64,000 nucleotides of DNA from an uncultured Clostridia bacterium. Lineage in GTDB: Bacteria > Bacillota > Clostridia > UBA1381. The stretch is taken from positions 1 to 64,000 of the forward strand of contig CALXSS010000002.1 in assembly GCA_944391225.1 (NCBI GenBank). Direction: 5' to 3'. Below the pieces are notes generated by a model, which was not told where the DNA came from, did no database searches, and saw only the letters and a program-made list of their open reading frames with translations. Shown here in pieces: positions 1-64,000 of this stretch (position 1 is its first letter; every line of letters begins with the position of its first letter). The translations under genes and the position numbers were made by a program.

Positions 1-1191
1 GGTATTGTAACTCTCATTCAGGTGTTTGCAATAGGACCGATAGGCGGAAAGGTGCCTATTATAATGGGCACAAGCTCGGGATTTATAGGCGTATTTAACG
101 GTGTTGCACAAAGCATGGGCGGCGGTATAGTGGCATATGGAGCCATGATGGGCGCGTCACTAATTGGCGGCTTATTTGAAGGTGTTCTGGGATTTTTCCT
201 GAAGCCTCTGAGAAAGTTTTTCCCGGCTATAGTGACCGGAACAGTCGTGCTGTCCATCGGATTATCGCTTATTTCCGTGGGAATCGCCTCGTTCGGCGGA
301 GGCAGCGGAGCAAAGGATTACGGCTCTATGGAAAACATACTGCTCGCGTTTTTTGTGCTTATAGTTATACTTGCCGTAAAGCACGGAACTAAGGGCAAGC
401 TCAGCTCATCATCTATACTTATAGGCATCATAGCCGGATATATAGCAGCGTTTGCAATGGGATTTTTCCTCGACGGCACAGGCGTTGACGCTGATGGCGT
501 GGAATATACAAAGGCATGGCTTTTGAACTGGGATAAGGTCAAGGAGGCAAGTTGGTTCGCAGTACCGAGCATAATGCCGGTAAAGCTTGTTTTTGATCTG
601 AGAGCGATAGTTCCTGTAATGATAATGTTCATAGTAACAGCTGTTGAGACTGTCGGGGATATTTCTGGAGTAATGGAAGGCGGAATGGGCAGAGAAGCCA
701 CAGATAAGGAGCTGTCTGGCGGAGTTATCTGTGACGGTGTAGGTTCATCTATCGCGTCAGTATTCGGAGTTTTACCAAATACATCTTTCAGCCAGAATGT
801 CGGACTTGTAACAATGACAAAGATAGTAAACAAATATGTAATGGCAGCCGGAGCGGTATTTCTGATTTTGTGCGGACTTATACCTAAGCTTGGAGCGCTC
901 GTATCAATAATGCCTCAGCCGGTGCTGGGCGGAGCGGCTGTTATGATGTTTTCATCAATAGTAATCAGCGGTATACAGCTTGTGACCAAAGAGCCGATGA
1001 CACCACGAAACCTTTCAATACTGTCAGTGGCTCTCGGAGTTGGCTACGGCATGGGAGCGAACGCCGGAATACTTGCGTCAGCTCCGCAGGCTGTACAGCT
1101 CATATTCGGAGGCTCGGGAATAGTTCCTGCTGCGTTTGCGGCGCTGCTGCTGAATATTATACTGCCAAAGGAAAAGAAAGAGAAAAAATAA
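1..1191 (+). CDS. NCS2-family nucleobase permease (xanthine/uracil type), 5' truncated by window edge
   Basis: Integral-membrane nucleobase:cation symporter of the NCS2 family. The frame is open from base 1, so the N-terminus lies outside the window; the first GTG at base 22 is internal. Visible are many hydrophobic segments and the two family motifs lining the substrate site: a Glu-containing ETVGD near bases 645-660 and SFSQNVGL near 785-810, which resembles the QNxG type of xanthine/urate carriers more than uracil carriers. The C-terminus ends in a Lys/Glu-rich cytosolic tail. It lies 37 bp upstream of xanthine dehydrogenase genes and in line with xpt, so import of xanthine or a related purine is the likely role. 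Substrate is inferred from context. Confidence 0.9.
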   Translation, partial: GIVTLIQVFAIGPIGGKVPIIMGTSSGFIGVFNGVAQSMGGGIVAYGAMMGASLIGGLFEGVLGFFLKPLRKFFPAIVTGTVVLSIGLSLISVGIASFGGGSGAKDYGSMENILLAFFVLIVILAVKHGTKGKLSSSSILIGIIAGYIAAFAMGFFLDGTGVDADGVEYTKAWLLNWDKVKEASWFAVPSIMPVKLVFDLRAIVPVMIMFIVTAVETVGDISGVMEGGMGREATDKELSGGVICDGVGSSIASVFGVLPNTSFSQNVGLVTMTKIVNKYVMAAGAVFLILCGLIPKLGALVSIMPQPVLGGAAVMMFSSIVISGIQLVTKEPMTPRNLSILSVALGVGYGMGANAGILASAPQAVQLIFGGSGIVPAAFAALLLNIILPKEKKEKK

Positions 1192-1228
1192 TACACAATA
1201 GCCTATATAGAATAAGGAGAAATGAATC

Positions 1229-2041
1229 ATGTTTTCTGCTGCAAATTATATCAAAGTCAAAAGCCTTGAGGAGGCTTGGCAGCTGAACCAGAAGCGTTCA
1301 AACAAGATAATAGGCGGTATGCTCTGGATGAAAATGGGTAAGGGCAGAATACAGACCGCCATAGATCTTTCGGGATTGGAACTTGACAGGATAGAGGAAA
1401 CGGACGAATATTTCAAGATCGGCTGCATGGCAACTCTCAGAATGATAGAAACACACCCCGAACTTAATAGGTATACCTCGGGCGCTGTGCGCGAGGCTGT
1501 AAAAAATATAGTGGGAGTACAGTTTAGGAATCTTGCAACTGTCGGCGGCAGTATATTTGGCAGATACGGCTTTTCGGATGTGCTCACAGTCCTTATGGCT
1601 GCTGACAGCAGCGTTGAGCTGTACAAGCGCGGAATAATACCGCTGCGCGAATTTGCCGAAATGAAATATGATAATGATATTCTTGTAAGCGTTATTGTCA
1701 GGAAAACACCGGCGCGGTTCAGCTATATGTCTGTGCGCAATTCAAAAACTGATTTTCCGGTTCTGACCTGTGCTGCTGCAAGGTATGAGAATGAACTGAT
1801 CCTTTCGGTGGGAGCAAGACCATCAAGGGCTAAAGCGGTAAGTGTTCCTGAGGAGCTTGCAAATAAGATGATGAATGAAGATACCGCAGCTGAGATAGGC
1901 AGATACGCGGCAAGTCAGCTCAGCTTCGGCAGCAACCTGAGGGCGAGCGGGGCGTACAGGCGTCACCTGACGGAGGTGCTCGTCAAAAGAGCGTGTATGA
2001 AGCTGGCTGAGAACGGAGAGGAGGAAAAGTCTTGCTTATAA
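1229..2041 (+). CDS. Xanthine dehydrogenase-type FAD-binding subunit
   Basis: The 270-residue FAD subunit of a molybdenum hydroxylase of the xanthine dehydrogenase/CO dehydrogenase family; it passes electrons from the iron-sulfur subunit to the acceptor. The N-terminal IIGGMLW (about residues 27-33) matches the first FAD-contacting loop, and QFRNLATVGGS (about 95-105) is the family's hallmark flavin-binding segment. Length is slightly short for the family (280-290). Start ATG follows AAGGAGA by 9 nt. Its end overlaps the iron-sulfur subunit gene by 10 nt, implying coupled translation. Subunit order FAD, 2Fe-2S, Mo is typical of bacterial three-gene purine or nicotinate hydroxylases. Confidence 0.9.
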   Translation: MFSAANYIKVKSLEEAWQLNQKRSNKIIGGMLWMKMGKGRIQTAIDLSGLELDRIEETDEYFKIGCMATLRMIETHPELNRYTSGAVREAVKNIVGVQFRNLATVGGSIFGRYGFSDVLTVLMAADSSVELYKRGIIPLREFAEMKYDNDILVSVIVRKTPARFSYMSVRNSKTDFPVLTCAAARYENELILSVGARPSRAKAVSVPEELANKMMNEDTAAEIGRYAASQLSFGSNLRASGAYRRHLTEVLVKRACMKLAENGEEEKSCL

Positions 2042-2499
2042 CTGTAACATTGAATGGAAAAAAGCAGCAGTCTGATGTGGAGCCTGATATGCTCTTGATA
2101 GACTTTGTGCGTGCGCACGGCTGCTTAAGTGTAAAGCGGGGCTGCGAGACCTCAAACTGTGGTCTGTGCACAGTGTTTCTTGATGATAAGCCTGTGCTTT
2201 CGTGCTCCGTGCTCGCGGCAAGAGCTGACGGAAAGTCAGTGACTACGCTTGAGGGGCTCCAGGAGGAGGCAAGCGAGTTTGCGGAGTTTGTGGCAGACCA
2301 GGGCGCGGAGCAGTGCGGATTCTGCAATCCGGGCTTTGTAATGAACGTCATTGCCATGCTCAGAGAGAATCCGGATCCATCAGAGGAGGAAATAAAGGAA
2401 TATCTTGCAGGGAATCTTTGCCGCTGCTCGGGTTATGAAGGGCAGCTCAGAGGCATATTAAATTTTCTGGATATGAGGCGCAGGAGGGATCAGATATGA
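2032..2499 (+). CDS. Xanthine dehydrogenase-type 2Fe-2S subunit
   Basis: A 155-residue small subunit carrying two [2Fe-2S] clusters. The plant-ferredoxin-like N-terminal cluster is bound by CETSNCGLC plus a later Cys (about residues 40-60). The C-terminal helical domain has the CGFC and CRC motifs (about 101-104 and 135-137) that bind the second cluster. Translation starts at TTG 2032 inside the 3' end of the preceding gene, with GAGGAAA as ribosome site; this start gives the usual N-terminal beta strand (MLITVTLNGKK). The stop overlaps the next start as ATGA. It relays electrons between the molybdenum and FAD subunits. Confidence 0.93.
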   Translation: MLITVTLNGKKQQSDVEPDMLLIDFVRAHGCLSVKRGCETSNCGLCTVFLDDKPVLSCSVLAARADGKSVTTLEGLQEEASEFAEFVADQGAEQCGFCNPGFVMNVIAMLRENPDPSEEEIKEYLAGNLCRCSGYEGQLRGILNFLDMRRRRDQI

Positions 2500-4784
2500 A
2501 GACTGTAAATAAAGGCGTGCGCAAAAAGGACGCTATGCAGCTGCTCACAGGAAAGCCTGTATACACAAATGATCTTGCGCCGGCTGAATGCCTTATTGTG
2601 AAGCTGCTCAGATCACCTCATGCAAACGCGGTCATTGAGGATATAAATACAGATATAGCTATGAAGGTAAAGGGGATAGAGGCTATCTATACGTGGCGGG
2701 ATATTCCCGAGGGGCAGATGCGTTTTACCTGCGCCGGACAGACGTATCCGGAGCCAAGCCCATACGACAGGCTTATACTTGATAAGCATGTGCGTTTTGT
2801 GGGAGATGTTGTGGCAATAGTGGCAGGCGAGAATGAAAAATGCGTTGACAAGGCTATTTCACTTATAAAGGTAAAGTATAAGGTGCTTACTCCTCTGCTT
2901 GATTTTACGTTGGCAAAGGATAATGAGATACTTGTGCATCCAGAGGATAACTGGGAAAGTCTTTGTCCTGTTGGAGCGGATAATAAGCGCAATCTCTGCG
3001 CGCATGATGAGTCGTCATCAGGCGACATAGACAAGACCTTATCCGAATGCGATATAGTCATAGACAGAACATATCATACAAAAGCTGTGCAGCAGACTAT
3101 GATGGAGACTTTCAGGACATTCTGTACGATAGATATGTATGGACGTTTAAATGTAGTAAGCTCTACACAGATAGTATTTCACTGCCGCAGGATAATAGCC
3201 AACGCGCTCGGTATACCAAAGACGATGGTTCGCGTCAGCAAACCGCGCATAGGCGGAGGATTCGGGGCAAAACAGACGTCAATATCTGAGATATATCCGG
3301 CATTTGTAACGTGGCATACAAAAAAGCCGTCTAAGATACTTTTTTCAAGAGAGGAATCAATGACTGCGTCAACGCCGCGGCATGAAATGCAGCTTCATGT
3401 ACGCCTTGGGGCTATGCGAGACGGCAGGATAAGAGGTATAGATCTTTACACGCTTTCTAATACCGGAGCATACGGCGAGCACGGTCCTACAACAGTAGGT
3501 CTTTCAGGACACAAGTCGATACCGCTTTATGGAAGCGCGGAGTCGTTTAGATTTATAAGCGATGTAGTATATACGAACAGGATGTCTGCCGGAGCCTACC
3601 GCGGTTATGGAGCAACACAGGGGCTGTTTGCGGTGGAATCGGCTGTAAATGAGCTTGCGGCAGAGCTGGGCATGGATCCTATCGCGCTGCGAGAGCTTAA
3701 CATAACACGTGAGGGCGAGGTTATGCCCGCATATTACAGCCAGATGAATACAAGCTGTGCGCTTGACCGCTGCTTGGAAAGAGTAAAGCGGATGATAAAC
3801 TGGGACGAAAAATATCCCTGCAGGGACATGGGCAACGGCAAGGTGAGAAGCGTCGGCATGGCAATGGCAATGCAGGGCTCTGGAATATCGGGCGTAGATG
3901 TCGGTTCAGCTACTCTGCGTCTGAATGAAACGGGATTTTATACGCTTAATATAGGCGCGGCAGACATGGGAACTGGCTGCGACACTATTCTTGCGCAGAT
4001 AGCGGCAGAGGTACTTGAGTGTGATATAGAGGATATAAATGTATACGGAGCGGATACGGATGTATCTCCATATGACTCCGGATCATACGCATCAAGCACA
4101 ACGTATGTTACCGGAAAAGCGACAGAGATGTGCGCGCTTGAGCTGCGCTCGCGTATCTGTGAGTTGGGCGCATCTATGCTCGGTGTTGAAAGGGATAAGG
4201 CTGAGTTTGACGGAAGAGCAGTGTTCGTATCGGATGAGCCTGAAAAGAGGGTGGAGCTTTTTGATATAGCCACCGCGTCTATGTGCGGAAATAATATAGC
4301 TCTTGCGGTAACAAAGACTCATTCTTCTGAGATATCGCCCCCGCCTTTCATGGTAGGAGCGGCTGAGGTTGAAATAGATAAAGAAACCGGCGAGATAGAA
4401 GTTGTGGATTATTATGCTGCTGTAGACTGCGGAACCACAATAAATCCGAATCTTGCGCGAGTACAGGCTGAGGGCGGCATCCTGCAGGGAATAGGCATGG
4501 CGCTTACTGAGAATATAACTTACAATGAAAATGGAAGGGTGCTTGAAAATTCTCTTATGCAGTATAAGATACCGACACGTGTAGATATAGGACATATACA
4601 TGTAGAATTTGAAAGCAGCTATGAAAACGAGGGCCCGTTCGGTGCTAAGTCTATAGGCGAGGTGGTTATAAATACTCCTCCGCCGGCAATTGCAGACGCT
4701 GTGTATAATGCTGTGGGCAAAAGGTTTTATGAGCTGCCAATAACGCCTGAGCAGATAGCAAACGCTGAGAACAAATTTGAATAA
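2496..4784 (+). CDS. Xanthine dehydrogenase-type molybdenum-binding subunit
   Basis: The 762-residue catalytic subunit that binds molybdopterin and hydroxylates a purine or similar heterocycle. Seen in order: an N-terminal hammerhead domain (about residues 1-110), the GGGFGAKQ cofactor-binding segment (about 253-260), RMSAGAYRGYGATQ (about 362-375), and near the C-terminus GPFGAKSIGE, whose last residue corresponds to the catalytic Glu of this family. Length is normal. It starts in an ATGA overlap with the 2Fe-2S gene and is followed after 13 bp by xpt. Physiological substrate (xanthine, hypoxanthine or another purine) is inferred from the flanking permease and xanthine phosphoribosyltransferase; other members act on nicotinate or aldehydes. 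Confidence 0.9.
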   Translation: MKTVNKGVRKKDAMQLLTGKPVYTNDLAPAECLIVKLLRSPHANAVIEDINTDIAMKVKGIEAIYTWRDIPEGQMRFTCAGQTYPEPSPYDRLILDKHVRFVGDVVAIVAGENEKCVDKAISLIKVKYKVLTPLLDFTLAKDNEILVHPEDNWESLCPVGADNKRNLCAHDESSSGDIDKTLSECDIVIDRTYHTKAVQQTMMETFRTFCTIDMYGRLNVVSSTQIVFHCRRIIANALGIPKTMVRVSKPRIGGGFGAKQTSISEIYPAFVTWHTKKPSKILFSREESMTASTPRHEMQLHVRLGAMRDGRIRGIDLYTLSNTGAYGEHGPTTVGLSGHKSIPLYGSAESFRFISDVVYTNRMSAGAYRGYGATQGLFAVESAVNELAAELGMDPIALRELNITREGEVMPAYYSQMNTSCALDRCLERVKRMINWDEKYPCRDMGNGKVRSVGMAMAMQGSGISGVDVGSATLRLNETGFYTLNIGAADMGTGCDTILAQIAAEVLECDIEDINVYGADTDVSPYDSGSYASSTTYVTGKATEMCALELRSRICELGASMLGVERDKAEFDGRAVFVSDEPEKRVELFDIATASMCGNNIALAVTKTHSSEISPPPFMVGAAEVEIDKETGEIEVVDYYAAVDCGTTINPNLARVQAEGGILQGIGMALTENITYNENGRVLENSLMQYKIPTRVDIGHIHVEFESSYENEGPFGAKSIGEVVINTPPPAIADAVYNAVGKRFYELPITPEQIANAENKFE

Positions 4785-4797
4785 GGAGATTTAAGCT

Positions 4798-5382
4798 ATG
4801 GAGATGTTAGAGGAAAGAATACGCCGCGACGGTATAGTTCGCAGCGGTAATGTTCTTAAGGTTGACAGTTTTATAAATCATCAGATGGACATCGCTTTGT
4901 TTGAGGAGATGGCAAAGGAGTGGAAGCGTTTGTTTAGCGGTAAGCCGATAAACAAGATCCTGACAATTGAGGCGAGTGGTATAGGCATAGCAGCTATTGT
5001 GGCAAAGGAATTCAATGTTCCGGTAGTTTTTGCGAAAAAGTCCATGAGTGTAAATCTTGACGGCAACAACTATACAACGCATATAAAATCCTTTACTCAC
5101 AATAAGATATATGATGTTATAGTATCGAAAAAGTATCTCGGACCTGATGATCATGTGCTGATCATTGATGATTTCCTTGCCAACGGCTGTGCGCTGGTGG
5201 GACTGCTGGAGCTGATAGAGGCAGCCGGAGCGCATACAGAGGGAATAGGCATAGCGATTGAGAAAGGCTATCAGCTGGGCGGACAGATAATTAGAGGCCG
5301 TGGTATACAGCTTGAATCGCTGGCGATAGTTGAATCCATGAACGATCAGACAGGTGAAATAGTATTCCGTCATAACAATTGA
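4798..5382 (+). CDS. xpt: Xanthine phosphoribosyltransferase
   Basis: A 194-residue cytosolic enzyme converting xanthine plus PRPP to XMP. It is full length for Xpt and keeps the family start (EERIRRDG), the substrate segment EASGIG (about residues 60-65) and the PRPP-binding motif IIDDFLANG (about 122-130). ATG follows AAGGAGATTTAAGCT. As last gene of the permease-XDH operon it lets the cell either salvage xanthine to nucleotide or hand purine to the dehydrogenase. A hairpin terminator follows directly. In many Firmicutes xpt is controlled by a guanine riboswitch; any such leader would lie upstream of this window. Confidence 0.96.
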
Positions 5383-5392
5383 ATTTAAAGGA

Positions 5393-5428
5393 TCCGCATC
5401 CTGTGTATCAGGGTGCGGAGCTTTTGCT
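5393..5428 (+). terminator. Rho-independent terminator after xpt
   Basis: A 9-bp stem (5393-5401 with 5411-5419, one G-U pair) around a 9-nt loop, followed by a T-rich tract. It closes the purine operon. Confidence 0.75.
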
Positions 5429-5455
5429 TTACGGTAAAAAAATCCGCTTAAACAC

Positions 5456-5484
5456 TTGAAAAAATAATCAAAATATAGTAGAAT
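5456..5484 (+). promoter_or_regulatory. Sigma-A-type promoter of the GT-C gene, with leader hairpin
   Basis: TTGAAA at 5456-5461 and TAGAAT at 5479-5484 with a 17-bp spacer. Initiation near 5491 would leave the upstream AGGAGG (5485-5490) outside the mRNA, which argues for the downstream start at 5541. A perfect 7-bp hairpin (5504-5510 with 5514-5520) lies in the short leader. Confidence 0.6.
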
Positions 5485-5540
5485 AGGAGGTGACAATTAT
5501 TTTTAGCCGCTGTGCGGCTATAGAAATTAGAGGTGACTTT

Positions 5541-8500
5541 ATGACTGCGATATTGACGAGTACAGTTTTTACCGCTCTTTTTGGGGGCGCTGTGTGGATG
5601 CTGTATTTGAAAGAAAACATTGATTCGCTAAAAAAAAGCGAAAACAATGCTATGTATATAATAGCAGTGCTCGCAGCGGGGCTTATAGCCCATGTTATAG
5701 GCGCGCTCTGCTATTATGGACATAAGACTGATATGGCGTGTTTCGTAGGGTGGTCAGACTCGCTTTTTAACGATGGACTGGGCAGCTTCTATACGTCTGA
5801 GGGGTTTCATGATTATCCGCCGGGATACGTTTATGTAATGTATATCTTAGGCGCGTTAAAGGCTTTGTTTGATCCGCAGGGTGGGGCATTGCAGCTGCTT
5901 ATAAAAATGCCAGCTATAATAGCGGATCTTGTAAGCGGGTATATAGTGTACCGTGTAGCATCAAAGAAGTTCGGCAATGACGTTTCAGCAGTTCTCGCGG
6001 CGCTGGTGGTGCTGAATCCGGCTTATATTATGGACAGCGCGATATGGGGACAGGTAGACAGTATTCTTGCTTTGTTCTGCTTGCTTACTGTGTATTTTGC
6101 CGCTGAAAGAAAGCTTATACCGGCATTTTTTATGTTCGCAATAGGTATCCTTATCAAGCCTCAGGCGTTATTTTTCGCTCCGATAGTGATCCTGGGCATA
6201 ATCGATACTGTATGGCTGCAAGGTTTTACAATGGAGAAATTCGTAAAGAATCTGCTCGGAGGGCTTGCAGCAATAGCGTTTATGTTTATAAGCTTCCTGC
6301 CGTTCGGTGTTGGCGAGGTCATAAAGCAGTACACTGAAACAATGGGTCAGTATGAGTATATGACTGTAAATGCGTTCAATATATACGGCGCCATAGGCAA
6401 GAACTGGGAAAAACTCGGAACGGCATCAACTGTGTTCGGGTATCTTATGATAGCCGTAGTCGTAGCATATTCTGTATATGTATTCTTAAAGAGCAAGAGT
6501 CCGGCTAAGTATTATATATGCTCGTTTATTCTGGCGTTCGGCATGTATATGATGGCTATAAAGATGCATGAGCGTTATGCTTTTCCGGGAATAATAATGC
6601 TTATGTTTGCGCTTATCGCAGTTCCAACAACAAAGAATTTCATAATGTATGGCTTGTTTTCTCTTACGCAGTATTTCAATATGGCGTGGATACTGTTTAT
6701 ATATCAGGATGATATAAACAAGTATTTCAGAAGCCCTGTGGTGGCGGCTGCGTCTGTGATAAATATCCTGTTTTCCGTATTCTGTATATATACGATACAA
6801 AAGGAAACCGTGCATTATAAAGAGCCTGTAAAGAAAAATAATACGGCGAAAAAAGGCAGTGCGCCTGTGAAAAAGCCGCAGAAGCTCTATAGGGTCGTGC
6901 AGAGCATAAGCACAAGCAAGGTATTTCCGAAGATAGTAAAGGCGGATATTATAATAATCGCCGCAATATCTGTAGTATACGGAGTTATCGCGTTGTATAA
7001 TCTCGGCAATACCTACGCGCCCCAAACTGAAACGGTAATATCGGATGGGGCGGTAACTGTCGATTTGGGTTCAGAACAGGATATAGAAAAAACAGAATTT
7101 TATTTGGGCGCGCGTCAGCTGAGTGAGGATCGTATGCTTACGTTTAGTTATCTTGACGATAATAAAAATGAGGTATATCGCGAGGAGCTCACATCAGGAT
7201 CAGTATTTGCGTGGACGTTCTGTGACGTCGGCAAGACGGCAAGATATGTTGAGATATCCACTAATATAAAGACGACTGAAAGCGATCAGCTGATGCTCAA
7301 GGAGGTTTGCTTCCTTGACGTAAACGGAGAACAGATAGAGCCTGTAAACACAGATGCTACAGGCGTTGCAAATCTGTTTGACGAGCAGTGGATGATGGCA
7401 GAGGGAAAGTCGTTTATGTACGGAACGTACTTTGACGAGATATACCACGCGCGTACAGCGTATGAGTTCATACATCATCTGAGCGTATATGAATGGACTC
7501 ATCCGCCGCTTGGAAAGGTATTTATAGGTCTTGGAATACTCATATTCGGAATGGTGCCGTTTGGTTGGCGAATAGTCGGAACAATATTTGGCATATTCAT
7601 GATACCTATAATATATCTGTTTGCAAAGCGTATGCTTAAATACACATGGCTTGCTGCTGCGGTTTGTCTGCTGTTTGCATTTGATTTTATGCATTTTGCG
7701 CAGACGCGAATCGCGACTATTGATGTATACGTCACTTTCTTTATAATGCTGATGTATTATTTCATGTACAAGTATTATCGGCTCAGCTTTTACGACACGC
7801 CGCTTAAAAAGACGCTCATACCGCTGGGGCTTTCGGGAATATTCTTCGGGCTTGGTGTTGCGAGCAAATGGACCGGACTATATGCCGGAGCCGGATTAGC
7901 GGTCATATTCTTCTATACTTTGTATGAAAGATATAATGAATACAGAATAGCAATGCGCAATCCAAGGGGTACAACAAACGGAATAAGTCATAAGCATATA
8001 ACGGATAGCTTTAAGTATAATACAATATTTACTTTGGGTTTCTGCGTTGTATTTTTCATATTGATACCGATTTGTATCTATTGTCTTTCATATATACCAT
8101 ATTTGCAGACGCCAAGTGGACATGGGCTTAAGACTATAATAGACAATGCTAACTCTATGTTTACCTACCATAGCAAGACGGTTGCAGATTCAACGCATCC
8201 GTATTCATCGCATTGGTTTGAATGGCCAATAATGTATCGTCCTATATGGTATTTCTCAAATACCGTAAGCGATGGAATAAAGCAGGGTATTAGCTCGTTC
8301 GGAAATCCTGCCGTATGGTGGATAGGTATAGGCGCTGTGGCATATATGACTGCTCTTGCTATAGTGATACCGCTTAAAAAGCGCGCATTCTACGGAGTGT
8401 CAAAATTCGTATACGGCGGACTGTACGCGCTTGTATTTGCGATATTCTGTGTAATAGCGGCAGGGGTAGGCAGTGGAAATGAAAAGCTGGAAAGGCTTTT

Positions 8501-8897
8501 CCCGTGTATTGTATTGTATTCATCTGTATTTGTGGGAATATTCTTCCTTGTGCTCTCATATGAGGAGTTTATAAAGCAGGAGTCAAACAAGATAGCTTTG
8601 TTCCTTGTTATAGCTTACTTTGCGGAGCTTATGCCATGGATGGCTGTTGTAAGAACGACATATATTTATCATTATTTCCCGTGCGTTCCGTTCACGGTAC
8701 TGATGATAGGATATTCAATAAAGACCTTCTACGATAATTGCAGGAATAAGCGCGCGGTTATAATAACAACAGGTGTGTATGTAGCAGCGGCGTTGATCCT
8801 GTTTGCGATGTTCTATCCGGTGCTCAGCGGTCAGCCGTGCGAATATAGCTATGCGGAGACCTGGCTGAAGTGGTTCAAATCATGGGTATTGCTTTAA
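5541..8897 (+). CDS. Large GT-C membrane glycosyltransferase: two GT-C modules, PMT (GT39)-like C-terminal half
   Basis: A predicted 1118-residue polytopic enzyme using lipid-linked sugars. Residues 1-430 form one GT-C-like membrane module with SAIWGQVDS (about 166-174), as in GT87/PIG-M-like proteins. A Lys-rich linker follows, then a soluble beta-rich segment (about 500-600) resembling a discoidin-like sandwich. From about 625 there is a protein O-mannosyltransferase-type module with the acidic pair in YFDEIYHAR (about 630-638) and WTHPPLGK (about 652-659), then further membrane helices. ATG 5541 is chosen because GAGGTG lies 7 nt upstream and the promoter starts transcription after the earlier GTG. 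The gene stands alone. Likely role: glycosylation of secreted proteins or surface polymers; donor and acceptor unknown. Confidence 0.82.
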   Translation: MTAILTSTVFTALFGGAVWMLYLKENIDSLKKSENNAMYIIAVLAAGLIAHVIGALCYYGHKTDMACFVGWSDSLFNDGLGSFYTSEGFHDYPPGYVYVMYILGALKALFDPQGGALQLLIKMPAIIADLVSGYIVYRVASKKFGNDVSAVLAALVVLNPAYIMDSAIWGQVDSILALFCLLTVYFAAERKLIPAFFMFAIGILIKPQALFFAPIVILGIIDTVWLQGFTMEKFVKNLLGGLAAIAFMFISFLPFGVGEVIKQYTETMGQYEYMTVNAFNIYGAIGKNWEKLGTASTVFGYLMIAVVVAYSVYVFLKSKSPAKYYICSFILAFGMYMMAIKMHERYAFPGIIMLMFALIAVPTTKNFIMYGLFSLTQYFNMAWILFIYQDDINKYFRSPVVAAASVINILFSVFCIYTIQKETVHYKEPVKKNNTAKKGSAPVKKPQKLYRVVQSISTSKVFPKIVKADIIIIAAISVVYGVIALYNLGNTYAPQTETVISDGAVTVDLGSEQDIEKTEFYLGARQLSEDRMLTFSYLDDNKNEVYREELTSGSVFAWTFCDVGKTARYVEISTNIKTTESDQLMLKEVCFLDVNGEQIEPVNTDATGVANLFDEQWMMAEGKSFMYGTYFDEIYHARTAYEFIHHLSVYEWTHPPLGKVFIGLGILIFGMVPFGWRIVGTIFGIFMIPIIYLFAKRMLKYTWLAAAVCLLFAFDFMHFAQTRIATIDVYVTFFIMLMYYFMYKYYRLSFYDTPLKKTLIPLGLSGIFFGLGVASKWTGLYAGAGLAVIFFYTLYERYNEYRIAMRNPRGTTNGISHKHITDSFKYNTIFTLGFCVVFFILIPICIYCLSYIPYLQTPSGHGLKTIIDNANSMFTYHSKTVADSTHPYSSHWFEWPIMYRPIWYFSNTVSDGIKQGISSFGNPAVWWIGIGAVAYMTALAIVIPLKKRAFYGVSKFVYGGLYALVFAIFCVIAAGVGSGNEKLERLFPCIVLYSSVFVGIFFLVLSYEEFIKQESNKIALFLVIAYFAELMPWMAVVRTTYIYHYFPCVPFTVLMIGYSIKTFYDNCRNKRAVIITTGVYVAAALILFAMFYPVLSGQPCEYSYAETWLKWFKSWVLL

Positions 8898-8905
8898 TAT
8901 GACAT

Positions 8906-8942
8906 ATATAAGCAGCTGTAATTAGTTTGCAGCTGCTTATAT
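8906..8942 (+). terminator. Perfect hairpin downstream of the GT-C gene
   Basis: A 13-bp perfect stem (8906-8918 with 8930-8942). There is no T tract on the + strand, so it may be a weak terminator, an mRNA 3'-end stabiliser or a leader element of the fumarase gene that begins 30 bp later. Confidence 0.45.
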
Positions 8943-8972
8943 GATAATAAAGAAAGGGGCTTGCTTTTAAAA

Positions 8973-9815
8973 ATGAGAATAGTCAACAGTGGAGCGATAA
9001 CAGAAGCTGTAAAAGAGATGTGTATCAGCGCAAACTGTTATCTTAACAGCGATATACGCGGCGCTCTTGAAAGGAGTATGGATACTGAAGGATCGGAGGT
9101 ATCAAAGGGTATCCTGCAAAAGCTTATACAGAACGCTGATATAGCAGCAGAAAAGGAAATACCGATATGTCAGGATACAGGTATGGCGGTGTTTTTTATA
9201 GAAATAGGCAAGGATGTACATGTCGAAGGCGATACGATAACTGAGGCGGTCAACAAAGGCGTGTCGGAGGGATACACTAAAGGGTATCTGAGAAAATCAG
9301 TAGTAAAGGATCCTCTTGACCGTGTTAATACAAAGGATAATACCCCGGCTGTTATATACTATGATTTTGTAGACGGCGACAGGATAAAGATAACATTTGC
9401 GCCAAAAGGCTTTGGCAGCGAAAACAAGGGCGGAATAAAAATGCTCAATCCGTCAGATGGTGTTGAGGGAGTTATAGATTTTGTGTTAGAGACGGTTAGA
9501 AAAGCCGGAGCAAATCCTTGCCCGCCAATGGTTGTGGGCGTCGGCATAGGCGGTACTATGGACAAGGCGGCGGTGCTTTCAAAAAAGGCTCTGACAAGAA
9601 ATATAGATGAGCGCAGCTCTATGCCTTACTATGCCGAGCTTGAAAGGACGCTGCTTGAGAAGGTCAACATGCTTGGCATTGGTCCCCAGGGAATGGGCGG
9701 TACTACTACAGCTCTGGCTGTAAATATAGAAACATATCCCACACACATAGCTGGACTTCCAGTGGCGGTAAACATAAACTGTCACGCTACCCGCCATGCA
9801 GTAAGGGAGATATGA
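8973..9815 (+). CDS. Class I fumarate hydratase, alpha subunit (TtdA/FumA N-terminal type)
   Basis: A 280-residue iron-sulfur hydro-lyase subunit matching the N-terminal catalytic half of class I fumarases and L-tartrate dehydratase alpha. The three cluster-ligating cysteines of the family are present: CQDTG (about residue 66), CPPMVVG (about 183) and NCHATRH (about 268). ATG 8973 is preferred over TTG 8961, which abuts the AAAGGGG ribosome site. In two-subunit enzymes a beta gene normally follows; here a terminator-like hairpin and an M16 peptidase follow, so the beta partner must be elsewhere or absent. Fumarate to malate is the likely reaction; tartrate dehydratase is the alternative. Confidence 0.88.
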   Translation: MRIVNSGAITEAVKEMCISANCYLNSDIRGALERSMDTEGSEVSKGILQKLIQNADIAAEKEIPICQDTGMAVFFIEIGKDVHVEGDTITEAVNKGVSEGYTKGYLRKSVVKDPLDRVNTKDNTPAVIYYDFVDGDRIKITFAPKGFGSENKGGIKMLNPSDGVEGVIDFVLETVRKAGANPCPPMVVGVGIGGTMDKAAVLSKKALTRNIDERSSMPYYAELERTLLEKVNMLGIGPQGMGGTTTALAVNIETYPTHIAGLPVAVNINCHATRHAVREI

Positions 9816-9840
9816 TGAGGACAGCTTAATTAACGAATTA

Positions 9841-9927
9841 ACGGCTATATGCGCGTTCAGGTGGTGGTTCTTATATGCTAATCAGCGCAGGAGAATTTCA
9901 AGAATGTGCATAGAGCCGCTTTTTTTG
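9841..9927 (+). terminator. Long-stem terminator-like hairpin after the fumarase gene
   Basis: About 16 base pairs with one mismatch (9842-9858 with 9902-9918), an inner imperfect hairpin, then seven T. The folded region is unusually large for a simple terminator (about 78 nt), so a small structured RNA ending in its own terminator is possible. A second small palindrome (9825-9840) precedes it. Confidence 0.55.
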
Positions 9928-9993
9928 TGGGTTTTATTGTAATTAAAGCAAGAAATTTGTACACGCAAGCTGTTTATTTGATGTAAAAAACAG

Positions 9994-10022
9994 TTGCAAG
10001 TTAAAGATATATATGCTATAAT
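9994..10022 (+). promoter_or_regulatory. Extended -10 promoter of the M16 peptidase gene
   Basis: TTGCAA at 9994-9999 and TATAAT at 10017-10022 with 17-bp spacing and a TGC just before the -10 hexamer (extended -10). The predicted leader is about 95 nt. Confidence 0.7.
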
Positions 10023-10123
10023 AATATTTGCGCAATAAGTCTGTAATATTTCAGATTAACCGCGGGAAAATAATAGTAATATAATTGACATTTGTGAAAT
10101 ATAATCTACAGAGGAAAGATAAG

Positions 10124-11368
10124 ATGTATATACAAAAAGTATTGAGCAATGGTATACGGGTGGTGGCAGAACGTATTCCGTATGTACATTCAACAGTGTT
10201 GGGAGTGTGGGTAGGCAACGGCTCACGATATGAAAAGAGATCCGAAAACGGCATGTCTCACTTTATTGAGCATATGCTGTTCAAGGGTACAAACAGAAGA
10301 AGCGCTAAACAGATCGCACTTGAAATGGATTCTGTGGGCGGACAGCTCAATGCGTTCACAACAAGGGAATGTACCTGTTTTTATGCCAAGACACTGAATG
10401 AATATATAGAGACCGCTATAGATATACTTTCGGATATGGTATTTGAGCCTGAGCTTTCAAAGGAGAATATGGAGCTTGAACGCAGAGTGGTGCTTGAGGA
10501 GATAGCAATGTATGAGGACAGCCCTGAGGATGTTGTGTACGACTTGTTTGCAGAGGCTGTATGGGGAGATACTCCTATGGGAAGAGCTATACTCGGAACG
10601 CCGGAAACCCTTTCAAATATAACTCCGGACAGTATGAGAGAGTACATGCGTACCCATTACACAAGCCGCAATATAGTTCTTGCGGTTGCCGGAAGCTTTG
10701 ACGATGATCTGTTTGACAAGCTTGAAAGCTATTTCGGCTGCAGGCAGCTGCAGAATAATGAGGTGGAATGTGAGTCTGCCGCATATACTCCACGAAATGT
10801 ATATAAAACGCGTGATTTTGAGCAGATACAGATAGTTGCCGGATTTAATGGTATAGATATATATGATGATTCAGTATATTCTCTGCTTGTGTTCAACAAT
10901 GTATTCGGCAGTGGTATGTCATCACGGCTGTTTCAGAATATACGCGAGAAGTATGGATTGGTGTATTCAATAGGAGCCGGTCATAGCGCCTATATGGGAA
11001 CGGGTACTTTTGATATATCAGCAGCGACCTCAAAGGATAATATCGAGAGAGTGGCAGAGCTGGTTTCAGGCGAGATACGCAGGATAAAAACAGAAAAGCT
11101 TAGCGATGACGAGATAGACCGCTCAAAGCGTCAGCTAAAGGGTAACTATATCCTTTCAAATGAGCATATCGGTGCGCGTATGCAGACTATAGGCAGAGGG
11201 ATGCTGCTTAATAAGCCGCTGCGCAGTCAGAGTGAGACTATAGAAAGGATAATGGATGTAAACAGAGAATCTGTTGCGGATATTATTGACAGGGTTCTTG
11301 ACGTGTCTACACTGAGCATAGCTGCAGCCGGACCTATAGATAATATAGATGATCTGTTTAATGTATAA
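10124..11368 (+). CDS. M16-family zinc metallopeptidase (processing-peptidase-like)
   Basis: A 414-residue single-domain-pair member of the M16B peptidases (YmxG/PqqL-like). The inverted zinc motif HFIEH (about residues 46-50) is intact, with the distal zinc Glu in VLEEIAMYED (about 122-131), so an active protease is expected. The C-terminal half has the R/Y pair region (RLFQNIREKYGLVYS) that contacts substrate. No signal peptide: cytosolic. ATG 10124 sits 6-10 nt after GAGGAAAG; the TTG 39 bp earlier lacks a ribosome site. Transcribed alone from its own promoter. In Firmicutes such genes often follow pnp or sit near dapG; here that context is missing. Confidence 0.9.
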   Translation: MYIQKVLSNGIRVVAERIPYVHSTVLGVWVGNGSRYEKRSENGMSHFIEHMLFKGTNRRSAKQIALEMDSVGGQLNAFTTRECTCFYAKTLNEYIETAIDILSDMVFEPELSKENMELERRVVLEEIAMYEDSPEDVVYDLFAEAVWGDTPMGRAILGTPETLSNITPDSMREYMRTHYTSRNIVLAVAGSFDDDLFDKLESYFGCRQLQNNEVECESAAYTPRNVYKTRDFEQIQIVAGFNGIDIYDDSVYSLLVFNNVFGSGMSSRLFQNIREKYGLVYSIGAGHSAYMGTGTFDISAATSKDNIERVAELVSGEIRRIKTEKLSDDEIDRSKRQLKGNYILSNEHIGARMQTIGRGMLLNKPLRSQSETIERIMDVNRESVADIIDRVLDVSTLSIAAAGPIDNIDDLFNV

Positions 11369-11459
11369 TATAACTGGTGTATTTGAATAAAAAATCAGTT
11401 TAATTTTATTAAAATATAATGAATTGTATAAATTTTCGATAAAAAATTGACGAAAAGGG

Positions 11460-11488
11460 TTGCAATTTTTATGATTTTGTAATATTAT
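11460..11488 (+). promoter_or_regulatory. Promoter of ireB
   Basis: TTGCAA at 11460-11465 and TATTAT at 11483-11488 with a 17-bp spacer; a second possible -35 (TTGACG, 11447) lies just upstream. Predicted leader about 100 nt. Confidence 0.6.
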
Positions 11489-11507
11489 ATAAGAGTGGGT
11501 ATAAACC

Positions 11508-11574
11508 ACTGATACAGTGATCCCGGCGCGCGCCGAGGTGTAAAAGCTTGTCCAGAGCATTTCCGGGAACACTG
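11508..11574 (+). promoter_or_regulatory. Structured leader of ireB with two mutually exclusive stems
   Basis: CAGTG at 11515-11519 can pair with CACTG just upstream (11508-11512) or form the base of a long stem 11515-11526 with 11563-11574 (11 of 12 pairs). Inside the long stem is a perfect 12-bp GC palindrome (11524-11535). The ireB ribosome site (AAGGAGGG) begins about 11 nt after the long stem. No U tract follows, so control of translation rather than termination would be expected. I do not recognise it as a known riboswitch. Confidence 0.5.
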
Positions 11575-11597
11575 ATGTTTATGTAAGGAGGGTTATC

Positions 11598-11849
11598 ATG
11601 GAATTTAACGAGACAATGAAAATTAATCTTGAGTTTGACAAGTCAAAAGAGGTAAGGGAGATAGTGTCTCAGGTTTATGAGGCGTTGAAGCTCAAGGGAT
11701 ATGACCCGATAAGTCAGATCGTAGGCTATATTCTATCGGACGATCCAACATACATAACAAGCTATAACGGCGCAAGAGGACTTATAGTAAAGCTTGAGCG
11801 AGATGAATTGCTCGAAGAATTTGTAAAGACATATGTGAGCAGTCTTTAA
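11598..11849 (+). CDS. ireB: IreB family regulatory phosphoprotein (UPF0297)
   Basis: An 83-residue cytosolic protein matching the IreB/UPF0297 family nearly end to end, including the conserved core [19 protein letters not shown] and the C-terminal [13 protein letters not shown]. In Enterococcus faecalis IreB is phosphorylated on N-terminal threonines by the PASTA kinase IreK and modulates intrinsic antibiotic resistance; Thr6 is the only N-terminal candidate here. Start is fixed by AAGGAGGG 6 nt upstream. In most Firmicutes ireB sits in an alaS-ireB-ruvX operon; here it stands alone with its own promoter, structured leader and terminator. Confidence 0.95.
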
Positions 11850-11886
11850 GGCGGTTCAACAGTTATTAATACATATCCCGAAAACC

Positions 11887-11927
11887 TGCTGTCGTGTGAA
11901 CGAGTGTTTATACGGCAGTTTTTTTTG
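11887..11927 (+). terminator. Rho-independent terminator after ireB
   Basis: A 7-bp stem (11887-11893 with 11913-11919, one G-U pair) followed by eight T. Confidence 0.7.
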
Positions 11928-11944
11928 AGCGGATGGAGGAAAAA

Positions 11945-12901
11945 ATGAGCGATTTTATATATTCAAACGATAACAAACGTTATCACACATGGAATTATCA
12001 TTTAAGAAACAAATTTGGCTGTAAGGTAATGAAAATATCTATTAACGCCGGATTTACCTGTCCTAATATAGACGGTAAAAAGGGCTATGGCGGATGCACA
12101 TATTGCTCCGGCAGCGGCAGTGGAGATTTTGCGGGAAACCCGGAAGACAGTATATTGCGCCAGTTTGACGATATAAGGCAGAAGATGCACAAAAAATGGA
12201 AGTCGGGTAAATATATGCCGTATTTCCAAGCGCATACGAATACGTATGCTCCGGCAGCTGTGCTGCGGAGCAGATTTGAGTGTGTGTTGCGTCAACCGGG
12301 TGTAGTCGGTATAAGTATTGCGACACGCGCGGACTGTCTTGAAGAAGATGTGCTTGAATATCTGTCAGAGCTTAATGAAAGAACGTATCTTATTGTGGAG
12401 CTGGGCTTACAGTCAGTATTTGATAAAACAGGCGATAGGATAAACAGATGTCATACCTATGCTGAATTTCTTGAGGGTTATAATGCTCTTAAAGAGCGGG
12501 GAATAAACGTGTGTGTTCACCTTATAAACGGGCTGCCTGGGGAGACTCATAATATGATGATAGAATCTGCGCGTAGAGTAGGTGCGTTAAGACCGCATTG
12601 TGTAAAGCTACATCTTCTTCATATAATAAGAGGTACAGCTATGGAACAGGAGCTTGAAAAGGGAAACGTGTCGCTTATGAGCAGGGAAGAGTATGTAGAC
12701 GTTATAGTCCGTCAGCTTGAGGTGATTCCGCCGGAAACAATAATACAGCGGCTCACAGGCGACGGAGCGCGTGATAGTTTAGTAGGACCTATGTGGAGCT
12801 TGAAAAAATTTGAGGTACTCAACGCTATAGACAAGGAGCTTGAGATCAGAGACACATATCAGGGGCAGAAATATGTCCGGAGCGATATATATTCTGTATA
12901 A
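11945..12901 (+). CDS. Radical SAM protein of the YhcC/TIGR01212 family
   Basis: A 318-residue cytosolic radical S-adenosylmethionine protein. The cluster-binding cysteines follow the family pattern Cx11Cx2C (Cys39, Cys51, Cys54; CTYC at 51-54) rather than the usual CxxxCxxC. The N-terminus YHTWNYHLRNKFG and the PYFQAHTNTYAP segment are characteristic of the TIGR01212 family. The product of this family is not established with certainty; members are conserved in many bacteria and often called YhcC. Start ATG 11945 follows GGAGGA; an in-frame ATG 12 bp upstream has no ribosome site. It is transcribed alone between two strong terminators. Confidence 0.9.
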   Translation: MSDFIYSNDNKRYHTWNYHLRNKFGCKVMKISINAGFTCPNIDGKKGYGGCTYCSGSGSGDFAGNPEDSILRQFDDIRQKMHKKWKSGKYMPYFQAHTNTYAPAAVLRSRFECVLRQPGVVGISIATRADCLEEDVLEYLSELNERTYLIVELGLQSVFDKTGDRINRCHTYAEFLEGYNALKERGINVCVHLINGLPGETHNMMIESARRVGALRPHCVKLHLLHIIRGTAMEQELEKGNVSLMSREEYVDVIVRQLEVIPPETIIQRLTGDGARDSLVGPMWSLKKFEVLNAIDKELEIRDTYQGQKYVRSDIYSV

Positions 12902-12933
12902 GTTGGTTAAGTAAAATTAAATACGGTCAGCTG

Positions 12934-12978
12934 AAAGTCTTTCCGATATGCGCAGGCATATCAGAAAGACTTTTTAAT
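12934..12978 (+). terminator. Strong rho-independent terminator
   Basis: An 18-bp stem with one G-U pair (12934-12951 with 12956-12973), a 4-nt loop and a T tract. It ends the radical SAM transcript. Confidence 0.85.
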
Positions 12979-13099
12979 ATATAAATAATACCTATCCAAT
13001 ATTTTCTTTAAATGGAAGATGTTAATTGAGCCCGGCATATTGCACAAATAAGAATGACAAAAGGGGAGCAAAAAAGTATACATTTATAGATTGTTTTAC

Positions 13100-13128
13100 T
13101 TGACAGAAAAACATGGTGATATTATAAT
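13100..13128 (+). promoter_or_regulatory. Consensus sigma-A promoter of the InlB-like gene
   Basis: TTGACA at 13100-13105 and TATAAT at 13123-13128 with a 17-bp spacer, a full consensus match. The predicted 5' leader is about 215 nt. Confidence 0.8.
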
Positions 13129-13162
13129 ATTTTAGTGGTCGTTTATGGGTCAATACAGCTAT

Positions 13163-13263
13163 ATTGGTCAAAAATAGTAATAGTAACAAAATAAAGAAAG
13201 TTACTATCTGTTTGATGCCAATTTGTACGGCAGGGGAGAACGCAGAGCGTTGCAACCCCTTGC
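13163..13263 (+). promoter_or_regulatory. Structured 5' leader of the InlB-like gene (unidentified RNA)
   Basis: Hairpin I pairs 13163-13172 with 13211-13222 (two-base bulge) and, within it, 13180-13187 with 13200-13207. Hairpin II pairs GGGG/CCCC (13233-13236 with 13256-13259) and AACGC/GCGTT (13239-13243 with 13247-13251). The 12974-13349 gap holds this leader and its promoter. The sequence does not match the cyclic-di-GMP riboswitch cores I know. Confidence 0.45.
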
Positions 13264-13349
13264 ACGGCTTGACGACGATAAGAAAATATATAAAAAGGTA
13301 ATATACGTGGGCGAATATGAGCCTCTGTCAAGAAAGGAGAGAAATAAGT

Positions 13350-15980
13350 ATGTTTTTAAAGAGGATAGTCAGTGCAGTATCAGCGTTGACCATTGCTGTA
13401 AGTACCTTTGCCGGGCTTACGCTGACAGCAAGCGCAGTAGGTGTACCTACAGTTTACAATGTAACGTATAAAACAGAAATCTCACAAGTGGAAGTGGGTG
13501 AAAAAAACGATGTATCTGCTGAAGAATATAATATACTAAAAAAAGCAGGAACATCTTACACCGGAAATGATGAAAAGCAATGTATAGTCATATCGGACGA
13601 CGCAGGAGCTCCGGAAGTGGAAGTGGTTGAGGGCGGTTATAAAATAGTGTATAATGATGCCGTTATTTATGTTCGCGAAGCGCAGCAGTATACTGTAACA
13701 TTAGCTGCATATGAGTCAGACACATTTCTGGGTTCAATAGGAAAAGTGTCTGTCTGGGAAACTGCTGAAAGCTATTCGTACAGCTATCCTGCGTATGTGG
13801 TGTATAACAATAAGCTGTATAACAGGAATGCAATCGAAGGTGGTTATACTGAAACTGTTAATGGGAAGATTTCAGGAAATACTACATTAAATGTGGATTA
13901 TACGGCTGTATCGGGATATAACAGCGCTACAGCGATAACTCTTTTGGAGCCGGATGGATATACTGTTGATGGAGCCTCAAAAGGCGGAGCGGCGAAAAAT
14001 ATTACATATGATCTAACAGGGCAGGGTGATTATACTGTAATAGCTCGTTATAAGGGAGCTGTAGCGGCAAACTGCGGCAATGAACCGATAGATAGGTTTG
14101 CAGAAAGTGATGAATGGACAGAAGTAAAAACAACGTTCAGTAATAAGAACACAGAGAGTACCGAGTTTACAATGACAGCCGATGAAAATGGCTATATTGA
14201 CTATGTGGTACTCGTAAGGACAGGCAATGCACAGAGTGCGCTTACATATACTAAGACAGGTGATGGAACAGGCACAGTCAAGGTGGGTAGCAAGGAGCTT
14301 AATGAAGATGAGGCGTTTACTGCCGTTGTAGGTTCTGCCCAGACTATTATTGTTGCTGCCGGAGAAAATAGCTATATAAAATCAATTGATGGTATTGAGG
14401 GAGTGGACTGGGGTACAAATGAGACGACGAGGACAGCCACAATAGCAATGCCGTCATCAGACGCGGAGCTGAGAGTTGAATTTGGCAAGCTGTACAGTAT
14501 TACTATTAGTGATACTGTTGGAGGAGTGGTGACATCTTCAATGCAGACTGCTAAAGAAGGTCAGGAAATCACGGTTGTTGCGGCTGCTGATTCAGGATAT
14601 GTTTTTGGAGATATGACATATACATATGGACAAGACCAAACTGTCAATATAACAGGAAATAAATTCAATATGCCAGCTGCAGATGTGACAATAAATGTCA
14701 CGTTCAATAAGCTTAGAACAGTTTCCTTAGCGAGAGCGGTTATCAGTACAAAAGAAAATGGTGATAATAGCAATCCTGGAACTGTATCAGGCGAGGTGAC
14801 AGTGTCTGCGCCGGAGGCAACTGTTCCAATAACGGCAAATACGGCACGCGGATACAGGTTTGTGAAATTTATCTATGTAGAGACGCCTCAGGAAGGAATA
14901 TCGGCATCAGAAATACTGCGGTATGCGTCGGAGGAGGAATTGAAGAACTATTTGCAGGAGTTTGGAGAGATAAAAGAGGATATAAGCAACACTTCTGTAG
15001 ATGAAAAAAAAGGAATGTACGGTAAGGTGACGGGAGAGCTTACAGTACCGGATCATAACGTCACTGTTATAGCGGTGTTTGAGGAGCTTGAGCCGATTGT
15101 GATAAGAGAAACAACTCTAACAGGCGGCACGCTTTCACCGACGGTAAATGAAGTATATCAGGGAGATACATTTAGCGTTAATGTAACAGCTGATGAAGGC
15201 TATTATGAGCCGGAAAGCGTAATTGTACTATATAATGATATTCCGCTTTCAGAAATAAATGGCGAATACACTGTTCCGTATCCGGAAATGGAATCTGAAT
15301 ATCCCGGAGCGATTATTCTGTCGGCAGATTTTGAAGCAATACCATACAATGAAGTTAAATATGTTGTTTCAAATGTATCTGATCCTGATTATGGGAATTT
15401 GGGGGATAATTGTGGAACGATCACAGTATCTGGAACCGGTGCTGATAATAAGGCTTATAAGGATGCAGTAATAACTGTTTCTGCGGTTGCAGAAAATGGC
15501 TATAGAGTTGCAGGTATCAAAGTAACAAAAATTGGCGGCGATGAGATAACGTCAAACAACGCTGATAGTATTACCTTTACAATGCCGGATCATCCAGTGA
15601 TGGTAACGGCTGAGTTTGAATGGATAAACAGACTCCCTTATGATGTTGTTATTGATGCTGAAAAAGCTGAAGAATTTGCAGCTGGTGCAGAAAACGATGA
15701 AACTCCGGCATCGTTGTGGATAGACGAGCTTAAGGGATTGGGATTGGCATACAAGCCTTATGTTTCTGTTACGGTAAATCATAATAATTCCGAATCAACA
15801 AAAACGGCAATATGCAGCACTACTATTGCAGGAAGTTCATCTATAGCTATTGCGGTTGTGGTGGATAAGGCTAAAAAAGATGTCAAGAGCGTAAAGCTCA
15901 GCGGATTGAGCGAAAATACACAGCAAACGGCGAATGATACGTTTGGAGAGTATAATGGTAGTAATGAAGAGGAGGTATGA
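13350..15980 (+). CDS. Secreted protein with InlB/Listeria-Bacteroides-type beta repeats
   Basis: A predicted 876-residue secreted protein. A signal peptide with Lys/Arg start, hydrophobic core and ASA-V cleavage site covers residues 1-30. The body contains several divergent InlB B-repeat-like units in which a glycine/tyrosine beta strand is followed by AEF or VTF endings (for example FNMPAADVTINVTF near 445 and FTMPDHPVMVTAEF near 745). There is no LPXTG motif, S-layer homology domain, dockerin or C-terminal membrane helix, so its surface attachment is unexplained. ATG 13350 follows AAAGGAGA by 9 nt. The stop is fused to the start region of a tiny downstream gene (GGAGGTATGATG). Likely role: adhesion or extracellular matrix; inferred only. 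Confidence 0.75.
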   Translation: MFLKRIVSAVSALTIAVSTFAGLTLTASAVGVPTVYNVTYKTEISQVEVGEKNDVSAEEYNILKKAGTSYTGNDEKQCIVISDDAGAPEVEVVEGGYKIVYNDAVIYVREAQQYTVTLAAYESDTFLGSIGKVSVWETAESYSYSYPAYVVYNNKLYNRNAIEGGYTETVNGKISGNTTLNVDYTAVSGYNSATAITLLEPDGYTVDGASKGGAAKNITYDLTGQGDYTVIARYKGAVAANCGNEPIDRFAESDEWTEVKTTFSNKNTESTEFTMTADENGYIDYVVLVRTGNAQSALTYTKTGDGTGTVKVGSKELNEDEAFTAVVGSAQTIIVAAGENSYIKSIDGIEGVDWGTNETTRTATIAMPSSDAELRVEFGKLYSITISDTVGGVVTSSMQTAKEGQEITVVAAADSGYVFGDMTYTYGQDQTVNITGNKFNMPAADVTINVTFNKLRTVSLARAVISTKENGDNSNPGTVSGEVTVSAPEATVPITANTARGYRFVKFIYVETPQEGISASEILRYASEEELKNYLQEFGEIKEDISNTSVDEKKGMYGKVTGELTVPDHNVTVIAVFEELEPIVIRETTLTGGTLSPTVNEVYQGDTFSVNVTADEGYYEPESVIVLYNDIPLSEINGEYTVPYPEMESEYPGAIILSADFEAIPYNEVKYVVSNVSDPDYGNLGDNCGTITVSGTGADNKAYKDAVITVSAVAENGYRVAGIKVTKIGGDEITSNNADSITFTMPDHPVMVTAEFEWINRLPYDVVIDAEKAEEFAAGAENDETPASLWIDELKGLGLAYKPYVSVTVNHNNSESTKTAICSTTIAGSSSIAIAVVVDKAKKDVKSVKLSGLSENTQQTANDTFGEYNGSNEEEV

Positions 15981-16177
15981 TGATTATGAAATATGAAAGA
16001 CCTATTATAAATATCTCCATGTTTGACATAGAGAGAATAGCGGCAGACGGGCAGGATCTGCTGGTGGCAAGCGGGCAGGTGAACAATGTACAAATGGCGC
16101 AGAATGCTGCGATAAACAAGTTTGTCAGCTATCCCAATGCTCAAAAGGCTTTGGTAGTAATTCAGTTCAATCAATAA
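15980..16177 (+). CDS. Small conserved-looking protein of unknown function coupled to the InlB-like gene
   Basis: A 63-65 residue protein starting at ATG 15980 or 15986 (an ATG at 15977 is also in frame) after the strong site GAGGAGG. It overlaps or abuts the stop of the secreted repeat protein, which implies coupled expression. The sequence begins MKYERPIINISMFDIERI and is polar with no signal peptide or membrane helix. Short proteins beginning with a K-Y-E-K/R-P motif occur beside surface-protein genes in other Clostridia to my recollection, but I cannot assign a function. It is followed by a terminator. Possibilities are a chaperone or tag for the large protein, or a peptide precursor. Confidence 0.6.
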   Translation: MIMKYERPIINISMFDIERIAADGQDLLVASGQVNNVQMAQNAAINKFVSYPNAQKALVVIQFNQ

Positions 16178-16249
16178 ACGGTTTGAGAAAAGGTGATATT
16201 GAAAGTGTAAACTATATCAATATAATCCTGGCGTGAGAGCTTAATAAAA

Positions 16250-16291
16250 AGCATGCCATATCCTGTTTATCGGGAAGGGTATGCTTTTTTT
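16250..16291 (+). terminator. Rho-independent terminator after the small protein gene
   Basis: Stacked hairpin: 16250-16257 with 16278-16285, and an inner stem 16261-16265 with 16271-16275, followed by seven T. Confidence 0.75.
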
Positions 16292-16327
16292 ATGAGTTGG
16301 AACGAAATAAAGGAAAGTGCGGGCGGG

Positions 16328-16356
16328 TTGACAAAAAGCGAAAAGTAAGCTATAAT
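16328..16356 (+). promoter_or_regulatory. Consensus promoter of the arsR-type regulator
   Basis: TTGACA at 16328-16333 and TATAAT at 16351-16356 with 17-bp spacing. A short inverted repeat (GCCG...CGGC, 16368-16381) lies downstream of the -10 and could be part of an autoregulatory operator, though it does not match the usual ArsR/SmtB 12-2-12 pattern. Confidence 0.7.
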
Positions 16357-16406
16357 AAATAGGTAGAAGCCGATAGAACGGCAAATAAACGAAAGAGGTG
16401 GCTTAT

Positions 16407-16760
16407 ATGCCGGAGAATGAGTGCGCCGTATGTGCCTACAACCGACAGATATTGGAAAAACTGCGCTCCGAAATGCCTAATGAGGAAACCATAACGCGTC
16501 TTGCGGATACGTTTAAAATATTCGGAGATAATACAAGGATACGCATTCTGTGGGCGTTGTTTGATAAGGAAATGTCGGTATCTGAAATATCGAATACTAT
16601 CCAGATGAGTCAGTCGGCTGTTAGTCATCAGCTGCGCACGCTCAAGCATGCAAGGCTTATAAAGGCACGCCGAGACGGAAAAAATACATTTTATTCTCTC
16701 GATGACGAGCATGTAAAGCGTATAATCGAGCAGGTAATGATACATGTAAAGGAGCAGTAA
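16407..16760 (+). CDS. ArsR/SmtB-family repressor with an alpha-5 zinc site
   Basis: A 117-residue winged-helix repressor. The helix-turn-helix region SVSEISNTIQMSQSAVSHQL (about residues 53-72) is followed by a basic beta wing (ARRDGKNTFYSL). The C-terminal helix carries Asp100-x-His102, then ten residues, His113-x-x-Glu116: the exact DxHx10HxxE spacing of the alpha-5 zinc site of SmtB/CzrA-type sensors. An N-terminal CAVC pair may add an alpha-N site like CadC. Start ATG 16407 follows AAAGAGG by 8 nt. It is 1 bp upstream of a HAD phosphatase gene, not of a metal pump, so its regulon is unclear; autoregulation is likely. Confidence 0.88.
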   Translation: MPENECAVCAYNRQILEKLRSEMPNEETITRLADTFKIFGDNTRIRILWALFDKEMSVSEISNTIQMSQSAVSHQLRTLKHARLIKARRDGKNTFYSLDDEHVKRIIEQVMIHVKEQ

Positions 16761-16761
16761 T

Positions 16762-17409
16762 ATGAAATACGATACAGCTATATTTGATCTTGACGGAACT
16801 CTGCTCAACACGCTTGATGATCTTGCGGCGAGCGTTAACTATGCTATGAGAGGTATGGGCTTTCCGGAGCATACGCTTGACGAGGTAAGGCGGTTTGTGG
16901 GCAATGGAGTAAGAGTGCTCATAAGAAGGAGCGTGCCAAAGGGAACAGGCGATGCCGAGTATGAGGGTGCGTATAAGCTGTTTGAGGAGCATTATGCTAA
17001 AAACTGCCGCAATAAGACCGCTCCATATAATGGTATAATGCAGATGCTTGAGGAGCTGAAAAAGAAAGGCTGCCGTTTGGCGATAGTGTCGAACAAAATA
17101 GATTTTGCAGTCAAAAAGCTGAGCGAGGAGTTTTTTGAGGGTATCATAGATGTGGCTGTAGGCGACAGTCCCGATACAAACAACAAGCCTGCGCCGGATA
17201 TGGTGTATAAGGCTGTGAAAGCTATGGGAGGCGATGTTAGGCCTGTGTACATAGGCGATACAGATGTTGATCTTGAAACTGCTGAGAATGCCGGAATGGA
17301 CTGTATAAGCGTAAGCTGGGGGTTCAGGTCGAGGTCAGAGCTTGAGGGATATGGTGCGGCGATGATAGCGGATACGCCGTCGGACATTGTGAAATATATG
17401 GAAAAATAA
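16762..17409 (+). CDS. HAD-superfamily hydrolase, phosphoglycolate phosphatase-like
   Basis: A 215-residue HAD subfamily IA phosphatase. Motif I FDLDGTLLNT places nucleophile Asp9 and acid Asp11. Motif II is the Ser in AIVSNK (about 107), motif III is Lys in NKPAPDM (about 137), and motif IV is GDTDVDLETA (about 166-175). The cap between residues 15 and 85 is helical (C1). It resembles Gph/PgmB-type enzymes; substrate could be phosphoglycolate, a sugar phosphate or pyrophosphate. It starts 1 bp after the ArsR stop and is certainly cotranscribed with it. The gene ends at the edge of an interspersed repeat. Confidence 0.88.
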   Translation: MKYDTAIFDLDGTLLNTLDDLAASVNYAMRGMGFPEHTLDEVRRFVGNGVRVLIRRSVPKGTGDAEYEGAYKLFEEHYAKNCRNKTAPYNGIMQMLEELKKKGCRLAIVSNKIDFAVKKLSEEFFEGIIDVAVGDSPDTNNKPAPDMVYKAVKAMGGDVRPVYIGDTDVDLETAENAGMDCISVSWGFRSRSELEGYGAAMIADTPSDIVKYMEK

Positions 17410-17410
17410 A

Positions 17411-17686
17411 GAGGCTGTTGCAAAACTCAACGAGTTTGCAACAGACTTGGGGGCTTTAGAAAAATAGTGCAGAACGGACGAAACGAAGGGGCGCAGCCCC
17501 CTTGCCCGAAGGCGTACGGGGGTACGTCGAGCGGTGAGTTTCGTTCGTAACATAAAGCGATCTTAATGCTGAAATTTTCATTTATGAAAATTTCCACCTT
17601 AAACTTGATAGCAGTTATCCTTAAAAAATGGCTTATCTGCTTTGTTCTTTTCGCTTTATGTGGTCTGTGCATTTTGTTACAGCCCC
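17411..17686 (+). repeat. 276-bp interspersed repeat, copy A
   Basis: One of three nearly identical copies in the window (others 27177-27449, inverted, and 54766-55041). The ends form imperfect inverted repeats (GGCTGTTGCAAAA against GGCTGTAACAAAA). Inside are a 10-bp hairpin at the left end (17415-17424 with 17435-17444), a GGGGC/GCCCC hairpin and an AT-rich palindrome around 17570-17593. It fills the whole gap between two convergent genes, and its ends flanked by A and T runs could act as a bidirectional terminator. Minus-strand reading frames across it are not conserved in copy B, so I treat it as non-coding. Confidence 0.85.
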
Positions 17687-17689
17687 TTT

Positions 17690-19405
17690 TTAGTGTTGAA
17701 CTGTAGTACACTCTGCAAAGGGGCGCATATTGCTGTCCCAAACAAACACCTTCACAGAGCGTGAGCTGCCCACATCAAAGCAGAGCTCTTGCTCCTCGCT
17801 GTTGATGCCATTCCATGAAGAATAACCGATATCACTTGTGACGAATACCTGTATCTCGTCATCGGAGGATAGATAAGATGGTTTCAGATCAATATATACT
17901 TTGCCGTCAACGATATTGCTGACTGTAACTGACGTTTCTGCAGCCTCTATTGAGCCTCCGGCGGTTACCGGAGCGTTCCAGCTGCTTCCTGTAGGTTTTA
18001 TTCCGTAATAAACAGTAGTTCCGTCGGAATAGCAAGAGTATATTGAGTTGCTATCATTTTCAGGGAGTGTAAATTCAGTTTTAATTTTCCCGCTGTTTAT
18101 ACTGTAGGAGTATATACTTTTTGAACCGTTAAAATACAGCTTACCGTTCACAAAACCAAGCCCGGAGTATGATGAGGCATATGCTGCTGTGCTGTCGGCG
18201 TTTGTGAACCACTTGTCTGAAAATGAATACAATTCATTTGTGTTTCCGTATAGGTCATACTCATACAGCACAGAGCTGCTGCTTTCTGTTGAGTATGAAA
18301 CAAAATACCATTTGCCGTTTAATATTATTATAGGAGATGCTGCGCTGCGCCAAGGGGATTGATCAAACTCGTTTCCGGTTTTGACAAACAGATCATCATA
18401 GTATACCGTATAGCCTCCGGACACAAATTCGTGAGAAGAACGGATTTTTTCGTCACTCAGCAAAAAATAATCCAAGCGGCAGCTTCCGTATCCGCGACTT
18501 AAGGTATCATCCCATGCAACATCAATATGATACCATTTTTTTTCGCCGCCTGGTACTGATGAAACATTTACTATGTTCCACGCGTGATATTCGGAGGTGT
18601 AGCTGCCGTCTGTAGAGTAGCTTAATACAAATCCGGCGTCAATGCCTTCGTTCATTGCCACATAATTGAACAAGGTTGCAAAAGCAAGACACATTCCTTT
18701 TTTGTCACGGGCGAGCAGCATAGCGGTATTATGCCCTTGTGAACCGTTGTTGCTGTAATCTTCGAAAGAATAGTCATAGTTGATGTTCATATAATTGTGA
18801 ATTGTCAAAAGCTTTTCAACATCTGTCATGCCGGGAGTCAAACGCCTCTCGATCTTGGCTATTTCCGAATCAAGAAAGCTAAGATTTTCTTCAATAACGG
18901 GACGAATGGCTTCCACCTTTTCGGGTACGATGTTCATGTCTTCGTCATAAATATCGAGCTGATATACTGGCGTAACGCCATATACAATATTTTCTTTTTT
19001 GTTTGAATATACATAATATTGAAATGAACCGTTATCGTTAAGCAAATAATAAGACCGAGGTGAGCAGTAAACTAAATTTCTATAGATGTAATCTAATTCG
19101 CTGGGAGTCAGGTTATAATCATATAAGTCAATATAGTCTGAAAAGTTTTCTGTTTGAGTACGAAAATATGATATCAGTTCGGACATAGGGTCTGATGAAG
19201 ACGGATCAACAGATAGTACATCCGGGATACCTGTCAATGTTATGCTTTGATTAAGCTCCGTGCTGTCAATAAAATTCACTGTGTAATTTTTTTTGTGCTT
19301 AATGGAGATTTCGTTTGTGTCTTCGTACGCATGAGCGCTGACGGCGAAAACAAGCATAGAAATTGCCATGATCAAAAAATTAATTAATATTCTTTTTTTA
19401 TTCAT
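17690..19405 (-). CDS. Secreted transglutaminase-like protein 1
   Basis: A 571-residue exported protein with a signal peptide (residues 1-27, cleavage after AHA). The transglutaminase-like (papain-fold) core contains a complete catalytic triad: Cys239 in GMCLAF, His274 in EYHAWN and Asp295 in YHIDVAWDD. The C-terminal half (about 330-560) has repeated YEYD / KWYF / LYFNGSK strands resembling a DUF5050-type beta propeller. ATG 19405 gives a proper signal peptide; the open frame extends 37 codons further without a ribosome site. It has its own consensus promoter and is paralogous to the next gene, with the same architecture. Function could be peptide-bond cleavage or crosslinking at the cell wall. 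Confidence 0.85.
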   Translation of the reverse strand: MNKKRILINFLIMAISMLVFAVSAHAYEDTNEISIKHKKNYTVNFIDSTELNQSITLTGIPDVLSVDPSSSDPMSELISYFRTQTENFSDYIDLYDYNLTPSELDYIYRNLVYCSPRSYYLLNDNGSFQYYVYSNKKENIVYGVTPVYQLDIYDEDMNIVPEKVEAIRPVIEENLSFLDSEIAKIERRLTPGMTDVEKLLTIHNYMNINYDYSFEDYSNNGSQGHNTAMLLARDKKGMCLAFATLFNYVAMNEGIDAGFVLSYSTDGSYTSEYHAWNIVNVSSVPGGEKKWYHIDVAWDDTLSRGYGSCRLDYFLLSDEKIRSSHEFVSGGYTVYYDDLFVKTGNEFDQSPWRSAASPIIILNGKWYFVSYSTESSSSVLYEYDLYGNTNELYSFSDKWFTNADSTAAYASSYSGLGFVNGKLYFNGSKSIYSYSINSGKIKTEFTLPENDSNSIYSCYSDGTTVYYGIKPTGSSWNAPVTAGGSIEAAETSVTVSNIVDGKVYIDLKPSYLSSDDEIQVFVTSDIGYSSWNGINSEEQELCFDVGSSRSVKVFVWDSNMRPFAECTTVQH

Positions 19406-19465
19406 TTTTATCACGCATTCTTTTTTTTGTGGGGTGTGGTGTATTTTTGCCCGACTTACAAGTGT

Positions 19466-19494
19466 ATTATATACGTTTATGCAGTAAATGTCAA
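19466..19494 (-). promoter_or_regulatory. Consensus promoter of transglutaminase-like gene 1
   Basis: On the minus strand, TTGACA (19489-19494) and TATAAT (19466-19471) are separated by 17 bp. The leader is about 55 nt. The rest of the 19495-19816 gap is AT-rich with no gene visible. Confidence 0.8.
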
Positions 19495-19742
19495 GAGTTT
19501 TCGCAATATGAAACAAAATATTATAGCTATTTTTTTGTGGCGCAAAATATCTTAACCATAACAGTTAATGAATAAAAGAACGCATATAATAAATATTTAT
19601 ACACGTATACGGATTTAAAAATCCTACTAAATGATAAATGAGGTGTTGGAATCGTACTTATTTGCAAAATAGTAATATTACCCGTGGAAAAAAATTCGCG
19701 ATTGAAAATATTTATATTTATGAATATCAAGGGTAAGCAGCA

Positions 19743-19788
19743 GAGGGGCTTAAGGCAAAAAACATTAAAGTTTTGCCATAAGCCCCTC
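19743..19788 (-). terminator. Long hairpin downstream of transglutaminase-like gene 2
   Basis: Perfect 9-bp stem (19743-19751 with 19780-19788) continuing into a 7-bp inner stem (19754-19760 with 19771-19777). No T tract on either strand, so it is a putative 3'-end structure rather than a classical terminator. Confidence 0.5.
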
Positions 19789-19816
19789 GGGATTTGTGCA
19801 AAGAGTATTAAAATTA

Positions 19817-21616
19817 CTAGTTGTAGTCGTGGTAATTGCCGTTTAGATAGTAGTAGGTTGTATACGGCTTCATATTATCATCCCAGAAAAATAGCTCAAG
19901 ATCGTTTGGGTTGTTAACGGGTATTTGTACATGCTGTTTATTTATGATCGTTCCGTTCCACACCTTGTAACTGCCACCATCGCGTATTAGGAAATTGATG
20001 TTATGAGGATCTTCACCTGAGGAATCGGTTGCAAATCTTATATGCAGTATACCGTCAGTTACTCTTGATTCGGAGATCGCGAAATCGGTAAGCTTTATTT
20101 CGCCACCCTCCACTATATTTTTGTAGGCATCAGGACCGGATTTCGCAACGCCGTAATGCAGCGAGGTTCCGCTTATATAGCAAGAGTATACGGCATAGCC
20201 CTGTTGAGTTTCTATAGGAGTCTTTTCAGACAGCTTACCGGTATGCAGGTTGTAGGCATACAGTGTTTTAGGACCGTTAAAGCACAGCCAGCCGTTGATG
20301 CAGCCCAAGCCTGTATATGTATTATCAAATGCCGTATTGCCGTCAGGATCAGCATACCAGCGTTCTTTGTAAGAGAATAACTCAGTATAACGTGAAGAAT
20401 CAGTCTTTGTAGGGTCGTACTCATACAATGTGGACGGCTCGTTGTCGCCTGAAAGGTGCTTTATGAAATACCATTTATAAGCAAAAGGAACGAGCGGTGA
20501 TGCAGAATCGTGCCAAAGCTCATTGTCAAAGCAGGTTCCGGTCTCTACTTCTATATCGCCATAAGTGATAGTGCTGTTGCCAACGACTATGTTATCATGT
20601 GATACGCGCATTGCAGCGTCGCTCAATAAGAAATATTTCATGTTGGTAACGCCAAAACCATCATTGAGAGTATCATCCCATGTCGAATCAAGATGATACC
20701 AGTACGGCTCCATATCAGCTGTATATGATCTTGCCTCAACAAGATTCCACATATGATATGGTGCTCCGTTTTGGTCATAGCTTGTTACAAAGGCAGTTTT
20801 TAGACCTGACTGCATGGCGAGGTAGTTCATGAACATAGCATAAGCCTGACACATACCTGTTCTGTTTTTCAGAAGATAAACAAGCGAATTGCCCGTTCTT
20901 TCCTCCTGAGGTTTGGAATATTCGTCATATGCGTATTTAAAGTTAAAATTGATGTAGTTGTGGAACTGTATAAGCTTTTCTGCATCAGTCATGCTTGCGC
21001 TTACATACCAGAACACCTGCTTCACCTCGTTATCGATCATCTGCCAGGTTTCCTCTATTTCAGGCATGACGGCATTGAGCTTGGCAGGATCTATGCTGTA
21101 GCCGTCCTCATCGGATATTATATCTATTTGATATTCGGGATAGATATAAGTAACATATTCTCCTTTTTTATCAGATACATAACTATAAAAATAGGTGCCG
21201 TTATCCTTCATAAGATAGTAGGACTTTGGCGATGAGAGAATAAGTGTTGAGTATACATCATCTATATCTGAAACCGGTATCTTGAATTTGGTAACGTCGA
21301 TACCTGAATATTCAAATGATGTAGTCTGCTCCTGAAAGCTTTCAAGCAGAGACGGTGTGATCTCATAGCTCATTAATGATACTCCACCGTCAGAGGTTAC
21401 GTTTTCAGTAAAAAGCACAGTGGCGTCTGATTTGCTGCCTTCGTACAGTTCGCCCTCGAGGCTTTCCGGATCGTGAACTGAGATAAGCTCTGATCCTGCT
21501 GATATTTCATTTGTGTTGCCGGGCTCTGATTCAGCGGCAATTGAGATGGGTGAAGCAAAGACGGAGGTGCAGAGCAGGCAAGCCAATGCGCCGTATAATT
21601 TTGCATTGATTTTCAT
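19817..21616 (-). CDS. Secreted transglutaminase-like protein 2
   Basis: A 599-residue exported paralogue of the downstream gene. Signal peptide residues 1-28 (cleavage near IAA-ES). The transglutaminase-like triad is Cys256 (GMCQAY), His288 (YHMW) and Asp310 (YHLDSTWDD). An N-terminal helical region precedes the fold (about 85-250) and a beta-propeller-like domain follows (about 345-590), again with KWYF and LYEYD strands. Start ATG follows AAGGAGTGAT. It has its own consensus promoter and a 125-nt leader. It shares layout with protein 1 but is clearly diverged, so this is an old duplication. Cell-wall peptide processing is a reasonable guess. Confidence 0.85.
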   Translation of the reverse strand: MKINAKLYGALACLLCTSVFASPISIAAESEPGNTNEISAGSELISVHDPESLEGELYEGSKSDATVLFTENVTSDGGVSLMSYEITPSLLESFQEQTTSFEYSGIDVTKFKIPVSDIDDVYSTLILSSPKSYYLMKDNGTYFYSYVSDKKGEYVTYIYPEYQIDIISDEDGYSIDPAKLNAVMPEIEETWQMIDNEVKQVFWYVSASMTDAEKLIQFHNYINFNFKYAYDEYSKPQEERTGNSLVYLLKNRTGMCQAYAMFMNYLAMQSGLKTAFVTSYDQNGAPYHMWNLVEARSYTADMEPYWYHLDSTWDDTLNDGFGVTNMKYFLLSDAAMRVSHDNIVVGNSTITYGDIEVETGTCFDNELWHDSASPLVPFAYKWYFIKHLSGDNEPSTLYEYDPTKTDSSRYTELFSYKERWYADPDGNTAFDNTYTGLGCINGWLCFNGPKTLYAYNLHTGKLSEKTPIETQQGYAVYSCYISGTSLHYGVAKSGPDAYKNIVEGGEIKLTDFAISESRVTDGILHIRFATDSSGEDPHNINFLIRDGGSYKVWNGTIINKQHVQIPVNNPNDLELFFWDDNMKPYTTYYYLNGNYHDYN

Positions 21617-21747
21617 TTGTGTATCACTCCTTGATCTGTTATCAGCCGCGCTCTGAAGACACGCAAGTCTGATCTGTTTTATATTTATAGATAAATATAT
21701 TATGTAGATACTTGTTATAGTTCATAAATAATTCATACTATAGTAAT

Positions 21748-21776
21748 ATTATATACAAAATATAGCTTGTTGTCAA
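21748..21776 (-). promoter_or_regulatory. Consensus promoter of transglutaminase-like gene 2
   Basis: Minus-strand TTGACA (21771-21776) and TATAAT (21748-21753), 17-bp spacer. The DNA just upstream of the -35 (21777-21840) is extremely A/T-rich with helically phased A tracts, which suggests an UP-like or curved element. Confidence 0.8.
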
Positions 21777-21791
21777 TAATAATTACTATAC

Positions 21792-21827
21792 AAAAAACAT
21801 ATAAAAACATACAAAACATATAGGAAA
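21792..21827. other. Phased A-tracts (predicted curved DNA)
   Basis: A tracts at 21792-21797, 21803-21807, 21813-21816 and 21825-21827 have centres about 10-11 bp apart, directly upstream of the -35 of the divergently read promoter. Such phasing is expected to bend DNA. Confidence 0.5.
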
Positions 21828-21837
21828 TATATATATA

Positions 21838-21871
21838 AAAGAAGATATGCACAGATGCGCGTGTCTTCTTT
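21838..21871 (-). terminator. Rho-independent terminator of transglutaminase-like gene 3
   Basis: A 10-bp stem with one G-U pair (21838-21847 with 21862-21871) followed on the minus strand by TTTTATATATA. Confidence 0.7.
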
Positions 21872-21905
21872 ATTTAAGGCTAAAACCAATTTTGGTGTTG
21901 TATTG

Positions 21906-23108
21906 TTATCTTCTTGTATATTCAAGTATTTTGTGGTTTGTTGAGAAGAACCTCAGGTTAGCGTCGAAATACAGGTGAGAGGTTTCACCTTCGTTTTCCC
22001 ACTGGGAGTTTCTTATTTTGTTGCCCGAATCCCATGTGGTGTCTACTATAACCCATCTGCTGTCGAGATATACCTCGTTCCATGCGTGGTTAGCCTCTGT
22101 GGTATTTATATTAGAGTCGTTCCACTCGCTGTCGCTCGTTTCAAATACTCCGAGCGCATAGCCTGTAACCACATTGCAAGGAATGGAAAGCGAGCGGCAC
22201 ATTGCCGCGTACAGGTTGGCATAACCAAGGCATACGGCGCGTTTTTCTGCGAGCACGTCTGAAGCCACATATGGAGCGTTGTTGAAGTCTCCCGAGATGC
22301 TGTCGCTGTCGTAATATATATTATCACAGATCCAGTCGTGTATTGCAAGAGCTTTATCGTAGTCGGTAGAACAACCCTCTGTTACGGAGGCGGCAAGCTC
22401 TGATACACTGCTTTCGTCTGAGCATATTGCATATGTGTTTTTCAACGCCGAGCTGATGGATTTATTTTTTTCGTATTCAGTTACGTTGTGGTCGTAGACA
22501 GGGGAGAGCGAAACGCTCCAGCTGCCGGTTTCGTTAGGTTCAAGATAAATGTAATTATAGACCTTACTTGAAAATTCGCCGAACTGCTCAGGGCCGGTAA
22601 AGAGTGCGAATTGATATGTGCCGTCGGGAATATCCATTATTTTTCTGAATTTTCCCTCTGAATCAGCGGCTCCTGTGTATTGCTTTATCAGTTCTCCGTT
22701 TTCGTCCTGGAATCTGTATACAAGGTACTTATCGTTAGCGCTGTCTGATATACCATATACGTCAAGCTCATTGTTCTCGTTTATTGCTACAGAAATATTT
22801 TGTTTCTGATAGAAGTTGAGCATCGTATCGCTCGAATAATATATATTGGAAGCTATATCATCAGGATCTATCGGTAGCTCAGTGTTGCGTATTTTTGCAA
22901 GCATCTCCGAGGGCGTGGGGATATGCGATATTGCTTCATTTACATCGTCAGAAAGCTCTGATATATAATCCGCTATCTGAGGATAATTTTCCTCAAGAAA
23001 GGGAATATTTTTACTTATGTCTTTGAAAAAACGCGTTTTGGCGTTCACAAAGACGGCAGCGATCATTATGATAATCAATGTGACGAATAGTCTTTTTACA
23101 TGTTTCAT
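21906..23108 (-). CDS. Membrane-anchored transglutaminase-domain protein 3
   Basis: A 400-residue protein with an N-terminal membrane anchor or uncleaved signal (residues 6-22), a coiled/helical stretch, a small beta domain (about 105-200), then a classical bacterial transglutaminase core. The triad is Cys293 (AVCLGYANLY), His341 (ANHAWNEVYL) and Asp356 (WVIVDTTWD). It differs from the two neighbouring proteins: the catalytic domain is C-terminal and closer to the standard family. Start follows GGTGAG. It ends in its own terminator, so it is not in an operon with gene 2. Likely extracytoplasmic peptidase or crosslinking enzyme. Confidence 0.88.
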   Translation of the reverse strand: MKHVKRLFVTLIIIMIAAVFVNAKTRFFKDISKNIPFLEENYPQIADYISELSDDVNEAISHIPTPSEMLAKIRNTELPIDPDDIASNIYYSSDTMLNFYQKQNISVAINENNELDVYGISDSANDKYLVYRFQDENGELIKQYTGAADSEGKFRKIMDIPDGTYQFALFTGPEQFGEFSSKVYNYIYLEPNETGSWSVSLSPVYDHNVTEYEKNKSISSALKNTYAICSDESSVSELAASVTEGCSTDYDKALAIHDWICDNIYYDSDSISGDFNNAPYVASDVLAEKRAVCLGYANLYAAMCRSLSIPCNVVTGYALGVFETSDSEWNDSNINTTEANHAWNEVYLDSRWVIVDTTWDSGNKIRNSQWENEGETSHLYFDANLRFFSTNHKILEYTRR

Positions 23109-23141
23109 ATTATCTCACCGTCATAATAAAAATTTATTAAT

Positions 23142-23182
23142 AAAAAAGTGCCACGACCTAACTTCCTTAAGCCGCAGCACTT
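23142..23182 (-). terminator. Terminator of the tRNA cluster
   Basis: On the minus strand, AAGTGC (23177-23182) pairs with GCACTT (23146-23151), followed by a T run (23142-23147), just after the CCA end of the last tRNA gene. Confidence 0.65.
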
Positions 23183-23185
23183 TAT

Positions 23186-23260
<75 letters not shown>

Positions 23261-23299
23261 GTCTGAAAACAAAAGACGCTTTTAAGCGTCTTTTGTTGA

Positions 23300-23374
23300 T
23301 GGAGCGGAAGACGAGATTCGAACTCGCGACGTTCACCTTGGCAAGGTGACGCTCTACCACTGAGCCACTCCCGC
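23300..23374 (-). tRNA. tRNA-Gly (GCC)
   Basis: Cloverleaf with acceptor GCGGGAG/CTTCCGC, anticodon loop TTGCCAA (anticodon GCC), T loop TTCGAAT and encoded CCA. Confidence 0.97.
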
Positions 23375-23377
23375 GTA

Positions 23378-23454
23378 TGGTGCTTCCGGGTGGAATCGAA
23401 CCGCCGACACAGGGATTTTCAGTCCCTTGCTCTACCGACTGAGCTACAGAAGCA
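23378..23454 (-). tRNA. tRNA-Phe (GAA)
   Basis: Cloverleaf with acceptor TGCTTCT/GGAAGCA, anticodon loop CTGAAAA (anticodon GAA), T loop TTCGATT and encoded CCA. Three bases separate it from tRNA-Gly. Confidence 0.97.
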
Positions 23455-23456
23455 TT

Positions 23457-23533
23457 TGGCGATCCGGATGAGGCTCGAACTCACGACCTCTAGCGTGACA
23501 GGCTAGCGTTCTAACCAACTGAACTACCGGACC
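23457..23533 (-). tRNA. tRNA-Asp (GTC)
   Basis: Cloverleaf with acceptor GGTCCGG/CCGGATC, anticodon loop CTGTCAC (anticodon GTC), T loop TTCGAGC, encoded CCA and discriminator G as expected for aspartate. Confidence 0.97.
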
Positions 23534-23554
23534 GTATCATGAGAGACACAAGTT

Positions 23555-23630
23555 TGGTGGGAGTTACAGGGCTCGAACCTGTGACCCTCTGCTTGTAAGG
23601 CAGATGCTCTCCCAGCTGAGCTAAACTCCC
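23555..23630 (-). tRNA. tRNA-Val (TAC)
   Basis: Cloverleaf with acceptor GGGAGTT/AACTCCC, anticodon loop CTTACAA (anticodon TAC), T loop TTCGAGC and encoded CCA. First gene of the cluster behind a consensus promoter. Confidence 0.97.
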
Positions 23631-23661
23631 GAATGTCTTGTATCTCTCAACGACAAAAACA

Positions 23662-23690
23662 ATTATAGCAAAGAGAAGGCGATTTGTCAA
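23662..23690 (-). promoter_or_regulatory. Consensus promoter of the tRNA cluster
   Basis: Minus-strand TTGACA (23685-23690) and TATAAT (23662-23667) with 17-bp spacing, about 32 bp upstream of tRNA-Val, with an A/T-rich tract further upstream. Confidence 0.85.
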
Positions 23691-23766
23691 CACTTTTTTT
23701 AAAAAAATTTTCAGAATGTTAAAAGTGCACAACTCATATCAATATTATATGGCTTTTGAATGTAAA

Positions 23767-26340
23767 TTATGACCTATTTTTCTTTAATTTTTCAGTAAAA
23801 GCCTTTTGTAACTCCACTAATATCAGCGGCAGCAGTGAAAGTATGGCGCATATTGCAAGGCATGATCCGTTGAGCGGAACAACATTAAATAGAGTTGCTG
23901 CCGGAGGGAACATAATAACGGCAAGCTGGGCAGCAGTGCCGAGGATAAAGGATACAGCGAGATATTTATTCTTCAGCAGTCCGGCCTTGATAACAGAGCC
24001 GTCGCTGCGCATATTGAATGCGTGAACAAGCTGTGAAACGCTAAGCACAAAGAAAGCCATTGTCCTTGCCGTTGCTGTGCTGCCTGTAAAGTACAGGCCT
24101 GCGCTGTGAGCGAGCAGAGAGAGCGCGCCTATCATAAGCCCCTCAAATGCGATAGATGCCCATAATCCGCCTGAGAATATGCCCTTTTTGGGGTCAAGAG
24201 GCTTTCTTGTCATTATATCATCGGCAGCGGGATCAAGCCCGAGCGCGATAGCGGGGAACGAATCTGTTACGAGATTGACCCAGAGCAGCTCTATAGCGGT
24301 AAGCGGGGAGGAATAGCCGAATATCAGTCCGAACAGGACAGTTAATATTTCGCCGATATTGCTTGAAAGCAGAAATTTTACAGATTTCTTTATGTTGTCA
24401 TAGATCGCTCTTCCCTCGCGGACAGCGTAGACTATTGTTGCGAAGTTATCATCTGTCAGTATCATGTCAGAGGCGGATTTAGCCACATCAGTTCCTGTTA
24501 TTCCCATGCTGCACCCTATATCTGCGCCGGAGAGCGCGGGTGCGTCATTAACTCCGTCTCCTGTCATCGCCACTATCTCGCCGTTTTTTTGCAGCGCGCG
24601 CACTATCCGCGATTTGTGGTGAGGAGTGACGCGGGCGAAAACGTTTGTTTCTTTAACACATCCGCAAAGCGTATCGTCATCCATCGCGTCAAGCTCTGCT
24701 CCGGTAACGGCTCTGCCGTGACTGTTAGTTATACCTGTCATGCGAGCTATAGCAAGAGCGGTGTTTGCATGGTCGCCTGTTATCATTATAGTCCGTATGC
24801 CGGCGGAGCGGCAAAGCTTGACGGCTTCCTCTGCCTCAGGGCGCGGAGGGTCTGATATGCCTATAAGACCGGTATATGTAAGGTCGTATTCGCGTATCTC
24901 TCTCGAGCTTTTATCTGTGCGGAAAGCGCAGGCTATAACGCGCAGAGCGCTGTCAGTCATCTGCTCGTTTGCCGCAAGAATCTTATCCTTAAGCTGTTTT
25001 GTAAGCGGAACGGCGCGCGTGCCGTTCCAGTACGAGCTGCACAGCGGCAGCACGAACTCAAGAGCGCCCTTTACGATGGTTCTATTGCCGTCTTTGCCTG
25101 AGCAGAGCACTGTCATTCGCTTTCTTGCTGAATCAAACGGCACAGAAGCGATGCGCGGATATATTTTTTTGTACTCGTCAAAGCTGAGACCGCGTTTTTT
25201 TGCCGCATCTGTAATTGCCGCATCGGTGGGGTTGACATATTCTCCGGTATCCGAACAAAGGGAGCAAAGCTCAAAAAGAAGTCTGTCATCACGAGTTCTG
25301 ATGTCAGCGGTTTTCATTTTGTTTTGAGTAAGCGTTCCTGTTTTGTCAGAGCATATAACTGTTGCGCAGCCGAGTGTTTCAACTGACGGCAGATTGCGTA
25401 TTATGGCGTTGTGCTTAGACATGCGCATTATGCCGAGCGCGAGCATTATAGTGACTATTGCCGGCAGACCCTCTGGAATTGCCGCGACTGCAAGTGATAC
25501 TGATGTCATGAACATCTCAAAGGGCGGTATATGCTTTATCATGCCTATTATAAATATTATGCCGCAAATAAAAAGAGCCGTGACGCCAAGAGCTTTGCCT
25601 GTATCTGCGAGCCGTTTCTGCAAAGGTGTCGGGGCTGGCTCAGCATCTATCAGCAGCGAAGCTATTTTTCCTACCTCTGTATCCATTCCTGTGCGCACCA
25701 CCAGCGCGTATGCGCTGCCGCCTGTAATGTGAGTCGATGCCATGACCATATTTTTCATGTCTCCGACAGCGGTAAGTGAGTCAAGCAGTATGTCGGCGTC
25801 CTTTGTGACGGGGTGAGCCTCGCCGGTCAGGGAGGACTCGTCAGCAGCGAGCTGTTCTGAGGATATAAGACGGCAGTCGGCGCAGACCATATCTCCTGCC
25901 TTTAGACGAATAACGTCCCCGGGAACTATTTCCTCCGAATTGATCTTATATTCCTTTCCACTGCGAATTACAAGCGAATGCGGTGAGGAAAGCTTTTTAA
26001 GAGCCTCGAGTGAGTGCTCTGCGCGCATCTCCTGTATCACGCCTAAAAGAGCGTTCATAGTTACAATTGCGAGTATGATAAGCGATTCAGTAATATCTGC
26101 GTCTCCTGCCATAAGCGAGGTTATATATGATACCGCTGCTGCGCCAAGGAGAATAATTATCATAAAATCATTGAACTGTCCGGCAAAGCGCTTTATAAAG
26201 GATTTTTTCTTTTTGTCTTTGATCCTGTTTTTACCGTATTCAAGCAGCCTGTGACTTGCCTCTCGCTCATCAAGCCCGCTATGGATATCTGTTTTAAGCA
26301 TGTGCGCCGCCGATTCTGCGGTTATTTCGTGATATTCCAT
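23767..26340 (-). CDS. P-type ATPase, calcium-transporting (type II)
   Basis: An 857-residue membrane cation pump. In order: actuator domain with TGE in SLTGEAHPV, membrane motif PEGLP (cation site helix M4), phosphorylation motif CSDKTGTLT, nucleotide-binding KGALE, MITGDH, hinge TGDGVNDAPAL, and four to six C-terminal helices. This matches PMR1/SERCA-like calcium or manganese pumps of Firmicutes. ATG 26340 follows AGGAGGG by 5-6 nt; a longer frame of 18 codons upstream lacks a ribosome site. Monocistronic, convergent with nothing, just upstream of the tRNA cluster on the same strand. Ion specificity (calcium most likely) is inferred from the family. Confidence 0.95.
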   Translation of the reverse strand: MEYHEITAESAAHMLKTDIHSGLDEREASHRLLEYGKNRIKDKKKKSFIKRFAGQFNDFMIIILLGAAAVSYITSLMAGDADITESLIILAIVTMNALLGVIQEMRAEHSLEALKKLSSPHSLVIRSGKEYKINSEEIVPGDVIRLKAGDMVCADCRLISSEQLAADESSLTGEAHPVTKDADILLDSLTAVGDMKNMVMASTHITGGSAYALVVRTGMDTEVGKIASLLIDAEPAPTPLQKRLADTGKALGVTALFICGIIFIIGMIKHIPPFEMFMTSVSLAVAAIPEGLPAIVTIMLALGIMRMSKHNAIIRNLPSVETLGCATVICSDKTGTLTQNKMKTADIRTRDDRLLFELCSLCSDTGEYVNPTDAAITDAAKKRGLSFDEYKKIYPRIASVPFDSARKRMTVLCSGKDGNRTIVKGALEFVLPLCSSYWNGTRAVPLTKQLKDKILAANEQMTDSALRVIACAFRTDKSSREIREYDLTYTGLIGISDPPRPEAEEAVKLCRSAGIRTIMITGDHANTALAIARMTGITNSHGRAVTGAELDAMDDDTLCGCVKETNVFARVTPHHKSRIVRALQKNGEIVAMTGDGVNDAPALSGADIGCSMGITGTDVAKSASDMILTDDNFATIVYAVREGRAIYDNIKKSVKFLLSSNIGEILTVLFGLIFGYSSPLTAIELLWVNLVTDSFPAIALGLDPAADDIMTRKPLDPKKGIFSGGLWASIAFEGLMIGALSLLAHSAGLYFTGSTATARTMAFFVLSVSQLVHAFNMRSDGSVIKAGLLKNKYLAVSFILGTAAQLAVIMFPPAATLFNVVPLNGSCLAICAILSLLPLILVELQKAFTEKLKKNRS

Positions 26341-26466
26341 ATGTATCCCTCCTGTGTTATCAACTATGTCGCTTGAGCTGTGGTCTTTACGCACAGTTAT
26401 TTGTACATGGATATGTGCAAAACGCTGAAATTATAACATTCGCACGACCTTTTAAGAAAAAATGTT

Positions 26467-26495
26467 TTGTGTCCCGCAGTAATTTATGATATACT
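26467..26495 (+). promoter_or_regulatory. Possible promoter of the Y1-transposase-like gene
   Basis: TTGTGT at 26467-26472 and TATACT at 26490-26495, 17-bp spacer, with TATG before the -10 hexamer. Moderate match. Confidence 0.4.
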
Positions 26496-26564
26496 TATAT
26501 AGAGGTATGCAGGCGACATGAAATTAAAGGCAGTGATATGAATATTGATTGGGGAGGGATCAGA

Positions 26565-27107
26565 ATGGCAAGGAAAGCGAGAGAAAAAAGCAGCTCCGGT
26601 ATATATGCTGTAATACTCAGAACAAACAAAGAAGTTTTTAAGAAAAAGCATTATAACGATGTGTTTAGAGAAATTTTGACCGGACAGTTTGGGGAGCGTA
26701 TGAAAGGGGTGCGTTTTTATGACGATAGTGTTCATATACTTCTTAAAGAGAGTGAGAATGGCATAGCTGCTGATATGAAGCCTGTAATAATATCATTTGC
26801 AAGGACATATAACAGAGAGAATGAATGTGACGGAAAGCTTTTTAAGGATAGATTTAGAAGCGTGCCGGTCGAAACAGCTGAGGCTGAGGCGGAATGTATT
26901 CGTTATCTGAACGGAGGCAAAAAGGCGGCGCAGTATATGATGCGCGGAGAAAATAGCGTAGCTGTGCCATATAGAAAAAAACAGTCAAAGCCTCATGATA
27001 CGGAAAACAATGAAGAAAAGCAAAAGGATCATACTGTGGATAAGGAGCCTGAGATCAAAAGCCAAAAGCCGAAGAAAAGAGATACTATGCCTACATGGCT
27101 GCTCTGA
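26565..27107 (+). CDS. Degenerate Y1 (REP-associated/IS200-like) transposase-like protein
   Basis: A 180-residue protein whose first 120 residues follow the Y1_Tnp family: start MARKAREKSSSGIYAVILR, central segment RFYDDSVHILLKE, DRFRSVPVE and CIRYLN. In active family members the central segment reads NHVH-LL (the HUH metal site); here the first His is replaced by Ser (SVH), while a Tyr is kept in RYLN. The C-terminal 50 residues are a Lys/Glu-rich tail. The protein is therefore probably inactive as a nuclease or domesticated. ATG 26565 follows GGGGAGGG by 6 nt. It lies 69 bp from copy B of the interspersed repeat. Confidence 0.75.
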   Translation: MARKAREKSSSGIYAVILRTNKEVFKKKHYNDVFREILTGQFGERMKGVRFYDDSVHILLKESENGIAADMKPVIISFARTYNRENECDGKLFKDRFRSVPVETAEAEAECIRYLNGGKKAAQYMMRGENSVAVPYRKKQSKPHDTENNEEKQKDHTVDKEPEIKSQKPKKRDTMPTWLL

Positions 27108-27176
27108 TGTCGAAAACAGTCGGACAGTTTTTGTGATAAATTAAATATAAAACGCATAAAATTACTAACGAGAACA

Positions 27177-27449
27177 GGGCTGCAGCAAAATGCACAGACC
27201 ACATAAAGCGAAAATAACAAGGCAGGTAAGCCATTTTTATGGATCACTGCTATCAGTTTTAAGGTGGAAATTTTCATAAATGAAAATTTCAGTATTAAAA
27301 TCGCTTTATGTTACGAACGAAACTCACCGCTCGACGTACCACCGTACGCCTTCGGGCAAGGGGGCTGCGCCCCTTCGTTTCGTCCGTTCTGCACTATTTT
27401 TCTAAAGCCCCCAGGGCTGTAGCAAACGCGTTGAGTTTTGCAACAGCTT
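27177..27449 (-). repeat. Interspersed repeat, copy B (inverted, 273 bp)
   Basis: Reverse-orientation copy of the repeat at 17411 and 54766, about 90 percent identical by eye with a few single-base indels, one of them in the run at 27236-27240. These shifts destroy the minus-strand reading frame seen in the other copies. It occupies most of the 392-bp gap between the Y1-like gene and the deacetylase gene. Confidence 0.85.
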
Positions 27450-27499
27450 TGTACAAACAAGGTGTATAAACACCGCAGAAAAAAATCGGAGGTAATTTT

Positions 27500-28261
27500 A
27501 TGCGTTTTTATGTTATTAGGATAAAGTATTTATTGTTTGCGGCGGCTATTGCTGTCGCTATACCGCTAATATGTCTAACATCTGGCAAAACAGTTGTCAC
27601 ATTCCTCACCGGGGGCAGAGAAGTGCCAATATACAGTGTAGAAAGAGGGGACAATAAAATAGCCCTTACATTTGACAGCGCATGGAATGACGATGATATT
27701 GACAGCATAATAAAAACGCTTGTTTCAAAAAAATGCAAAGCCACCTTTTTTGTAACGGGGAAATGGGCAGAACAGTATTCTTCATCTCTGAACAAGCTGT
27801 ACAGAAACGGTTTTGAGATAGGCACTCATTCATATAATCACGATGATTATACAAAGATGTCATCTGATGAAATAATAAGGGACATAGAAAAAGCAGAGGC
27901 TGCGGTAATGCGCGTTACAGGCAAAAGACCGGAGCTTATGAGGGCGCCGTCAGGAGCGTATAACGATACTGTGGTGCGTACGGTGGAGCAGAGCGGCAGA
28001 AAATACATACAATGGTCTGTGGATGGGATAGACTATAACGACGCATCTGCTGAGGAGATATATAACAGAGTGATCTCAAAGGCAAGCAGCGGAGATATTA
28101 TACTGCTGCATAACGGAACAGCGCATACGGCGGAAGTCTTGCCGCAAATAATAGAAAAGCTTTCAGAAAGCTATGAGCTTGTGACAGTGTCTGAACTGAT
28201 ATATAAGGATAATTATACTATTGACTATGCCGGCAGGCAGCATCTCAATGAAATGTATTGA
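27500..28261 (+). CDS. Polysaccharide deacetylase, PdaB-like (CE4)
   Basis: A 253-residue CE4-family deacetylase with an N-terminal membrane anchor or signal (residues 8-28). Metal motif TFDSAW (about 55-60) replaces the usual TFDDGP, as is common in the sporulation PdaB-like branch of Clostridia. The zinc motif is HSYNH (about 112-116), then RAPSGAYN, WSVDGIDY and LLHNG complete motifs 3-5. It likely deacetylates N-acetyl groups of peptidoglycan or cortex at the outer membrane face. GGAGG lies 8 nt before ATG. A terminator follows. Spore formation by the host is suggested but not proved by this gene. Confidence 0.88.
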   Translation: MRFYVIRIKYLLFAAAIAVAIPLICLTSGKTVVTFLTGGREVPIYSVERGDNKIALTFDSAWNDDDIDSIIKTLVSKKCKATFFVTGKWAEQYSSSLNKLYRNGFEIGTHSYNHDDYTKMSSDEIIRDIEKAEAAVMRVTGKRPELMRAPSGAYNDTVVRTVEQSGRKYIQWSVDGIDYNDASAEEIYNRVISKASSGDIILLHNGTAHTAEVLPQIIEKLSESYELVTVSELIYKDNYTIDYAGRQHLNEMY

Positions 28262-28282
28262 GGAATGCAGAAACTCAAAATG

Positions 28283-28310
28283 GAGCGGTAATTAGAGCGC
28301 CGCTCTTTTT
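28283..28310 (+). terminator. Rho-independent terminator after the deacetylase
   Basis: GAGCGG (28283-28288) pairs with CCGCTC (28300-28305), followed by five T. Confidence 0.75.
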
Positions 28311-28448
28311 GTGTATAAAAATGTCAGCGGCGACGAGGATATATTTATTGTGAATGTATAAATCGAATACAGTTTTCAGTATATAAGAGCGCGGTATCAT
28401 TATATTTCACCAAAAATAATAAAAAAACGATTATATTAAAAAAAAGGG

Positions 28449-28477
28449 TTGAAAAAAGCTGGTGATAGTGGTATTAT
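28449..28477 (+). promoter_or_regulatory. Promoter of the GH43 gene
   Basis: TTGAAA at 28449-28454 and TATTAT at 28472-28477 with 17-bp spacing, preceded by a very A-rich stretch. Confidence 0.6.
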
Positions 28478-28540
28478 GCTATAAGCGCGGATTGAGCCGC
28501 CGGATAAATGAAAATCATACTGTATGGAGAGTGGTATAAT

Positions 28541-29476
28541 ATGGATAAGGAATTGCAATATAGAAACCCGCTTGTATATCAGAGAGCAGATCCGCATGTT
28601 TTAAAGCATGGGGACATGTATTATTTTACGGGAACTGTACCGGGATATGATTATATTGAGCTGCGCTCTGCAAAGTCACTGAATGAATTGACATTTGCAA
28701 ACGCAAAGATCGTCTGGAAAAAGCATAAATCCGGACCTATGGGCGCACAGATATGGGCGCCGGAGATACATTATTTCAATAACAAGTGGTACATATATTT
28801 TACTGCCGGCGATGCCGAGGATATTTGGAGGATACGCCCGTATGTGCTCGAATGCAGCGGGGATCCGATGGTAGATGAATGGAAAGAGCTTGGCAGGATA
28901 GATGTCGGATATGACAGCTTTGCGCTTGATATGACAGTATTTTTTGTGAATGGCGTGCAGTATGCGACATGGGCGCAGAAAATAGAGGATGAGATAGGCT
29001 CGGTCATATTCATAGCTAAAATGAAGGATCCGTGCACTTTGGAAAGCGAGCCTGTGTGTATATCAAAGCCGGAGTATGAATGGGAAAAGCAAGGCTTCAA
29101 GGTGAATGAAGGACCAGCAGTGCTGCAAAGAAATGGTAAGATTATACTTACATATTCAGCTTCGGATACAGGCTGGAGATACTGCATGGGTATGCTCTGG
29201 GCAGAGCAGGGAGCAGATCTTCTTGATGTTTCGTCATGGCATAAAAGCTCTGAGCCGGTGTTTAGGACTTCTGAAAAGAATGGTCAGTATGGTCCCGGTC
29301 ACAACAGCTTTACAACTGACGGCGATGATGATGTGCTTATATATCATTGCCGTAATTATAAGGAGATCGAAGGTGATCCTCTTGATGATCCCAACAGGCA
29401 CGCAAGAGCAAAGAAGTTCACCTATGATGAAAACGGACTGCCTGTATTCGGCGAGCCGGATCCTGAAAATATATAA
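28541..29476 (+). CDS. Glycoside hydrolase family 43 (arabinofuranosidase/xylosidase type)
   Basis: A 311-residue five-bladed beta-propeller enzyme. The catalytic base Asp lies in QRADPHVLKHG (Asp near residue 16), the pKa-modulating Asp in FALDMTVF (about 131), and the general acid Glu in VNEGPAVL (about 202); the H of GPGHNSF fits the central calcium/water site. There is no signal peptide, so it acts on imported oligosaccharides. ATG 28541 is chosen over 28508 because GGAGAG precedes it and the upstream extension has no ribosome site. It is monocistronic with its own promoter. Subfamily, and so arabinose or xylose preference, cannot be fixed by eye. Confidence 0.88.
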   Translation: MDKELQYRNPLVYQRADPHVLKHGDMYYFTGTVPGYDYIELRSAKSLNELTFANAKIVWKKHKSGPMGAQIWAPEIHYFNNKWYIYFTAGDAEDIWRIRPYVLECSGDPMVDEWKELGRIDVGYDSFALDMTVFFVNGVQYATWAQKIEDEIGSVIFIAKMKDPCTLESEPVCISKPEYEWEKQGFKVNEGPAVLQRNGKIILTYSASDTGWRYCMGMLWAEQGADLLDVSSWHKSSEPVFRTSEKNGQYGPGHNSFTTDGDDDVLIYHCRNYKEIEGDPLDDPNRHARAKKFTYDENGLPVFGEPDPENI

Positions 29477-29478
29477 AT

Positions 29479-29538
29479 AAAAAGGCATAATATCGCAGCT
29501 TCTGACATTGATCAGAGCAGCGGTATTATGCTTTTTTT
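29479..29538. terminator. Bidirectional terminator between GH43 and ssb-like genes
   Basis: Long stem (about 29481-29496 with 29519-29535, few G-U pairs) bounded by A and T runs on both sides, serving the convergent genes. Confidence 0.75.
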
Positions 29539-29542
29539 ATGT

Positions 29543-30235
29543 TTATATCACAGTATGGTTTTCATGAGTTGATACGGCGTCCTCGTGTGATCCTTCGGAG
29601 GGGGATTCCGGAGCGTTCTTCTCAACAAGCTCCATTCTGTTTACAGATACTTCATATGCGGTTTTTGTGATGACCTCATCATCGCTTAGCCGTTTCTGAT
29701 AATTTCTGGACTGTATGCGTCCCCACACCTTGACATTGTCTCCGACGCTCAGGGTCTTTGCATACCTCGCATTTCTGCCCCAGGCTATTACGGGTATGTA
29801 ATCAGATTTGTTGTAGCTTCTGTTTACGGCTATCAGTAGATCGGTTATTTCTCTGCCAAACGGCGTTGTGCGGTAAACAGGAGCTTTGCATATAAATCCG
29901 TTAAGATAAAGTGTGTTAGGATTATGCAGGCGTTCTCCGCTGCTTTTTTTGATGTCTTTTGCGAATATGGTAAGAACAAGCCGGTTGTCTCCGCTTGGCT
30001 CGTAATTGTTGTAGGATCTGAATTGTCCGTCAATGTCGACTGTGTCGCCTATGCTGAAGCTTTCGCCGGCAAGAAGTCTTTCTGAGACCATAACGCGCAC
30101 AGCATCGTCAGTACCGCTTAGACGTGGTATGCTGAGTGTAAAGGTATAGAATTTCTCTGCGTAGATCTCGTGATTGAATACAAATTCATCGGCGATAACG
30201 CCGCTGACCTGCGCTTGATTGTTTGTGTTGTCCAT
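29543..30235 (-). CDS. Single-stranded DNA-binding protein-like, two OB folds
   Basis: A 230-residue cytosolic protein with two tandem SSB-type OB-fold repeats: residues about 8-105 (VSGVIADEF ... VDIDGQFRS) and about 115-200 (LNGFICKAPVYRTTPFGREITDLLIAVNR ... VKVWGRIQSRNY). The second repeat looks like classical Ssb, the first is diverged. The C-terminal tail is acidic/polar but lacks the DDDIPF-type tip of replicative Ssb. Start ATG 30235 has AAGGAGG 12 nt upstream. It is probably an accessory Ssb or PriB-like protein, not the housekeeping ssb of the rpsF-rpsR operon. Monocistronic. Confidence 0.8.
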   Translation of the reverse strand: MDNTNNQAQVSGVIADEFVFNHEIYAEKFYTFTLSIPRLSGTDDAVRVMVSERLLAGESFSIGDTVDIDGQFRSYNNYEPSGDNRLVLTIFAKDIKKSSGERLHNPNTLYLNGFICKAPVYRTTPFGREITDLLIAVNRSYNKSDYIPVIAWGRNARYAKTLSVGDNVKVWGRIQSRNYQKRLSDDEVITKTAYEVSVNRMELVEKNAPESPSEGSHEDAVSTHENHTVI

Positions 30236-30371
30236 ATGAGTATATATCCTCCTTAGTTTGATTTTCATTAATTAGTCTATGATGCGCCGGGTAAAAATAT
30301 TCTAAAAACAGTTCGACACAAAAAAACATGAGATTTTTGCGGTATATGGCAAAACAACCGCCAAAAAGGTC

Positions 30372-30400
30372 TTGACAAATATATTCAAAAATGAGATAAT
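30372..30400 (+). promoter_or_regulatory. Promoter of the small membrane protein-valS unit
   Basis: TTGACA at 30372-30377 and GATAAT at 30395-30400, 17-bp spacer. No T-box-like leader is visible before valS. Confidence 0.7.
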
Positions 30401-30457
30401 ATAAATTAGACTGTGGTTTTGACACAGCCTCACTATAAATGAAAGGACACAGAAAAG

Positions 30458-30646
30458 ATGCTCACTAAAATAATATGTCTTGCTGTCTGCGCTATTTTGC
30501 TGTTTGTGAGCTACAGGGCGCGGTTCTTTGCAGAGAGGATCTTAAAAAAACAGGATCCGTCAGAGGCACTGCTGCTGAAAATCAAAATTGCCGCGCTGGC
30601 GTGTTCGGCGGCGCTGTTTATAATAGTTCTGATATTTATGAAATAA
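30458..30646 (+). CDS. Small two-helix membrane protein upstream of valS
   Basis: A 62-residue protein with two predicted membrane helices (residues 3-20 and 40-60) joined by a basic loop (RARFFAERILKKQ). It is preceded by GAAAGGACACAG and sits 51 bp upstream of valS in the same transcription unit. No recognised family. Hypothetical membrane protein of the host group; real expression is supported only by its promoter, ribosome site and composition. Confidence 0.6.
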   Translation: MLTKIICLAVCAILLFVSYRARFFAERILKKQDPSEALLLKIKIAALACSAALFIIVLIFMK

Positions 30647-30697
30647 AAAATACCGCCCTTTATATGGGCTGTGATATAGAGGAAGGAAACAAGAGAT

Positions 30698-33343
30698 ATG
30701 GAAGACGCTAAAAATATAGCAAAGAATTATGATCCTCAGTCATTTGAGGATAAGCTTTATAATGAATGGGTAACAAAGGGCTATTTCCATGCTGAGGTAA
30801 ACAAGGATAAAAAGCCGTTTACTATAGTAATACCGCCCCCGAATGTAACAGGACAGCTGCATATGGGACATGCTCTTGATGAAACATTGCAGGATATACT
30901 AATAAGATATAAGCGCATGCAGGGCTATGAAACACTGTGGGTGCCTGGAACGGATCATGCCGGAATAGCTACTCAGATAAAGGTTGAGGAGGATATGCGT
31001 GAAAATGAGGGCTTAACGCGCTATGACCTTGGCAGAGAAAAGTTTCTTGAGCGCGTATGGGCGTGGAAAGAGAAGTTTGGCAGCCGTATAATAAATCAGC
31101 TTAAAAAGATCGGCTCCTCCTGCGACTGGGACAGGGAGCGCTTTACAATGGATGAGGGCTGCTCAAAGGCTGTTCGTGAAGTGTTCGTAAATCTTTATAA
31201 CAAGGGGCTTATATATCAGGGAGCAAGGATAATCAACTGGTGTCCTAAGTGTATAACAGCTCTTTCAGATGCCGAGGTAGAGCACGTTGAACATGAAGGT
31301 AATTTCTGGCATATAAAGTATCCTGTAAAAGACAGTGACGAGTATGTTATAATCGCCACAACAAGACCGGAAACACTTTTCGGAGATACTGCCGTTGCGG
31401 TAAATCCTGAGGATGAAAGATATAAGGGCATTATAGGCAAGACGCTCCTTCTGCCGCTTACAGACCGAGAAATACCAGTAATAGCTGATGAGTATGTTGA
31501 CAAGGAGTTTGGTACAGGCTGCGTAAAGATCACACCTGCGCATGATCCTAACGACTTTGAGGTAGGTCTGCGCCATGATCTTGAGCGTATAAAGGTACTC
31601 AATGATGATGCTACAATGAACAGTTATGCCGGAAAGTACGAGGGCATGGATCGTTACGAGTGCCGCAAAAAGATGCTAGAGGATCTTGACGCTATGGGAT
31701 TGCTTGTAAAGACGGAGCCGCATTCGCACAATGTAGGGCAGTGTTATAGATGCGGAACTACAGTAGAGCCGATAATCTCAAAGCAGTGGTTCGTAAAGAT
31801 GAAGCCGCTTGCAGAGCCTGCGATAGATGTAGTAAAGAACGGTGATATAAAGTTTGTTCCGGAGCGTTTCTCCAAGACGTATATGAACTGGATGGAGGGC
31901 GTGTTCGACTGGTGTATTTCACGTCAGCTCTGGTGGGGACATAGAATACCCGCGTTCTACTGTGATAAGTGCGGTCATACAACAGTCTCAAAGGAGAATA
32001 TAGAGGTATGTCCGGAGTGCGGAGGCAGTGTTCATCAGGACGAGGATGTACTCGACACCTGGTTCTCATCAGCTCTCTGGCCGTTCTCAACTCTTGGCTG
32101 GCCTGAGAAAACAGAGGAGCTCGAGTATTTCTATCCTACAAGCGTGCTTGTTACAGGCTATGATATTATATTCTTCTGGGTAGCGAGAATGATCTTCTCA
32201 GGACTTGAGCATACAGGAAAGAAACCGTTCGACCATGTGTTCCTGCACGGACTCGTACGTGATTCTCAGGGACGCAAAATGTCGAAGTCTCTCGGAAATG
32301 GAATCGATCCTCTGAAGATAATAGAGCAGTATGGCGCAGACGCGCTCAGATTCACTCTTGCAACAGGCAACGCGCCCGGAAACGATATGCGTTTCTATAT
32401 AGAAAGAGTAGAAGCCGGAAGAAACTTTGCGAATAAGATATGGAATGCGTCAAGATTTACTATGATGAATCTTGAGATAACAGAAAACAAGCTGCCTGAT
32501 ATGTCTGAGCTTCAGCTTGAGGATAAATGGATACTTTCACGCTATAATAAGATAGTTCGCATAGTGACAGATAATCTTGATAAGTTCGAGCTGGGCGTTG
32601 CGCTTTCAAATCTTTATGATTTCATATGGGAGTGCTTCTGCGATTGGTATATAGAGCTTGTAAAGCCGAGACTGTTCGATAAGGAAAATCCAACAGGAAA
32701 GGCAGCACAGTATGTTCTCACATATGTGCTGTCACACACAATGCAGCTGCTGCATCCGTTCATGCCGTTTATAACCGAAGAAATATGGCTGCATCTGCCT
32801 CATGAGGGCGAGAGCATAGTAATAAGCCATTTCCCTGAATACAGCGAGGAGCTCGTATTTGAGGAGGAGGAAAAGGCTATGACGCTTATCATGGATGCTA
32901 TTTCCGCTGTCCGCAACAGACGCGCAGAAATGAACGTTCCGCCGTCAAAGAAGGCGAAAACGATAATAGTAACGCCTAAGCCGGAGATATTTGAAAAGGG
33001 TGTGGCATTCTTTGAAAAGCTTGCGTCCGCAAGTGAAGTGGAGGTAAGGGCTGACAAGAGAGACATACCTGCAAATGCTGTGAATATAGTTGTGGCAGAC
33101 GCTGAGATCTATCTGCCAATGAGCGAGCTTGTTGATAAGGACAAGGAGCTTGCAAGACTCAATGCGGAAAAGAAAAAGCTTGAGGGAGAGATAAAGCGTG
33201 TAGAGGGCAAGCTCAATAATGCCGGCTTTGTGGCAAAGGCTCCGCAGAAGGTAGTTGATGAGGAGCGCGCAAAGGGTGAAAAATATAAGAGCATGCTTGA
33301 GAAAGTCATTGAAAATATAAGGTCAATGGAACAGCTCAGCTGA
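30698..33343 (+). CDS. valS: Valyl-tRNA synthetase
   Basis: An 881-residue class I aminoacyl-tRNA synthetase charging tRNA-Val. The HIGH-type motif is in [14 protein letters not shown] (about residues 46-59), the editing (CP1) domain covers about 190-350 with [14 protein letters not shown], a CxxC zinc segment (CPKC/CYRC and CDKC...CPEC) is seen, and KMSKS is in [10 protein letters not shown] (about 526-535). The C-terminal coiled-coil arm (about 820-880, Lys/Glu-rich) is present. Complete and typical. It shares a promoter with the upstream micro-protein and ends at a terminator. No T-box leader is seen, which is notable for a Firmicutes synthetase gene. Confidence 0.98.
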
Positions 33344-33373
33344 TATATTTATAAACTTACAGGAATAATAACA

Positions 33374-33416
33374 AGGGGTATCTTAAAGACGGAGACTTTT
33401 AGATGCCCCTTTATTT
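33374..33416 (+). terminator. Rho-independent terminator after valS
   Basis: AGGGGTATCT (33374-33383) pairs with AGATGCCCCT (33401-33410) with one G-U pair, followed by a T-rich tract. Confidence 0.75.
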
Positions 33417-33472
33417 AAAAGATAAAACAATTTCAAATATATCCTGGATATAGTTCATGGAGGTGACAATAT

Positions 33473-34714
33473 ATGAATTATAATGAGGCTATAGATTATA
33501 TACATTCCATACCGCGGTTCGTGCGTCCGCTTGGCAATGAGAATCTGGGCATTCTGCTCAGCAGCATGGGCGATCCGCAGAACAGGCTGAAATTCATTCA
33601 TGTGGCGGGCACGAATGGTAAGGGCTCAGTATGCGCAATGACGGCAGAGGTGCTAAGACGCGCCGGATATAAGACCGGATTATTCACCTCTCCGTATATA
33701 GAGATATTCAATGAGCGGATACGCATAGACGGAAATATGATAGGCGATGATATTCTTGCGGAGTATGTGACCGAGGCAGCGGATATTATGGAGGAGAGCG
33801 GAGCTGGCGTTTCTGAATTTGCTTTTATAACAGCAGTCGCTATGAAATATTTTGCCGATAACGAATGCGATGTAGTGGTGCTCGAAACAGGTATGGGCGG
33901 CAGGCTCGACGCCACCAATATAATACCGGCTCCTGAGGCTGCTGTTATAACATCTATAGGCATGGACCACATGCAGTATCTCGGTAGTACGATAGAGGAG
34001 ATAGCCAAAGAAAAATGCGGTATAATCAAGAGCGGCTCAGTCGTTATTTCTGCGCCTAATGACAGGGTGAGCGGTATAATAAAGGAGGCTGCCGAAAAAG
34101 CAGGAGCGGAGCTTGTGATTTGTGAAAAGGCAGAAAGAAAACCGGGCAGCGTTATTTATAAAACCTGGGGCTATCATCTCTCGCTTAAGGGAGCGTATCA
34201 GGCGGAGAATGCGTCGGTGGTTATAGAGCTTGTCAGGGCTTTGCGGCGCAGGGGATATATTATTAGCGAGCAAACGCTTATAGACGGACTGAGAAACACA
34301 TCATGGAAAGCGCGTTATGAATTTGTTTCACCCGATATTGTTATCGACGGAGGGCATAATATTGACGGCATAAGGGCGCTAAAGGAGTCGCTTGCAGGGG
34401 AAAATAGAAAAATAATATTGGTAATGGCAATGATGCATGATAAGTCCTATGAGCTTTGCATCCATACAATAGCGCCTGTCGCGGAGCTTGTGATCGCTAC
34501 TGAGCTTGATATGGAGCGTTCGCTTGAATGCGGAGAGATAAAGCGCGTCTGCGACAATGCCGGTGTGCGCTGCATAGCCGAGCCGGATATTTCAACAGCG
34601 CTGAATATAGCCATTGAATATCGCGGCAGCGCGCTCGTATGTATCTGCGGATCTCTGTATCTTGCCGGTGAGGCGGAAAAGATATTAAAGGATATGGGGA
34701 TTTTCAGCTTTTGA
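33473..34714 (+). CDS. folC: Bifunctional folylpolyglutamate / dihydrofolate synthase
   Basis: A 413-residue Mur-ligase-fold enzyme adding glutamate to (dihydro)folate. The P-loop GTNGKGS (about residues 45-51), TSPYIEIFNERI (about 71-82), the Mg-binding ETGMGGRLDATN (about 140-151) and IDGGHN (about 290-295) are all present. Length is normal. GGAGGTGAC precedes ATG by 8 nt. It is followed by a 35-residue membrane peptide gene that may be cotranscribed. valS-folC adjacency is the common Firmicutes order. Confidence 0.96.
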   Translation: MNYNEAIDYIHSIPRFVRPLGNENLGILLSSMGDPQNRLKFIHVAGTNGKGSVCAMTAEVLRRAGYKTGLFTSPYIEIFNERIRIDGNMIGDDILAEYVTEAADIMEESGAGVSEFAFITAVAMKYFADNECDVVVLETGMGGRLDATNIIPAPEAAVITSIGMDHMQYLGSTIEEIAKEKCGIIKSGSVVISAPNDRVSGIIKEAAEKAGAELVICEKAERKPGSVIYKTWGYHLSLKGAYQAENASVVIELVRALRRRGYIISEQTLIDGLRNTSWKARYEFVSPDIVIDGGHNIDGIRALKESLAGENRKIILVMAMMHDKSYELCIHTIAPVAELVIATELDMERSLECGEIKRVCDNAGVRCIAEPDISTALNIAIEYRGSALVCICGSLYLAGEAEKILKDMGIFSF

Positions 34715-34736
34715 GCTGATGCGGAGGTAGAGGATA

Positions 34737-34844
34737 GTGAAGAAAAATGAAAACAGAGGTCTTTGGATACTTGTAATAGCGCTGGGCGTTGTAATGGTGC
34801 TGCTGATGATAGCGATCGTGATAGCGCTTATTTATAAAAATTAA
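34737..34844 (+). CDS. Micro-membrane protein, 35 residues
   Basis: A short frame starting GTG 34737 after GGAGGTAGAGG, 22 bp downstream of folC. It encodes a charged N-terminus (MKKNENRG) and one strong hydrophobic helix of about 23 residues ending IYKN. Composition, ribosome site and position before a shared terminator support expression as a single-pass membrane peptide. No family is recognised; an alternative is chance translation of read-through mRNA. Confidence 0.5.
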   Translation: MKKNENRGLWILVIALGVVMVLLMIAIVIALIYKN

Positions 34845-34884
34845 TAAATGCTATAAAGGTCACGTTTTGGTATGAGATCAAAAC

Positions 34885-34921
34885 AAGAGGACAGTCGGCG
34901 TATAACGCTTTCTGTCCTCTT
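34885..34921. terminator. Bidirectional terminator between folC region and response regulator gene
   Basis: Perfect 10-bp stem AAGAGGACAG/CTGTCCTCTT (34885-34894 with 34912-34921); T-rich downstream on the + strand and TGTTTT on the - strand. Confidence 0.8.
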
Positions 34922-34923
34922 AC

Positions 34924-35598
34924 TTATTTTACAAATTTATAGCCTACACCCCATACGGTCTCAATGAATTTTTCGCCTGTGTGTGATATTTTTTCTCGTA
35001 TGCGCTGTATATGCACGGCAACTGTAGAAACATCGCCCATGGCGTCCATGCCCCATATCCTGTCGAACAGGTGCTCCTTTGAAAAGGCTCTGTTAGGATT
35101 TGAAGCGAGGAAATACAGCAGGTCAAATTCCTTGGCGGTCATGGGTATGCTGTTTCCGGCAAGCGTAACAGCGCGCGCGTCTGGATCAATAGTAAGCGAG
35201 CTCACAGTTATCACCTTTTGCTGGGGTGTTGTGAGAGCTTCGTGCCGCGCTATATGAGCTTTTACGCGCGCGACAAGCTCGTTCGGACTGAACGGCTTTG
35301 TCATATAGTCGTCAGCGCCGAGACCGAGACCGCGTATCTTATCAATGTCGTCTCCACGCGCAGAAAGGAATATAACAGGGGTTTGCAGCTTTTGTCTTAT
35401 CCTTGTTATTATCTCAAATCCGTCCATGCCCGGGAGCATAACGTCTATTATGAACAGGTCGTATTCACCCTTGAGCGCCGTTTCAAGTCCTGTGCTGCCC
35501 CAGGTCTCAATATCACACTCAAAGCCGTTTATCATAAGATAGTCGCGCTCAAGCTCTGCGATTTCCTTGTCATCTTCAATTATTAGTATTTTTTTCAT
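34924..35598 (-). CDS. OmpR/PhoB-family response regulator
   Basis: A 224-residue regulator. The receiver domain has acidic pocket Asp9/Asp10, phospho-acceptor Asp52 (LFIIDVMLPG) and Lys101 (TKPF). The C-terminal winged helix includes AKEFDLLYFLASNPNRAFS and the terminal VWGVGYKF hairpin. ATG 35598 follows GGAGGGG by 6-8 nt. Its first 23 nt overlap the end of the kinase gene, implying coupled translation. It is the last gene of a five-gene operon and probably activates it through the direct repeats at 39390-39418. Confidence 0.93.
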   Translation of the reverse strand: MKKILIIEDDKEIAELERDYLMINGFECDIETWGSTGLETALKGEYDLFIIDVMLPGMDGFEIITRIRQKLQTPVIFLSARGDDIDKIRGLGLGADDYMTKPFSPNELVARVKAHIARHEALTTPQQKVITVSSLTIDPDARAVTLAGNSIPMTAKEFDLLYFLASNPNRAFSKEHLFDRIWGMDAMGDVSTVAVHIQRIREKISHTGEKFIETVWGVGYKFVK

Positions 35599-36766
35599 CG
35601 TGATCCCCTCCATGTGTTGCTATAGGAATACATACTGTCGCTGTTGTCCCCTTGTTCAGTCCCTCGCTGCGCAACCACAGTCTGCCGCGGTGCTTTTCTG
35701 TTATTTTTTTTGCTATGCCAAGTCCCAGGCCGTTGCCTTTTATATGGGAGCTTCTTGAATTATCAGCCCTGTAAAAGCTGTCGTATACTAAGTCTATTTC
35801 CTTAGGAGCTATTCCCATGCCGTCGTCCTCTATAACGATATACGCATTTCCGTCATCAAGGAAGCCTTTTACCTTTACTGTTTTGCTCTCAGGCAGTCTG
35901 TATTTTAACGCATTGTCAAAAAGATTATTAAATACCCGCCTCATTTTCTCGCCGTCAATATTGACATAAAGCGGCTCGTTCCCAAGCTCTGATTCAAGCT
36001 GTATCCCATTGTGTTCAAAATCGAGCCTGAAGCTGTCGATCACATCAAAGACCAGCTCGCGCAGATCGCCTGTTGTCATATTAAATTCAAGAGATGAAAC
36101 CTCTAATTTTGCGAACATAGAAAGATTAGATACAAGCTCGTCTATAAGCTCTGCTTTTGATTTTATTGTGTTAAGATATTTTGATAGCTTTTCAGGCGTG
36201 TCTGCAATGCCATCGTTTATACCGTCTATATATCCCTTTATAGAGGTTATAGGCGTTTTGAGATCGTGCGATATGTCAGCTATCAGCATATTTCGTTCAT
36301 GTTTGAGCTGATTTTCGTGGTCGCGCGAGATTATAAGCGCGCGGCGCATTGAGTCAAAGCCCTCGCAAAGATCATCTATCTCATCAATATCACTGCCCAT
36401 GACCTCAAAGTTAAGATTTCCATCGCGGATCGTATCAACATTGCTGCGCAAAGCGTGTATAGAATGCTCAAGCGTTGATACTATCCTGCCGGTTATTATT
36501 GTGTTTGTTATAACGCATATGATTATGCACATCACTGCCCATATAAATATATATGTTATAGCCGTCGGGTTGTTTGTAAAAAAATTAGCGGCGGCTTTGG
36601 TCAGCACAAGAGGATTTATCAGCGAAGTTCGAGTAATCTGCATTTCCTCAACGGGGAATTTCAGTATAAAAACTACTATAAATAATACTGAAAGAACGCC
36701 TATAAGCAATATAGGCGCTGCTATCAGTATGAAATTATAAAAACTGAATTTTTGTCTCAGCTTCAT
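35576..36766 (-). CDS. Sensor histidine kinase
   Basis: A 396-residue membrane kinase: helix 1 (about residues 8-36), a short 35-residue extracytoplasmic loop, helix 2 (about 70-90), a HAMP-like linker (about 91-145), HisKA with phospho-His167 in DISHDLKTPITS, and an ATPase domain with N box NLFDNALKY, G1 DDGMGIA and G2 GNGLGLGI. The short sensor loop resembles intramembrane-sensing kinases linked to ABC transporters for cell-envelope stress or peptide antibiotics. Neighbours support this: ABC ATPase and permease upstream, response regulator overlapping downstream. Confidence 0.93.
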   Translation of the reverse strand: MKLRQKFSFYNFILIAAPILLIGVLSVLFIVVFILKFPVEEMQITRTSLINPLVLTKAAANFFTNNPTAITYIFIWAVMCIIICVITNTIITGRIVSTLEHSIHALRSNVDTIRDGNLNFEVMGSDIDEIDDLCEGFDSMRRALIISRDHENQLKHERNMLIADISHDLKTPITSIKGYIDGINDGIADTPEKLSKYLNTIKSKAELIDELVSNLSMFAKLEVSSLEFNMTTGDLRELVFDVIDSFRLDFEHNGIQLESELGNEPLYVNIDGEKMRRVFNNLFDNALKYRLPESKTVKVKGFLDDGNAYIVIEDDGMGIAPKEIDLVYDSFYRADNSRSSHIKGNGLGLGIAKKITEKHRGRLWLRSEGLNKGTTATVCIPIATHGGDHDEKNTNN

Positions 36767-36781
36767 TTGGCATCATTCCTG

Positions 36782-37525
36782 TCAGATGTTTTTTCTTTCA
36801 AATATTATATACGATAATGAATACAAAATCAAGATGCTTCCTGCAAGAATCCCGAATTTATACATCAGAACATTAAGAGGCAGCGTCTGGCCAAGCAGCA
36901 TAAGATGCAGCTTTGCGCTTGCTGTGAACAGGAACGATGCTGATCCTGCAACATATAATCCCATGTACTTCATTACCCCGTATACTGCGAGTGAAAGCAG
37001 TGTGGCTGAGGTAGATCCCTTAAGACATACGTTAATTAAAACTCCCAAAAAAGCGATACCTATAAGCGGAATTATATCGATCATATATGCCGCGAATGCC
37101 GCAAGCAGATTGTTTGTGTTTCCACCTGTAAACAGCTGGATAGCCATGTTTACAAAATACATTATTATAAGCACGGCTGCTCCGAGTATCAGCGCAGCGG
37201 CTGCCTTGGCAGTAAGCAGCTTAAAACGTGTTACAGGCTGTAAAAGACTCATTTTGAGCGTATCCGATGAATATTCATGAGTAAAAAGATCGCTTACTGC
37301 AATGAAGATTATAATAGGAACAAGTATCTCTACTGCAAACGGCAGCATCTCAAGTCCTATATTTGCATTAATTGTTAAATAACCATGGGAAAGCTTAGCT
37401 ACAAGCGCGGAGCCGCCCCAGCGCGCAAGGCTTACAAGAGCGCCGATAACAGTCAGAATTATATATTTTTTCTTGTGTATCAGCTTAAAAAGCTCTTTAT
37501 TCAGTGCGAACATAAAGTTATTCAT
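36782..37525 (-). CDS. ABC-2-type transporter permease
   Basis: A 247-residue permease with six predicted membrane helices and an N-terminal amphipathic MNNFMFALNKELFKL typical of ABC-2/BcrB/LanE-like subunits. Its start overlaps the ATPase gene by 4 nt (ATGA). With the ATPase it forms a half-size exporter pair of the bacitracin/lantibiotic-immunity type. The substrate is unknown; the adjoining two-component system suggests envelope stress response. Confidence 0.88.
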   Translation of the reverse strand: MNNFMFALNKELFKLIHKKKYIILTVIGALVSLARWGGSALVAKLSHGYLTINANIGLEMLPFAVEILVPIIIFIAVSDLFTHEYSSDTLKMSLLQPVTRFKLLTAKAAAALILGAAVLIIMYFVNMAIQLFTGGNTNNLLAAFAAYMIDIIPLIGIAFLGVLINVCLKGSTSATLLSLAVYGVMKYMGLYVAGSASFLFTASAKLHLMLLGQTLPLNVLMYKFGILAGSILILYSLSYIIFERKNI

Positions 37526-38235
37526 ATTGAGCCCCTCCTTTCATGCACCTTTTCAAGGAAGTAATCCTCCATGGAGGGGTAAAGCGACATTATGTGCTGT
37601 GTGCTGTCGTGAGATATCAGCTCGCCGTCATATATAACGGCGGTTGATGTGCTGAGCTTTTCTATCTCCGATGCAATATGGCTGGAAATTACGAATGTTG
37701 TGTTTTGCTCTCTGTTAAGTTTTTTGATGTACTCTCGTATTTCTACAACGCCCTCTATGTCAAGTCCGTTTACCGGCTCGTCAAGTATTATTATTTCAGG
37801 ACTGCCGAGAAATGCTGCCGCAAGACCCAAACGCTGTTTCATTCCGAGTGAAAAGCGTCCGGCTTTGTCATTTTTGTATTGCTCAAGATGTACTACCTTC
37901 AGAACGCGGTCAATATCATTTATATCATCTTTACAGCGCGCCGCGAGTCTCAGGTTGTCATATGCTGAAAGATCCTTGTGTATACCCGGTGTCTCTATAA
38001 GCGCGCCTGTACGCGACATTATATCCTCATAGTTATCATGGAGCCGCTTGCCGTCTACCTCAATCGTTCCGCTGTCCTCCGCTATGAGCGACAGCATCGA
38101 CTTCATTATTGTGGTCTTGCCGGAGCCGTTAGGCCCCAGCAGACCGAGTATCTCGCCTGTCTTTATTGTAAGCGAGATGTTTCTTATACCACGCTTGTTA
38201 CTGTATATTTTTGTAAGATCGGTTATTTTTATCAT
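37522..38235 (-). CDS. ABC transporter ATPase, BcrA/LanF-like
   Basis: A 237-residue ATPase with Walker A GPNGSGKTT (about residues 35-43), signature SLGMKQRLG (about 134-142), Walker B IIILDEPVNGLD (about 153-164) and switch His in ISSH. Best resembles the BcrA/LanF branch serving ABC-2 permeases. ATG follows AGGATGAAG. It lies 60 bp downstream of the exported-protein gene and overlaps the permease start, so all five genes form one operon. Confidence 0.93.
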   Translation of the reverse strand: MIKITDLTKIYSNKRGIRNISLTIKTGEILGLLGPNGSGKTTIMKSMLSLIAEDSGTIEVDGKRLHDNYEDIMSRTGALIETPGIHKDLSAYDNLRLAARCKDDINDIDRVLKVVHLEQYKNDKAGRFSLGMKQRLGLAAAFLGSPEIIILDEPVNGLDIEGVVEIREYIKKLNREQNTTFVISSHIASEIEKLSTSTAVIYDGELISHDSTQHIMSLYPSMEDYFLEKVHERRGSI

Positions 38236-38295
38236 TAAGCTTCATCCTCCTTTGATAGCTTTGCCGGCTTCTCCGTTACCGGCGGGGCAGAGTTA

Positions 38296-39219
38296 TTATT
38301 TAACGTCTATCAGGTTGCCCTCATCGTCATAGGTCTTTATTGCAGCGCCTGTTTCCTCAACAGGAGTAATAGTTGTTGCGCCTATATCCGATATGGCAAG
38401 ATCAACGTTGAATGTCATGCTGTGGCTTGCGCCGCTGCTGTCAGTGCCCTTGAAAACTACTTTCAGATCACCGTCACGGAAGGTTCCGTCTTTATTTACT
38501 GAATAATTAAGGTTCAGAGTGTCCACAACCGGATCGTTTCCGAGCTTTGCAACATAATACTGCAGATCATCCTCAGTGTAGCTGTACTCAACTGACTCGC
38601 CGTTCTCATATACCGTATATGTTTCGTTGTTAGACATTGAGAATACCATGCTGAGTCCGGCGTTCACTATCTCAGGTATCTGGACTGAATCAAGTGTTAT
38701 ACTGTATGATGCGTGGTCGTCAGTGTCCTCTGTGCATACAAAGTTGTTTCGGAGATCGCCCACAACGGTATCAGCCGCAACTTCCATGAATTTTATTACT
38801 TTATCTGCTGTTTTTCTGCCTGAGCTGTCGATATTCCAGAGATTGTTACGGAAATCACCGTATGTTGAGTATTTCACAAAGTATCCGTCAGGGTCAGAGT
38901 AGTAGTGGAAGCCGTTTGCATCATATTGCTCGTTGGTCGATTCGCTTGCTACTGTGCCTGACTCTGTGGATTTTGTATAGTACATTTTGTTGCCGACATC
39001 AAGCTTGTGGATAATCGATGCGTTCATAAGATCAGTGCCGTCAAGGTCCATCTTAGCGTTGGCGGTTACCGTGCAGTTTGTATAATCGATAGTGTTAAGT
39101 ATCGATTTCTTAAGAGTGTCATAGCCGTTAGCTGTCTGATAGCTTGCAAAAGCGGCTGTTGTCAGAACACATGCTCCTGTGACCGCGCAGATTATAGCGA
39201 TATTTTTTGTCTTTTTCAT
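38296..39219 (-). CDS. Exported protein of unknown function, first gene of the ABC-two-component operon
   Basis: A 307-residue protein with a signal peptide or membrane anchor (MKKTKNIAIICAVTGACVLT, cleavage perhaps after AFA-S). The mature part is beta-rich and polar with repeated YY/YTED segments (for example LQYYVAKLGNDPVVDTLNL), rather like outer-leaflet lipoprotein-type domains, but there is no lipobox Cys. ATG 39219 is preferred because AGAGG lies 9 nt upstream; ATG 39228 abuts it. No known family recognised. As the first gene in the operon it may be a ligand-binding or shield protein for the neighbouring exporter and kinase. Confidence 0.7.
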   Translation of the reverse strand: MKKTKNIAIICAVTGACVLTTAAFASYQTANGYDTLKKSILNTIDYTNCTVTANAKMDLDGTDLMNASIIHKLDVGNKMYYTKSTESGTVASESTNEQYDANGFHYYSDPDGYFVKYSTYGDFRNNLWNIDSSGRKTADKVIKFMEVAADTVVGDLRNNFVCTEDTDDHASYSITLDSVQIPEIVNAGLSMVFSMSNNETYTVYENGESVEYSYTEDDLQYYVAKLGNDPVVDTLNLNYSVNKDGTFRDGDLKVVFKGTDSSGASHSMTFNVDLAISDIGATTITPVEETGAAIKTYDDEGNLIDVK

Positions 39220-39282
39220 AATAATCATCCTCTCTTTATATAATGTAGATTTATTTAAACGCCGGAAGCCTTGTGCGGAATA

Positions 39283-39321
39283 GCCGCCAAGGGGCACGGT
39301 CTGCGTTCCGTGCCCGGCGGC
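39283..39321 (-). repeat. GC-rich hairpin in the leader of the ABC-two-component operon
   Basis: GCCGCC (39283-39288) and GGGCACGG (39292-39299) pair with CCGTGCCC (39308-39315) and GGCGGC (39316-39321): 14 bp with a 3-nt bulge. An outer GGAAGC/GCTTCC pair (39264-39269 with 39333-39338) extends it to about 75 nt. No U tract follows. Confidence 0.6.
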
Positions 39322-39389
39322 CGGAGAATGTAAGCTTCCGACTTACAAGTACATTGTAGCCTACGCCGATAAAAATAATTTAATAAAAG

Positions 39390-39418
39390 TATAAACTTTT
39401 TATAAACTAATATAAAAT
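39390..39418 (-). promoter_or_regulatory. Candidate response-regulator operator: three direct repeats
   Basis: TATAAACT (39390-39397), TATAAACT (39401-39408) and TATAAAAT (39411-39418) repeat with 11- and 10-bp periods. They lie just upstream of a weak minus-strand promoter (-10 TACAAT, at 39353-39358, no good -35), the position expected for OmpR-family activation. Confidence 0.5.
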
Positions 39419-39522
39419 ATTTTTTGAATGCAGAATATATTGCTTGTGTACACCGTTTGGCGAAATAAATTGAGCTGTAATGTATATTTCGGAAAAAAAA
39501 CGACAAAAATATAAAAAAAGAC

Positions 39523-39551
39523 TTGACAAGCCGGGGGGAGTATGGTAAAAT
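39523..39551 (+). promoter_or_regulatory. Promoter of rpmG-secE-nusG
   Basis: TTGACA at 39523-39528 and TAAAAT at 39546-39551 with a 17-bp spacer. The leader of about 155 nt contains a 7-bp GCAAGGC/GCCTTGC hairpin (39661-39677). Confidence 0.75.
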
Positions 39552-39714
39552 GTTTGTGATTAAGAAGAGGTTCTTTTTTTTTGCGTACTATTTAAAAGGA
39601 CCCTTTGATATATTAGTTGCAGAATCAGGATGAGTTTCGCAATTATTTAAATGCCTGTCTGCAAGGCGCTGCCTTGCGAGGTCAAGTAAATTTAATATAA
39701 CGGAGGTTATTACG

Positions 39715-39864
39715 ATGAGAGTAAAGATAACATTGGCTTGTCAGGAATGCAAGCAGAGAAATTATAACACAATGAAGAACAAGAAGAATAATCCGGAAAG
39801 ACTTGAAATGAACAAGTACTGCAAGTTCTGCAGAAAGCATACTTTGCACAAGGAAACAAAGTAA
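39715..39864 (+). CDS. rpmG: 50S ribosomal protein L33
   Basis: A 49-residue protein with the full L33 pattern: start [17 protein letters not shown], then [19 protein letters not shown]. The two CxxC pairs (CQEC and CKFC) make it the zinc-binding form. CGGAGG lies 8 nt upstream. rpmG-secE-nusG order is standard in Firmicutes. Confidence 0.97.
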
Positions 39865-39913
39865 TCCGCAAGGATAGGACAAGTTAAATTATATTAGATA
39901 AGGATGTGTAGGT

Positions 39914-40147
39914 ATGGCTGATGCGAATATAAGCACGAAAACAAAGAAAAAGCCTTTCTTCGCAAGAATGAAGAAATATTTCAAGGATACCAAATCAGAG
40001 CTGAAAAAGGTAACATGGCCTACTAAGGAACAGCTCAAGCACAACACGTTCGTGATCATTTCTTTCATAATAATTGTGGGAATATTCCTGTTCGTGTTTG
40101 ATATTGCATTTTCATGGCTCTTCTCCTTGGTGACGAATATACTGTAA
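39914..40147 (+). CDS. secE: Preprotein translocase subunit SecE
   Basis: A 77-residue SecE with a basic cytosolic N-terminus, the conserved amphipathic ELKKVTWPTKEQL (about residues 34-46) and one membrane helix (about 50-72). It clamps SecY in the general secretion channel. GTGTAGGT precedes ATG. Lies between rpmG and nusG as usual. Confidence 0.97.
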   Translation: MADANISTKTKKKPFFARMKKYFKDTKSELKKVTWPTKEQLKHNTFVIISFIIIVGIFLFVFDIAFSWLFSLVTNIL

Positions 40148-40184
40148 ATAAAATCGGAAAAATTTGTCGAAAGGAGCGGTTAAG

Positions 40185-40709
40185 ATGGCTGAAGAAGCAA
40201 AATGGTATGTAGCGCATACGTATTCAGGCTATGAAAACAAGGTAAAGGAAAGCATAGAAAAAACTGTCGAAAACCGCGGACTTGAGGATCTCATCATGGA
40301 CGTCAAAGTCCCAATGGAGGACGTCATAGAAAAGCGCGGCGAAAAGGAAAAGATCGTGCAGCGCAAGATATTCCCCGGCTATGTAGTCATCAAGATGGTG
40401 ATGACGGACGAAAGCTGGTATGTTGTGCGTAATACGCGCGGCGTTACCGGATTTGTCGGTCCCGGCTCAAAGCCGGTTCCGCTCTCAGATGCTGAGGTGG
40501 AAAAGATGGGCGTTGACACTGTTCGCCATGCAGAGATAGACTTTAAGGTCGGAGATCTTGTAGAGATCAAGTCGGGACCTATGGAAGGTTTTTCAGGCAA
40601 TATCGAGAAGATAGACAGCGAAACAGGTACACTGTGGGTGACCGTTTCAATGTTCGGCCGCGAAACATCTGTGGAGATAAATTACTCACAGGTCAGCGCG
40701 GTAGATTAA
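40185..40709 (+). CDS. nusG: Transcription termination/antitermination protein NusG
   Basis: A 174-residue NusG with the NGN domain (WYVAHTYSGYENKVKESIE, IFPGYVVIKM, TRGVTGFVG) and a C-terminal KOW domain (FKVGDLVEIKSGPMEGFSGNIEKI). It binds RNA polymerase and Rho and couples transcription with ribosomes. ATG 40185 follows AGGAGCGG; the longer frame adds seven residues without support. Confidence 0.97.
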   Translation: MAEEAKWYVAHTYSGYENKVKESIEKTVENRGLEDLIMDVKVPMEDVIEKRGEKEKIVQRKIFPGYVVIKMVMTDESWYVVRNTRGVTGFVGPGSKPVPLSDAEVEKMGVDTVRHAEIDFKVGDLVEIKSGPMEGFSGNIEKIDSETGTLWVTVSMFGRETSVEINYSQVSAVD

Positions 40710-40778
40710 TAAGCTTTATCCGGGGCAGCGCCCCGTATAATATTGAATGTAGAATACATTCGTATCCCTCTGGTAACA

Positions 40779-40811
40779 GTGGGAGGGCAGTTTAATGTCC
40801 GCAATTACCAC
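40779..40811 (+). promoter_or_regulatory. Putative L1-binding mRNA hairpin before rplK
   Basis: GTGG (40779-40782) pairs with CCAC (40808-40811); after an unpaired GA, GGGC pairs with GTCC. Two helices flank an asymmetric internal loop, as in ribosomal protein L1 mRNA sites. A closely similar fold precedes rplA. Confidence 0.6.
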
Positions 40812-40854
40812 ATATAGCGCAAAGGCGCTGTGAATATTTAAGGAGGTGGCCGTA

Positions 40855-41280
40855 ATGGCACAGAAGGTAGCAGGTTATATTAAATTACAGATTCCGGCAG
40901 GCAAGGCTACACCGGCACCGCCGGTAGGTCCGGCTTTGGGACAGCACGGTGTAAACATCATGCAGTTCACAAAGGAATTTAACGAGAAGACAGCAAAGGA
41001 CGCAGGTCTTATAATCCCGGTTGTTATCACCGTATATGCAGACCGTTCGTTCTCATTCATCACAAAGACACCGCCGGCAGCAGTTCTTATCAAGAAGGCT
41101 TGTAAGATCCAGAGCGGTTCAGGCGTACCTAACAAGACAAAGGTAGCAACTATCTCAAAGGCAGATCTTCAGCAGATCGCTGAGACTAAGATGCCTGACT
41201 TGAACGCTGCATCACTTGAGGCAGCTATGAGCATGATCGCAGGCACATGCAGAAGCATGGGCGTTATCGTAGGCGACTAA
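40855..41280 (+). CDS. rplK: 50S ribosomal protein L11
   Basis: A 141-residue L11 with the Pro-rich [22 protein letters not shown] segment and the rRNA-binding C-terminal domain ([12 protein letters not shown] ... [10 protein letters not shown]). AAGGAGG lies 9 nt before ATG 40855. It is followed by rplA after a second L1-like hairpin. Confidence 0.98.
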
Positions 41281-41305
41281 TTGCAACTCATCTAATTAGA
41301 ATACA

Positions 41306-41334
41306 GTGGGAGAGAGTTATTCTCGTATAACCAC
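41306..41334 (+). promoter_or_regulatory. Putative L1-binding mRNA hairpin before rplA
   Basis: GTGG (41306-41309) pairs with CCAC (41331-41334); after GA, GAGA pairs with TCTC. The fold matches the one before rplK in stem lengths and in the internal-loop bases. The rplA ribosome site begins 3 nt later, so L1 binding would block it. Confidence 0.6.
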
Positions 41335-41350
41335 GAAGGAGGATTTAAAA

Positions 41351-42043
41351 ATGTTCAGAGGTAAGAAATACAAGGACAGTGTTAAGCTTGTAGACAGAGC
41401 AAAGCTCTATGATACAGAAGAAGCTATGAAGCTTGTTACACAGACAGCTAAGGCTAAGTTTGACGAGACAGTTGAAGCTCATATAAAGCTTGGTGTTGAC
41501 TCAAGACATGCAGATCAGCAGGTAAGAGGCGCTATCGTTCTTCCGCACGGAACAGGTAAGAGCGTAAGAGTTCTCGTGTTCGCTAAGGGCGCTAAGGCTG
41601 AAGAGGCTAAGGAGGCTGGCGCAGATTACGTTGGCGAGATGGAGCTTGTTCAGAAGATCCAGGGCGAAAACTGGTTTGATTTTGACGTTGTTGTTGCTAC
41701 TCCCGATATGATGGGTGTTGTTGGTCGTCTTGGTAAGGTACTCGGTCCTAAGGGACTTATGCCGTCACCAAAGGCTGGCACAGTTACAATGGACGTTGCT
41801 AAGGCTGTTAAGGAAATTAAAGCAGGTAAGATCGAGTACAGACTCGACAAGACTAATATCATTCACTGCCCCATCGGTAAGGTTTCTTTCGGCGACGCTA
41901 AGCTTTCCGAAAACTTCAATGCTCTCATCGGAGCTATCATAAAGGCTAAGCCGTCAGCTGCTAAGGGTCAGTATCTCAGAAGTGTTGTTATAGCTTCAAC
42001 AATGGGACCGGGAATCAAGATCAATCAGGCAAAGCTTAGCTGA
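41351..42043 (+). CDS. rplA: 50S ribosomal protein L1
   Basis: A 230-residue L1 with the usual two-domain layout: [25 protein letters not shown] near the start, [19 protein letters not shown] (about residues 126-144) in domain II, and STMGPGIKI at the end. ATG 41351 follows GAAGGAGG; earlier in-frame codons are in the leader. It probably represses its own operon through the two hairpins. The gene ends 5 bp before a tandem-repeat block. Confidence 0.98.
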
Positions 42044-42047
42044 TCCT

Positions 42048-42401
42048 GCGGTTCTTTTTCCGCATCTCACACGTTTGCGCTCGCTTGCGTACATTGAGTA
42101 CGCGGCGTTCGCTTAAACGCGCGATCAGCGAAAAAACTCCGCGCAGGATCCCCGGAAACAGTAGCGGTTCTTTTCCGTATCAAACATTTGCGCTGGCGTG
42201 CATACATTGAGTATGCGGCGTTCGCTTAAACGCGCGATCAGTGAAAAAACTCCGCGCAGGATCCCCGGAAACAGTAGCGGTTGTTTTCCGTATCAAACAT
42301 TTGTGCTCGCTTGCGTACATTGAGTACGCGGCGTTCGCTTAAACGCGCGATCAGCGAAAAAACTCCGCGCAGGATCCCTGGAAACAGTAGCGGTTGTTTT
42401 T
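42048..42401 (+). repeat. Three tandem repeats of 113-116 bp between rplA and rplJ
   Basis: Units at 42048-42163, 42164-42276 and 42277-42389, plus 12 bp of a fourth, each starting GCGGTT. Units differ at a small number of positions. Each has a GCGTAC/GTACGC-type hairpin (in unit 2 changed on both arms to GCATAC/GTATGC), a conserved CGCGCGATCAG segment and the CCGCGCAGGATC segment. No reading frame is shared. It splits the usual rplKA-rplJL unit and precedes a new promoter. Confidence 0.9.
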
Positions 42402-42437
42402 GATCAAGTTTTCGATTGAAAAAAATTAAATTAATAC

Positions 42438-42466
42438 TTGACAACTTTTTCATTTTATGATATAAT
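42438..42466 (+). promoter_or_regulatory. Consensus promoter of rplJ-rplL
   Basis: TTGACA at 42438-42443 and TATAAT at 42461-42466, 17-bp spacer. Transcription would begin near 42473, at the L10 leader. Confidence 0.85.
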
Positions 42467-42476
42467 ATAAAAGTTG

Positions 42477-42580
42477 ACAGACCGTAGACAGTCGGCAGGA
42501 GAGATCCGTAAGTCCCACCGAGGTATTAAATTCACTTGAATTTTATGGCTCTTTGCGTCTACGGCGAAGAGCCTTTATTT
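42477..42580 (+). promoter_or_regulatory. Ribosomal protein L10 leader with attenuator
   Basis: Contains the L10-leader hallmarks GTCGGCAGGAG and AAGTCCCACCGAGG around a kink-turn-like bend. CCGTAGAC (42482-42489) pairs perfectly with GTCTACGG (42557-42564). That second strand also lies in the top of a terminator-like hairpin (42547-42573) followed by TTTATTT, so the two folds compete. L10(L12)4 binding is expected to favour termination. Confidence 0.85.
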
Positions 42581-42620
42581 ATTGAAGGCATAAAAAAATT
42601 TCATAGGAGGTGAAACATTT

Positions 42621-43193
42621 ATGCCAAACGCTAAAACATTGGAAGTTAAGCAGGCACAGGTAGCAGAGGCTGCTGAGCTTATAAAGAAGGCTCAGACCGG
42701 TGTTCTGGTTGACTACAGAGGCTTGAATGTTGCAGAAGATACAGAGCTTCGTAACAAGCTCCGTGAAGCTAATGTTAAATATTTTGTTATCAAGAATAAG
42801 ATCCTTAAGCGTGCAGTTGAAGACGCAGGTCTTGAGGGACTTGATGAGGTTCTGCACGGACCTACAGCTCTTGCTGTATCGGAGGAGGATGCGGTAGCGC
42901 CTGCAAAGGTTATAGCTGATTTCGCTAAGACCAACGATAAGCTCGAGATCAAGGGCGGATTCATGGACGGTTCTGTTATGAGCCTTGACGAGGTTAAGAC
43001 TCTCGCAGCTACACCGAACTTTGAAACATTGATAGCTAAGATGATGGGCAGCATGCTCTCACCGATCAGCGGCTTAGCAAGATTGCTTGCTACTGTTGTT
43101 GACGGCGGCGAGGAAATAGCTGACCTTATCGCAAAGAAGGCTGCCGAGGCTCCGGCTGAGGAAGCTGCAGCAGAGGAAACACCTGCTGAATAA
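42621..43193 (+). CDS. rplJ: 50S ribosomal protein L10
   Basis: A 190-residue L10: N-terminal LVDYRGLNVAEDTELRNKLREANV RNA-binding region, the KNKILKRA segment, and a C-terminal helix with an Ala/Glu-rich tail that anchors L7/L12 dimers. GGAGGTGAAAC precedes ATG. Autoregulated through the leader just upstream. Confidence 0.98.
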   Translation: MPNAKTLEVKQAQVAEAAELIKKAQTGVLVDYRGLNVAEDTELRNKLREANVKYFVIKNKILKRAVEDAGLEGLDEVLHGPTALAVSEEDAVAPAKVIADFAKTNDKLEIKGGFMDGSVMSLDEVKTLAATPNFETLIAKMMGSMLSPISGLARLLATVVDGGEEIADLIAKKAAEAPAEEAAAEETPAE

Positions 43194-43251
43194 TTTGAAC
43201 AAATAAATTAAAATTAAGAAACAAACTTTTTCTAAATAGGAGGAAAATAAA

Positions 43252-43623
43252 ATGGCAGATTTGAATGCAATTCTTGACTCAATCAAGGAATTAAAGTTGC
43301 TTGAAGTAGCAGAGCTCGTAAAGATGATGGAAGAAGAATTCGGCGTAAGCGCAGCAGCTCCGGTAATGGTTGCAGGTGCAGCAGAGGGTGGCGCAGCAGC
43401 AGCTGAAGAGAAGACAGAGTTTGATGTAGTACTTGCAGAAGTAGGCGCTTCAAAGATGAACGTTATCAAGGTTGTTAAGGCTCTTACAGGTCTTGGTCTT
43501 AAGGAAGCTAAGGCTGTAGTTGACGGCGCACCTGGAACAATCAAGGAAGCTGTACCGGCAGAGGAAGCTCAGAAGATGAAGGCTGAACTCGAAGAAGCAG
43601 GTGCTAAGATCGAATTGAAGTAA
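43252..43623 (+). CDS. rplL: 50S ribosomal protein L7/L12
   Basis: A 123-residue stalk protein with N-terminal dimerisation domain, Ala-rich hinge (about residues 35-50) and C-terminal factor-binding domain ([27 protein letters not shown]). AGGAGG lies 9-10 nt before ATG. No terminator separates it from the next gene; rpoB, its usual downstream neighbour, is not here. Confidence 0.98.
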
Positions 43624-43691
43624 TCATACTCTGATTATTTCCGGTAATGTAAGGGGTTAATTGAGGTATTGTAAAGTCAGGAGGTCTTTGT

Positions 43692-44207
43692 ATGAAGATA
43701 GATGTATCCTCTATAATCAAGGTTACGGGAGCTTCCATAAAGCTTGACGGCGAGCTTGATATGAGGAATGCTGAGTTTCTTGGCGAAACATACAGGTTTA
43801 ATGAGCCTCTGAAAATTTCGGGTGAAATATACAATAATGGACAGTCGCTGACTTTATCGGCGCGGGTTCAGGGCAAAATGCTCACAGAATGCGCGCGGTG
43901 TCTTAAGGAGATAGAAGCTGACGTGGATTTTGAGATCCACGAGCTTTTATCGCGTGAGGAGGATGGAGCGTCACCTGAGGATGACCTCATTCTGTTTGAA
44001 GGTCACGAGATAGAGCTTGACGATATTGCCGCTGATGTTTTCCTGATGAGCACATCGGGGAAATATCTTTGCAGTGAGGACTGCAAGGGCTTGTGCCCCA
44101 CATGCGGATGTAATCTTAATGAGGGCGAGTGCGGCTGTAACAATGAGTATATAGATCCGAGATGGCAGGCATTAGCGGATATTCTTAAACAGCAGGAAGA
44201 TAATTGA
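43692..44207 (+). CDS. yceD: YceD/DUF177 family protein
   Basis: A 171-residue cytosolic protein of the DUF177 family, almost always next to rpmF and implicated in large ribosomal subunit or 23S rRNA metabolism. It has the family core ARVQGKMLTECARCLKEIE and the C-terminal Cys-rich CSEDCKGLCPTCGCNLNEGECGC segment. GGAGG lies about 8 nt before ATG. It is coupled with rpmF 50 bp downstream. Confidence 0.92.
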   Translation: MKIDVSSIIKVTGASIKLDGELDMRNAEFLGETYRFNEPLKISGEIYNNGQSLTLSARVQGKMLTECARCLKEIEADVDFEIHELLSREEDGASPEDDLILFEGHEIELDDIAADVFLMSTSGKYLCSEDCKGLCPTCGCNLNEGECGCNNEYIDPRWQALADILKQQEDN

Positions 44208-44257
44208 GCCTGCTGCTGTAGAGGTTAGAGTGTCGTTATTTTAATGGAGGTGTAATC

Positions 44258-44437
44258 ATGGCAGTACCTAAGAATAAAACTTCAAAAGCCAGAAGAGATA
44301 AGAGACGTGCCAATTGGAAGCTTACTGAACCGAATTTGGTTGAGTGCCCACAGTGCCACGCTTTGAAGATGCCTCACAGAGTTTGTCCTAACTGCGGACA
44401 GTACAAGGGTAAGGAAGTTATCAAGGTTGAGGATTGA
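44258..44437 (+). CDS. rpmF: 50S ribosomal protein L32
   Basis: A 59-residue L32 with the basic MAVPKNKTSKARRDKRRA start and a complete zinc ribbon (CPQC ... CPNC), so the C+ form. GGAGG lies 8 nt upstream. A strong terminator 16 bp after the stop ends the ribosomal unit. Too short to be noticed in long-frame searches. Confidence 0.97.
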   Translation: MAVPKNKTSKARRDKRRANWKLTEPNLVECPQCHALKMPHRVCPNCGQYKGKEVIKVED

Positions 44438-44452
44438 TCTCAGGCTTATTAT

Positions 44453-44481
44453 AAACCGCATCTGTGTGATGCGGTTTTTTT
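44453..44481 (+). terminator. Rho-independent terminator after rpmF
   Basis: Perfect 10-bp stem (44453-44462 with 44468-44477) and a run of seven T in total. Confidence 0.9.
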
Positions 44482-44506
44482 GCGTGCGTGGAGCTTTTGG
44501 GTTTTG

Positions 44507-45208
44507 TCACTGTGATATGTCGTTTTTGACTGCCTTATACTGCTTTGGGAATACCAAAAGGTTTTCGCCATCGTACATTGCAGCGAAAATATCATCTACA
44601 GTAATGTTTTTACCGCGCAGGGAGTTATGGAGCTTGTCTATACTCATACCCGATTCTTTGAGGTTTTCTTCAAGTATGTTACCGTCTGAAATAATGCAGT
44701 AATATGGTCTGCTGCTTTTTACTGATATGTTTAGAGCCTCAGCTGCTGCCGGACGCGTTTCAGCCCGTGGCAGGAAAGAGATCATACCGTTTTGCTCAAG
44801 TACCGCTGTTTCAATTTCGCTTATATCAAAGAATCCTTTTATCCTGCACTGTGTTAAAAATTCATTCAGATCTATTTTTGCTGTGCGGAAATTATCATTA
44901 TATATCATGCCCTTGTCCATAAGTATTATGGACTTTCCTGTAAGGAACCGTCTGGCGTGGATGCTCTTTGTTCCTATATACGCTATCAGAGCGTTTGCGG
45001 CTGTATATATCGCCATTGCTATTATATGTCTGATAAGGCTTCCCTCAGTATCGGTAGTCATATCGGCAGCGATAGAGCCTATAGTTATACCGTTGATGTA
45101 ATCGAACATGTTCAGCTGAGACATCTGCTTGTTGCCGATTATCTTTGTGCTGAAAAAGAGAACTGCCAGCGAGATCACGCTTGCGATCACTACTTTTAAA
45201 ATACTCAT
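44507..45208 (-). CDS. DUF421 (YetF-like) membrane protein
   Basis: A 233-residue protein with three N-terminal membrane helices (about residues 5-80) containing QLNMFDYINGITIGSIAAD, the hallmark of DUF421, followed by the cytosolic YetF domain (GKSIILMDKGMIYNDNFRTAKIDLNEFLTQCR) and a C-terminal extension. The function of the family is unknown; some members are linked to spore or stress physiology in Bacillus. AAAGGA precedes ATG. Monocistronic. Confidence 0.9.
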   Translation of the reverse strand: MSILKVVIASVISLAVLFFSTKIIGNKQMSQLNMFDYINGITIGSIAADMTTDTEGSLIRHIIAMAIYTAANALIAYIGTKSIHARRFLTGKSIILMDKGMIYNDNFRTAKIDLNEFLTQCRIKGFFDISEIETAVLEQNGMISFLPRAETRPAAAEALNISVKSSRPYYCIISDGNILEENLKESGMSIDKLHNSLRGKNITVDDIFAAMYDGENLLVFPKQYKAVKNDISQ

Positions 45209-45326
45209 ATAATTAGATCCTTTCGAGTTATTATTTATATGTTATTCTGCTCAGAATCCCTGTATATATTACAGAAACAGTAACAGCGCAGTAATTTAAA
45301 AACAATCAATAACTCAGTGCAGGTAC

Positions 45327-45355
45327 TTGCATAGAGTTTGTTTTTATGGTATACT
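45327..45355 (+). promoter_or_regulatory. Promoter of the methyltransferase-coaBC-trmB operon
   Basis: TTGCAT at 45327-45332 and TATACT at 45350-45355 with 17-bp spacing and TATGG before the -10. Confidence 0.65.
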
Positions 45356-45418
45356 GTAACTGTATAGGCAGCGTACGCTGCATTTTTGTGAATCAGTGAA
45401 GAAAGAAAGGTATTTATT

Positions 45419-46288
45419 ATGTATTTATCTGATAAATGGACAGATTATAGAATTGTCGATGCGTCCGGCGGTGAAAAGCTTGAATACTGGGGAAAGTATC
45501 TGCTGCGCCGTCCCGATCCTATAGCGGTATGGGAGGAAAAATCTGATATACAGCGCTGGAACAAGGTGGACGGCTGGTATCATCGCTCAAAATCAGGCGG
45601 AGGAAAATGGCAGATATTCAACAAGGCAATGCCGGAAAAATGGCAGATACGCTATCGTGAGCTTGTGTTCAATGTGCGTCCTACAGGGTTCAAGCATACA
45701 GGTCTGTTCCCTGAACAGGCTGTGAACTGGGATTGGATAGCAGGGCTGGTCAAAAGAGCTGAAAGACCTGTAAAGGTGTTGAATCTGTTTGCGTATACAG
45801 GCGGTGCAACCGTTTCTGCTCTTTCAGCAGGAGCAGAGGTTTGTCATGTGGATGCTTCAAAGGGTATGGTCACATGGGCAAAGGAAAATGTAATAGCCTC
45901 AGGACTGGGAGACAGAAAGGTAAGATATATAGTAGATGATGTTGTCAAGTTCGTAAAGCGCGAGATACGCCGCGGTAACAAATACGATGGTATAATAATG
46001 GACCCGCCGTCATATGGCAGAGGGCCCTCAGGCGAGGTGTGGAAAATTGAGAACGAGCTGTACCCGCTTGTAAGCGATTGCATGGAGATAATGTCAGATC
46101 AGCCGTTGTTCATGCTGATAAATTCATATACCACAGGATTATCCGCACAGGTGCTCAAAAATGTGCTCAGCCTTACTATGGCAAAACGGTTTGGCGGCGA
46201 GCTTGACGCCGATGAGATAGGTCTGCCTATAAGCGCGAGCGGACTTGTGCTGCCGTGCGGAATAAGCGGCAGATGGTGGAAGGAGTAA
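45419..46288 (+). CDS. Class I SAM-dependent methyltransferase, RlmI/COG1092-like
   Basis: A 289-residue methyltransferase with SAM motif LNLFAYTGGATVSAL (about residues 121-135), the acidic VDASKGM strand and catalytic DPPSYGRGPSG (about 199-209). DPPSYGR is typical of rRNA cytosine-5 or related base methyltransferases of the RlmI/RlmL type, but the N-terminal PUA domain is absent. It is first in an operon with coaBC (5 bp downstream), trmB and a large secreted protein. rRNA modification is the likely role. Confidence 0.85.
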   Translation: MYLSDKWTDYRIVDASGGEKLEYWGKYLLRRPDPIAVWEEKSDIQRWNKVDGWYHRSKSGGGKWQIFNKAMPEKWQIRYRELVFNVRPTGFKHTGLFPEQAVNWDWIAGLVKRAERPVKVLNLFAYTGGATVSALSAGAEVCHVDASKGMVTWAKENVIASGLGDRKVRYIVDDVVKFVKREIRRGNKYDGIIMDPPSYGRGPSGEVWKIENELYPLVSDCMEIMSDQPLFMLINSYTTGLSAQVLKNVLSLTMAKRFGGELDADEIGLPISASGLVLPCGISGRWWKE

Positions 46289-46293
46289 TTACT

Positions 46294-47487
46294 ATGCTTA
46301 AGAATAAAACAATAGTGTTAGGGGTAAGCGGATCCATAGCCGCATACAAGACTGCAAATCTTGCGCGAATGCTGAAAAAGCTTGGAGCGAATGTGCATGT
46401 TTTGATGACTAAAAATGCGGCTAATTTTATAAATCCCATAACATTTGAAACGCTTACACAGAACCGCTGTCTTATAGATACATTCGACAGGAATTTTCAG
46501 TACAGCGTTGAGCATGTGGCAATAGCGAAGCAGGCAGATGTTGTTATGATAGCTCCGGCTTCGGCTAATGTCATAGGCAAGATTGCTCATGGAATAGCTG
46601 ATGACATGCTCACAACCACAGTAATGGCGTGCCCGTGCAAAAAGATAATATCACCGGCAATGAATCACAATATGTTCCATAATCCTATAGTGCAGGCGAA
46701 TTTAAAGTATCTGGAATCGTTTGGATATGAGATAGTAAAGCCTGATACAGGCATGCTTGCCAACGGTGACATGGGTGACGGCAGGATGCCGGCAGAAGCC
46801 CTGCTGCTCGAGTATATTCTTAAAGAGGTCGCATTTGAAAAGGATCTTGCAGGGAAAAAGGTAGTCGTTACGGCAGGCGCTACCCGCGAGGCTATAGATC
46901 CGGTAAGGTTCATAACGAATCACTCAACAGGTAAAATGGGTATTGCTCTTGCAAAGGCGGCAATGTACCGCGGAGCTGATGTTACACTTGTAAAGGGTCA
47001 TACAGAGGCAGAGCCGCCGGAGTTTGTGAAGGTAGTGGAAACAGAGTCGGCAGAGGATATGTTTAATGCGGTTACAGAGCTTGCGCCGGATTCAGATATA
47101 ATAATAAAGGCTGCGGCTGTAGCGGATTACACGCCTGTAAAAACGGCTGATGAGAAGATAAAGAAAACAGACGGCGCTTCATCGATAGAGCTAAAGCGCA
47201 CAAAGGATATACTTGCGTATCTTGGCGAGCACAAGAGAGCAGGTCAGATACTCTGCGGATTTTCAATGGAAACTGAAAATCTGCTTGAAAATTCATCAAA
47301 AAAACTGACGCGTAAAAATGCCGATATGATATGCGCAAATTCATTGAGGCGAGAGGGAGCCGGATTTGGCACCGACACAAATATCGTTACAGTAATAACG
47401 GCAGACGGAGCTGAGGAACTGCCAAAGCTGTCGAAGTTTGATACAGCGAACGCGATCCTTGACAGGATACTGCAATTAAAAGGATAA
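46294..47487 (+). CDS. coaBC: Bifunctional CoaBC: phosphopantothenoylcysteine decarboxylase / phosphopantothenate-cysteine ligase
   Basis: A 397-residue coenzyme A biosynthesis enzyme. The flavoprotein half (1-180) has GSIAAYK, the catalytic His in VEHVAIAKQAD (about 72) and PAMNHNM (about 124-130). The ligase half (about 185-397) has TAGATREAIDPVRFITN and AAVADYTPV. In the substrate lid the segment reads LANGDMGDGRM, where many CoaC domains have Cys (ACGDxGxGRM): an Asn occupies that place. ATG 46294 follows AAGGAG; the upstream in-frame extension overlaps the previous gene. Essential pathway enzyme, so activity is expected despite the substitution. Confidence 0.95.
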   Translation: MLKNKTIVLGVSGSIAAYKTANLARMLKKLGANVHVLMTKNAANFINPITFETLTQNRCLIDTFDRNFQYSVEHVAIAKQADVVMIAPASANVIGKIAHGIADDMLTTTVMACPCKKIISPAMNHNMFHNPIVQANLKYLESFGYEIVKPDTGMLANGDMGDGRMPAEALLLEYILKEVAFEKDLAGKKVVVTAGATREAIDPVRFITNHSTGKMGIALAKAAMYRGADVTLVKGHTEAEPPEFVKVVETESAEDMFNAVTELAPDSDIIIKAAAVADYTPVKTADEKIKKTDGASSIELKRTKDILAYLGEHKRAGQILCGFSMETENLLENSSKKLTRKNADMICANSLRREGAGFGTDTNIVTVITADGAEELPKLSKFDTANAILDRILQLKG

Positions 47488-47500
47488 AGGAGAGAAAATA

Positions 47501-48157
47501 ATGCGGGTAAGGAAAAAGAAAAATTGCGCAGCAAGAATGGAACGATGCGCAGCTATACATGTGACTGAGCCTGAGAGGTATAAGGGAAGATGGAAAGAGC
47601 TTTTTGGGAATGATAATCCTATTCATATAGAAATAGGCTGCGGCAAGGGCAGTTTTGTATGCGGAATGGCCCAAAAGTACCCGGATATAAATTTTATTGC
47701 TATAGAAAAGGTAGAAGATGTTATAGTAATGGCAATGGAAAAGGCGATGGGACAGGGGCTTGAGAATGTGCGGTTCATGGATATGGACGCCGAGAAAATA
47801 GACGAGTTTTTTGAAAAAGGCGAGATCAGCCGCATATATCTAAACTTTTCCGATCCGTGGAAAAAGAATAAGCAGGCAAAGCGCCGCCTTACGCATAAGA
47901 ATTTCCTTGACAGATATAAAAAGGTATTGAATAACGGGGATCATATATGGTTTAAAACTGATAATAAGCAGCTGTTTGAATTTTCATTGAATTCATTTGC
48001 GGCAGAAAATTTCAAGCTTGAGAATATCACGCTTGATCTGCATAATTCAAAATTTGAGGGGAATGTTATAACAGAATATGAACAGCGGTTCCTTGATTTA
48101 GGTCAGCCTATATACAGGCTTGAAGCTGTTTATTTGGGATGGAAAGATAGCAGGTGA
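47501..48157 (+). CDS. trmB: tRNA (guanine-N7-)-methyltransferase
   Basis: A 218-residue TrmB methylating G46 of tRNA. SAM site EIGCGKGSF (about residues 44-52), IAIEKV (about 66-71), and the family hallmark NFSDPWKKNKQAKRRL (about 114-129) are all present, with the terminal TEYEQRF. GGAGAG precedes ATG. Thirteen bp after coaBC; 3 bp before the large secreted protein gene. Confidence 0.96.
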   Translation: MRVRKKKNCAARMERCAAIHVTEPERYKGRWKELFGNDNPIHIEIGCGKGSFVCGMAQKYPDINFIAIEKVEDVIVMAMEKAMGQGLENVRFMDMDAEKIDEFFEKGEISRIYLNFSDPWKKNKQAKRRLTHKNFLDRYKKVLNNGDHIWFKTDNKQLFEFSLNSFAAENFKLENITLDLHNSKFEGNVITEYEQRFLDLGQPIYRLEAVYLGWKDSR

Positions 48158-48160
48158 CAG

Positions 48161-51100
48161 ATGAATATTGTAGGAAAAGCAATATGCATCCTATTGGCGT
48201 TATCACTTACAGCGCCGGCGGTGGTTTTGGCGGATACTGACAGAGCAGACGGCAGTAAGCTAATATCTCATGAAGAAGCTGAACTGCGCAGACAGCTCAT
48301 AAATAATAAAGAAAGCGCCATCTATATATCCGAAAACGTCAGTGATAATGTGATATATATAGAAACAGCTGAGGATCTATTGGCTATAGATGGAGAGAGT
48401 GACGGCTATTATGAGCTAAAAGACAATATCGACTTATCAGGTATAAGCTGGATACCGATTGATCTTTACAATGCAACAATAAATGGTGCAGGATATAGCA
48501 TCACGGGTTTGACATTAGACAGAGTGTATGAGAATGAATATGGCGAAAACAATGCAGGCATGTTTGCCGGATATGGAATATATATAGCAGATCTTTCGAT
48601 ATCCGAAGCAAAAGCAGACATATCTCTTTCCGGTTCTGACAATGAATATGAAAATTATCAAATAAGCGTGACAGGAGATGTGTATCTCGACCACTGCATG
48701 ATAGACGCTGACATAAATGTTGTCGGCGCGTCAGACAATATGTCGTTAAACGTGCTGGGAATCAGCAGCGGAAATGATACGGTTTTCAATGGAGATATAA
48801 ATGTTGTAAACGGCAGCGTAAAAGCTATGGTGGGCAGCGTGAGAGGCTGTGAGTTCATAGGAGATATTAGCTCTGAGGGAGAGTATTTCAATGCGTATGG
48901 TATAGAAACTTATGAGACTGCAGAAAACTGTGCGATTTATGGTGATATAACTGCTGACGGTGTGGCAGTTGGGATAAGCGGACCAGCGGAAAGCTGCAGG
49001 TTTTACGGTGACATCACAGGCGGTAGCGCGGTCGGATGCTTAAATAATTTATCGGACTGCATTGTTACAGGTGATATAACAGCTGTTTCAGGTCACGCGC
49101 ATGGAATAGAAAATAGTACAGGCTGTGTTGTCGAGGGTGATATTACTGGCTTTGACGCATATGGTATCTATGGTCAGTCGAGTGATTGCAGCGTATACGG
49201 CAGTATAGCATCTAAAACGGATGGATATGGCTCTGCAGCAGGGATATATATAACAGGCATAGGTGCAGGCTGCAGTGTGTATGGCGATGTTACAGCATAC
49301 AGCGGAGGCGCTTTAGGCATAACAGCGTTTGAAGCGTGGCAGGATGGAGAGAGGATAAGCGGAAGCGTATACAGCAGCGCCGTATACGGTAATATATCTG
49401 GCAGCGACAGCGCAAGAGGTATGTATATATACAACGGAGAGCTGAAAAATTGCACTGTATATGGGAATATAACCTCAGGTGGTGAAACGGTAGGCATAAT
49501 ATCATCAGGTGCTGTGAAAAGCTGCTCAGTATATGGTGATATTTCTGTGAACGAAAACGCGGCGGGTGAAGCTGTAACAGCCGCAGGCATAAGAGCTTAT
49601 CAGGAATATGGCGCAACAGAGGGCTGCATAATCAAGGGAAATATTACTTCTCCATACACTGCTTTAGGAATAGAGGGGGCGCAAAATTCTTGCTTATATG
49701 GCAGTGTGACGGGAGGCAGAGTAGACTTTGGTATGTCAGAAAGCAGCGGATGCTATATATCAGGCAGCATAGCTGAGCAGAGCGAGGATTCACCGCTCAC
49801 GGTAAGCGCGTCAGTGCCATATCAGGCGTGTTACAGGTGCAATGAATGTGGTTCAGAGCTCCTCTCAGCTCAGGATATGGGAGAGAGATACAAATGCGGA
49901 TGCACGTCATATTCGTATTATTACAGGGTGAATGAGCTTTGCTACGACTCAGGTTCAAGACCTGAGATGGGAACGGAAGTGACACCTGCTCCTGAAATGA
50001 CAGCGCCGCCTATGGGACCTTGTATAATAACAGTTCTGGATTATGAGACCTCAGAGCCTATTGCTTGGGCTGAGCTCAAACTGGACGGCAAAAAGTACAT
50101 CACAAATGAGAATGGTGTCGTTGTTTCAGACAGGAGCGGTGTGATAGCCGGTCTGAGCGTAAGTATAGGCGGAAATATAATACATACAGAGACTAATTAT
50201 GTGGCAGCCGCAGGACATTTGAATACGGTTTATGTTAACGGGCTTGATCTTGAAGCAGAAGATTTTAACTTTGGAAATGGCGGAGAAGCTTCCGTGACAG
50301 GACCTCAGATAAGTATTATGGGAAAACAGTTCAGTTTGTTTGAACTGCCGGTTAGTTTTGAGAAAAACTATATGGATATAATATCTTTGGCGTATGATAA
50401 GGAGAACAAGGAGTATCAGGCTATCATAGGAATGGCATATGATAAAGAGTCCATAGTCAATAATGATGCTAAAAATCCTACATGGAGAAAACAATTCGAT
50501 TCTATAGTGGGATTTTTCCGCGAAGCAAGTACGAATGGCTTTACAGACGAGCTTATAAAGTCGTTTAATAACACAGAGCTTTCTCCTAAACCGAGATTTG
50601 GCAGACTGGCAGTAGATGGACAGGTTAGAGTGTCAGGTTTTTTGAAGCTAAAACCTGCAAAAGATGATATAGCTGTAGAGGGCGGTGTCATCATGACAGG
50701 ACAGATGTCCGGATCGACAAGTATTCCATGGCCTTTATGTCCTGCGCTGTATGCTGCATTTTCGATAACAGGAACGGTAGGAACATCTCTGTCGTTTGAA
50801 CCCACAAATATTTCGATCAAGGATCCTCAATTTGATGTAAAGGGCAATATAAATATGGGGCTGACGCCGGCGGTAGGTGTTGGAGCCGGCTTAAAGGGAA
50901 TGCTCGGAGTAGAGGCAGGGCTTCAAGGAACGTTAGAGGCATCTGTTGATTTCCCGTTTGAGACGGCAGAAAAATCATTAAAAGTAACTCTTTCAGGCGG
51001 ATACTATGTAATGAGCTACTGCCTTGGAAGAGAATATAGGGTGTCAGACAAGCTTGCGTCATTGCAGCTGTATCCTGATAAAGATGAAATAAAGATAGCA

Positions 51101-53299
51101 GAGGTCAGCGAGGAAGATTTTGACGATGTTGACAGGAGTTATCTTGAGCTGGTTGGCGCTGGCGAATATGACGGATATACATATAAAACGGGAGTGTACC
51201 CATATGCAGATGTTAAAACAGTCCGACTAAGCGGTGAAAGAGTTCTTATGGTCTGGCTTGATGACGACGCGCAGCGCGAAGACAGCAACAGAACAGCCTT
51301 ATATTACAGCATATATTCAGACGGAACATGGAGCGAGGCGGCACAGATCAGCAGCGATGGAACAGCTGATTATTCATTTGCTCTTGCTTCAAACGGAAAT
51401 AGGGCATATGTGACGTGGCAGAATGCTGTTACACAGCTTAGCGGAGACGAAAGTCTTGATGATATCGCCGCCGGTACACAGCTTATGATTTCAGGATTTG
51501 ACGGCGATATATGGAGCGAGCCGGAGAAGGTAACAGATGAAGGCGTTTATGCTTATGATCCGCATATACAGTCGAGCGGAGACAACGTGTATGTGATGTG
51601 GACACAGAACAGTGGCAACAAGGCTGTAGCTGGCGATTCAGAGACTGAAAGCATCCATATGTCAGCCTATTATAATGGTGTACTTCAAAGCGAGGCAGAG
51701 GAAAAAGTATCAGGTCTTGTGCCGGGATCACAAGGTGCTTTGAATAGCAGCGGCGAAACTGCTGTAGTTGACAGCAACGGAAAAATACTGTATATTGACG
51801 GCGTTCAAAAATATACCGCAAACGGAAAAATAACAGGCTTAAGCAGTTTGGACAGCGAGTTTTATTTCGTTGACAGCGGCGAGCTTAAGAAGATATCCTC
51901 GTTTACCGGAGCACAAAAGCTATGTTCCGGAATAGGAGAATATCCTGTGATAATAGAGGCAGGAGAGGACTATGCCGCTGTATACAGACAGCAGGATGGT
52001 TTCAGAGCTGATCTTTATGCGGTGTATATAAGCCGAGACGGCAGCTGCACAGCGCCTGTTCCGGTGCTAAAGTCTGAAAAGATGATACGCTCGTTTTGCC
52101 CGGCAGCTGATGATGATGGGAATATATCTGCAGCGGCAGTTGTTATAAATGCGGGTGAAAATGATACTACGGAGATACCGGAGCTGATATATACCGAGAC
52201 TGCGCCTATAGAGGACATCGCAGTTGAGGCTATATCAGTATCTGATACCATAGAGCTTAATAAAATGGCTGATTTTACAGTTTCAGTTACTAACCGTACC
52301 AAGTCGGTGCTGACAGATGTATACTTAACGATCAGTGGCGAGGACTGCGGTGAACTGTACAGCAGCAATATCAAGACGCGAATTGAACCGGGTGAAACAG
52401 AAAAAGTCAAAGCGCTTGTAAAGATACCGGATAATTTTGTTAAACAGACTGTAACGGCAGAGGTGACATCAGCAGCGGTTGAACAGAATACGGGCAATAA
52501 TTCGATCTCAGATATATTTGGAGGCGCAGATCTCAGTGTTGAGCTCAGAGGAAAAGAGCTTACTGTCAGGAATATAGGAACAGACGCCGCGAACGGCGTT
52601 GAACTCAAGGCGAACGAAAATGTATTGATAGATCAGAAGATAGGTGTATTGGAAGCCGGTGAAAAGTATTCCGTTATGCTTGAAAGTGAAGACGATGTGA
52701 CGGTTGAAGCAGTAAGCTCAAGCGATGAGCAGTATTTGTATAACAATACATGCAGCGGCAGCACAAAGGATAGGGTATTGCTGATTGCATCAGATAAAAG
52801 AGTTGGGGTTGCGCCGGGCGAGAAATATTCGTTAAGAGTGGATTCCTCGTCTGATGAAGATGTTCCTGTATACTTTGTGTCAAGTGATGAGACTGTGGCG
52901 GCGGTAGATGAAAACGGAACAGTCACAGCAGTATCGGAAGGCGCAGCGGCTGTGGAGATAATATCACCGAATGCACTGACAAGATCTGTTGTTATGATAT
53001 ATGTGCGAGAGAAAAGATCGCCGGAGATAATTTCAGCAGAGTTGAATGATTATGGAGAATTAAAGCTGAGGCTTGATACATCAGAGTGTATGGCGAGTGG
53101 TGAAAGCGGTGAGCTAATAGTTGCAGTTTATGATGAGGATGGAGCGCTTATTGCTGTTGAGAAAAAAGCAACGTCAGGACAGGAATGTGATCTTAGCATG
53201 TATATTAATGGCGGATATCCTGCAAAGGTAAAGGCGATGGTGTGGAACAGTATAAACGGAATGTATCCATCATCATATGCGGCAGAAGAGAATATATAA
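48161..53299 (+). CDS. Very large secreted multidomain protein (beta-helix-like repeats, CARDB-like and Ig-like domains)
   Basis: A predicted 1712-residue secreted protein. Signal peptide 1-25 (cleavage after VLA). Residues about 70-550 contain over fifteen imperfect 20-25-residue repeats of the type CSVYGDITxxxxAxGI, as in right-handed beta helices. At about 555-600 a CxxCxxC plus CxC cluster (CYRCNECG ... CGC) looks like a zinc ribbon. A Pro/Thr linker leads to a carboxypeptidase-regulatory-like beta sandwich (about 625-690), a long unassigned region, repeats with W/Y strands (about 1010-1250), CARDB-like adhesion domains (about 1345-1530) and a Big_2-like domain (about 1545-1615). No wall anchor is seen. 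It starts 3 bp after trmB with AGGTGAC overlapping the trmB stop, so it may be coexpressed with housekeeping genes. Confidence 0.78.
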   Translation: MNIVGKAICILLALSLTAPAVVLADTDRADGSKLISHEEAELRRQLINNKESAIYISENVSDNVIYIETAEDLLAIDGESDGYYELKDNIDLSGISWIPIDLYNATINGAGYSITGLTLDRVYENEYGENNAGMFAGYGIYIADLSISEAKADISLSGSDNEYENYQISVTGDVYLDHCMIDADINVVGASDNMSLNVLGISSGNDTVFNGDINVVNGSVKAMVGSVRGCEFIGDISSEGEYFNAYGIETYETAENCAIYGDITADGVAVGISGPAESCRFYGDITGGSAVGCLNNLSDCIVTGDITAVSGHAHGIENSTGCVVEGDITGFDAYGIYGQSSDCSVYGSIASKTDGYGSAAGIYITGIGAGCSVYGDVTAYSGGALGITAFEAWQDGERISGSVYSSAVYGNISGSDSARGMYIYNGELKNCTVYGNITSGGETVGIISSGAVKSCSVYGDISVNENAAGEAVTAAGIRAYQEYGATEGCIIKGNITSPYTALGIEGAQNSCLYGSVTGGRVDFGMSESSGCYISGSIAEQSEDSPLTVSASVPYQACYRCNECGSELLSAQDMGERYKCGCTSYSYYYRVNELCYDSGSRPEMGTEVTPAPEMTAPPMGPCIITVLDYETSEPIAWAELKLDGKKYITNENGVVVSDRSGVIAGLSVSIGGNIIHTETNYVAAAGHLNTVYVNGLDLEAEDFNFGNGGEASVTGPQISIMGKQFSLFELPVSFEKNYMDIISLAYDKENKEYQAIIGMAYDKESIVNNDAKNPTWRKQFDSIVGFFREASTNGFTDELIKSFNNTELSPKPRFGRLAVDGQVRVSGFLKLKPAKDDIAVEGGVIMTGQMSGSTSIPWPLCPALYAAFSITGTVGTSLSFEPTNISIKDPQFDVKGNINMGLTPAVGVGAGLKGMLGVEAGLQGTLEASVDFPFETAEKSLKVTLSGGYYVMSYCLGREYRVSDKLASLQLYPDKDEIKIAEVSEEDFDDVDRSYLELVGAGEYDGYTYKTGVYPYADVKTVRLSGERVLMVWLDDDAQREDSNRTALYYSIYSDGTWSEAAQISSDGTADYSFALASNGNRAYVTWQNAVTQLSGDESLDDIAAGTQLMISGFDGDIWSEPEKVTDEGVYAYDPHIQSSGDNVYVMWTQNSGNKAVAGDSETESIHMSAYYNGVLQSEAEEKVSGLVPGSQGALNSSGETAVVDSNGKILYIDGVQKYTANGKITGLSSLDSEFYFVDSGELKKISSFTGAQKLCSGIGEYPVIIEAGEDYAAVYRQQDGFRADLYAVYISRDGSCTAPVPVLKSEKMIRSFCPAADDDGNISAAAVVINAGENDTTEIPELIYTETAPIEDIAVEAISVSDTIELNKMADFTVSVTNRTKSVLTDVYLTISGEDCGELYSSNIKTRIEPGETEKVKALVKIPDNFVKQTVTAEVTSAAVEQNTGNNSISDIFGGADLSVELRGKELTVRNIGTDAANGVELKANENVLIDQKIGVLEAGEKYSVMLESEDDVTVEAVSSSDEQYLYNNTCSGSTKDRVLLIASDKRVGVAPGEKYSLRVDSSSDEDVPVYFVSSDETVAAVDENGTVTAVSEGAAAVEIISPNALTRSVVMIYVREKRSPEIISAELNDYGELKLRLDTSECMASGESGELIVAVYDEDGALIAVEKKATSGQECDLSMYINGGYPAKVKAMVWNSINGMYPSSYAAEENI

Positions 53300-53344
53300 G
53301 GAGCATAAATTCAAAGAGAATAATAGAAGAGAGGTAGATAAAAA

Positions 53345-54733
53345 ATGAAGTATACTGAAAAGGGAGTTGAAGAGCTAAAAATTGCCTATATTGGAGGCGG
53401 ATCGCGTGGCTGGGCATGGGGACTCATGTCTGACCTTGCAAAGACAGAGGATCTGTGCGGAACAGTGTATCTGTACGATATAGATCCTGACGCTGCAAAG
53501 AGGAATGAGATTATAGGCAACAGGATAGCGGAGCTTAAGGACTGTGTTTCACCATGGAGTTACAGAGCTGTGGAAACTATAGACGAGGCTCTTGAAGGAG
53601 CTGATTTTGTAGTAATATCTATCCTGCCAGGCACATTTGATGAAATGGAATCAGATGTACACACTCCGGAAAAATATGGAATATACCAGTCGGTGGGCGA
53701 CACTACAGGACCGGGTGGAATAATACGCGCAATGCGTACAGTGCCTATGTTCGAGGTCATAGCCAAGGCGATAGAGCGCTGCTGCCCTAAGGCGTGGGTA
53801 ATTAATTACACAAACCCTATGACGGTTTGTGTGCAGTCGCTCTATAAGGCATTTCCAAAGATAAAGGCGTTTGGCTGCTGCCACGAGGTGTTCGGAACAC
53901 AGAAGGTGTTGGCATCTGCTGTTTCAGATATTCTCGAGATCGAAAAGCCGGACAGGAGCGAGATAAAAATAAACGTGCTCGGGGTCAATCATTTCACATG
54001 GATAACGCGCGCACAGTACAAAAATACTGATATATATCCTTTGTATGCTGAGTTTTGTGAAAAGTACGCTGACGGATATGTTGAGAATGTGGACGATAAC
54101 TGGATGAACAATTCTTTTACATCGGCAGAAAAGGTAAAAATAAATCTGTTCCGCCGGTTTGGCTGTATAGCGGCGGCGGGCGACAGGCATCTTGCGGAGT
54201 TCTGCCCGGGAAATTGGTTCTTAAAGGATCCTGAAACGGTAAATGAATGGAAGTTTGGGCTTACAAAGGTATCATGGCGCAAGGAGGATCTTAAAAAGCG
54301 GCTTGAAAAAAGCGATAAGCTGCATAGCGGTGATATAGAGTTTGAAATAAGCGAAACAGGCGAGGAGGGCGTTAGACAGATGCGCGCTCTGCTTGGTCTT
54401 GAGGATATGGTAACGAATGTAAATATACCTAACGCGGGACAGATACCGAATCTGCCTGTCGGCGCTGTTGTGGAAACAAATGCGCGGTTCTCAGCGGACA
54501 GTGTAGAGCCTATATTTGCAGGAGGGATCCCGGCTGAGATATATCCTCTTGTAAGCCGCGTATGCGGCGAGCAGCAGCTCATAACCGAGGCATGCGCGGA
54601 GCGCAGTCTTGAAAAGGCTTTCAATGCGTTTATAAACGATCCGCTTGTTGCAACTATAAGCTGGAACGACGCCCGTAAGCTCTTTGACGAAATGGTCAGA
54701 AATACGAGCAAGTATCTGGAGGAATATAAATAA
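53345..54733 (+). CDS. Glycoside hydrolase family 4, CHEV type (probable alpha-galacturonidase)
   Basis: A 462-residue NAD- and metal-dependent GH4 enzyme without signal peptide. The dinucleotide site is YIGGGSRGW (about residues 15-23). The active-site motif is Cys179-His180-Glu181-Val182 and the metal His lies in GVNHFTW (about 212-218). Published work ties the CHEV signature to alpha-galacturonidases such as Bacillus LplD, in contrast to CHSV (alpha-glucosidase/galactosidase) or CNVP/CDMP (phospho-glucosidases). It would release galacturonate from imported pectin oligomers. AGAGAGG precedes ATG. No carbohydrate transporter is adjacent, and interspersed repeat copy C follows. Confidence 0.88.
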   Translation: MKYTEKGVEELKIAYIGGGSRGWAWGLMSDLAKTEDLCGTVYLYDIDPDAAKRNEIIGNRIAELKDCVSPWSYRAVETIDEALEGADFVVISILPGTFDEMESDVHTPEKYGIYQSVGDTTGPGGIIRAMRTVPMFEVIAKAIERCCPKAWVINYTNPMTVCVQSLYKAFPKIKAFGCCHEVFGTQKVLASAVSDILEIEKPDRSEIKINVLGVNHFTWITRAQYKNTDIYPLYAEFCEKYADGYVENVDDNWMNNSFTSAEKVKINLFRRFGCIAAAGDRHLAEFCPGNWFLKDPETVNEWKFGLTKVSWRKEDLKKRLEKSDKLHSGDIEFEISETGEEGVRQMRALLGLEDMVTNVNIPNAGQIPNLPVGAVVETNARFSADSVEPIFAGGIPAEIYPLVSRVCGEQQLITEACAERSLEKAFNAFINDPLVATISWNDARKLFDEMVRNTSKYLEEYK

Positions 54734-54765
54734 TCAGAAAAAATAGACGCGTAATAATGAACTAT

Positions 54766-55041
54766 GAGGCTGTTGCAAAACTCAACGAGTTTGCAACAGC
54801 CTTGGGGGCTTTAGAAAAATAGCGCAGAACGGACGAAACGAAGGGGCGCAGCCCCCTTGCCCGAAGGCGTACGGGGGTACGTCGAGCGGTGAGTTTCGTT
54901 CGTAACATAAAGCGATCTTAATGCTGAAATTTTCATTTATGAAAATTTCCACCTTAAACTTGACAGCAGTGATCCTTAAAAAATGGCTTATCTGCTTTGT
55001 TATTTTCGCTTTATGTGGTCTGTGCATTTTGCTACAGCCCC
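54766..55041 (+). repeat. 276-bp interspersed repeat, copy C
   Basis: Same length and orientation as copy A with only about six base differences that I can find by eye. Its flanks extend the terminal inverted repeat (AACTATG on the left, CATAGTT on the right), so no target duplication is evident. It lies between the convergent GH4 and lysS genes. Confidence 0.88.
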
Positions 55042-55044
55042 ATA

Positions 55045-55082
55045 GTTTTAATAAAAATGCCACAGAGTTTAACTCCATGGCA
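55045..55082 (-). terminator. Rho-independent terminator of lysS
   Basis: On the minus strand, an 11-bp stem with a 2-base mismatch (55058-55068 with 55072-55082) followed by TTTTTATT. It sits about 110 bp after the lysS stop, between the gene and repeat copy C. Confidence 0.65.
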
Positions 55083-55192
55083 CTAATTGTTCTAAGTGAA
55101 AATGCTTTTCTTGCGCATAAATCCGCACAAATTGGTGTAAACCATAACACTCAAATCTTGCAAACACGCATAAATACTGACTTATTCGATCT

Positions 55193-56674
55193 TTACTTAT
55201 CAAGCGGCTTCATGGTGGGGAACAGGAGCACGTCTCTTATTGCCGGTGAATCTGTAAGCAACATACACATACGGTCTATTCCAAAGCCTATTCCGCCTGT
55301 AGGCGGCATTCCTATCTCAAGCGCTCTCATAAAGTCCTCGTCAGTAGTATTAGCCTCGTCATCACCCTGAGCCAAAAGCTCCTCCTGCGCCTTAAAACGC
55401 TCTCTCTGATCAATTGGATCGTTCAGCTCTGAATATGCGTTAGCCATTTCCCAGCCGTTCATAAAGAATTCAAATCTTTCAACGTACTCCGGATTTTCAG
55501 GCTTCTTCTTTGTGAGCGGTGATATTTCTATCGGATGATCCATAACAAATGTCGGCTGGATCATATGCTCCTCTGCAAATTCCTCAAAGAACAGATTAAG
55601 TATATCGCCCTTTTTATGTCTTTCCTCATATTCAACATTGTGTTCCTTCGCCGCCCTGCGCGCATCCTCAAGAGTATGGATCTCGTTAAAATCCACTCCG
55701 GCGTATTTCTTAACGGCATCTACCATGGTTATGCGCTCAAACGGCTTGCCGAGATCCATCTCAACTCCGCCGTAAACTATCTTGGTCGTGCCAAGCACCT
55801 CCTGAGCAACATGACGGTACAGGTTTTCTGTAAGATCCATCATGCCATGATAATCAGTGTATGCCTGATACAGCTCCATGAGCGTGAATTCCGGATTATG
55901 ACGTGTGTCAAGTCCCTCGTTTCTGAATACTCGTCCTATCTCATAGACCTTTTCCAGACCTCCTACAATAAGACGCTTAAGATAAAGCTCCAAGGAAATT
56001 CTGAGCTTAAAATCCTCGTCAAGCGCATTGAAATGCGTTTCAAACGGCCTTGCCGCCGCTCCTCCGGCATTTGCAACAAGCATAGGTGTTTCTACCTCAA
56101 GGAATCCCTGACCGTTGAGATAACTTCTTATTGATGCCACTATTTTTGATCTCTTTATGAATGTGTCCTTTACATCCTCGTTCATTATAAGATCCACATA
56201 TCTCTGACGATATCTGAGATCAGGATCGCTCAGACCGTGAAACTTCTCCGGCAGCGGCTGCAATGACTTTGAAAGCAGTGTTATCTTTTCCGCTCTTATC
56301 GATATTTCGCCCGCCTCGGTTCTGAAAACTATTCCTGTAACACCGATTATATCACCTATATCAAGCTTCTTGAATCTGTCGTACTCCTCATCTCCAAGAA
56401 CATCTTTCTTTGCAAACACCTGTATCTTCCCTGTAAGATCAAGAAGATCGCCAAAGCCGATCTTACCCATGCGGCGCTTTGACATAAGTCTGCCGGCAAT
56501 GGTCACTTCCTTATCCTCATAATCAACAAAATTATCCTTTATATTTTTTGCGCTGTTGTCGCGCTCAAATTTTGTTATTTTAAACGGATCCATATCCGCA
56601 TTCACATACTCTGTCAGCTTATCGCGTCTGTTCTTTAATATCTGCTTAAGTCTTGAACTGTCCTGCTGTTCCAT
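55193..56674 (-). CDS. lysS: Lysyl-tRNA synthetase, class II
   Basis: A 493-residue class II synthetase. The OB-fold anticodon domain covers about residues 60-150 (VTIAGRLMSKRRMGKIGFGDL), motif 1 lies near FLEVETPML, motif 2 near VYEIGRVFRNEGLDTRHNPEFTLME, and motif 3 is GIGFGIDRM. ATG 56674 follows AGGAGG by 8-9 nt. Its upstream region is unusual: a 340-bp inserted palindromic element begins 15 bp upstream of this ribosome site's gene side and separates it from the likely promoter at 57111-57139. Confidence 0.97.
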   Translation of the reverse strand: MEQQDSSRLKQILKNRRDKLTEYVNADMDPFKITKFERDNSAKNIKDNFVDYEDKEVTIAGRLMSKRRMGKIGFGDLLDLTGKIQVFAKKDVLGDEEYDRFKKLDIGDIIGVTGIVFRTEAGEISIRAEKITLLSKSLQPLPEKFHGLSDPDLRYRQRYVDLIMNEDVKDTFIKRSKIVASIRSYLNGQGFLEVETPMLVANAGGAAARPFETHFNALDEDFKLRISLELYLKRLIVGGLEKVYEIGRVFRNEGLDTRHNPEFTLMELYQAYTDYHGMMDLTENLYRHVAQEVLGTTKIVYGGVEMDLGKPFERITMVDAVKKYAGVDFNEIHTLEDARRAAKEHNVEYEERHKKGDILNLFFEEFAEEHMIQPTFVMDHPIEISPLTKKKPENPEYVERFEFFMNGWEMANAYSELNDPIDQRERFKAQEELLAQGDDEANTTDEDFMRALEIGMPPTGGIGFGIDRMCMLLTDSPAIRDVLLFPTMKPLDK

Positions 56675-56692
56675 CAAAAAAACCTCCTATAC

Positions 56693-56703
56693 TAAATTAA
56701 TAT
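56693..56703. repeat. Left 11-bp target-site duplication
   Basis: TAAATTAATAT, identical to 57044-57054, directly flanking the inverted-repeat-bounded element. Confidence 0.8.
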
Positions 56704-57043
56704 TAGGCAATTATAAAACTCTAAAAGAGTTTTATAATTGCTACCTATTTGATGTGTACTCGAGGATGTACCCGCCAAGAAAGGCGGGCAAGACCGAAGG
56801 TCTTGATTTTGCTGCGGCAAAATTACTGGGTGTACCCTCGAATTTAATAAATTTCTGAACGATGTGCACCGCGCAAGAAAGCGCGGTCAGCCAAAGGCTG
56901 AATTTTGCTTTGCAAAATTGCTGAATGCGCGTCAGAAATTTGGGTTAAAAAAGTTTCAACATACATATTTTATGTAATTGGATGGAACTTTTTTAACCTA
57001 CTTTAACCAGATTAATTGTGAAACATAGTTTCACAATTGCCTA
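56704..57043. mobile_element. 340-bp non-autonomous, MITE-like palindromic element in the lysS leader
   Basis: Ends are inverted repeats: TAGGCAATT at 56704-56712 against its complement at 57035-57043, continuing imperfectly for about 16 bp. Exact 11-bp direct repeats flank it. Almost all of the interior is paired: terminal hairpin 56707-56741; four-way junction module 1 (56760-56841); homologous module 2 (56849-56941); a 13-bp hairpin (56943-56955 with 56986-56998); terminal hairpin 57014-57038. It has no gene. Target duplications of 10-12 bp are known for IS4-family elements, so mobilisation in trans by such a transposase is possible. Confidence 0.8.
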
Positions 57044-57054
57044 TAAATTAATAT
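57044..57054. repeat. Right 11-bp target-site duplication
   Basis: TAAATTAATAT, identical to the left copy at 56693-56703. Confidence 0.8.
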
Positions 57055-57110
57055 CCGCTATACAAAAAACGAATACATCTCACTGCGCACATCATGTGTC
57101 AATTATCACT

Positions 57111-57139
57111 ATTATACTACAATTTTATAAATAATACAA
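57111..57139 (-). promoter_or_regulatory. Likely lysS promoter, upstream of the inserted element
   Basis: Minus-strand TTGTAT (57134-57139) and TATAAT (57111-57116) with 17-bp spacing. Transcripts would start near 57104 and cross the whole inserted element before reaching lysS. Confidence 0.6.
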
Positions 57140-57231
57140 TGGTTAAAATCACAAAAAATAATTAATTATAAATTATTTTTACTCATAGCTATTACAATAT
57201 ATTGTTTTCTACAAATATTACCGTTTTTTAC

Positions 57232-57260
57232 TTGACAGAAAGCTGATAATTTTGTAAAAT
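57232..57260 (+). promoter_or_regulatory. Promoter of the glucosaminidase gene
   Basis: TTGACA at 57232-57237 and TAAAAT at 57255-57260, 17-bp spacer. The leader is only about 10 nt long. Confidence 0.75.
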
Positions 57261-57276
57261 AAGTGTGGTGATATAT

Positions 57277-58950
57277 ATGATAAAAATAGTTATTTCATTA
57301 TTTATTCTGCTGTTTGGCTGCACAGCCGCACAGGCAGCAGATAATACAGAATACAGTCCGGAGCTATATCTTTCCCCGTTTATCGGTTTTGAAACGCTGA
57401 AAACAGAAGATATTTCCGTTCCTGCTCCGGCTCTCTGTATTTATTCGGACTCAGGAGAGCTAAGCAAAAAAATAGGCGCTCTTACACTGCCGCTCAATTC
57501 TACTGAAAAGCCGATCAGCTACAGCACTGACAGTCCGCACATAACGGTAAGCGAAGATGGAACGGTTACATCTGACGGAACTGAATGCACAGCTTCTGTC
57601 AGTATCTCAAGTGGAGATATAAGCATAGACTATCCTGTTTATGTTACAAAATCGTTAAGCAGATTCTCTCTTTCAGAGAGCGAGCTGAATCTGTACGCAG
57701 ACAAACCGGAGATAACAACTCTCAGCATAATTACCGAACCATCTGCTATAGACCCCGCTTTGATAAAATGGCATTCCGGGGATGAGGCTATAGCTTATGT
57801 TGATGATACAGGACGCGTTATACCAAACGGTGTTGGCACGACGAGCATATATGCGGAAACTCTTGACGGACAGCACACAGCAAAATGCACAGTCTATGTA
57901 GGACTTTACGATGTGCGCACAAAGGCAGTATTTATTACTAACGCTATAGATAAGCTCCGTTCAGGAAGCGAATACACGCTGTCGGCATATATCTATCCTG
58001 AAACCGTAAATGATAAATCGGTACATTGGACAAGCTCAAACAGCAATGTGGTTTCCATTTCTCAGGACGGTACAATACACGGCATTGAACCCGGCAACGC
58101 TGTTATCAAGGTTGAAAGCTCAAATGGAAAGACCGACAGCTTTGAAATAGAAATACTGCCGTCAGGATCAAGCGAAGTAAACTACAAGGTCATATCCAGA
58201 TCAGTATCCGAACGTGTTGCCGAGCTGCTCTCCAAGCCGCAGTTTGTAAGCTATGACTACACGCTTGATGAAATGGCAGAACATCAGATGGCATACTCGC
58301 CTGTGAAGTATTCTGAAAACAGAAAGGCTGAAAAGAACGAGGTGCTTGATGCCCTTGACCCATCAGCACATAACGGAGGCTACGGAAAATATCAGTTCAT
58401 TGACCTTAGTGAATCTAACAACGTAAGCGTTGATACTCTTAACTCCTACCTTAACGGCAAGGGAATCCTTTCAGGAAAAGGACAGCAGTTCAAGGACGCG
58501 GCTGACGCATACGGTATAAGCGAGCTTTATCTTGTAACACATGCGTGTCTTGAGACTGGCGATGGTTTTTCTCAACTCGCCAACGGTGTAGAAGTGAACG
58601 GCACTGTTGTATATAATATGTTCGGTATCGGAGCGTATGATGAGAACGCGGTGAAATACGGCTCAGAATACGCGTACAGCATGGGCTGGACAAGCGTTGA
58701 CGCGGCAATATATGGCGGAGCAGCCTGGATAAGCGACAACTATATCAACAATGCAAGCTATAAGCAAAATACTCTGTACAAAATGAGATGGAATCCTGAC
58801 AGCCCAGGAGAACACCAGTATGCGACCGACATTGACTGGGCGACCGCTCAGGCAAAAACCTTGAAATCAATGTTTGATGCGTTCCCTGACGCCGAGCTGT
58901 ATTTTGAGGTGCCGCTCTACAAGAGTGAAAAAGAATTTGAATTTAAATGA
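57277..58950 (+). CDS. Secreted N-acetylglucosaminidase (GH73/LytD-like) with Ig-like domains
   Basis: A 557-residue exported cell-wall hydrolase. The N-terminal signal MIKIVISLFILLFG ends in either AQA-A or a weak lipobox (LFGC), so it may be secreted or lipid-anchored. Two or three Big_2-like Ig domains occupy about residues 50-290 (GTVTSDGTECTASVSISSGD; VSISQDGTIHGIEPGNAVIKVES). The C-terminal glucosaminidase domain has HACLETGDGFSQLANG with probable catalytic Glu426, followed by NMFGIGAYD. It likely cuts the glycan strands of peptidoglycan. ATG 57277 follows GGTGAT. Monocistronic. Confidence 0.9.
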   Translation: MIKIVISLFILLFGCTAAQAADNTEYSPELYLSPFIGFETLKTEDISVPAPALCIYSDSGELSKKIGALTLPLNSTEKPISYSTDSPHITVSEDGTVTSDGTECTASVSISSGDISIDYPVYVTKSLSRFSLSESELNLYADKPEITTLSIITEPSAIDPALIKWHSGDEAIAYVDDTGRVIPNGVGTTSIYAETLDGQHTAKCTVYVGLYDVRTKAVFITNAIDKLRSGSEYTLSAYIYPETVNDKSVHWTSSNSNVVSISQDGTIHGIEPGNAVIKVESSNGKTDSFEIEILPSGSSEVNYKVISRSVSERVAELLSKPQFVSYDYTLDEMAEHQMAYSPVKYSENRKAEKNEVLDALDPSAHNGGYGKYQFIDLSESNNVSVDTLNSYLNGKGILSGKGQQFKDAADAYGISELYLVTHACLETGDGFSQLANGVEVNGTVVYNMFGIGAYDENAVKYGSEYAYSMGWTSVDAAIYGGAAWISDNYINNASYKQNTLYKMRWNPDSPGEHQYATDIDWATAQAKTLKSMFDAFPDAELYFEVPLYKSEKEFEFK

Positions 58951-58966
58951 TATTATATATGTATAA

Positions 58967-59008
58967 AACAGCAGCGCGCGGAGCCATACATCCGCGCGCT
59001 GTTGTTTT
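58967..59008. terminator. Bidirectional terminator between glucosaminidase and AEC transporter genes
   Basis: 16-bp stem with one mismatch (58967-58982 with 58991-59006), 8-nt loop, T-rich on the + strand and A/T-rich on the other side. Confidence 0.8.
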
Positions 59009-59957
59009 ATATAGGAAAGTTCACTATCATATAATATACCGCAGGCAGCGTTACGATACATAAAGCTGTTGTTATGAACGCCCCTTCTGCTCCGTACAGT
59101 ACATCACATTTATACTCTGCCGCAAGTATTGAAAGCACAGTAGATACCGGCATAGCTACTTGCAGCACCGCCACTCCCGTAACCGTTTCATTCACGCCTA
59201 TAAGTCTGAGTGCTATAAGCAGCAGCGCGGGAAACAATAGCATTTTCACCGCCAGAAGGACAAACAGCGAAACACGCCTGTAAATATGTTTAAAGTCGAC
59301 CATGGCAAGAGTTCCGCCCAGAAACAGCATAGACAGATATGTTGTTACCGAACCGATACCTTCAAACGCCTCCTTGAATATCCCGCCAAATTTCAAGCCG
59401 AACGCCATCATAACAAGCGAAATTGCTACAGCGGCAGTTCCCGGATTTATTATCCTTTTGATATTGGAGCGCAAAGAGCCTCCATTATCTGAATGCACTC
59501 CCGACAGCTTGAATACACCGAAAGTCCATAAATAACAATCGTTCGCAAACGCAAACAAAGCTGCGTATAATATACCCTCATCGCCATATATTTTCTGGAT
59601 CAGCGGATATGCCACAAATACTATATTTCCAAAACACGACATGCACGAGTGCATGACCGCGCGCTCGCCCTGCATTTTGAAAAGCTTTGCCGTGCCGGCG
59701 CCCAGCAAATACATAGCCGGAATACAAGCCCAGCCTATTACAAGGATAGTTATACAGTTTACTATCCTCTCCCTGTCAAGTCCAAGCTTAGTCATTGTTG
59801 TTACAACAAGTATTGGCAACGTGACCTTTACAAGCAGCTTTGACAGCGCATCGCGCACCTCAGGCTTTATGTAACCGCTTTTTACGCATATGAACCCCAC
59901 AAGCATAGCTAACCCAAGTACAAGTATGCTGTTGAGTATATCTGCAAATCCCACCAT
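59007..59957 (-). CDS. AEC-family (auxin efflux carrier-like) transporter
   Basis: A 316-residue polytopic membrane protein with about ten helices in a 5+5 arrangement; segments such as GYIKPEVRDALSKLLVKVTLPILV and CFGNIVFVAYPLI match the AEC family, which exports or exchanges organic acids such as malate in bacteria. ATG 59957 follows AGGTGA. It is 34 bp downstream of the B12/radical SAM gene and probably shares its transcript with hpt. Substrate unknown. Confidence 0.9.
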   Translation of the reverse strand: MVGFADILNSILVLGLAMLVGFICVKSGYIKPEVRDALSKLLVKVTLPILVVTTMTKLGLDRERIVNCITILVIGWACIPAMYLLGAGTAKLFKMQGERAVMHSCMSCFGNIVFVAYPLIQKIYGDEGILYAALFAFANDCYLWTFGVFKLSGVHSDNGGSLRSNIKRIINPGTAAVAISLVMMAFGLKFGGIFKEAFEGIGSVTTYLSMLFLGGTLAMVDFKHIYRRVSLFVLLAVKMLLFPALLLIALRLIGVNETVTGVAVLQVAMPVSTVLSILAAEYKCDVLYGAEGAFITTALCIVTLPAVYYMIVNFPI

Positions 59958-59991
59958 TATTTTCACCTCGCACAAACGGGCGTTGAGCCTT

Positions 59992-61650
59992 TCAGCCCTC
60001 CGCCCGTACTATCCTATTGTATTTTTTATCAAATATGATTATATTCTTTCTTTTTTTGCCGTTCCCCAACACATCATAGTCAAATTCCTCAAACCACAGG
60101 CTTTTTATTATCTCCTTTACAGGCTTGCCAGCATACTCCGGGAGCCTTTCTGATATAAACGTCTCGGTCAAGAGTTCAAACCTGTATCTGAGTAGTGACC
60201 TATTGTATGGCGACAACGCCCACTCCGGTGTTGACGGATTGTGCGTGTTTATAAAATAATCAAGCTTGATATAGTCGAGCATATCCCCATCGCCGCAAAA
60301 TGCAGCAAGTATTGCATACAGCCGCTGCTGTGATATACCGATCTCCGAGTATCCATTCGCCTCAAAATACTCCGACAGCTCCGAATACATATCAAACTGT
60401 GAATCATACCGCTTTGATAACCTTGAAAGCGCGTTTTTAAAAGCTCCGCTGTTATAATACTTTTCAAACACATTTTCTATGCTGTGCAGCTTTAAAAGCT
60501 CATCGTATGAGATATAGCTGTTAAAAAGCACCTCATATGGAGGCTCGTCCTCAAAAACATATCCGTGCTTATCATACTCGCGCCTTATTTTTGTGCCGCG
60601 CAGAAGCTTTAAAAATCCCAACTGCAAAACATCAGGCTCAAGCGCCATGACCTCGTCAAACGATCTTGAAAATGATACATAGTCCTCATACGGCAGCCCC
60701 GCTATGAGATCAAGGTGCATATGCACCGCCCCATTTAGCTTTCTTACCGTCTCGGATATTTTCAAAAATTCGGCTTTTCTGTCAATAGCCTTGAGAGTTT
60801 TCGGATTTGTGGACTGAACGCCTATCTCAAGTAAAAACCTGTTTTTCGGAGCTGATCTCAAAATGTTTGTTATCTCGTCATTTATAAGATCTGCCGCAAT
60901 CTCAAAATGGAACTGCGTATCGCAATCCTGTTCCGCCAGAAAACGTATAAGCTCCGCCGCGCGTTGTCGGTCGGCATTGAATGTTCTGTCAACAAACTTT
61001 ACTATCCTGACCCCGCCATCGATAAACCTTTTAAGCTCCCGCTTCACTGTCTCGGTGTTTCTGAATCTCACATTATGCACAGTAGAGGACAGACAGTAGC
61101 TGCAACGAAACGGGCATCCTCTGCTTGATTCATAATATATGAGCTTGTGCCTGTTTTCTGCTATATCCTCATCAGTATACGGATAAGGCAGGCTGTCGAG
61201 TGAGCACACAGGCTCACGTTCGGGCATCTCTATGATAGCATCCCCGCTGCGGTAAGTGATGCCATTAACAGCTTTACCGCTGCTCAAATAATCGACAAAT
61301 GTCTCCTCGCCTTCGCCGCGCATTATCCCATCAATAAACTTATATTTCAGCATATACGCGCGGCTGTCAAATGAAACCTCAGGTCCGCCCAAGATTATCT
61401 CTGTTTCCGGCGATACCTTTTTGAGCATTCCCGCGACCCTGAGCACAAAGCCTATATTCCAAATATAGCATGAAAACAATACAGCGTCAGCCTTTACCTG
61501 ATATATTCTTTTCAGTACGTCCTCAGCCCGCTCGTTTATTGTAAATTCCGCAAAGGATACATCGGGTCTGTCGGCATACGCTGAAAGAGCGCGGACACTA
61601 AGTGATGTATGTATATATTTCGCATTTACGGCTGCAAGCAGTACCCTCAT
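59992..61650 (-). CDS. B12-binding-domain radical SAM protein, DUF4080 family
   Basis: A 552-residue cytosolic protein. The N-terminal cobalamin-binding-like Rossmann domain covers residues 1-140 (VLFSCYIWNI, ILGGPEVS). Radical SAM cysteines are Cys179, Cys183 and Cys186 (CPFRCSYC). The C-terminal 200 residues match the DUF4080 extension. Family members are common in Clostridia; substrate and product are unknown. It begins 18 bp after hpt and precedes the AEC transporter. The B12-binding domain lacks an obvious DxHxxG lower-ligand motif. Confidence 0.9.
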   Translation of the reverse strand: MRVLLAAVNAKYIHTSLSVRALSAYADRPDVSFAEFTINERAEDVLKRIYQVKADAVLFSCYIWNIGFVLRVAGMLKKVSPETEIILGGPEVSFDSRAYMLKYKFIDGIMRGEGEETFVDYLSSGKAVNGITYRSGDAIIEMPEREPVCSLDSLPYPYTDEDIAENRHKLIYYESSRGCPFRCSYCLSSTVHNVRFRNTETVKRELKRFIDGGVRIVKFVDRTFNADRQRAAELIRFLAEQDCDTQFHFEIAADLINDEITNILRSAPKNRFLLEIGVQSTNPKTLKAIDRKAEFLKISETVRKLNGAVHMHLDLIAGLPYEDYVSFSRSFDEVMALEPDVLQLGFLKLLRGTKIRREYDKHGYVFEDEPPYEVLFNSYISYDELLKLHSIENVFEKYYNSGAFKNALSRLSKRYDSQFDMYSELSEYFEANGYSEIGISQQRLYAILAAFCGDGDMLDYIKLDYFINTHNPSTPEWALSPYNRSLLRYRFELLTETFISERLPEYAGKPVKEIIKSLWFEEFDYDVLGNGKKRKNIIIFDKKYNRIVRAEG

Positions 61651-61668
61651 ATCCTGACCCCGCTTTCC

Positions 61669-62205
61669 TTAAGCGTATACCTCCGGCTTCAATACACCAA
61701 TATACGGCAGATTCCTGTATTTCTCAGCAAGGTCAAGCCCATAGCCTACCACAAACTCATCAGGTATCTCCGCGCCTATATATTCAGTCTCCACCTTTAC
61801 CACATGGCGCGACGGCTTTGAAAGCAGAGTGGCGATCTTTACACTTGCTGCTCCGCGGTTCTTCATCTCCTGCTTGAGTAAAGAAAGAGTTCTGCCACTG
61901 TCGATTATATCCTCAATGATCAGCACATTCTTTCCCCTTACATCATTTTCAATATCCTTCTTGATCTTAATAGTTCCTGACGATTCCGTACCGGCGCCAT
62001 AGCTTGAAGCCTGCATAAAATCAACCCTTACATTCATATTCAGCTTTCTTATTAGATCAGCCGAAAAAATCAGGCTGCCCTTAAGCACAACAACTGCAAT
62101 GATCTCCTCATCGCCATAATCCGCATTGATGCGCTCCGCTACTGAATCAACAAGACCTCTTAGCTCACTTTCGGTAAACATGATCTCCTTAATATCCTTG
62201 TGCAT
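61669..62205 (-). CDS. hpt: Hypoxanthine phosphoribosyltransferase
   Basis: A 178-residue purine salvage enzyme. Substrate loop VVLKGSLIFSADLIRKL (about residues 43-59), flexible loop ASSYGAGTESSG (about 71-82) and PRPP motif VLIIEDIIDSGRTL (about 97-110) are present. ATG 62205 follows AAAGGGA; the 19-codon extension upstream has no ribosome site. First gene of a predicted hpt-DUF4080-AEC operon. Confidence 0.95.
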   Translation of the reverse strand: MHKDIKEIMFTESELRGLVDSVAERINADYGDEEIIAVVVLKGSLIFSADLIRKLNMNVRVDFMQASSYGAGTESSGTIKIKKDIENDVRGKNVLIIEDIIDSGRTLSLLKQEMKNRGAASVKIATLLSKPSRHVVKVETEYIGAEIPDEFVVGYGLDLAEKYRNLPYIGVLKPEVYA

Positions 62206-62335
62206 TGAAATTCCCTTTCCTTCCTTTGTTTGTTTATAATACCACGTCCTTATTATCTGCAATAACCGAAATTATTTTGCAAAATCGGACAAAATATTCT
62301 TGAGGTGATGAGCTATAAAACGAATCATATATATA

Positions 62336-63478
62336 TTGACAATATTATTCATCATCGGCTGTACCCCCACATACGCTGCCGATTATGACTTTCTTTTGAG
62401 CCGCTGCATAAAAGAATACGGTATATATACAGACAGCGGCGGACTTGTTTATGCTGCGGCATCACATGACGGCAGCTATCTTATAACCGTCTATGCTGAC
62501 AGCGGCTCCTTTACATGCAAAGCCTACGGCAGTGAAAACGAGCCGGCTGATGAGATCAGCTTCAACATCGGCGGCAAAAACAAATATAGACTTGAAATAA
62601 CCAATACGGAAGATGATCTCTGCATAAGCATGTACACCAACGAAAAAGGCGAATATTTCAGACTGATAAATGATGCCTTCACAAAAACACTGAATAAGCC
62701 TAAAGAATCAAAACCTGTCCTTAAATATTCCACGGGCAAAATAAGCGTCGTCACAGATCCATATGATGTATATGATTCTCTGAACGATCTGAAATCCCTG
62801 CGCGTCAGCAGCTATACGTTACCGCGCAGCTCACTTACAGAAAACGAAAATCGTGAGCTGATGTATCTTATAAAGTCATGTGCGGATCTTATGCAATATG
62901 ACAGCGGTGATCATGACATCCACACATTGATGAGACACATGCTTTATACCTACAGAAATTTCACATTGCTCAGCTCTATACCGCCAAACCATTCCGTCAG
63001 CGGCAAAATATCGCTTTACAGCAGTGATTATATTGATGATGCTCTTTATAAGGCGTTCCGCCTGCAGCCAGAAAAACCGGCTGTGAATATGCTTACCGAG
63101 CTTGGATATTGCTATAACAACGGTGTCTATTACAGCGCCGGCGGCTATGACAAATATTTTGCGACAGATGTAATGGAAATAACAGACTCTTTTGAGCTTG
63201 AGGACGGAAGTCTCCTGATAATCTTCAAGAATACCTATACCGAAGGGGATTCGCCCCCAATTCCGGAAATCAGCAGCGCTGTTGCCGCCAAAGATGAAAG
63301 CGGCTTTTATCTGCTCAAGCTGAATATGGGCGGAGACCTGCCGTCACATCATGAGAATACGGAACAGCCGCAGGAGGACACTGCCTCCCATGCCGCTGAT
63401 GCCTATATGCCGTTATTCATTATCATTATCAGTCTGGCTGTTATAGGGATTATTATATACAGGTTTATTATCATTTGA
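62336..63478 (+). CDS. Exported or membrane protein of unknown function, unusual start
   Basis: A protein of 380 residues if read from TTG 62336. The frame is open back to 62312, and codons from ATA 62315 encode KRIIYILTILFIIGC, a complete signal peptide with positive start, placed 5 nt after the ribosome site GAGGTGATG. The real start is therefore probably ATA 62315 (387 residues) or a mutated ATG. Cleavage may follow TYA, or a lipobox-like IIGC may be used. A mixed alpha/beta ectodomain follows, then a C-terminal membrane helix (about residues 355-378). No family recognised. Its 3' end overlaps the convergent zinc-ribbon gene by 66 bp. Confidence 0.6.
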   Translation: MTILFIIGCTPTYAADYDFLLSRCIKEYGIYTDSGGLVYAAASHDGSYLITVYADSGSFTCKAYGSENEPADEISFNIGGKNKYRLEITNTEDDLCISMYTNEKGEYFRLINDAFTKTLNKPKESKPVLKYSTGKISVVTDPYDVYDSLNDLKSLRVSSYTLPRSSLTENENRELMYLIKSCADLMQYDSGDHDIHTLMRHMLYTYRNFTLLSSIPPNHSVSGKISLYSSDYIDDALYKAFRLQPEKPAVNMLTELGYCYNNGVYYSAGGYDKYFATDVMEITDSFELEDGSLLIIFKNTYTEGDSPPIPEISSAVAAKDESGFYLLKLNMGGDLPSHHENTEQPQEDTASHAADAYMPLFIIIISLAVIGIIIYRFIII

Positions 63479-63793
63479 AAGCGCCGGCACCTCTACCCAG
63501 CTGTCACCCCAGACCTTGCTGTCTGTCTGATAGGGTACCTTGTTATATGTCACAGGCTGATTCATCATATAATTGTATCCGCAGACAGCGGCAATTATCC
63601 CCGCCGCGATCGCTACTATCCAAGCGGCTATTTTAAAAAAAAGCCAGAACGAGGAACGGTTTCGTACACGTTTGCCGGCGCTTTCAACTTCGCCTATATC
63701 GGAATACTCATCTCCGCTCATCACAAAGGATCCGCATTTATCGCAAAATACTGCAGAATCATCAAGCTCACTGCCACATTTTTCGCAAAGCAT
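63413..63793 (-). CDS. Zinc-ribbon membrane protein
   Basis: A 126-residue protein with an N-terminal zinc ribbon Cys3-x2-Cys6 ... Cys17-x2-Cys20, a short polar linker, one membrane helix (about residues 55-75) and an extracytoplasmic Asn/Pro/Tyr-rich tail. This matches the widespread zinc_ribbon_2 plus TM proteins of Clostridia, function unknown. ATG 63793 follows GGAAGGAG; the open frame extends 32 codons further without support. Its C-terminal 66 bp overlap the end of the convergent gene. Confidence 0.75.
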   Translation of the reverse strand: MLCEKCGSELDDSAVFCDKCGSFVMSGDEYSDIGEVESAGKRVRNRSSFWLFFKIAAWIVAIAAGIIAAVCGYNYMMNQPVTYNKVPYQTDSKVWGDSWVEVPALSNDNKPVYNNPYNSQTDNDNE

Positions 63794-63960
63794 TTTAACC
63801 GCTCCTTCCTGTTTCCGTACTGTTAGCACGAATATTATATATATTACCGAAAAAAGCAAGAAGAGGCTTAAGCCAAACGCATAACGCATATTACTCAGCC
63901 TCGCTTGCTTTTAAATATATTCAGAGATCCCGCCGATCATTACCGATACGGGCGGTCTTA

Positions 63961-64000
63961 TCATATCTCCTTTAAAAGCGTGTCAAGCTCTGACGAAATA
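63961..64000 (-). CDS. 3' end of a gene continuing beyond the window
   Basis: The last 40 bp read on the minus strand as SSELDTLLKEI followed by TGA at 63961-63963, consistent with the C-terminus of a protein whose body lies outside the window. The region between it and the zinc-ribbon gene (63794-63960) holds an imperfect CCGCC/GGCGG hairpin (63929-63956) and no convincing gene. Confidence 0.35.
   Translation of the reverse strand, partial: ISSELDTLLKEI

Follow-up and report, generated by a model that had tools for sequence, protein, structure and literature searches.

The question raised by this locus is what kind of sequence separates lysS from its promoter, and how it came to lie at a set distance from the ribosome-binding site. 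The window analysed is a 64,000-nucleotide stretch from an uncultured Clostridia bacterium, whose source genome is a 2.63-Mb MAG in 144 contigs. The relevant features, by window position, are as follows.

55193-56674, minus strand: lysS (lysyl-tRNA synthetase), an open reading frame with its ATG start codon at 56674.
56683-56688, minus strand: AGGAGG, the lysS Shine-Dalgarno, at 15 nt from the end of the element and 4 nt outside the duplication.
56693-56703: lysS-side copy of the target-site duplication, TAAATTAATAT, identical in 11 of 11 positions to 57044-57054.
56704-57043: non-autonomous element (MITE) of 340 bp, the long form with both accessory modules; multi-copy in its own genome, fold z -14.3.
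56707-56741: H1, terminal hairpin including an inverted repeat, with perfect 16-bp arms.
56760-56841: H2 stem (TCGAGG/CCTCGA) around the first accessory three-hairpin module (module stems at 56771-56788, 56789-56805 and 56806-56823).
56849-56941: H3 stem (AAATTTCTGA/TCAGAAATTT) around the second accessory three-hairpin module (module stems at 56869-56886, 56887-56901 and 56902-56918).
56943-56998: H4 (GGTTAAAAAAGTTTCAAC...GATGGAACTTTTTTAACC), the most sequence-conserved part of the family, near invariant across species.
57014-57043: H5, terminal hairpin with the second inverted repeat, showing compensatory changes between species.
57044-57054: distal copy of the target-site duplication, TAAATTAATAT, identical in 11 of 11 positions to 56693-56703.
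57111-57116, minus strand: TATAAT of the ancestral promoter of lysS, which the element now separates from the gene, identified by comparison with the lysS leaders of G007 and G014.

The original prediction described an exact 11-bp duplication flush with inverted repeats that match imperfectly over about 16 bp, around a non-coding interior built of hairpins, and took this for the signature of a DDE-type transposase. The description is borne out: the element termini abut the two copies of TAAATTAATAT directly (TAGGCAATT at 56704 and AATTGCCTA at 57035-57043), and the inverted repeats have arms of 17 nt with 88% complementarity. No gene was found within the 340 bp, the sole overlapping plus-strand open reading frame being a 100-aa frame that runs in from lysS. 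Besides the terminal inverted repeats the element holds four more hairpins, and the order along its length is H1 (terminal), H2, H3, H4 and H5 (terminal). As single-stranded DNA the predicted fold has an energy of -87 kcal/mol against a mean of -35 for dinucleotide shuffles (z -14.3), and the RNA fold also lies beyond that of shuffled sequence (z -11.2). Among 11 copies compared, 12 of 70 predicted pairs have changes on both sides that preserve the pair, these mostly representing a single split between this genome and the others. Between species, the H4 stem (GGTTAAAAAAGTT...AACTTTTTTAACC, 56943-56998) has changed less than the mobile ends.

Strong folding and a location in the leader of a tRNA synthetase would also suit a conserved lysS leader, riboswitch or T-box-like, beside which the flanking repeat is coincidental. 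Such a conserved regulatory leader was considered and is refuted by the other genomic copies and by element-free orthologues, so that its probability is negligible: in 12 congeners the orthologous lysS leaders have no element terminal repeats within 500 bp, which supplies the empty sites that transposition predicts, the element precedes many unrelated genes in both orientations, and an Rfam search of the 340 bp matched no family. The promoter AACCATTGTA...GTAGTATAATAG is common to the lysS leaders of the window, G007 and G014, and in the latter two it lies about 20 bases from AGGAGG; the element therefore entered the leader between promoter and Shine-Dalgarno. With the ancestral promoter upstream of it, the element is probably part of the lysS transcript, as a structured leader. 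Elsewhere in the window, positions 48161-53299 encode a predicted surface-type protein of 1712 aa with many short degenerate repeats.

A mobile element should have other copies, and a sequence search found many in the source genome, full or partial, with duplications of their own; several are truncated by the end of a contig, as repeats are expected to be. Dozens of small elements of discrete sizes occur in this genome and four congeners, with about 85 end-like matches in G003. The H4 motif is present in 5 of the 16 genomes of the genus (this genome counted), Candidatus Ornithomonoglobus merdipullorum being among the named relatives that share it, and in none of 54 other genomes of the family. 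Forty-seven elements could be paired, of 35/36 bp (24), 40/41 bp (6), 77/83 bp (3), 214/215 bp (7), 276 bp (3), 340 bp (1) and 406 bp (1), the remainder having odd sizes of 33 and 67 bp. The interior is modular: copies of 214 bp are without both accessory modules, those of 276 bp have the H3 module alone, and in the 406-bp copy (L003) the H2 module is doubled. The tandem duplicate of the H2 three-hairpin module is seen at L003:1509-1914 and L008:1-213, module number thus varying as in BOX elements, while the H3 module also occurs in G007 and partly in G003. Both loop types occur among the 36-bp solo elements; these solos may have arisen by deletion between direct repeats in the H1 and H5 arms, or may be independent transposition units. 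In G006 (L034:1300-1617), a solo H5-type hairpin adjoins a full element, each ending in CACCAGGTA.

Most copies are flanked by an AT-rich target duplication of their own, mostly of 9-16 bp, distinct for each copy and in some cases degenerate. Exact flush duplications of at least 9 bp were found for 34% of the 47 elements against 0.2% of pairings in a shuffled-flank control, a figure to be read with the fact that pairing used a duplication score to pick among candidate end pairs; many further duplications are one base off exact. The ends are host-specific (TAGGCAATTGTAAAAC in this genome, G000, whose own IS has TAGSCGATTGTAAAA, and TAGGTRATTGCGAAAC in G003 and G007), whereas the H4 core is near invariant across species. 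Judged by its duplications, shared ends and empty orthologous sites, the element is mobile.

The original prediction also pointed to an insertion sequence with matching ends, and one is visible at the contig edges of the MAG. Six contigs begin inside one of two other repeats whose ends are near-identical to those of the element (C9, C47 and C120; C10, C28 and C32): end B, TAGCCGATTGTAAAACTC..., runs into promoter-like sequence and a start codon, and end A is TAGGCGATTGTAAAAT.... The 11-bp TTACAACCAAA flanks both end B on C47 and end A on C32, a shared duplication that makes A and B the two ends of one IS. H1 of the element resembles the transposase-proximal end of this IS (compared with end B). 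The body of the partner IS is absent from the MAG, and its transposase is known from relicts in G001 (L173) and G032 (L239) and other clostridial homologues alone. The relicts led to full-length homologues, intact in Butyrivibrio pCY360 and a Roseburia plasmid, and matches were found in 32 of 391 sampled Clostridia genomes.

The homologues encode a protein of about 488 aa with DUF772 (53 bits, above the cut-off) and a diverged DDE_Tnp_1 domain (17 bits, below the cut-off), in which D145, D286 and E430 are invariant and a Y-2-R-3-E-6-K signature is present; together with the mobile copies, this upholds the DDE-type assignment. The Pfam and NCBIfam search of the transposase returned DUF772, DDE_Tnp_1-type and IS1182/IS5 models and no Mutator-type model. 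Scores on the NCBIfam IS1182 model NF033551 were 70 and 67 bits, below the 270-bit cut-off, and the transposase is therefore termed IS1182-related rather than IS1182.

Several neighbouring observations concern insertion sequences of this kind. An IS1182-like IS in G002 (L214, with the end TAGCCACGTGCAAAACTC) was rejected as the main partner, being related but divergent and without a clear duplication. End pairs 1 kb and 1.2 kb apart (G003:C44 and G007:C190) were considered as transposons and proved instead to be separate solo elements, surrounding an AraC-type gene and phage-like genes. In G004 (L143:1501-1818), an IS-like end TAGCCGATTGTGAAACTC is followed by a GC-rich hairpin block and a start codon (MTNSPLDYIRPYL...); this may be an IS of a different type that has acquired similar ends. 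IS copies stand head to tail with one shared target duplication between them at L240:564-4109 (Butyrivibrio pCY360, CATTTATTTATAAA) and L304:1338-3100 (G271), which suggests repeated insertion beside an existing copy or amplification in place. Neither the IS ends nor the 36-bp palindrome gave anything useful when searched against viral contigs, plasmids and phages.

Size classes, modular interior and target choice all go beyond what the original prediction had seen, and the last of these is the unexpected result. In 42 of the 47 paired elements, AAGGAGG (with at most 2 mismatches) starts 11-18 nt outside one end, compared with 12% of random and 13% of AT-rich positions. In a flank test that made no use of the duplication score, covering the distinct outward flanks (265) of end-like matches, 64 of 80 occurrences of AGGAG fall at offsets 13-17, with few elsewhere. 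This motif is usually the Shine-Dalgarno of a gene, and in a separate count 42 of 47 elements had a Shine-Dalgarno with an outward-facing ATG within 55 bp, against 18% of random positions. The partner IS ends in this genome are likewise 13-17 nt from AGGAG. For autonomous IS copies (28, from about 20 clostridial genomes), the motif is at the same offset in 27 with at most 2 mismatches (null 4.5%) and in 18 with at most 1 mismatch (null 0.7%). It lies outside the IS end nearest the 5' end of the transposase gene, which leaves target gene and transposase divergent. H1, the counterpart of the transposase-proximal IS end, is nearest the motif in 9 of 12 long MITEs. About one in ten elements has no good motif (for example L195 and, among the ISs, L303).

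Intergenic positions upstream of genes account for nearly all copies, and the 11 bp adjoining them are 83% AT. Insertion that is untargeted, or directed merely to AT-rich DNA, could yield this picture if the copies that survive are those between promoter and ribosome-binding site. Survivorship would, however, give a broad spread of distances, while AGGAG is found at 14-16 nt in most flanks; AT-rich positions satisfy the offset in only the 13% given above, the motif is almost always missing from the flanks at the right end of these IS copies, and at the terminator-associated sites there is no start codon to protect. This explanation is thus unlikely, and selection that removes insertions into coding sequence may sharpen the offset pattern. 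The terminator-associated sites also bear on what is read at the target. The motif is a ribosome-binding site in most cases, as it would be if the signal were RNA or an initiating 30S ribosome at the Shine-Dalgarno. Three insertions, however, lie beside GGAG in terminator hairpins without a start codon (the second-site element of L202 at 595-630, L248 and L276), and the motif beside L202 and L248 is not at a gene start but on the strand opposite the distal arm of the terminator. These sites favour recognition of a DNA motif, and an RNA or ribosomal signal is just as improbable as survivorship; it seems to be the motif in DNA, rather than the ribosome, that is read.

The sequence evidence taken together makes it very probable that the segment before lysS is a MITE moved by an IS1182-related transposase whose insertions are directed to a fixed distance from the Shine-Dalgarno. 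Its host would be a Candidatus Ornithomonoglobus-like clostridial genome, and its ends would be copied from an IS1182-related IS whose DDE transposase moves it in trans. The transposase, alone or with a host factor, would recognise the motif and select some 11 bp of AT-rich DNA at a distance of 3-5 bp upstream from GGAG/AGGAGG. Staggered cuts would flank this stretch, its far edge 3-5 bp from GGAG, and strand transfer and gap repair would leave a duplication of 9-16 bp with one copy between element and motif. Because the duplication is left on both sides, neither the Shine-Dalgarno nor the spacer upstream of it is lost. As AGGAGG is itself the Shine-Dalgarno, nearly all insertions land in a leader between promoter and ribosome-binding site. 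The inserted element would then join the leader with the ribosome-binding site intact.

The closest precedent in logic is found in TnGBS, ISLre2 and some ISKra4 elements, whose insertions lie 15-17 bp upstream of the -35 box of sigma-A promoters (PMC3942029). These are also DDE elements at a fixed distance from a gene-control signal, and TnGBS-type insertions have a set orientation like that of the IS copies described here; their signal, unlike that of the present clade, is the sigma-A -35 region and their transposases are Mutator-like (PMC3942029). The present system has GGAG as its signal and an IS1182/IS5-like transposase unrelated to theirs. IS1272 is a member of the IS1182 family. It replaces inverted repeats (hairpins) and makes no duplication (PMC5678879), whereas the present clade makes duplications of 10-14 bp next to GGAG. 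The partner transposase resembles that family in scoring on its NCBIfam model, in DUF772 and DDE_Tnp_1 and in hairpin-forming ends, and differs in reaching 70 bits, under the 270-bit cut-off.

Among non-autonomous elements, the BOX elements of Streptococcus pneumoniae have a modular MITE plan, and in the part of the account drawn on they are described as MITE-like, intergenic and strongly folded, with fixed end modules, a variable number of inner modules and frequent co-transcription with genes, all of which are points of likeness by description (PMC3049150). They belong to another host and consist of tandem boxB units, whereas here the modules sit in the loops of two stems; unlike the present elements, they have no fixed Shine-Dalgarno offset in that part of the account (PMC3049150). 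Nezha and other IS-derived MITEs, cited in the same paper (PMC3049150), are likewise non-autonomous and carry copies of the ends of an IS found in their own host. Unlike the present element, Nezha-type MITEs derive from another IS family. To our knowledge, no Shine-Dalgarno targeting is known for Nezha or other IS-derived MITEs. In its treatment of insertion sites, a 2024 review of prokaryotic MITEs gives intergenic preferences and no Shine-Dalgarno rule (PMC10969869). A literature search that left aside ISfinder and most subscription journals found no account of Shine-Dalgarno-directed transposition, and an earlier description is possible. On balance, it appears probable that the transposase of an IS1182-related clade, widespread in Clostridia, reads the Shine-Dalgarno motif in DNA and places the IS and its MITEs about 15 bp upstream in fixed register, oriented in such a way that the target gene keeps its ribosome-binding site; this would be a hitherto undescribed mode of target selection.

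Site-directed transposons are valued for their safe-haven targets. The fixed-distance case in the literature aims at promoters (PMC3942029). If the present reading is true, a transposase aimed at the ribosome-binding motif would insert in leaders genome-wide with coding sequence unbroken, and would offer a simple motif-addressed insertion system for study. The 36-bp palindromic forms with duplications of their own would raise the question of the lower size limit of a DDE-mobile unit. For the host, 5' leaders would be rewired en masse, as here, where lysS would gain a folded leader of about 340 nt.
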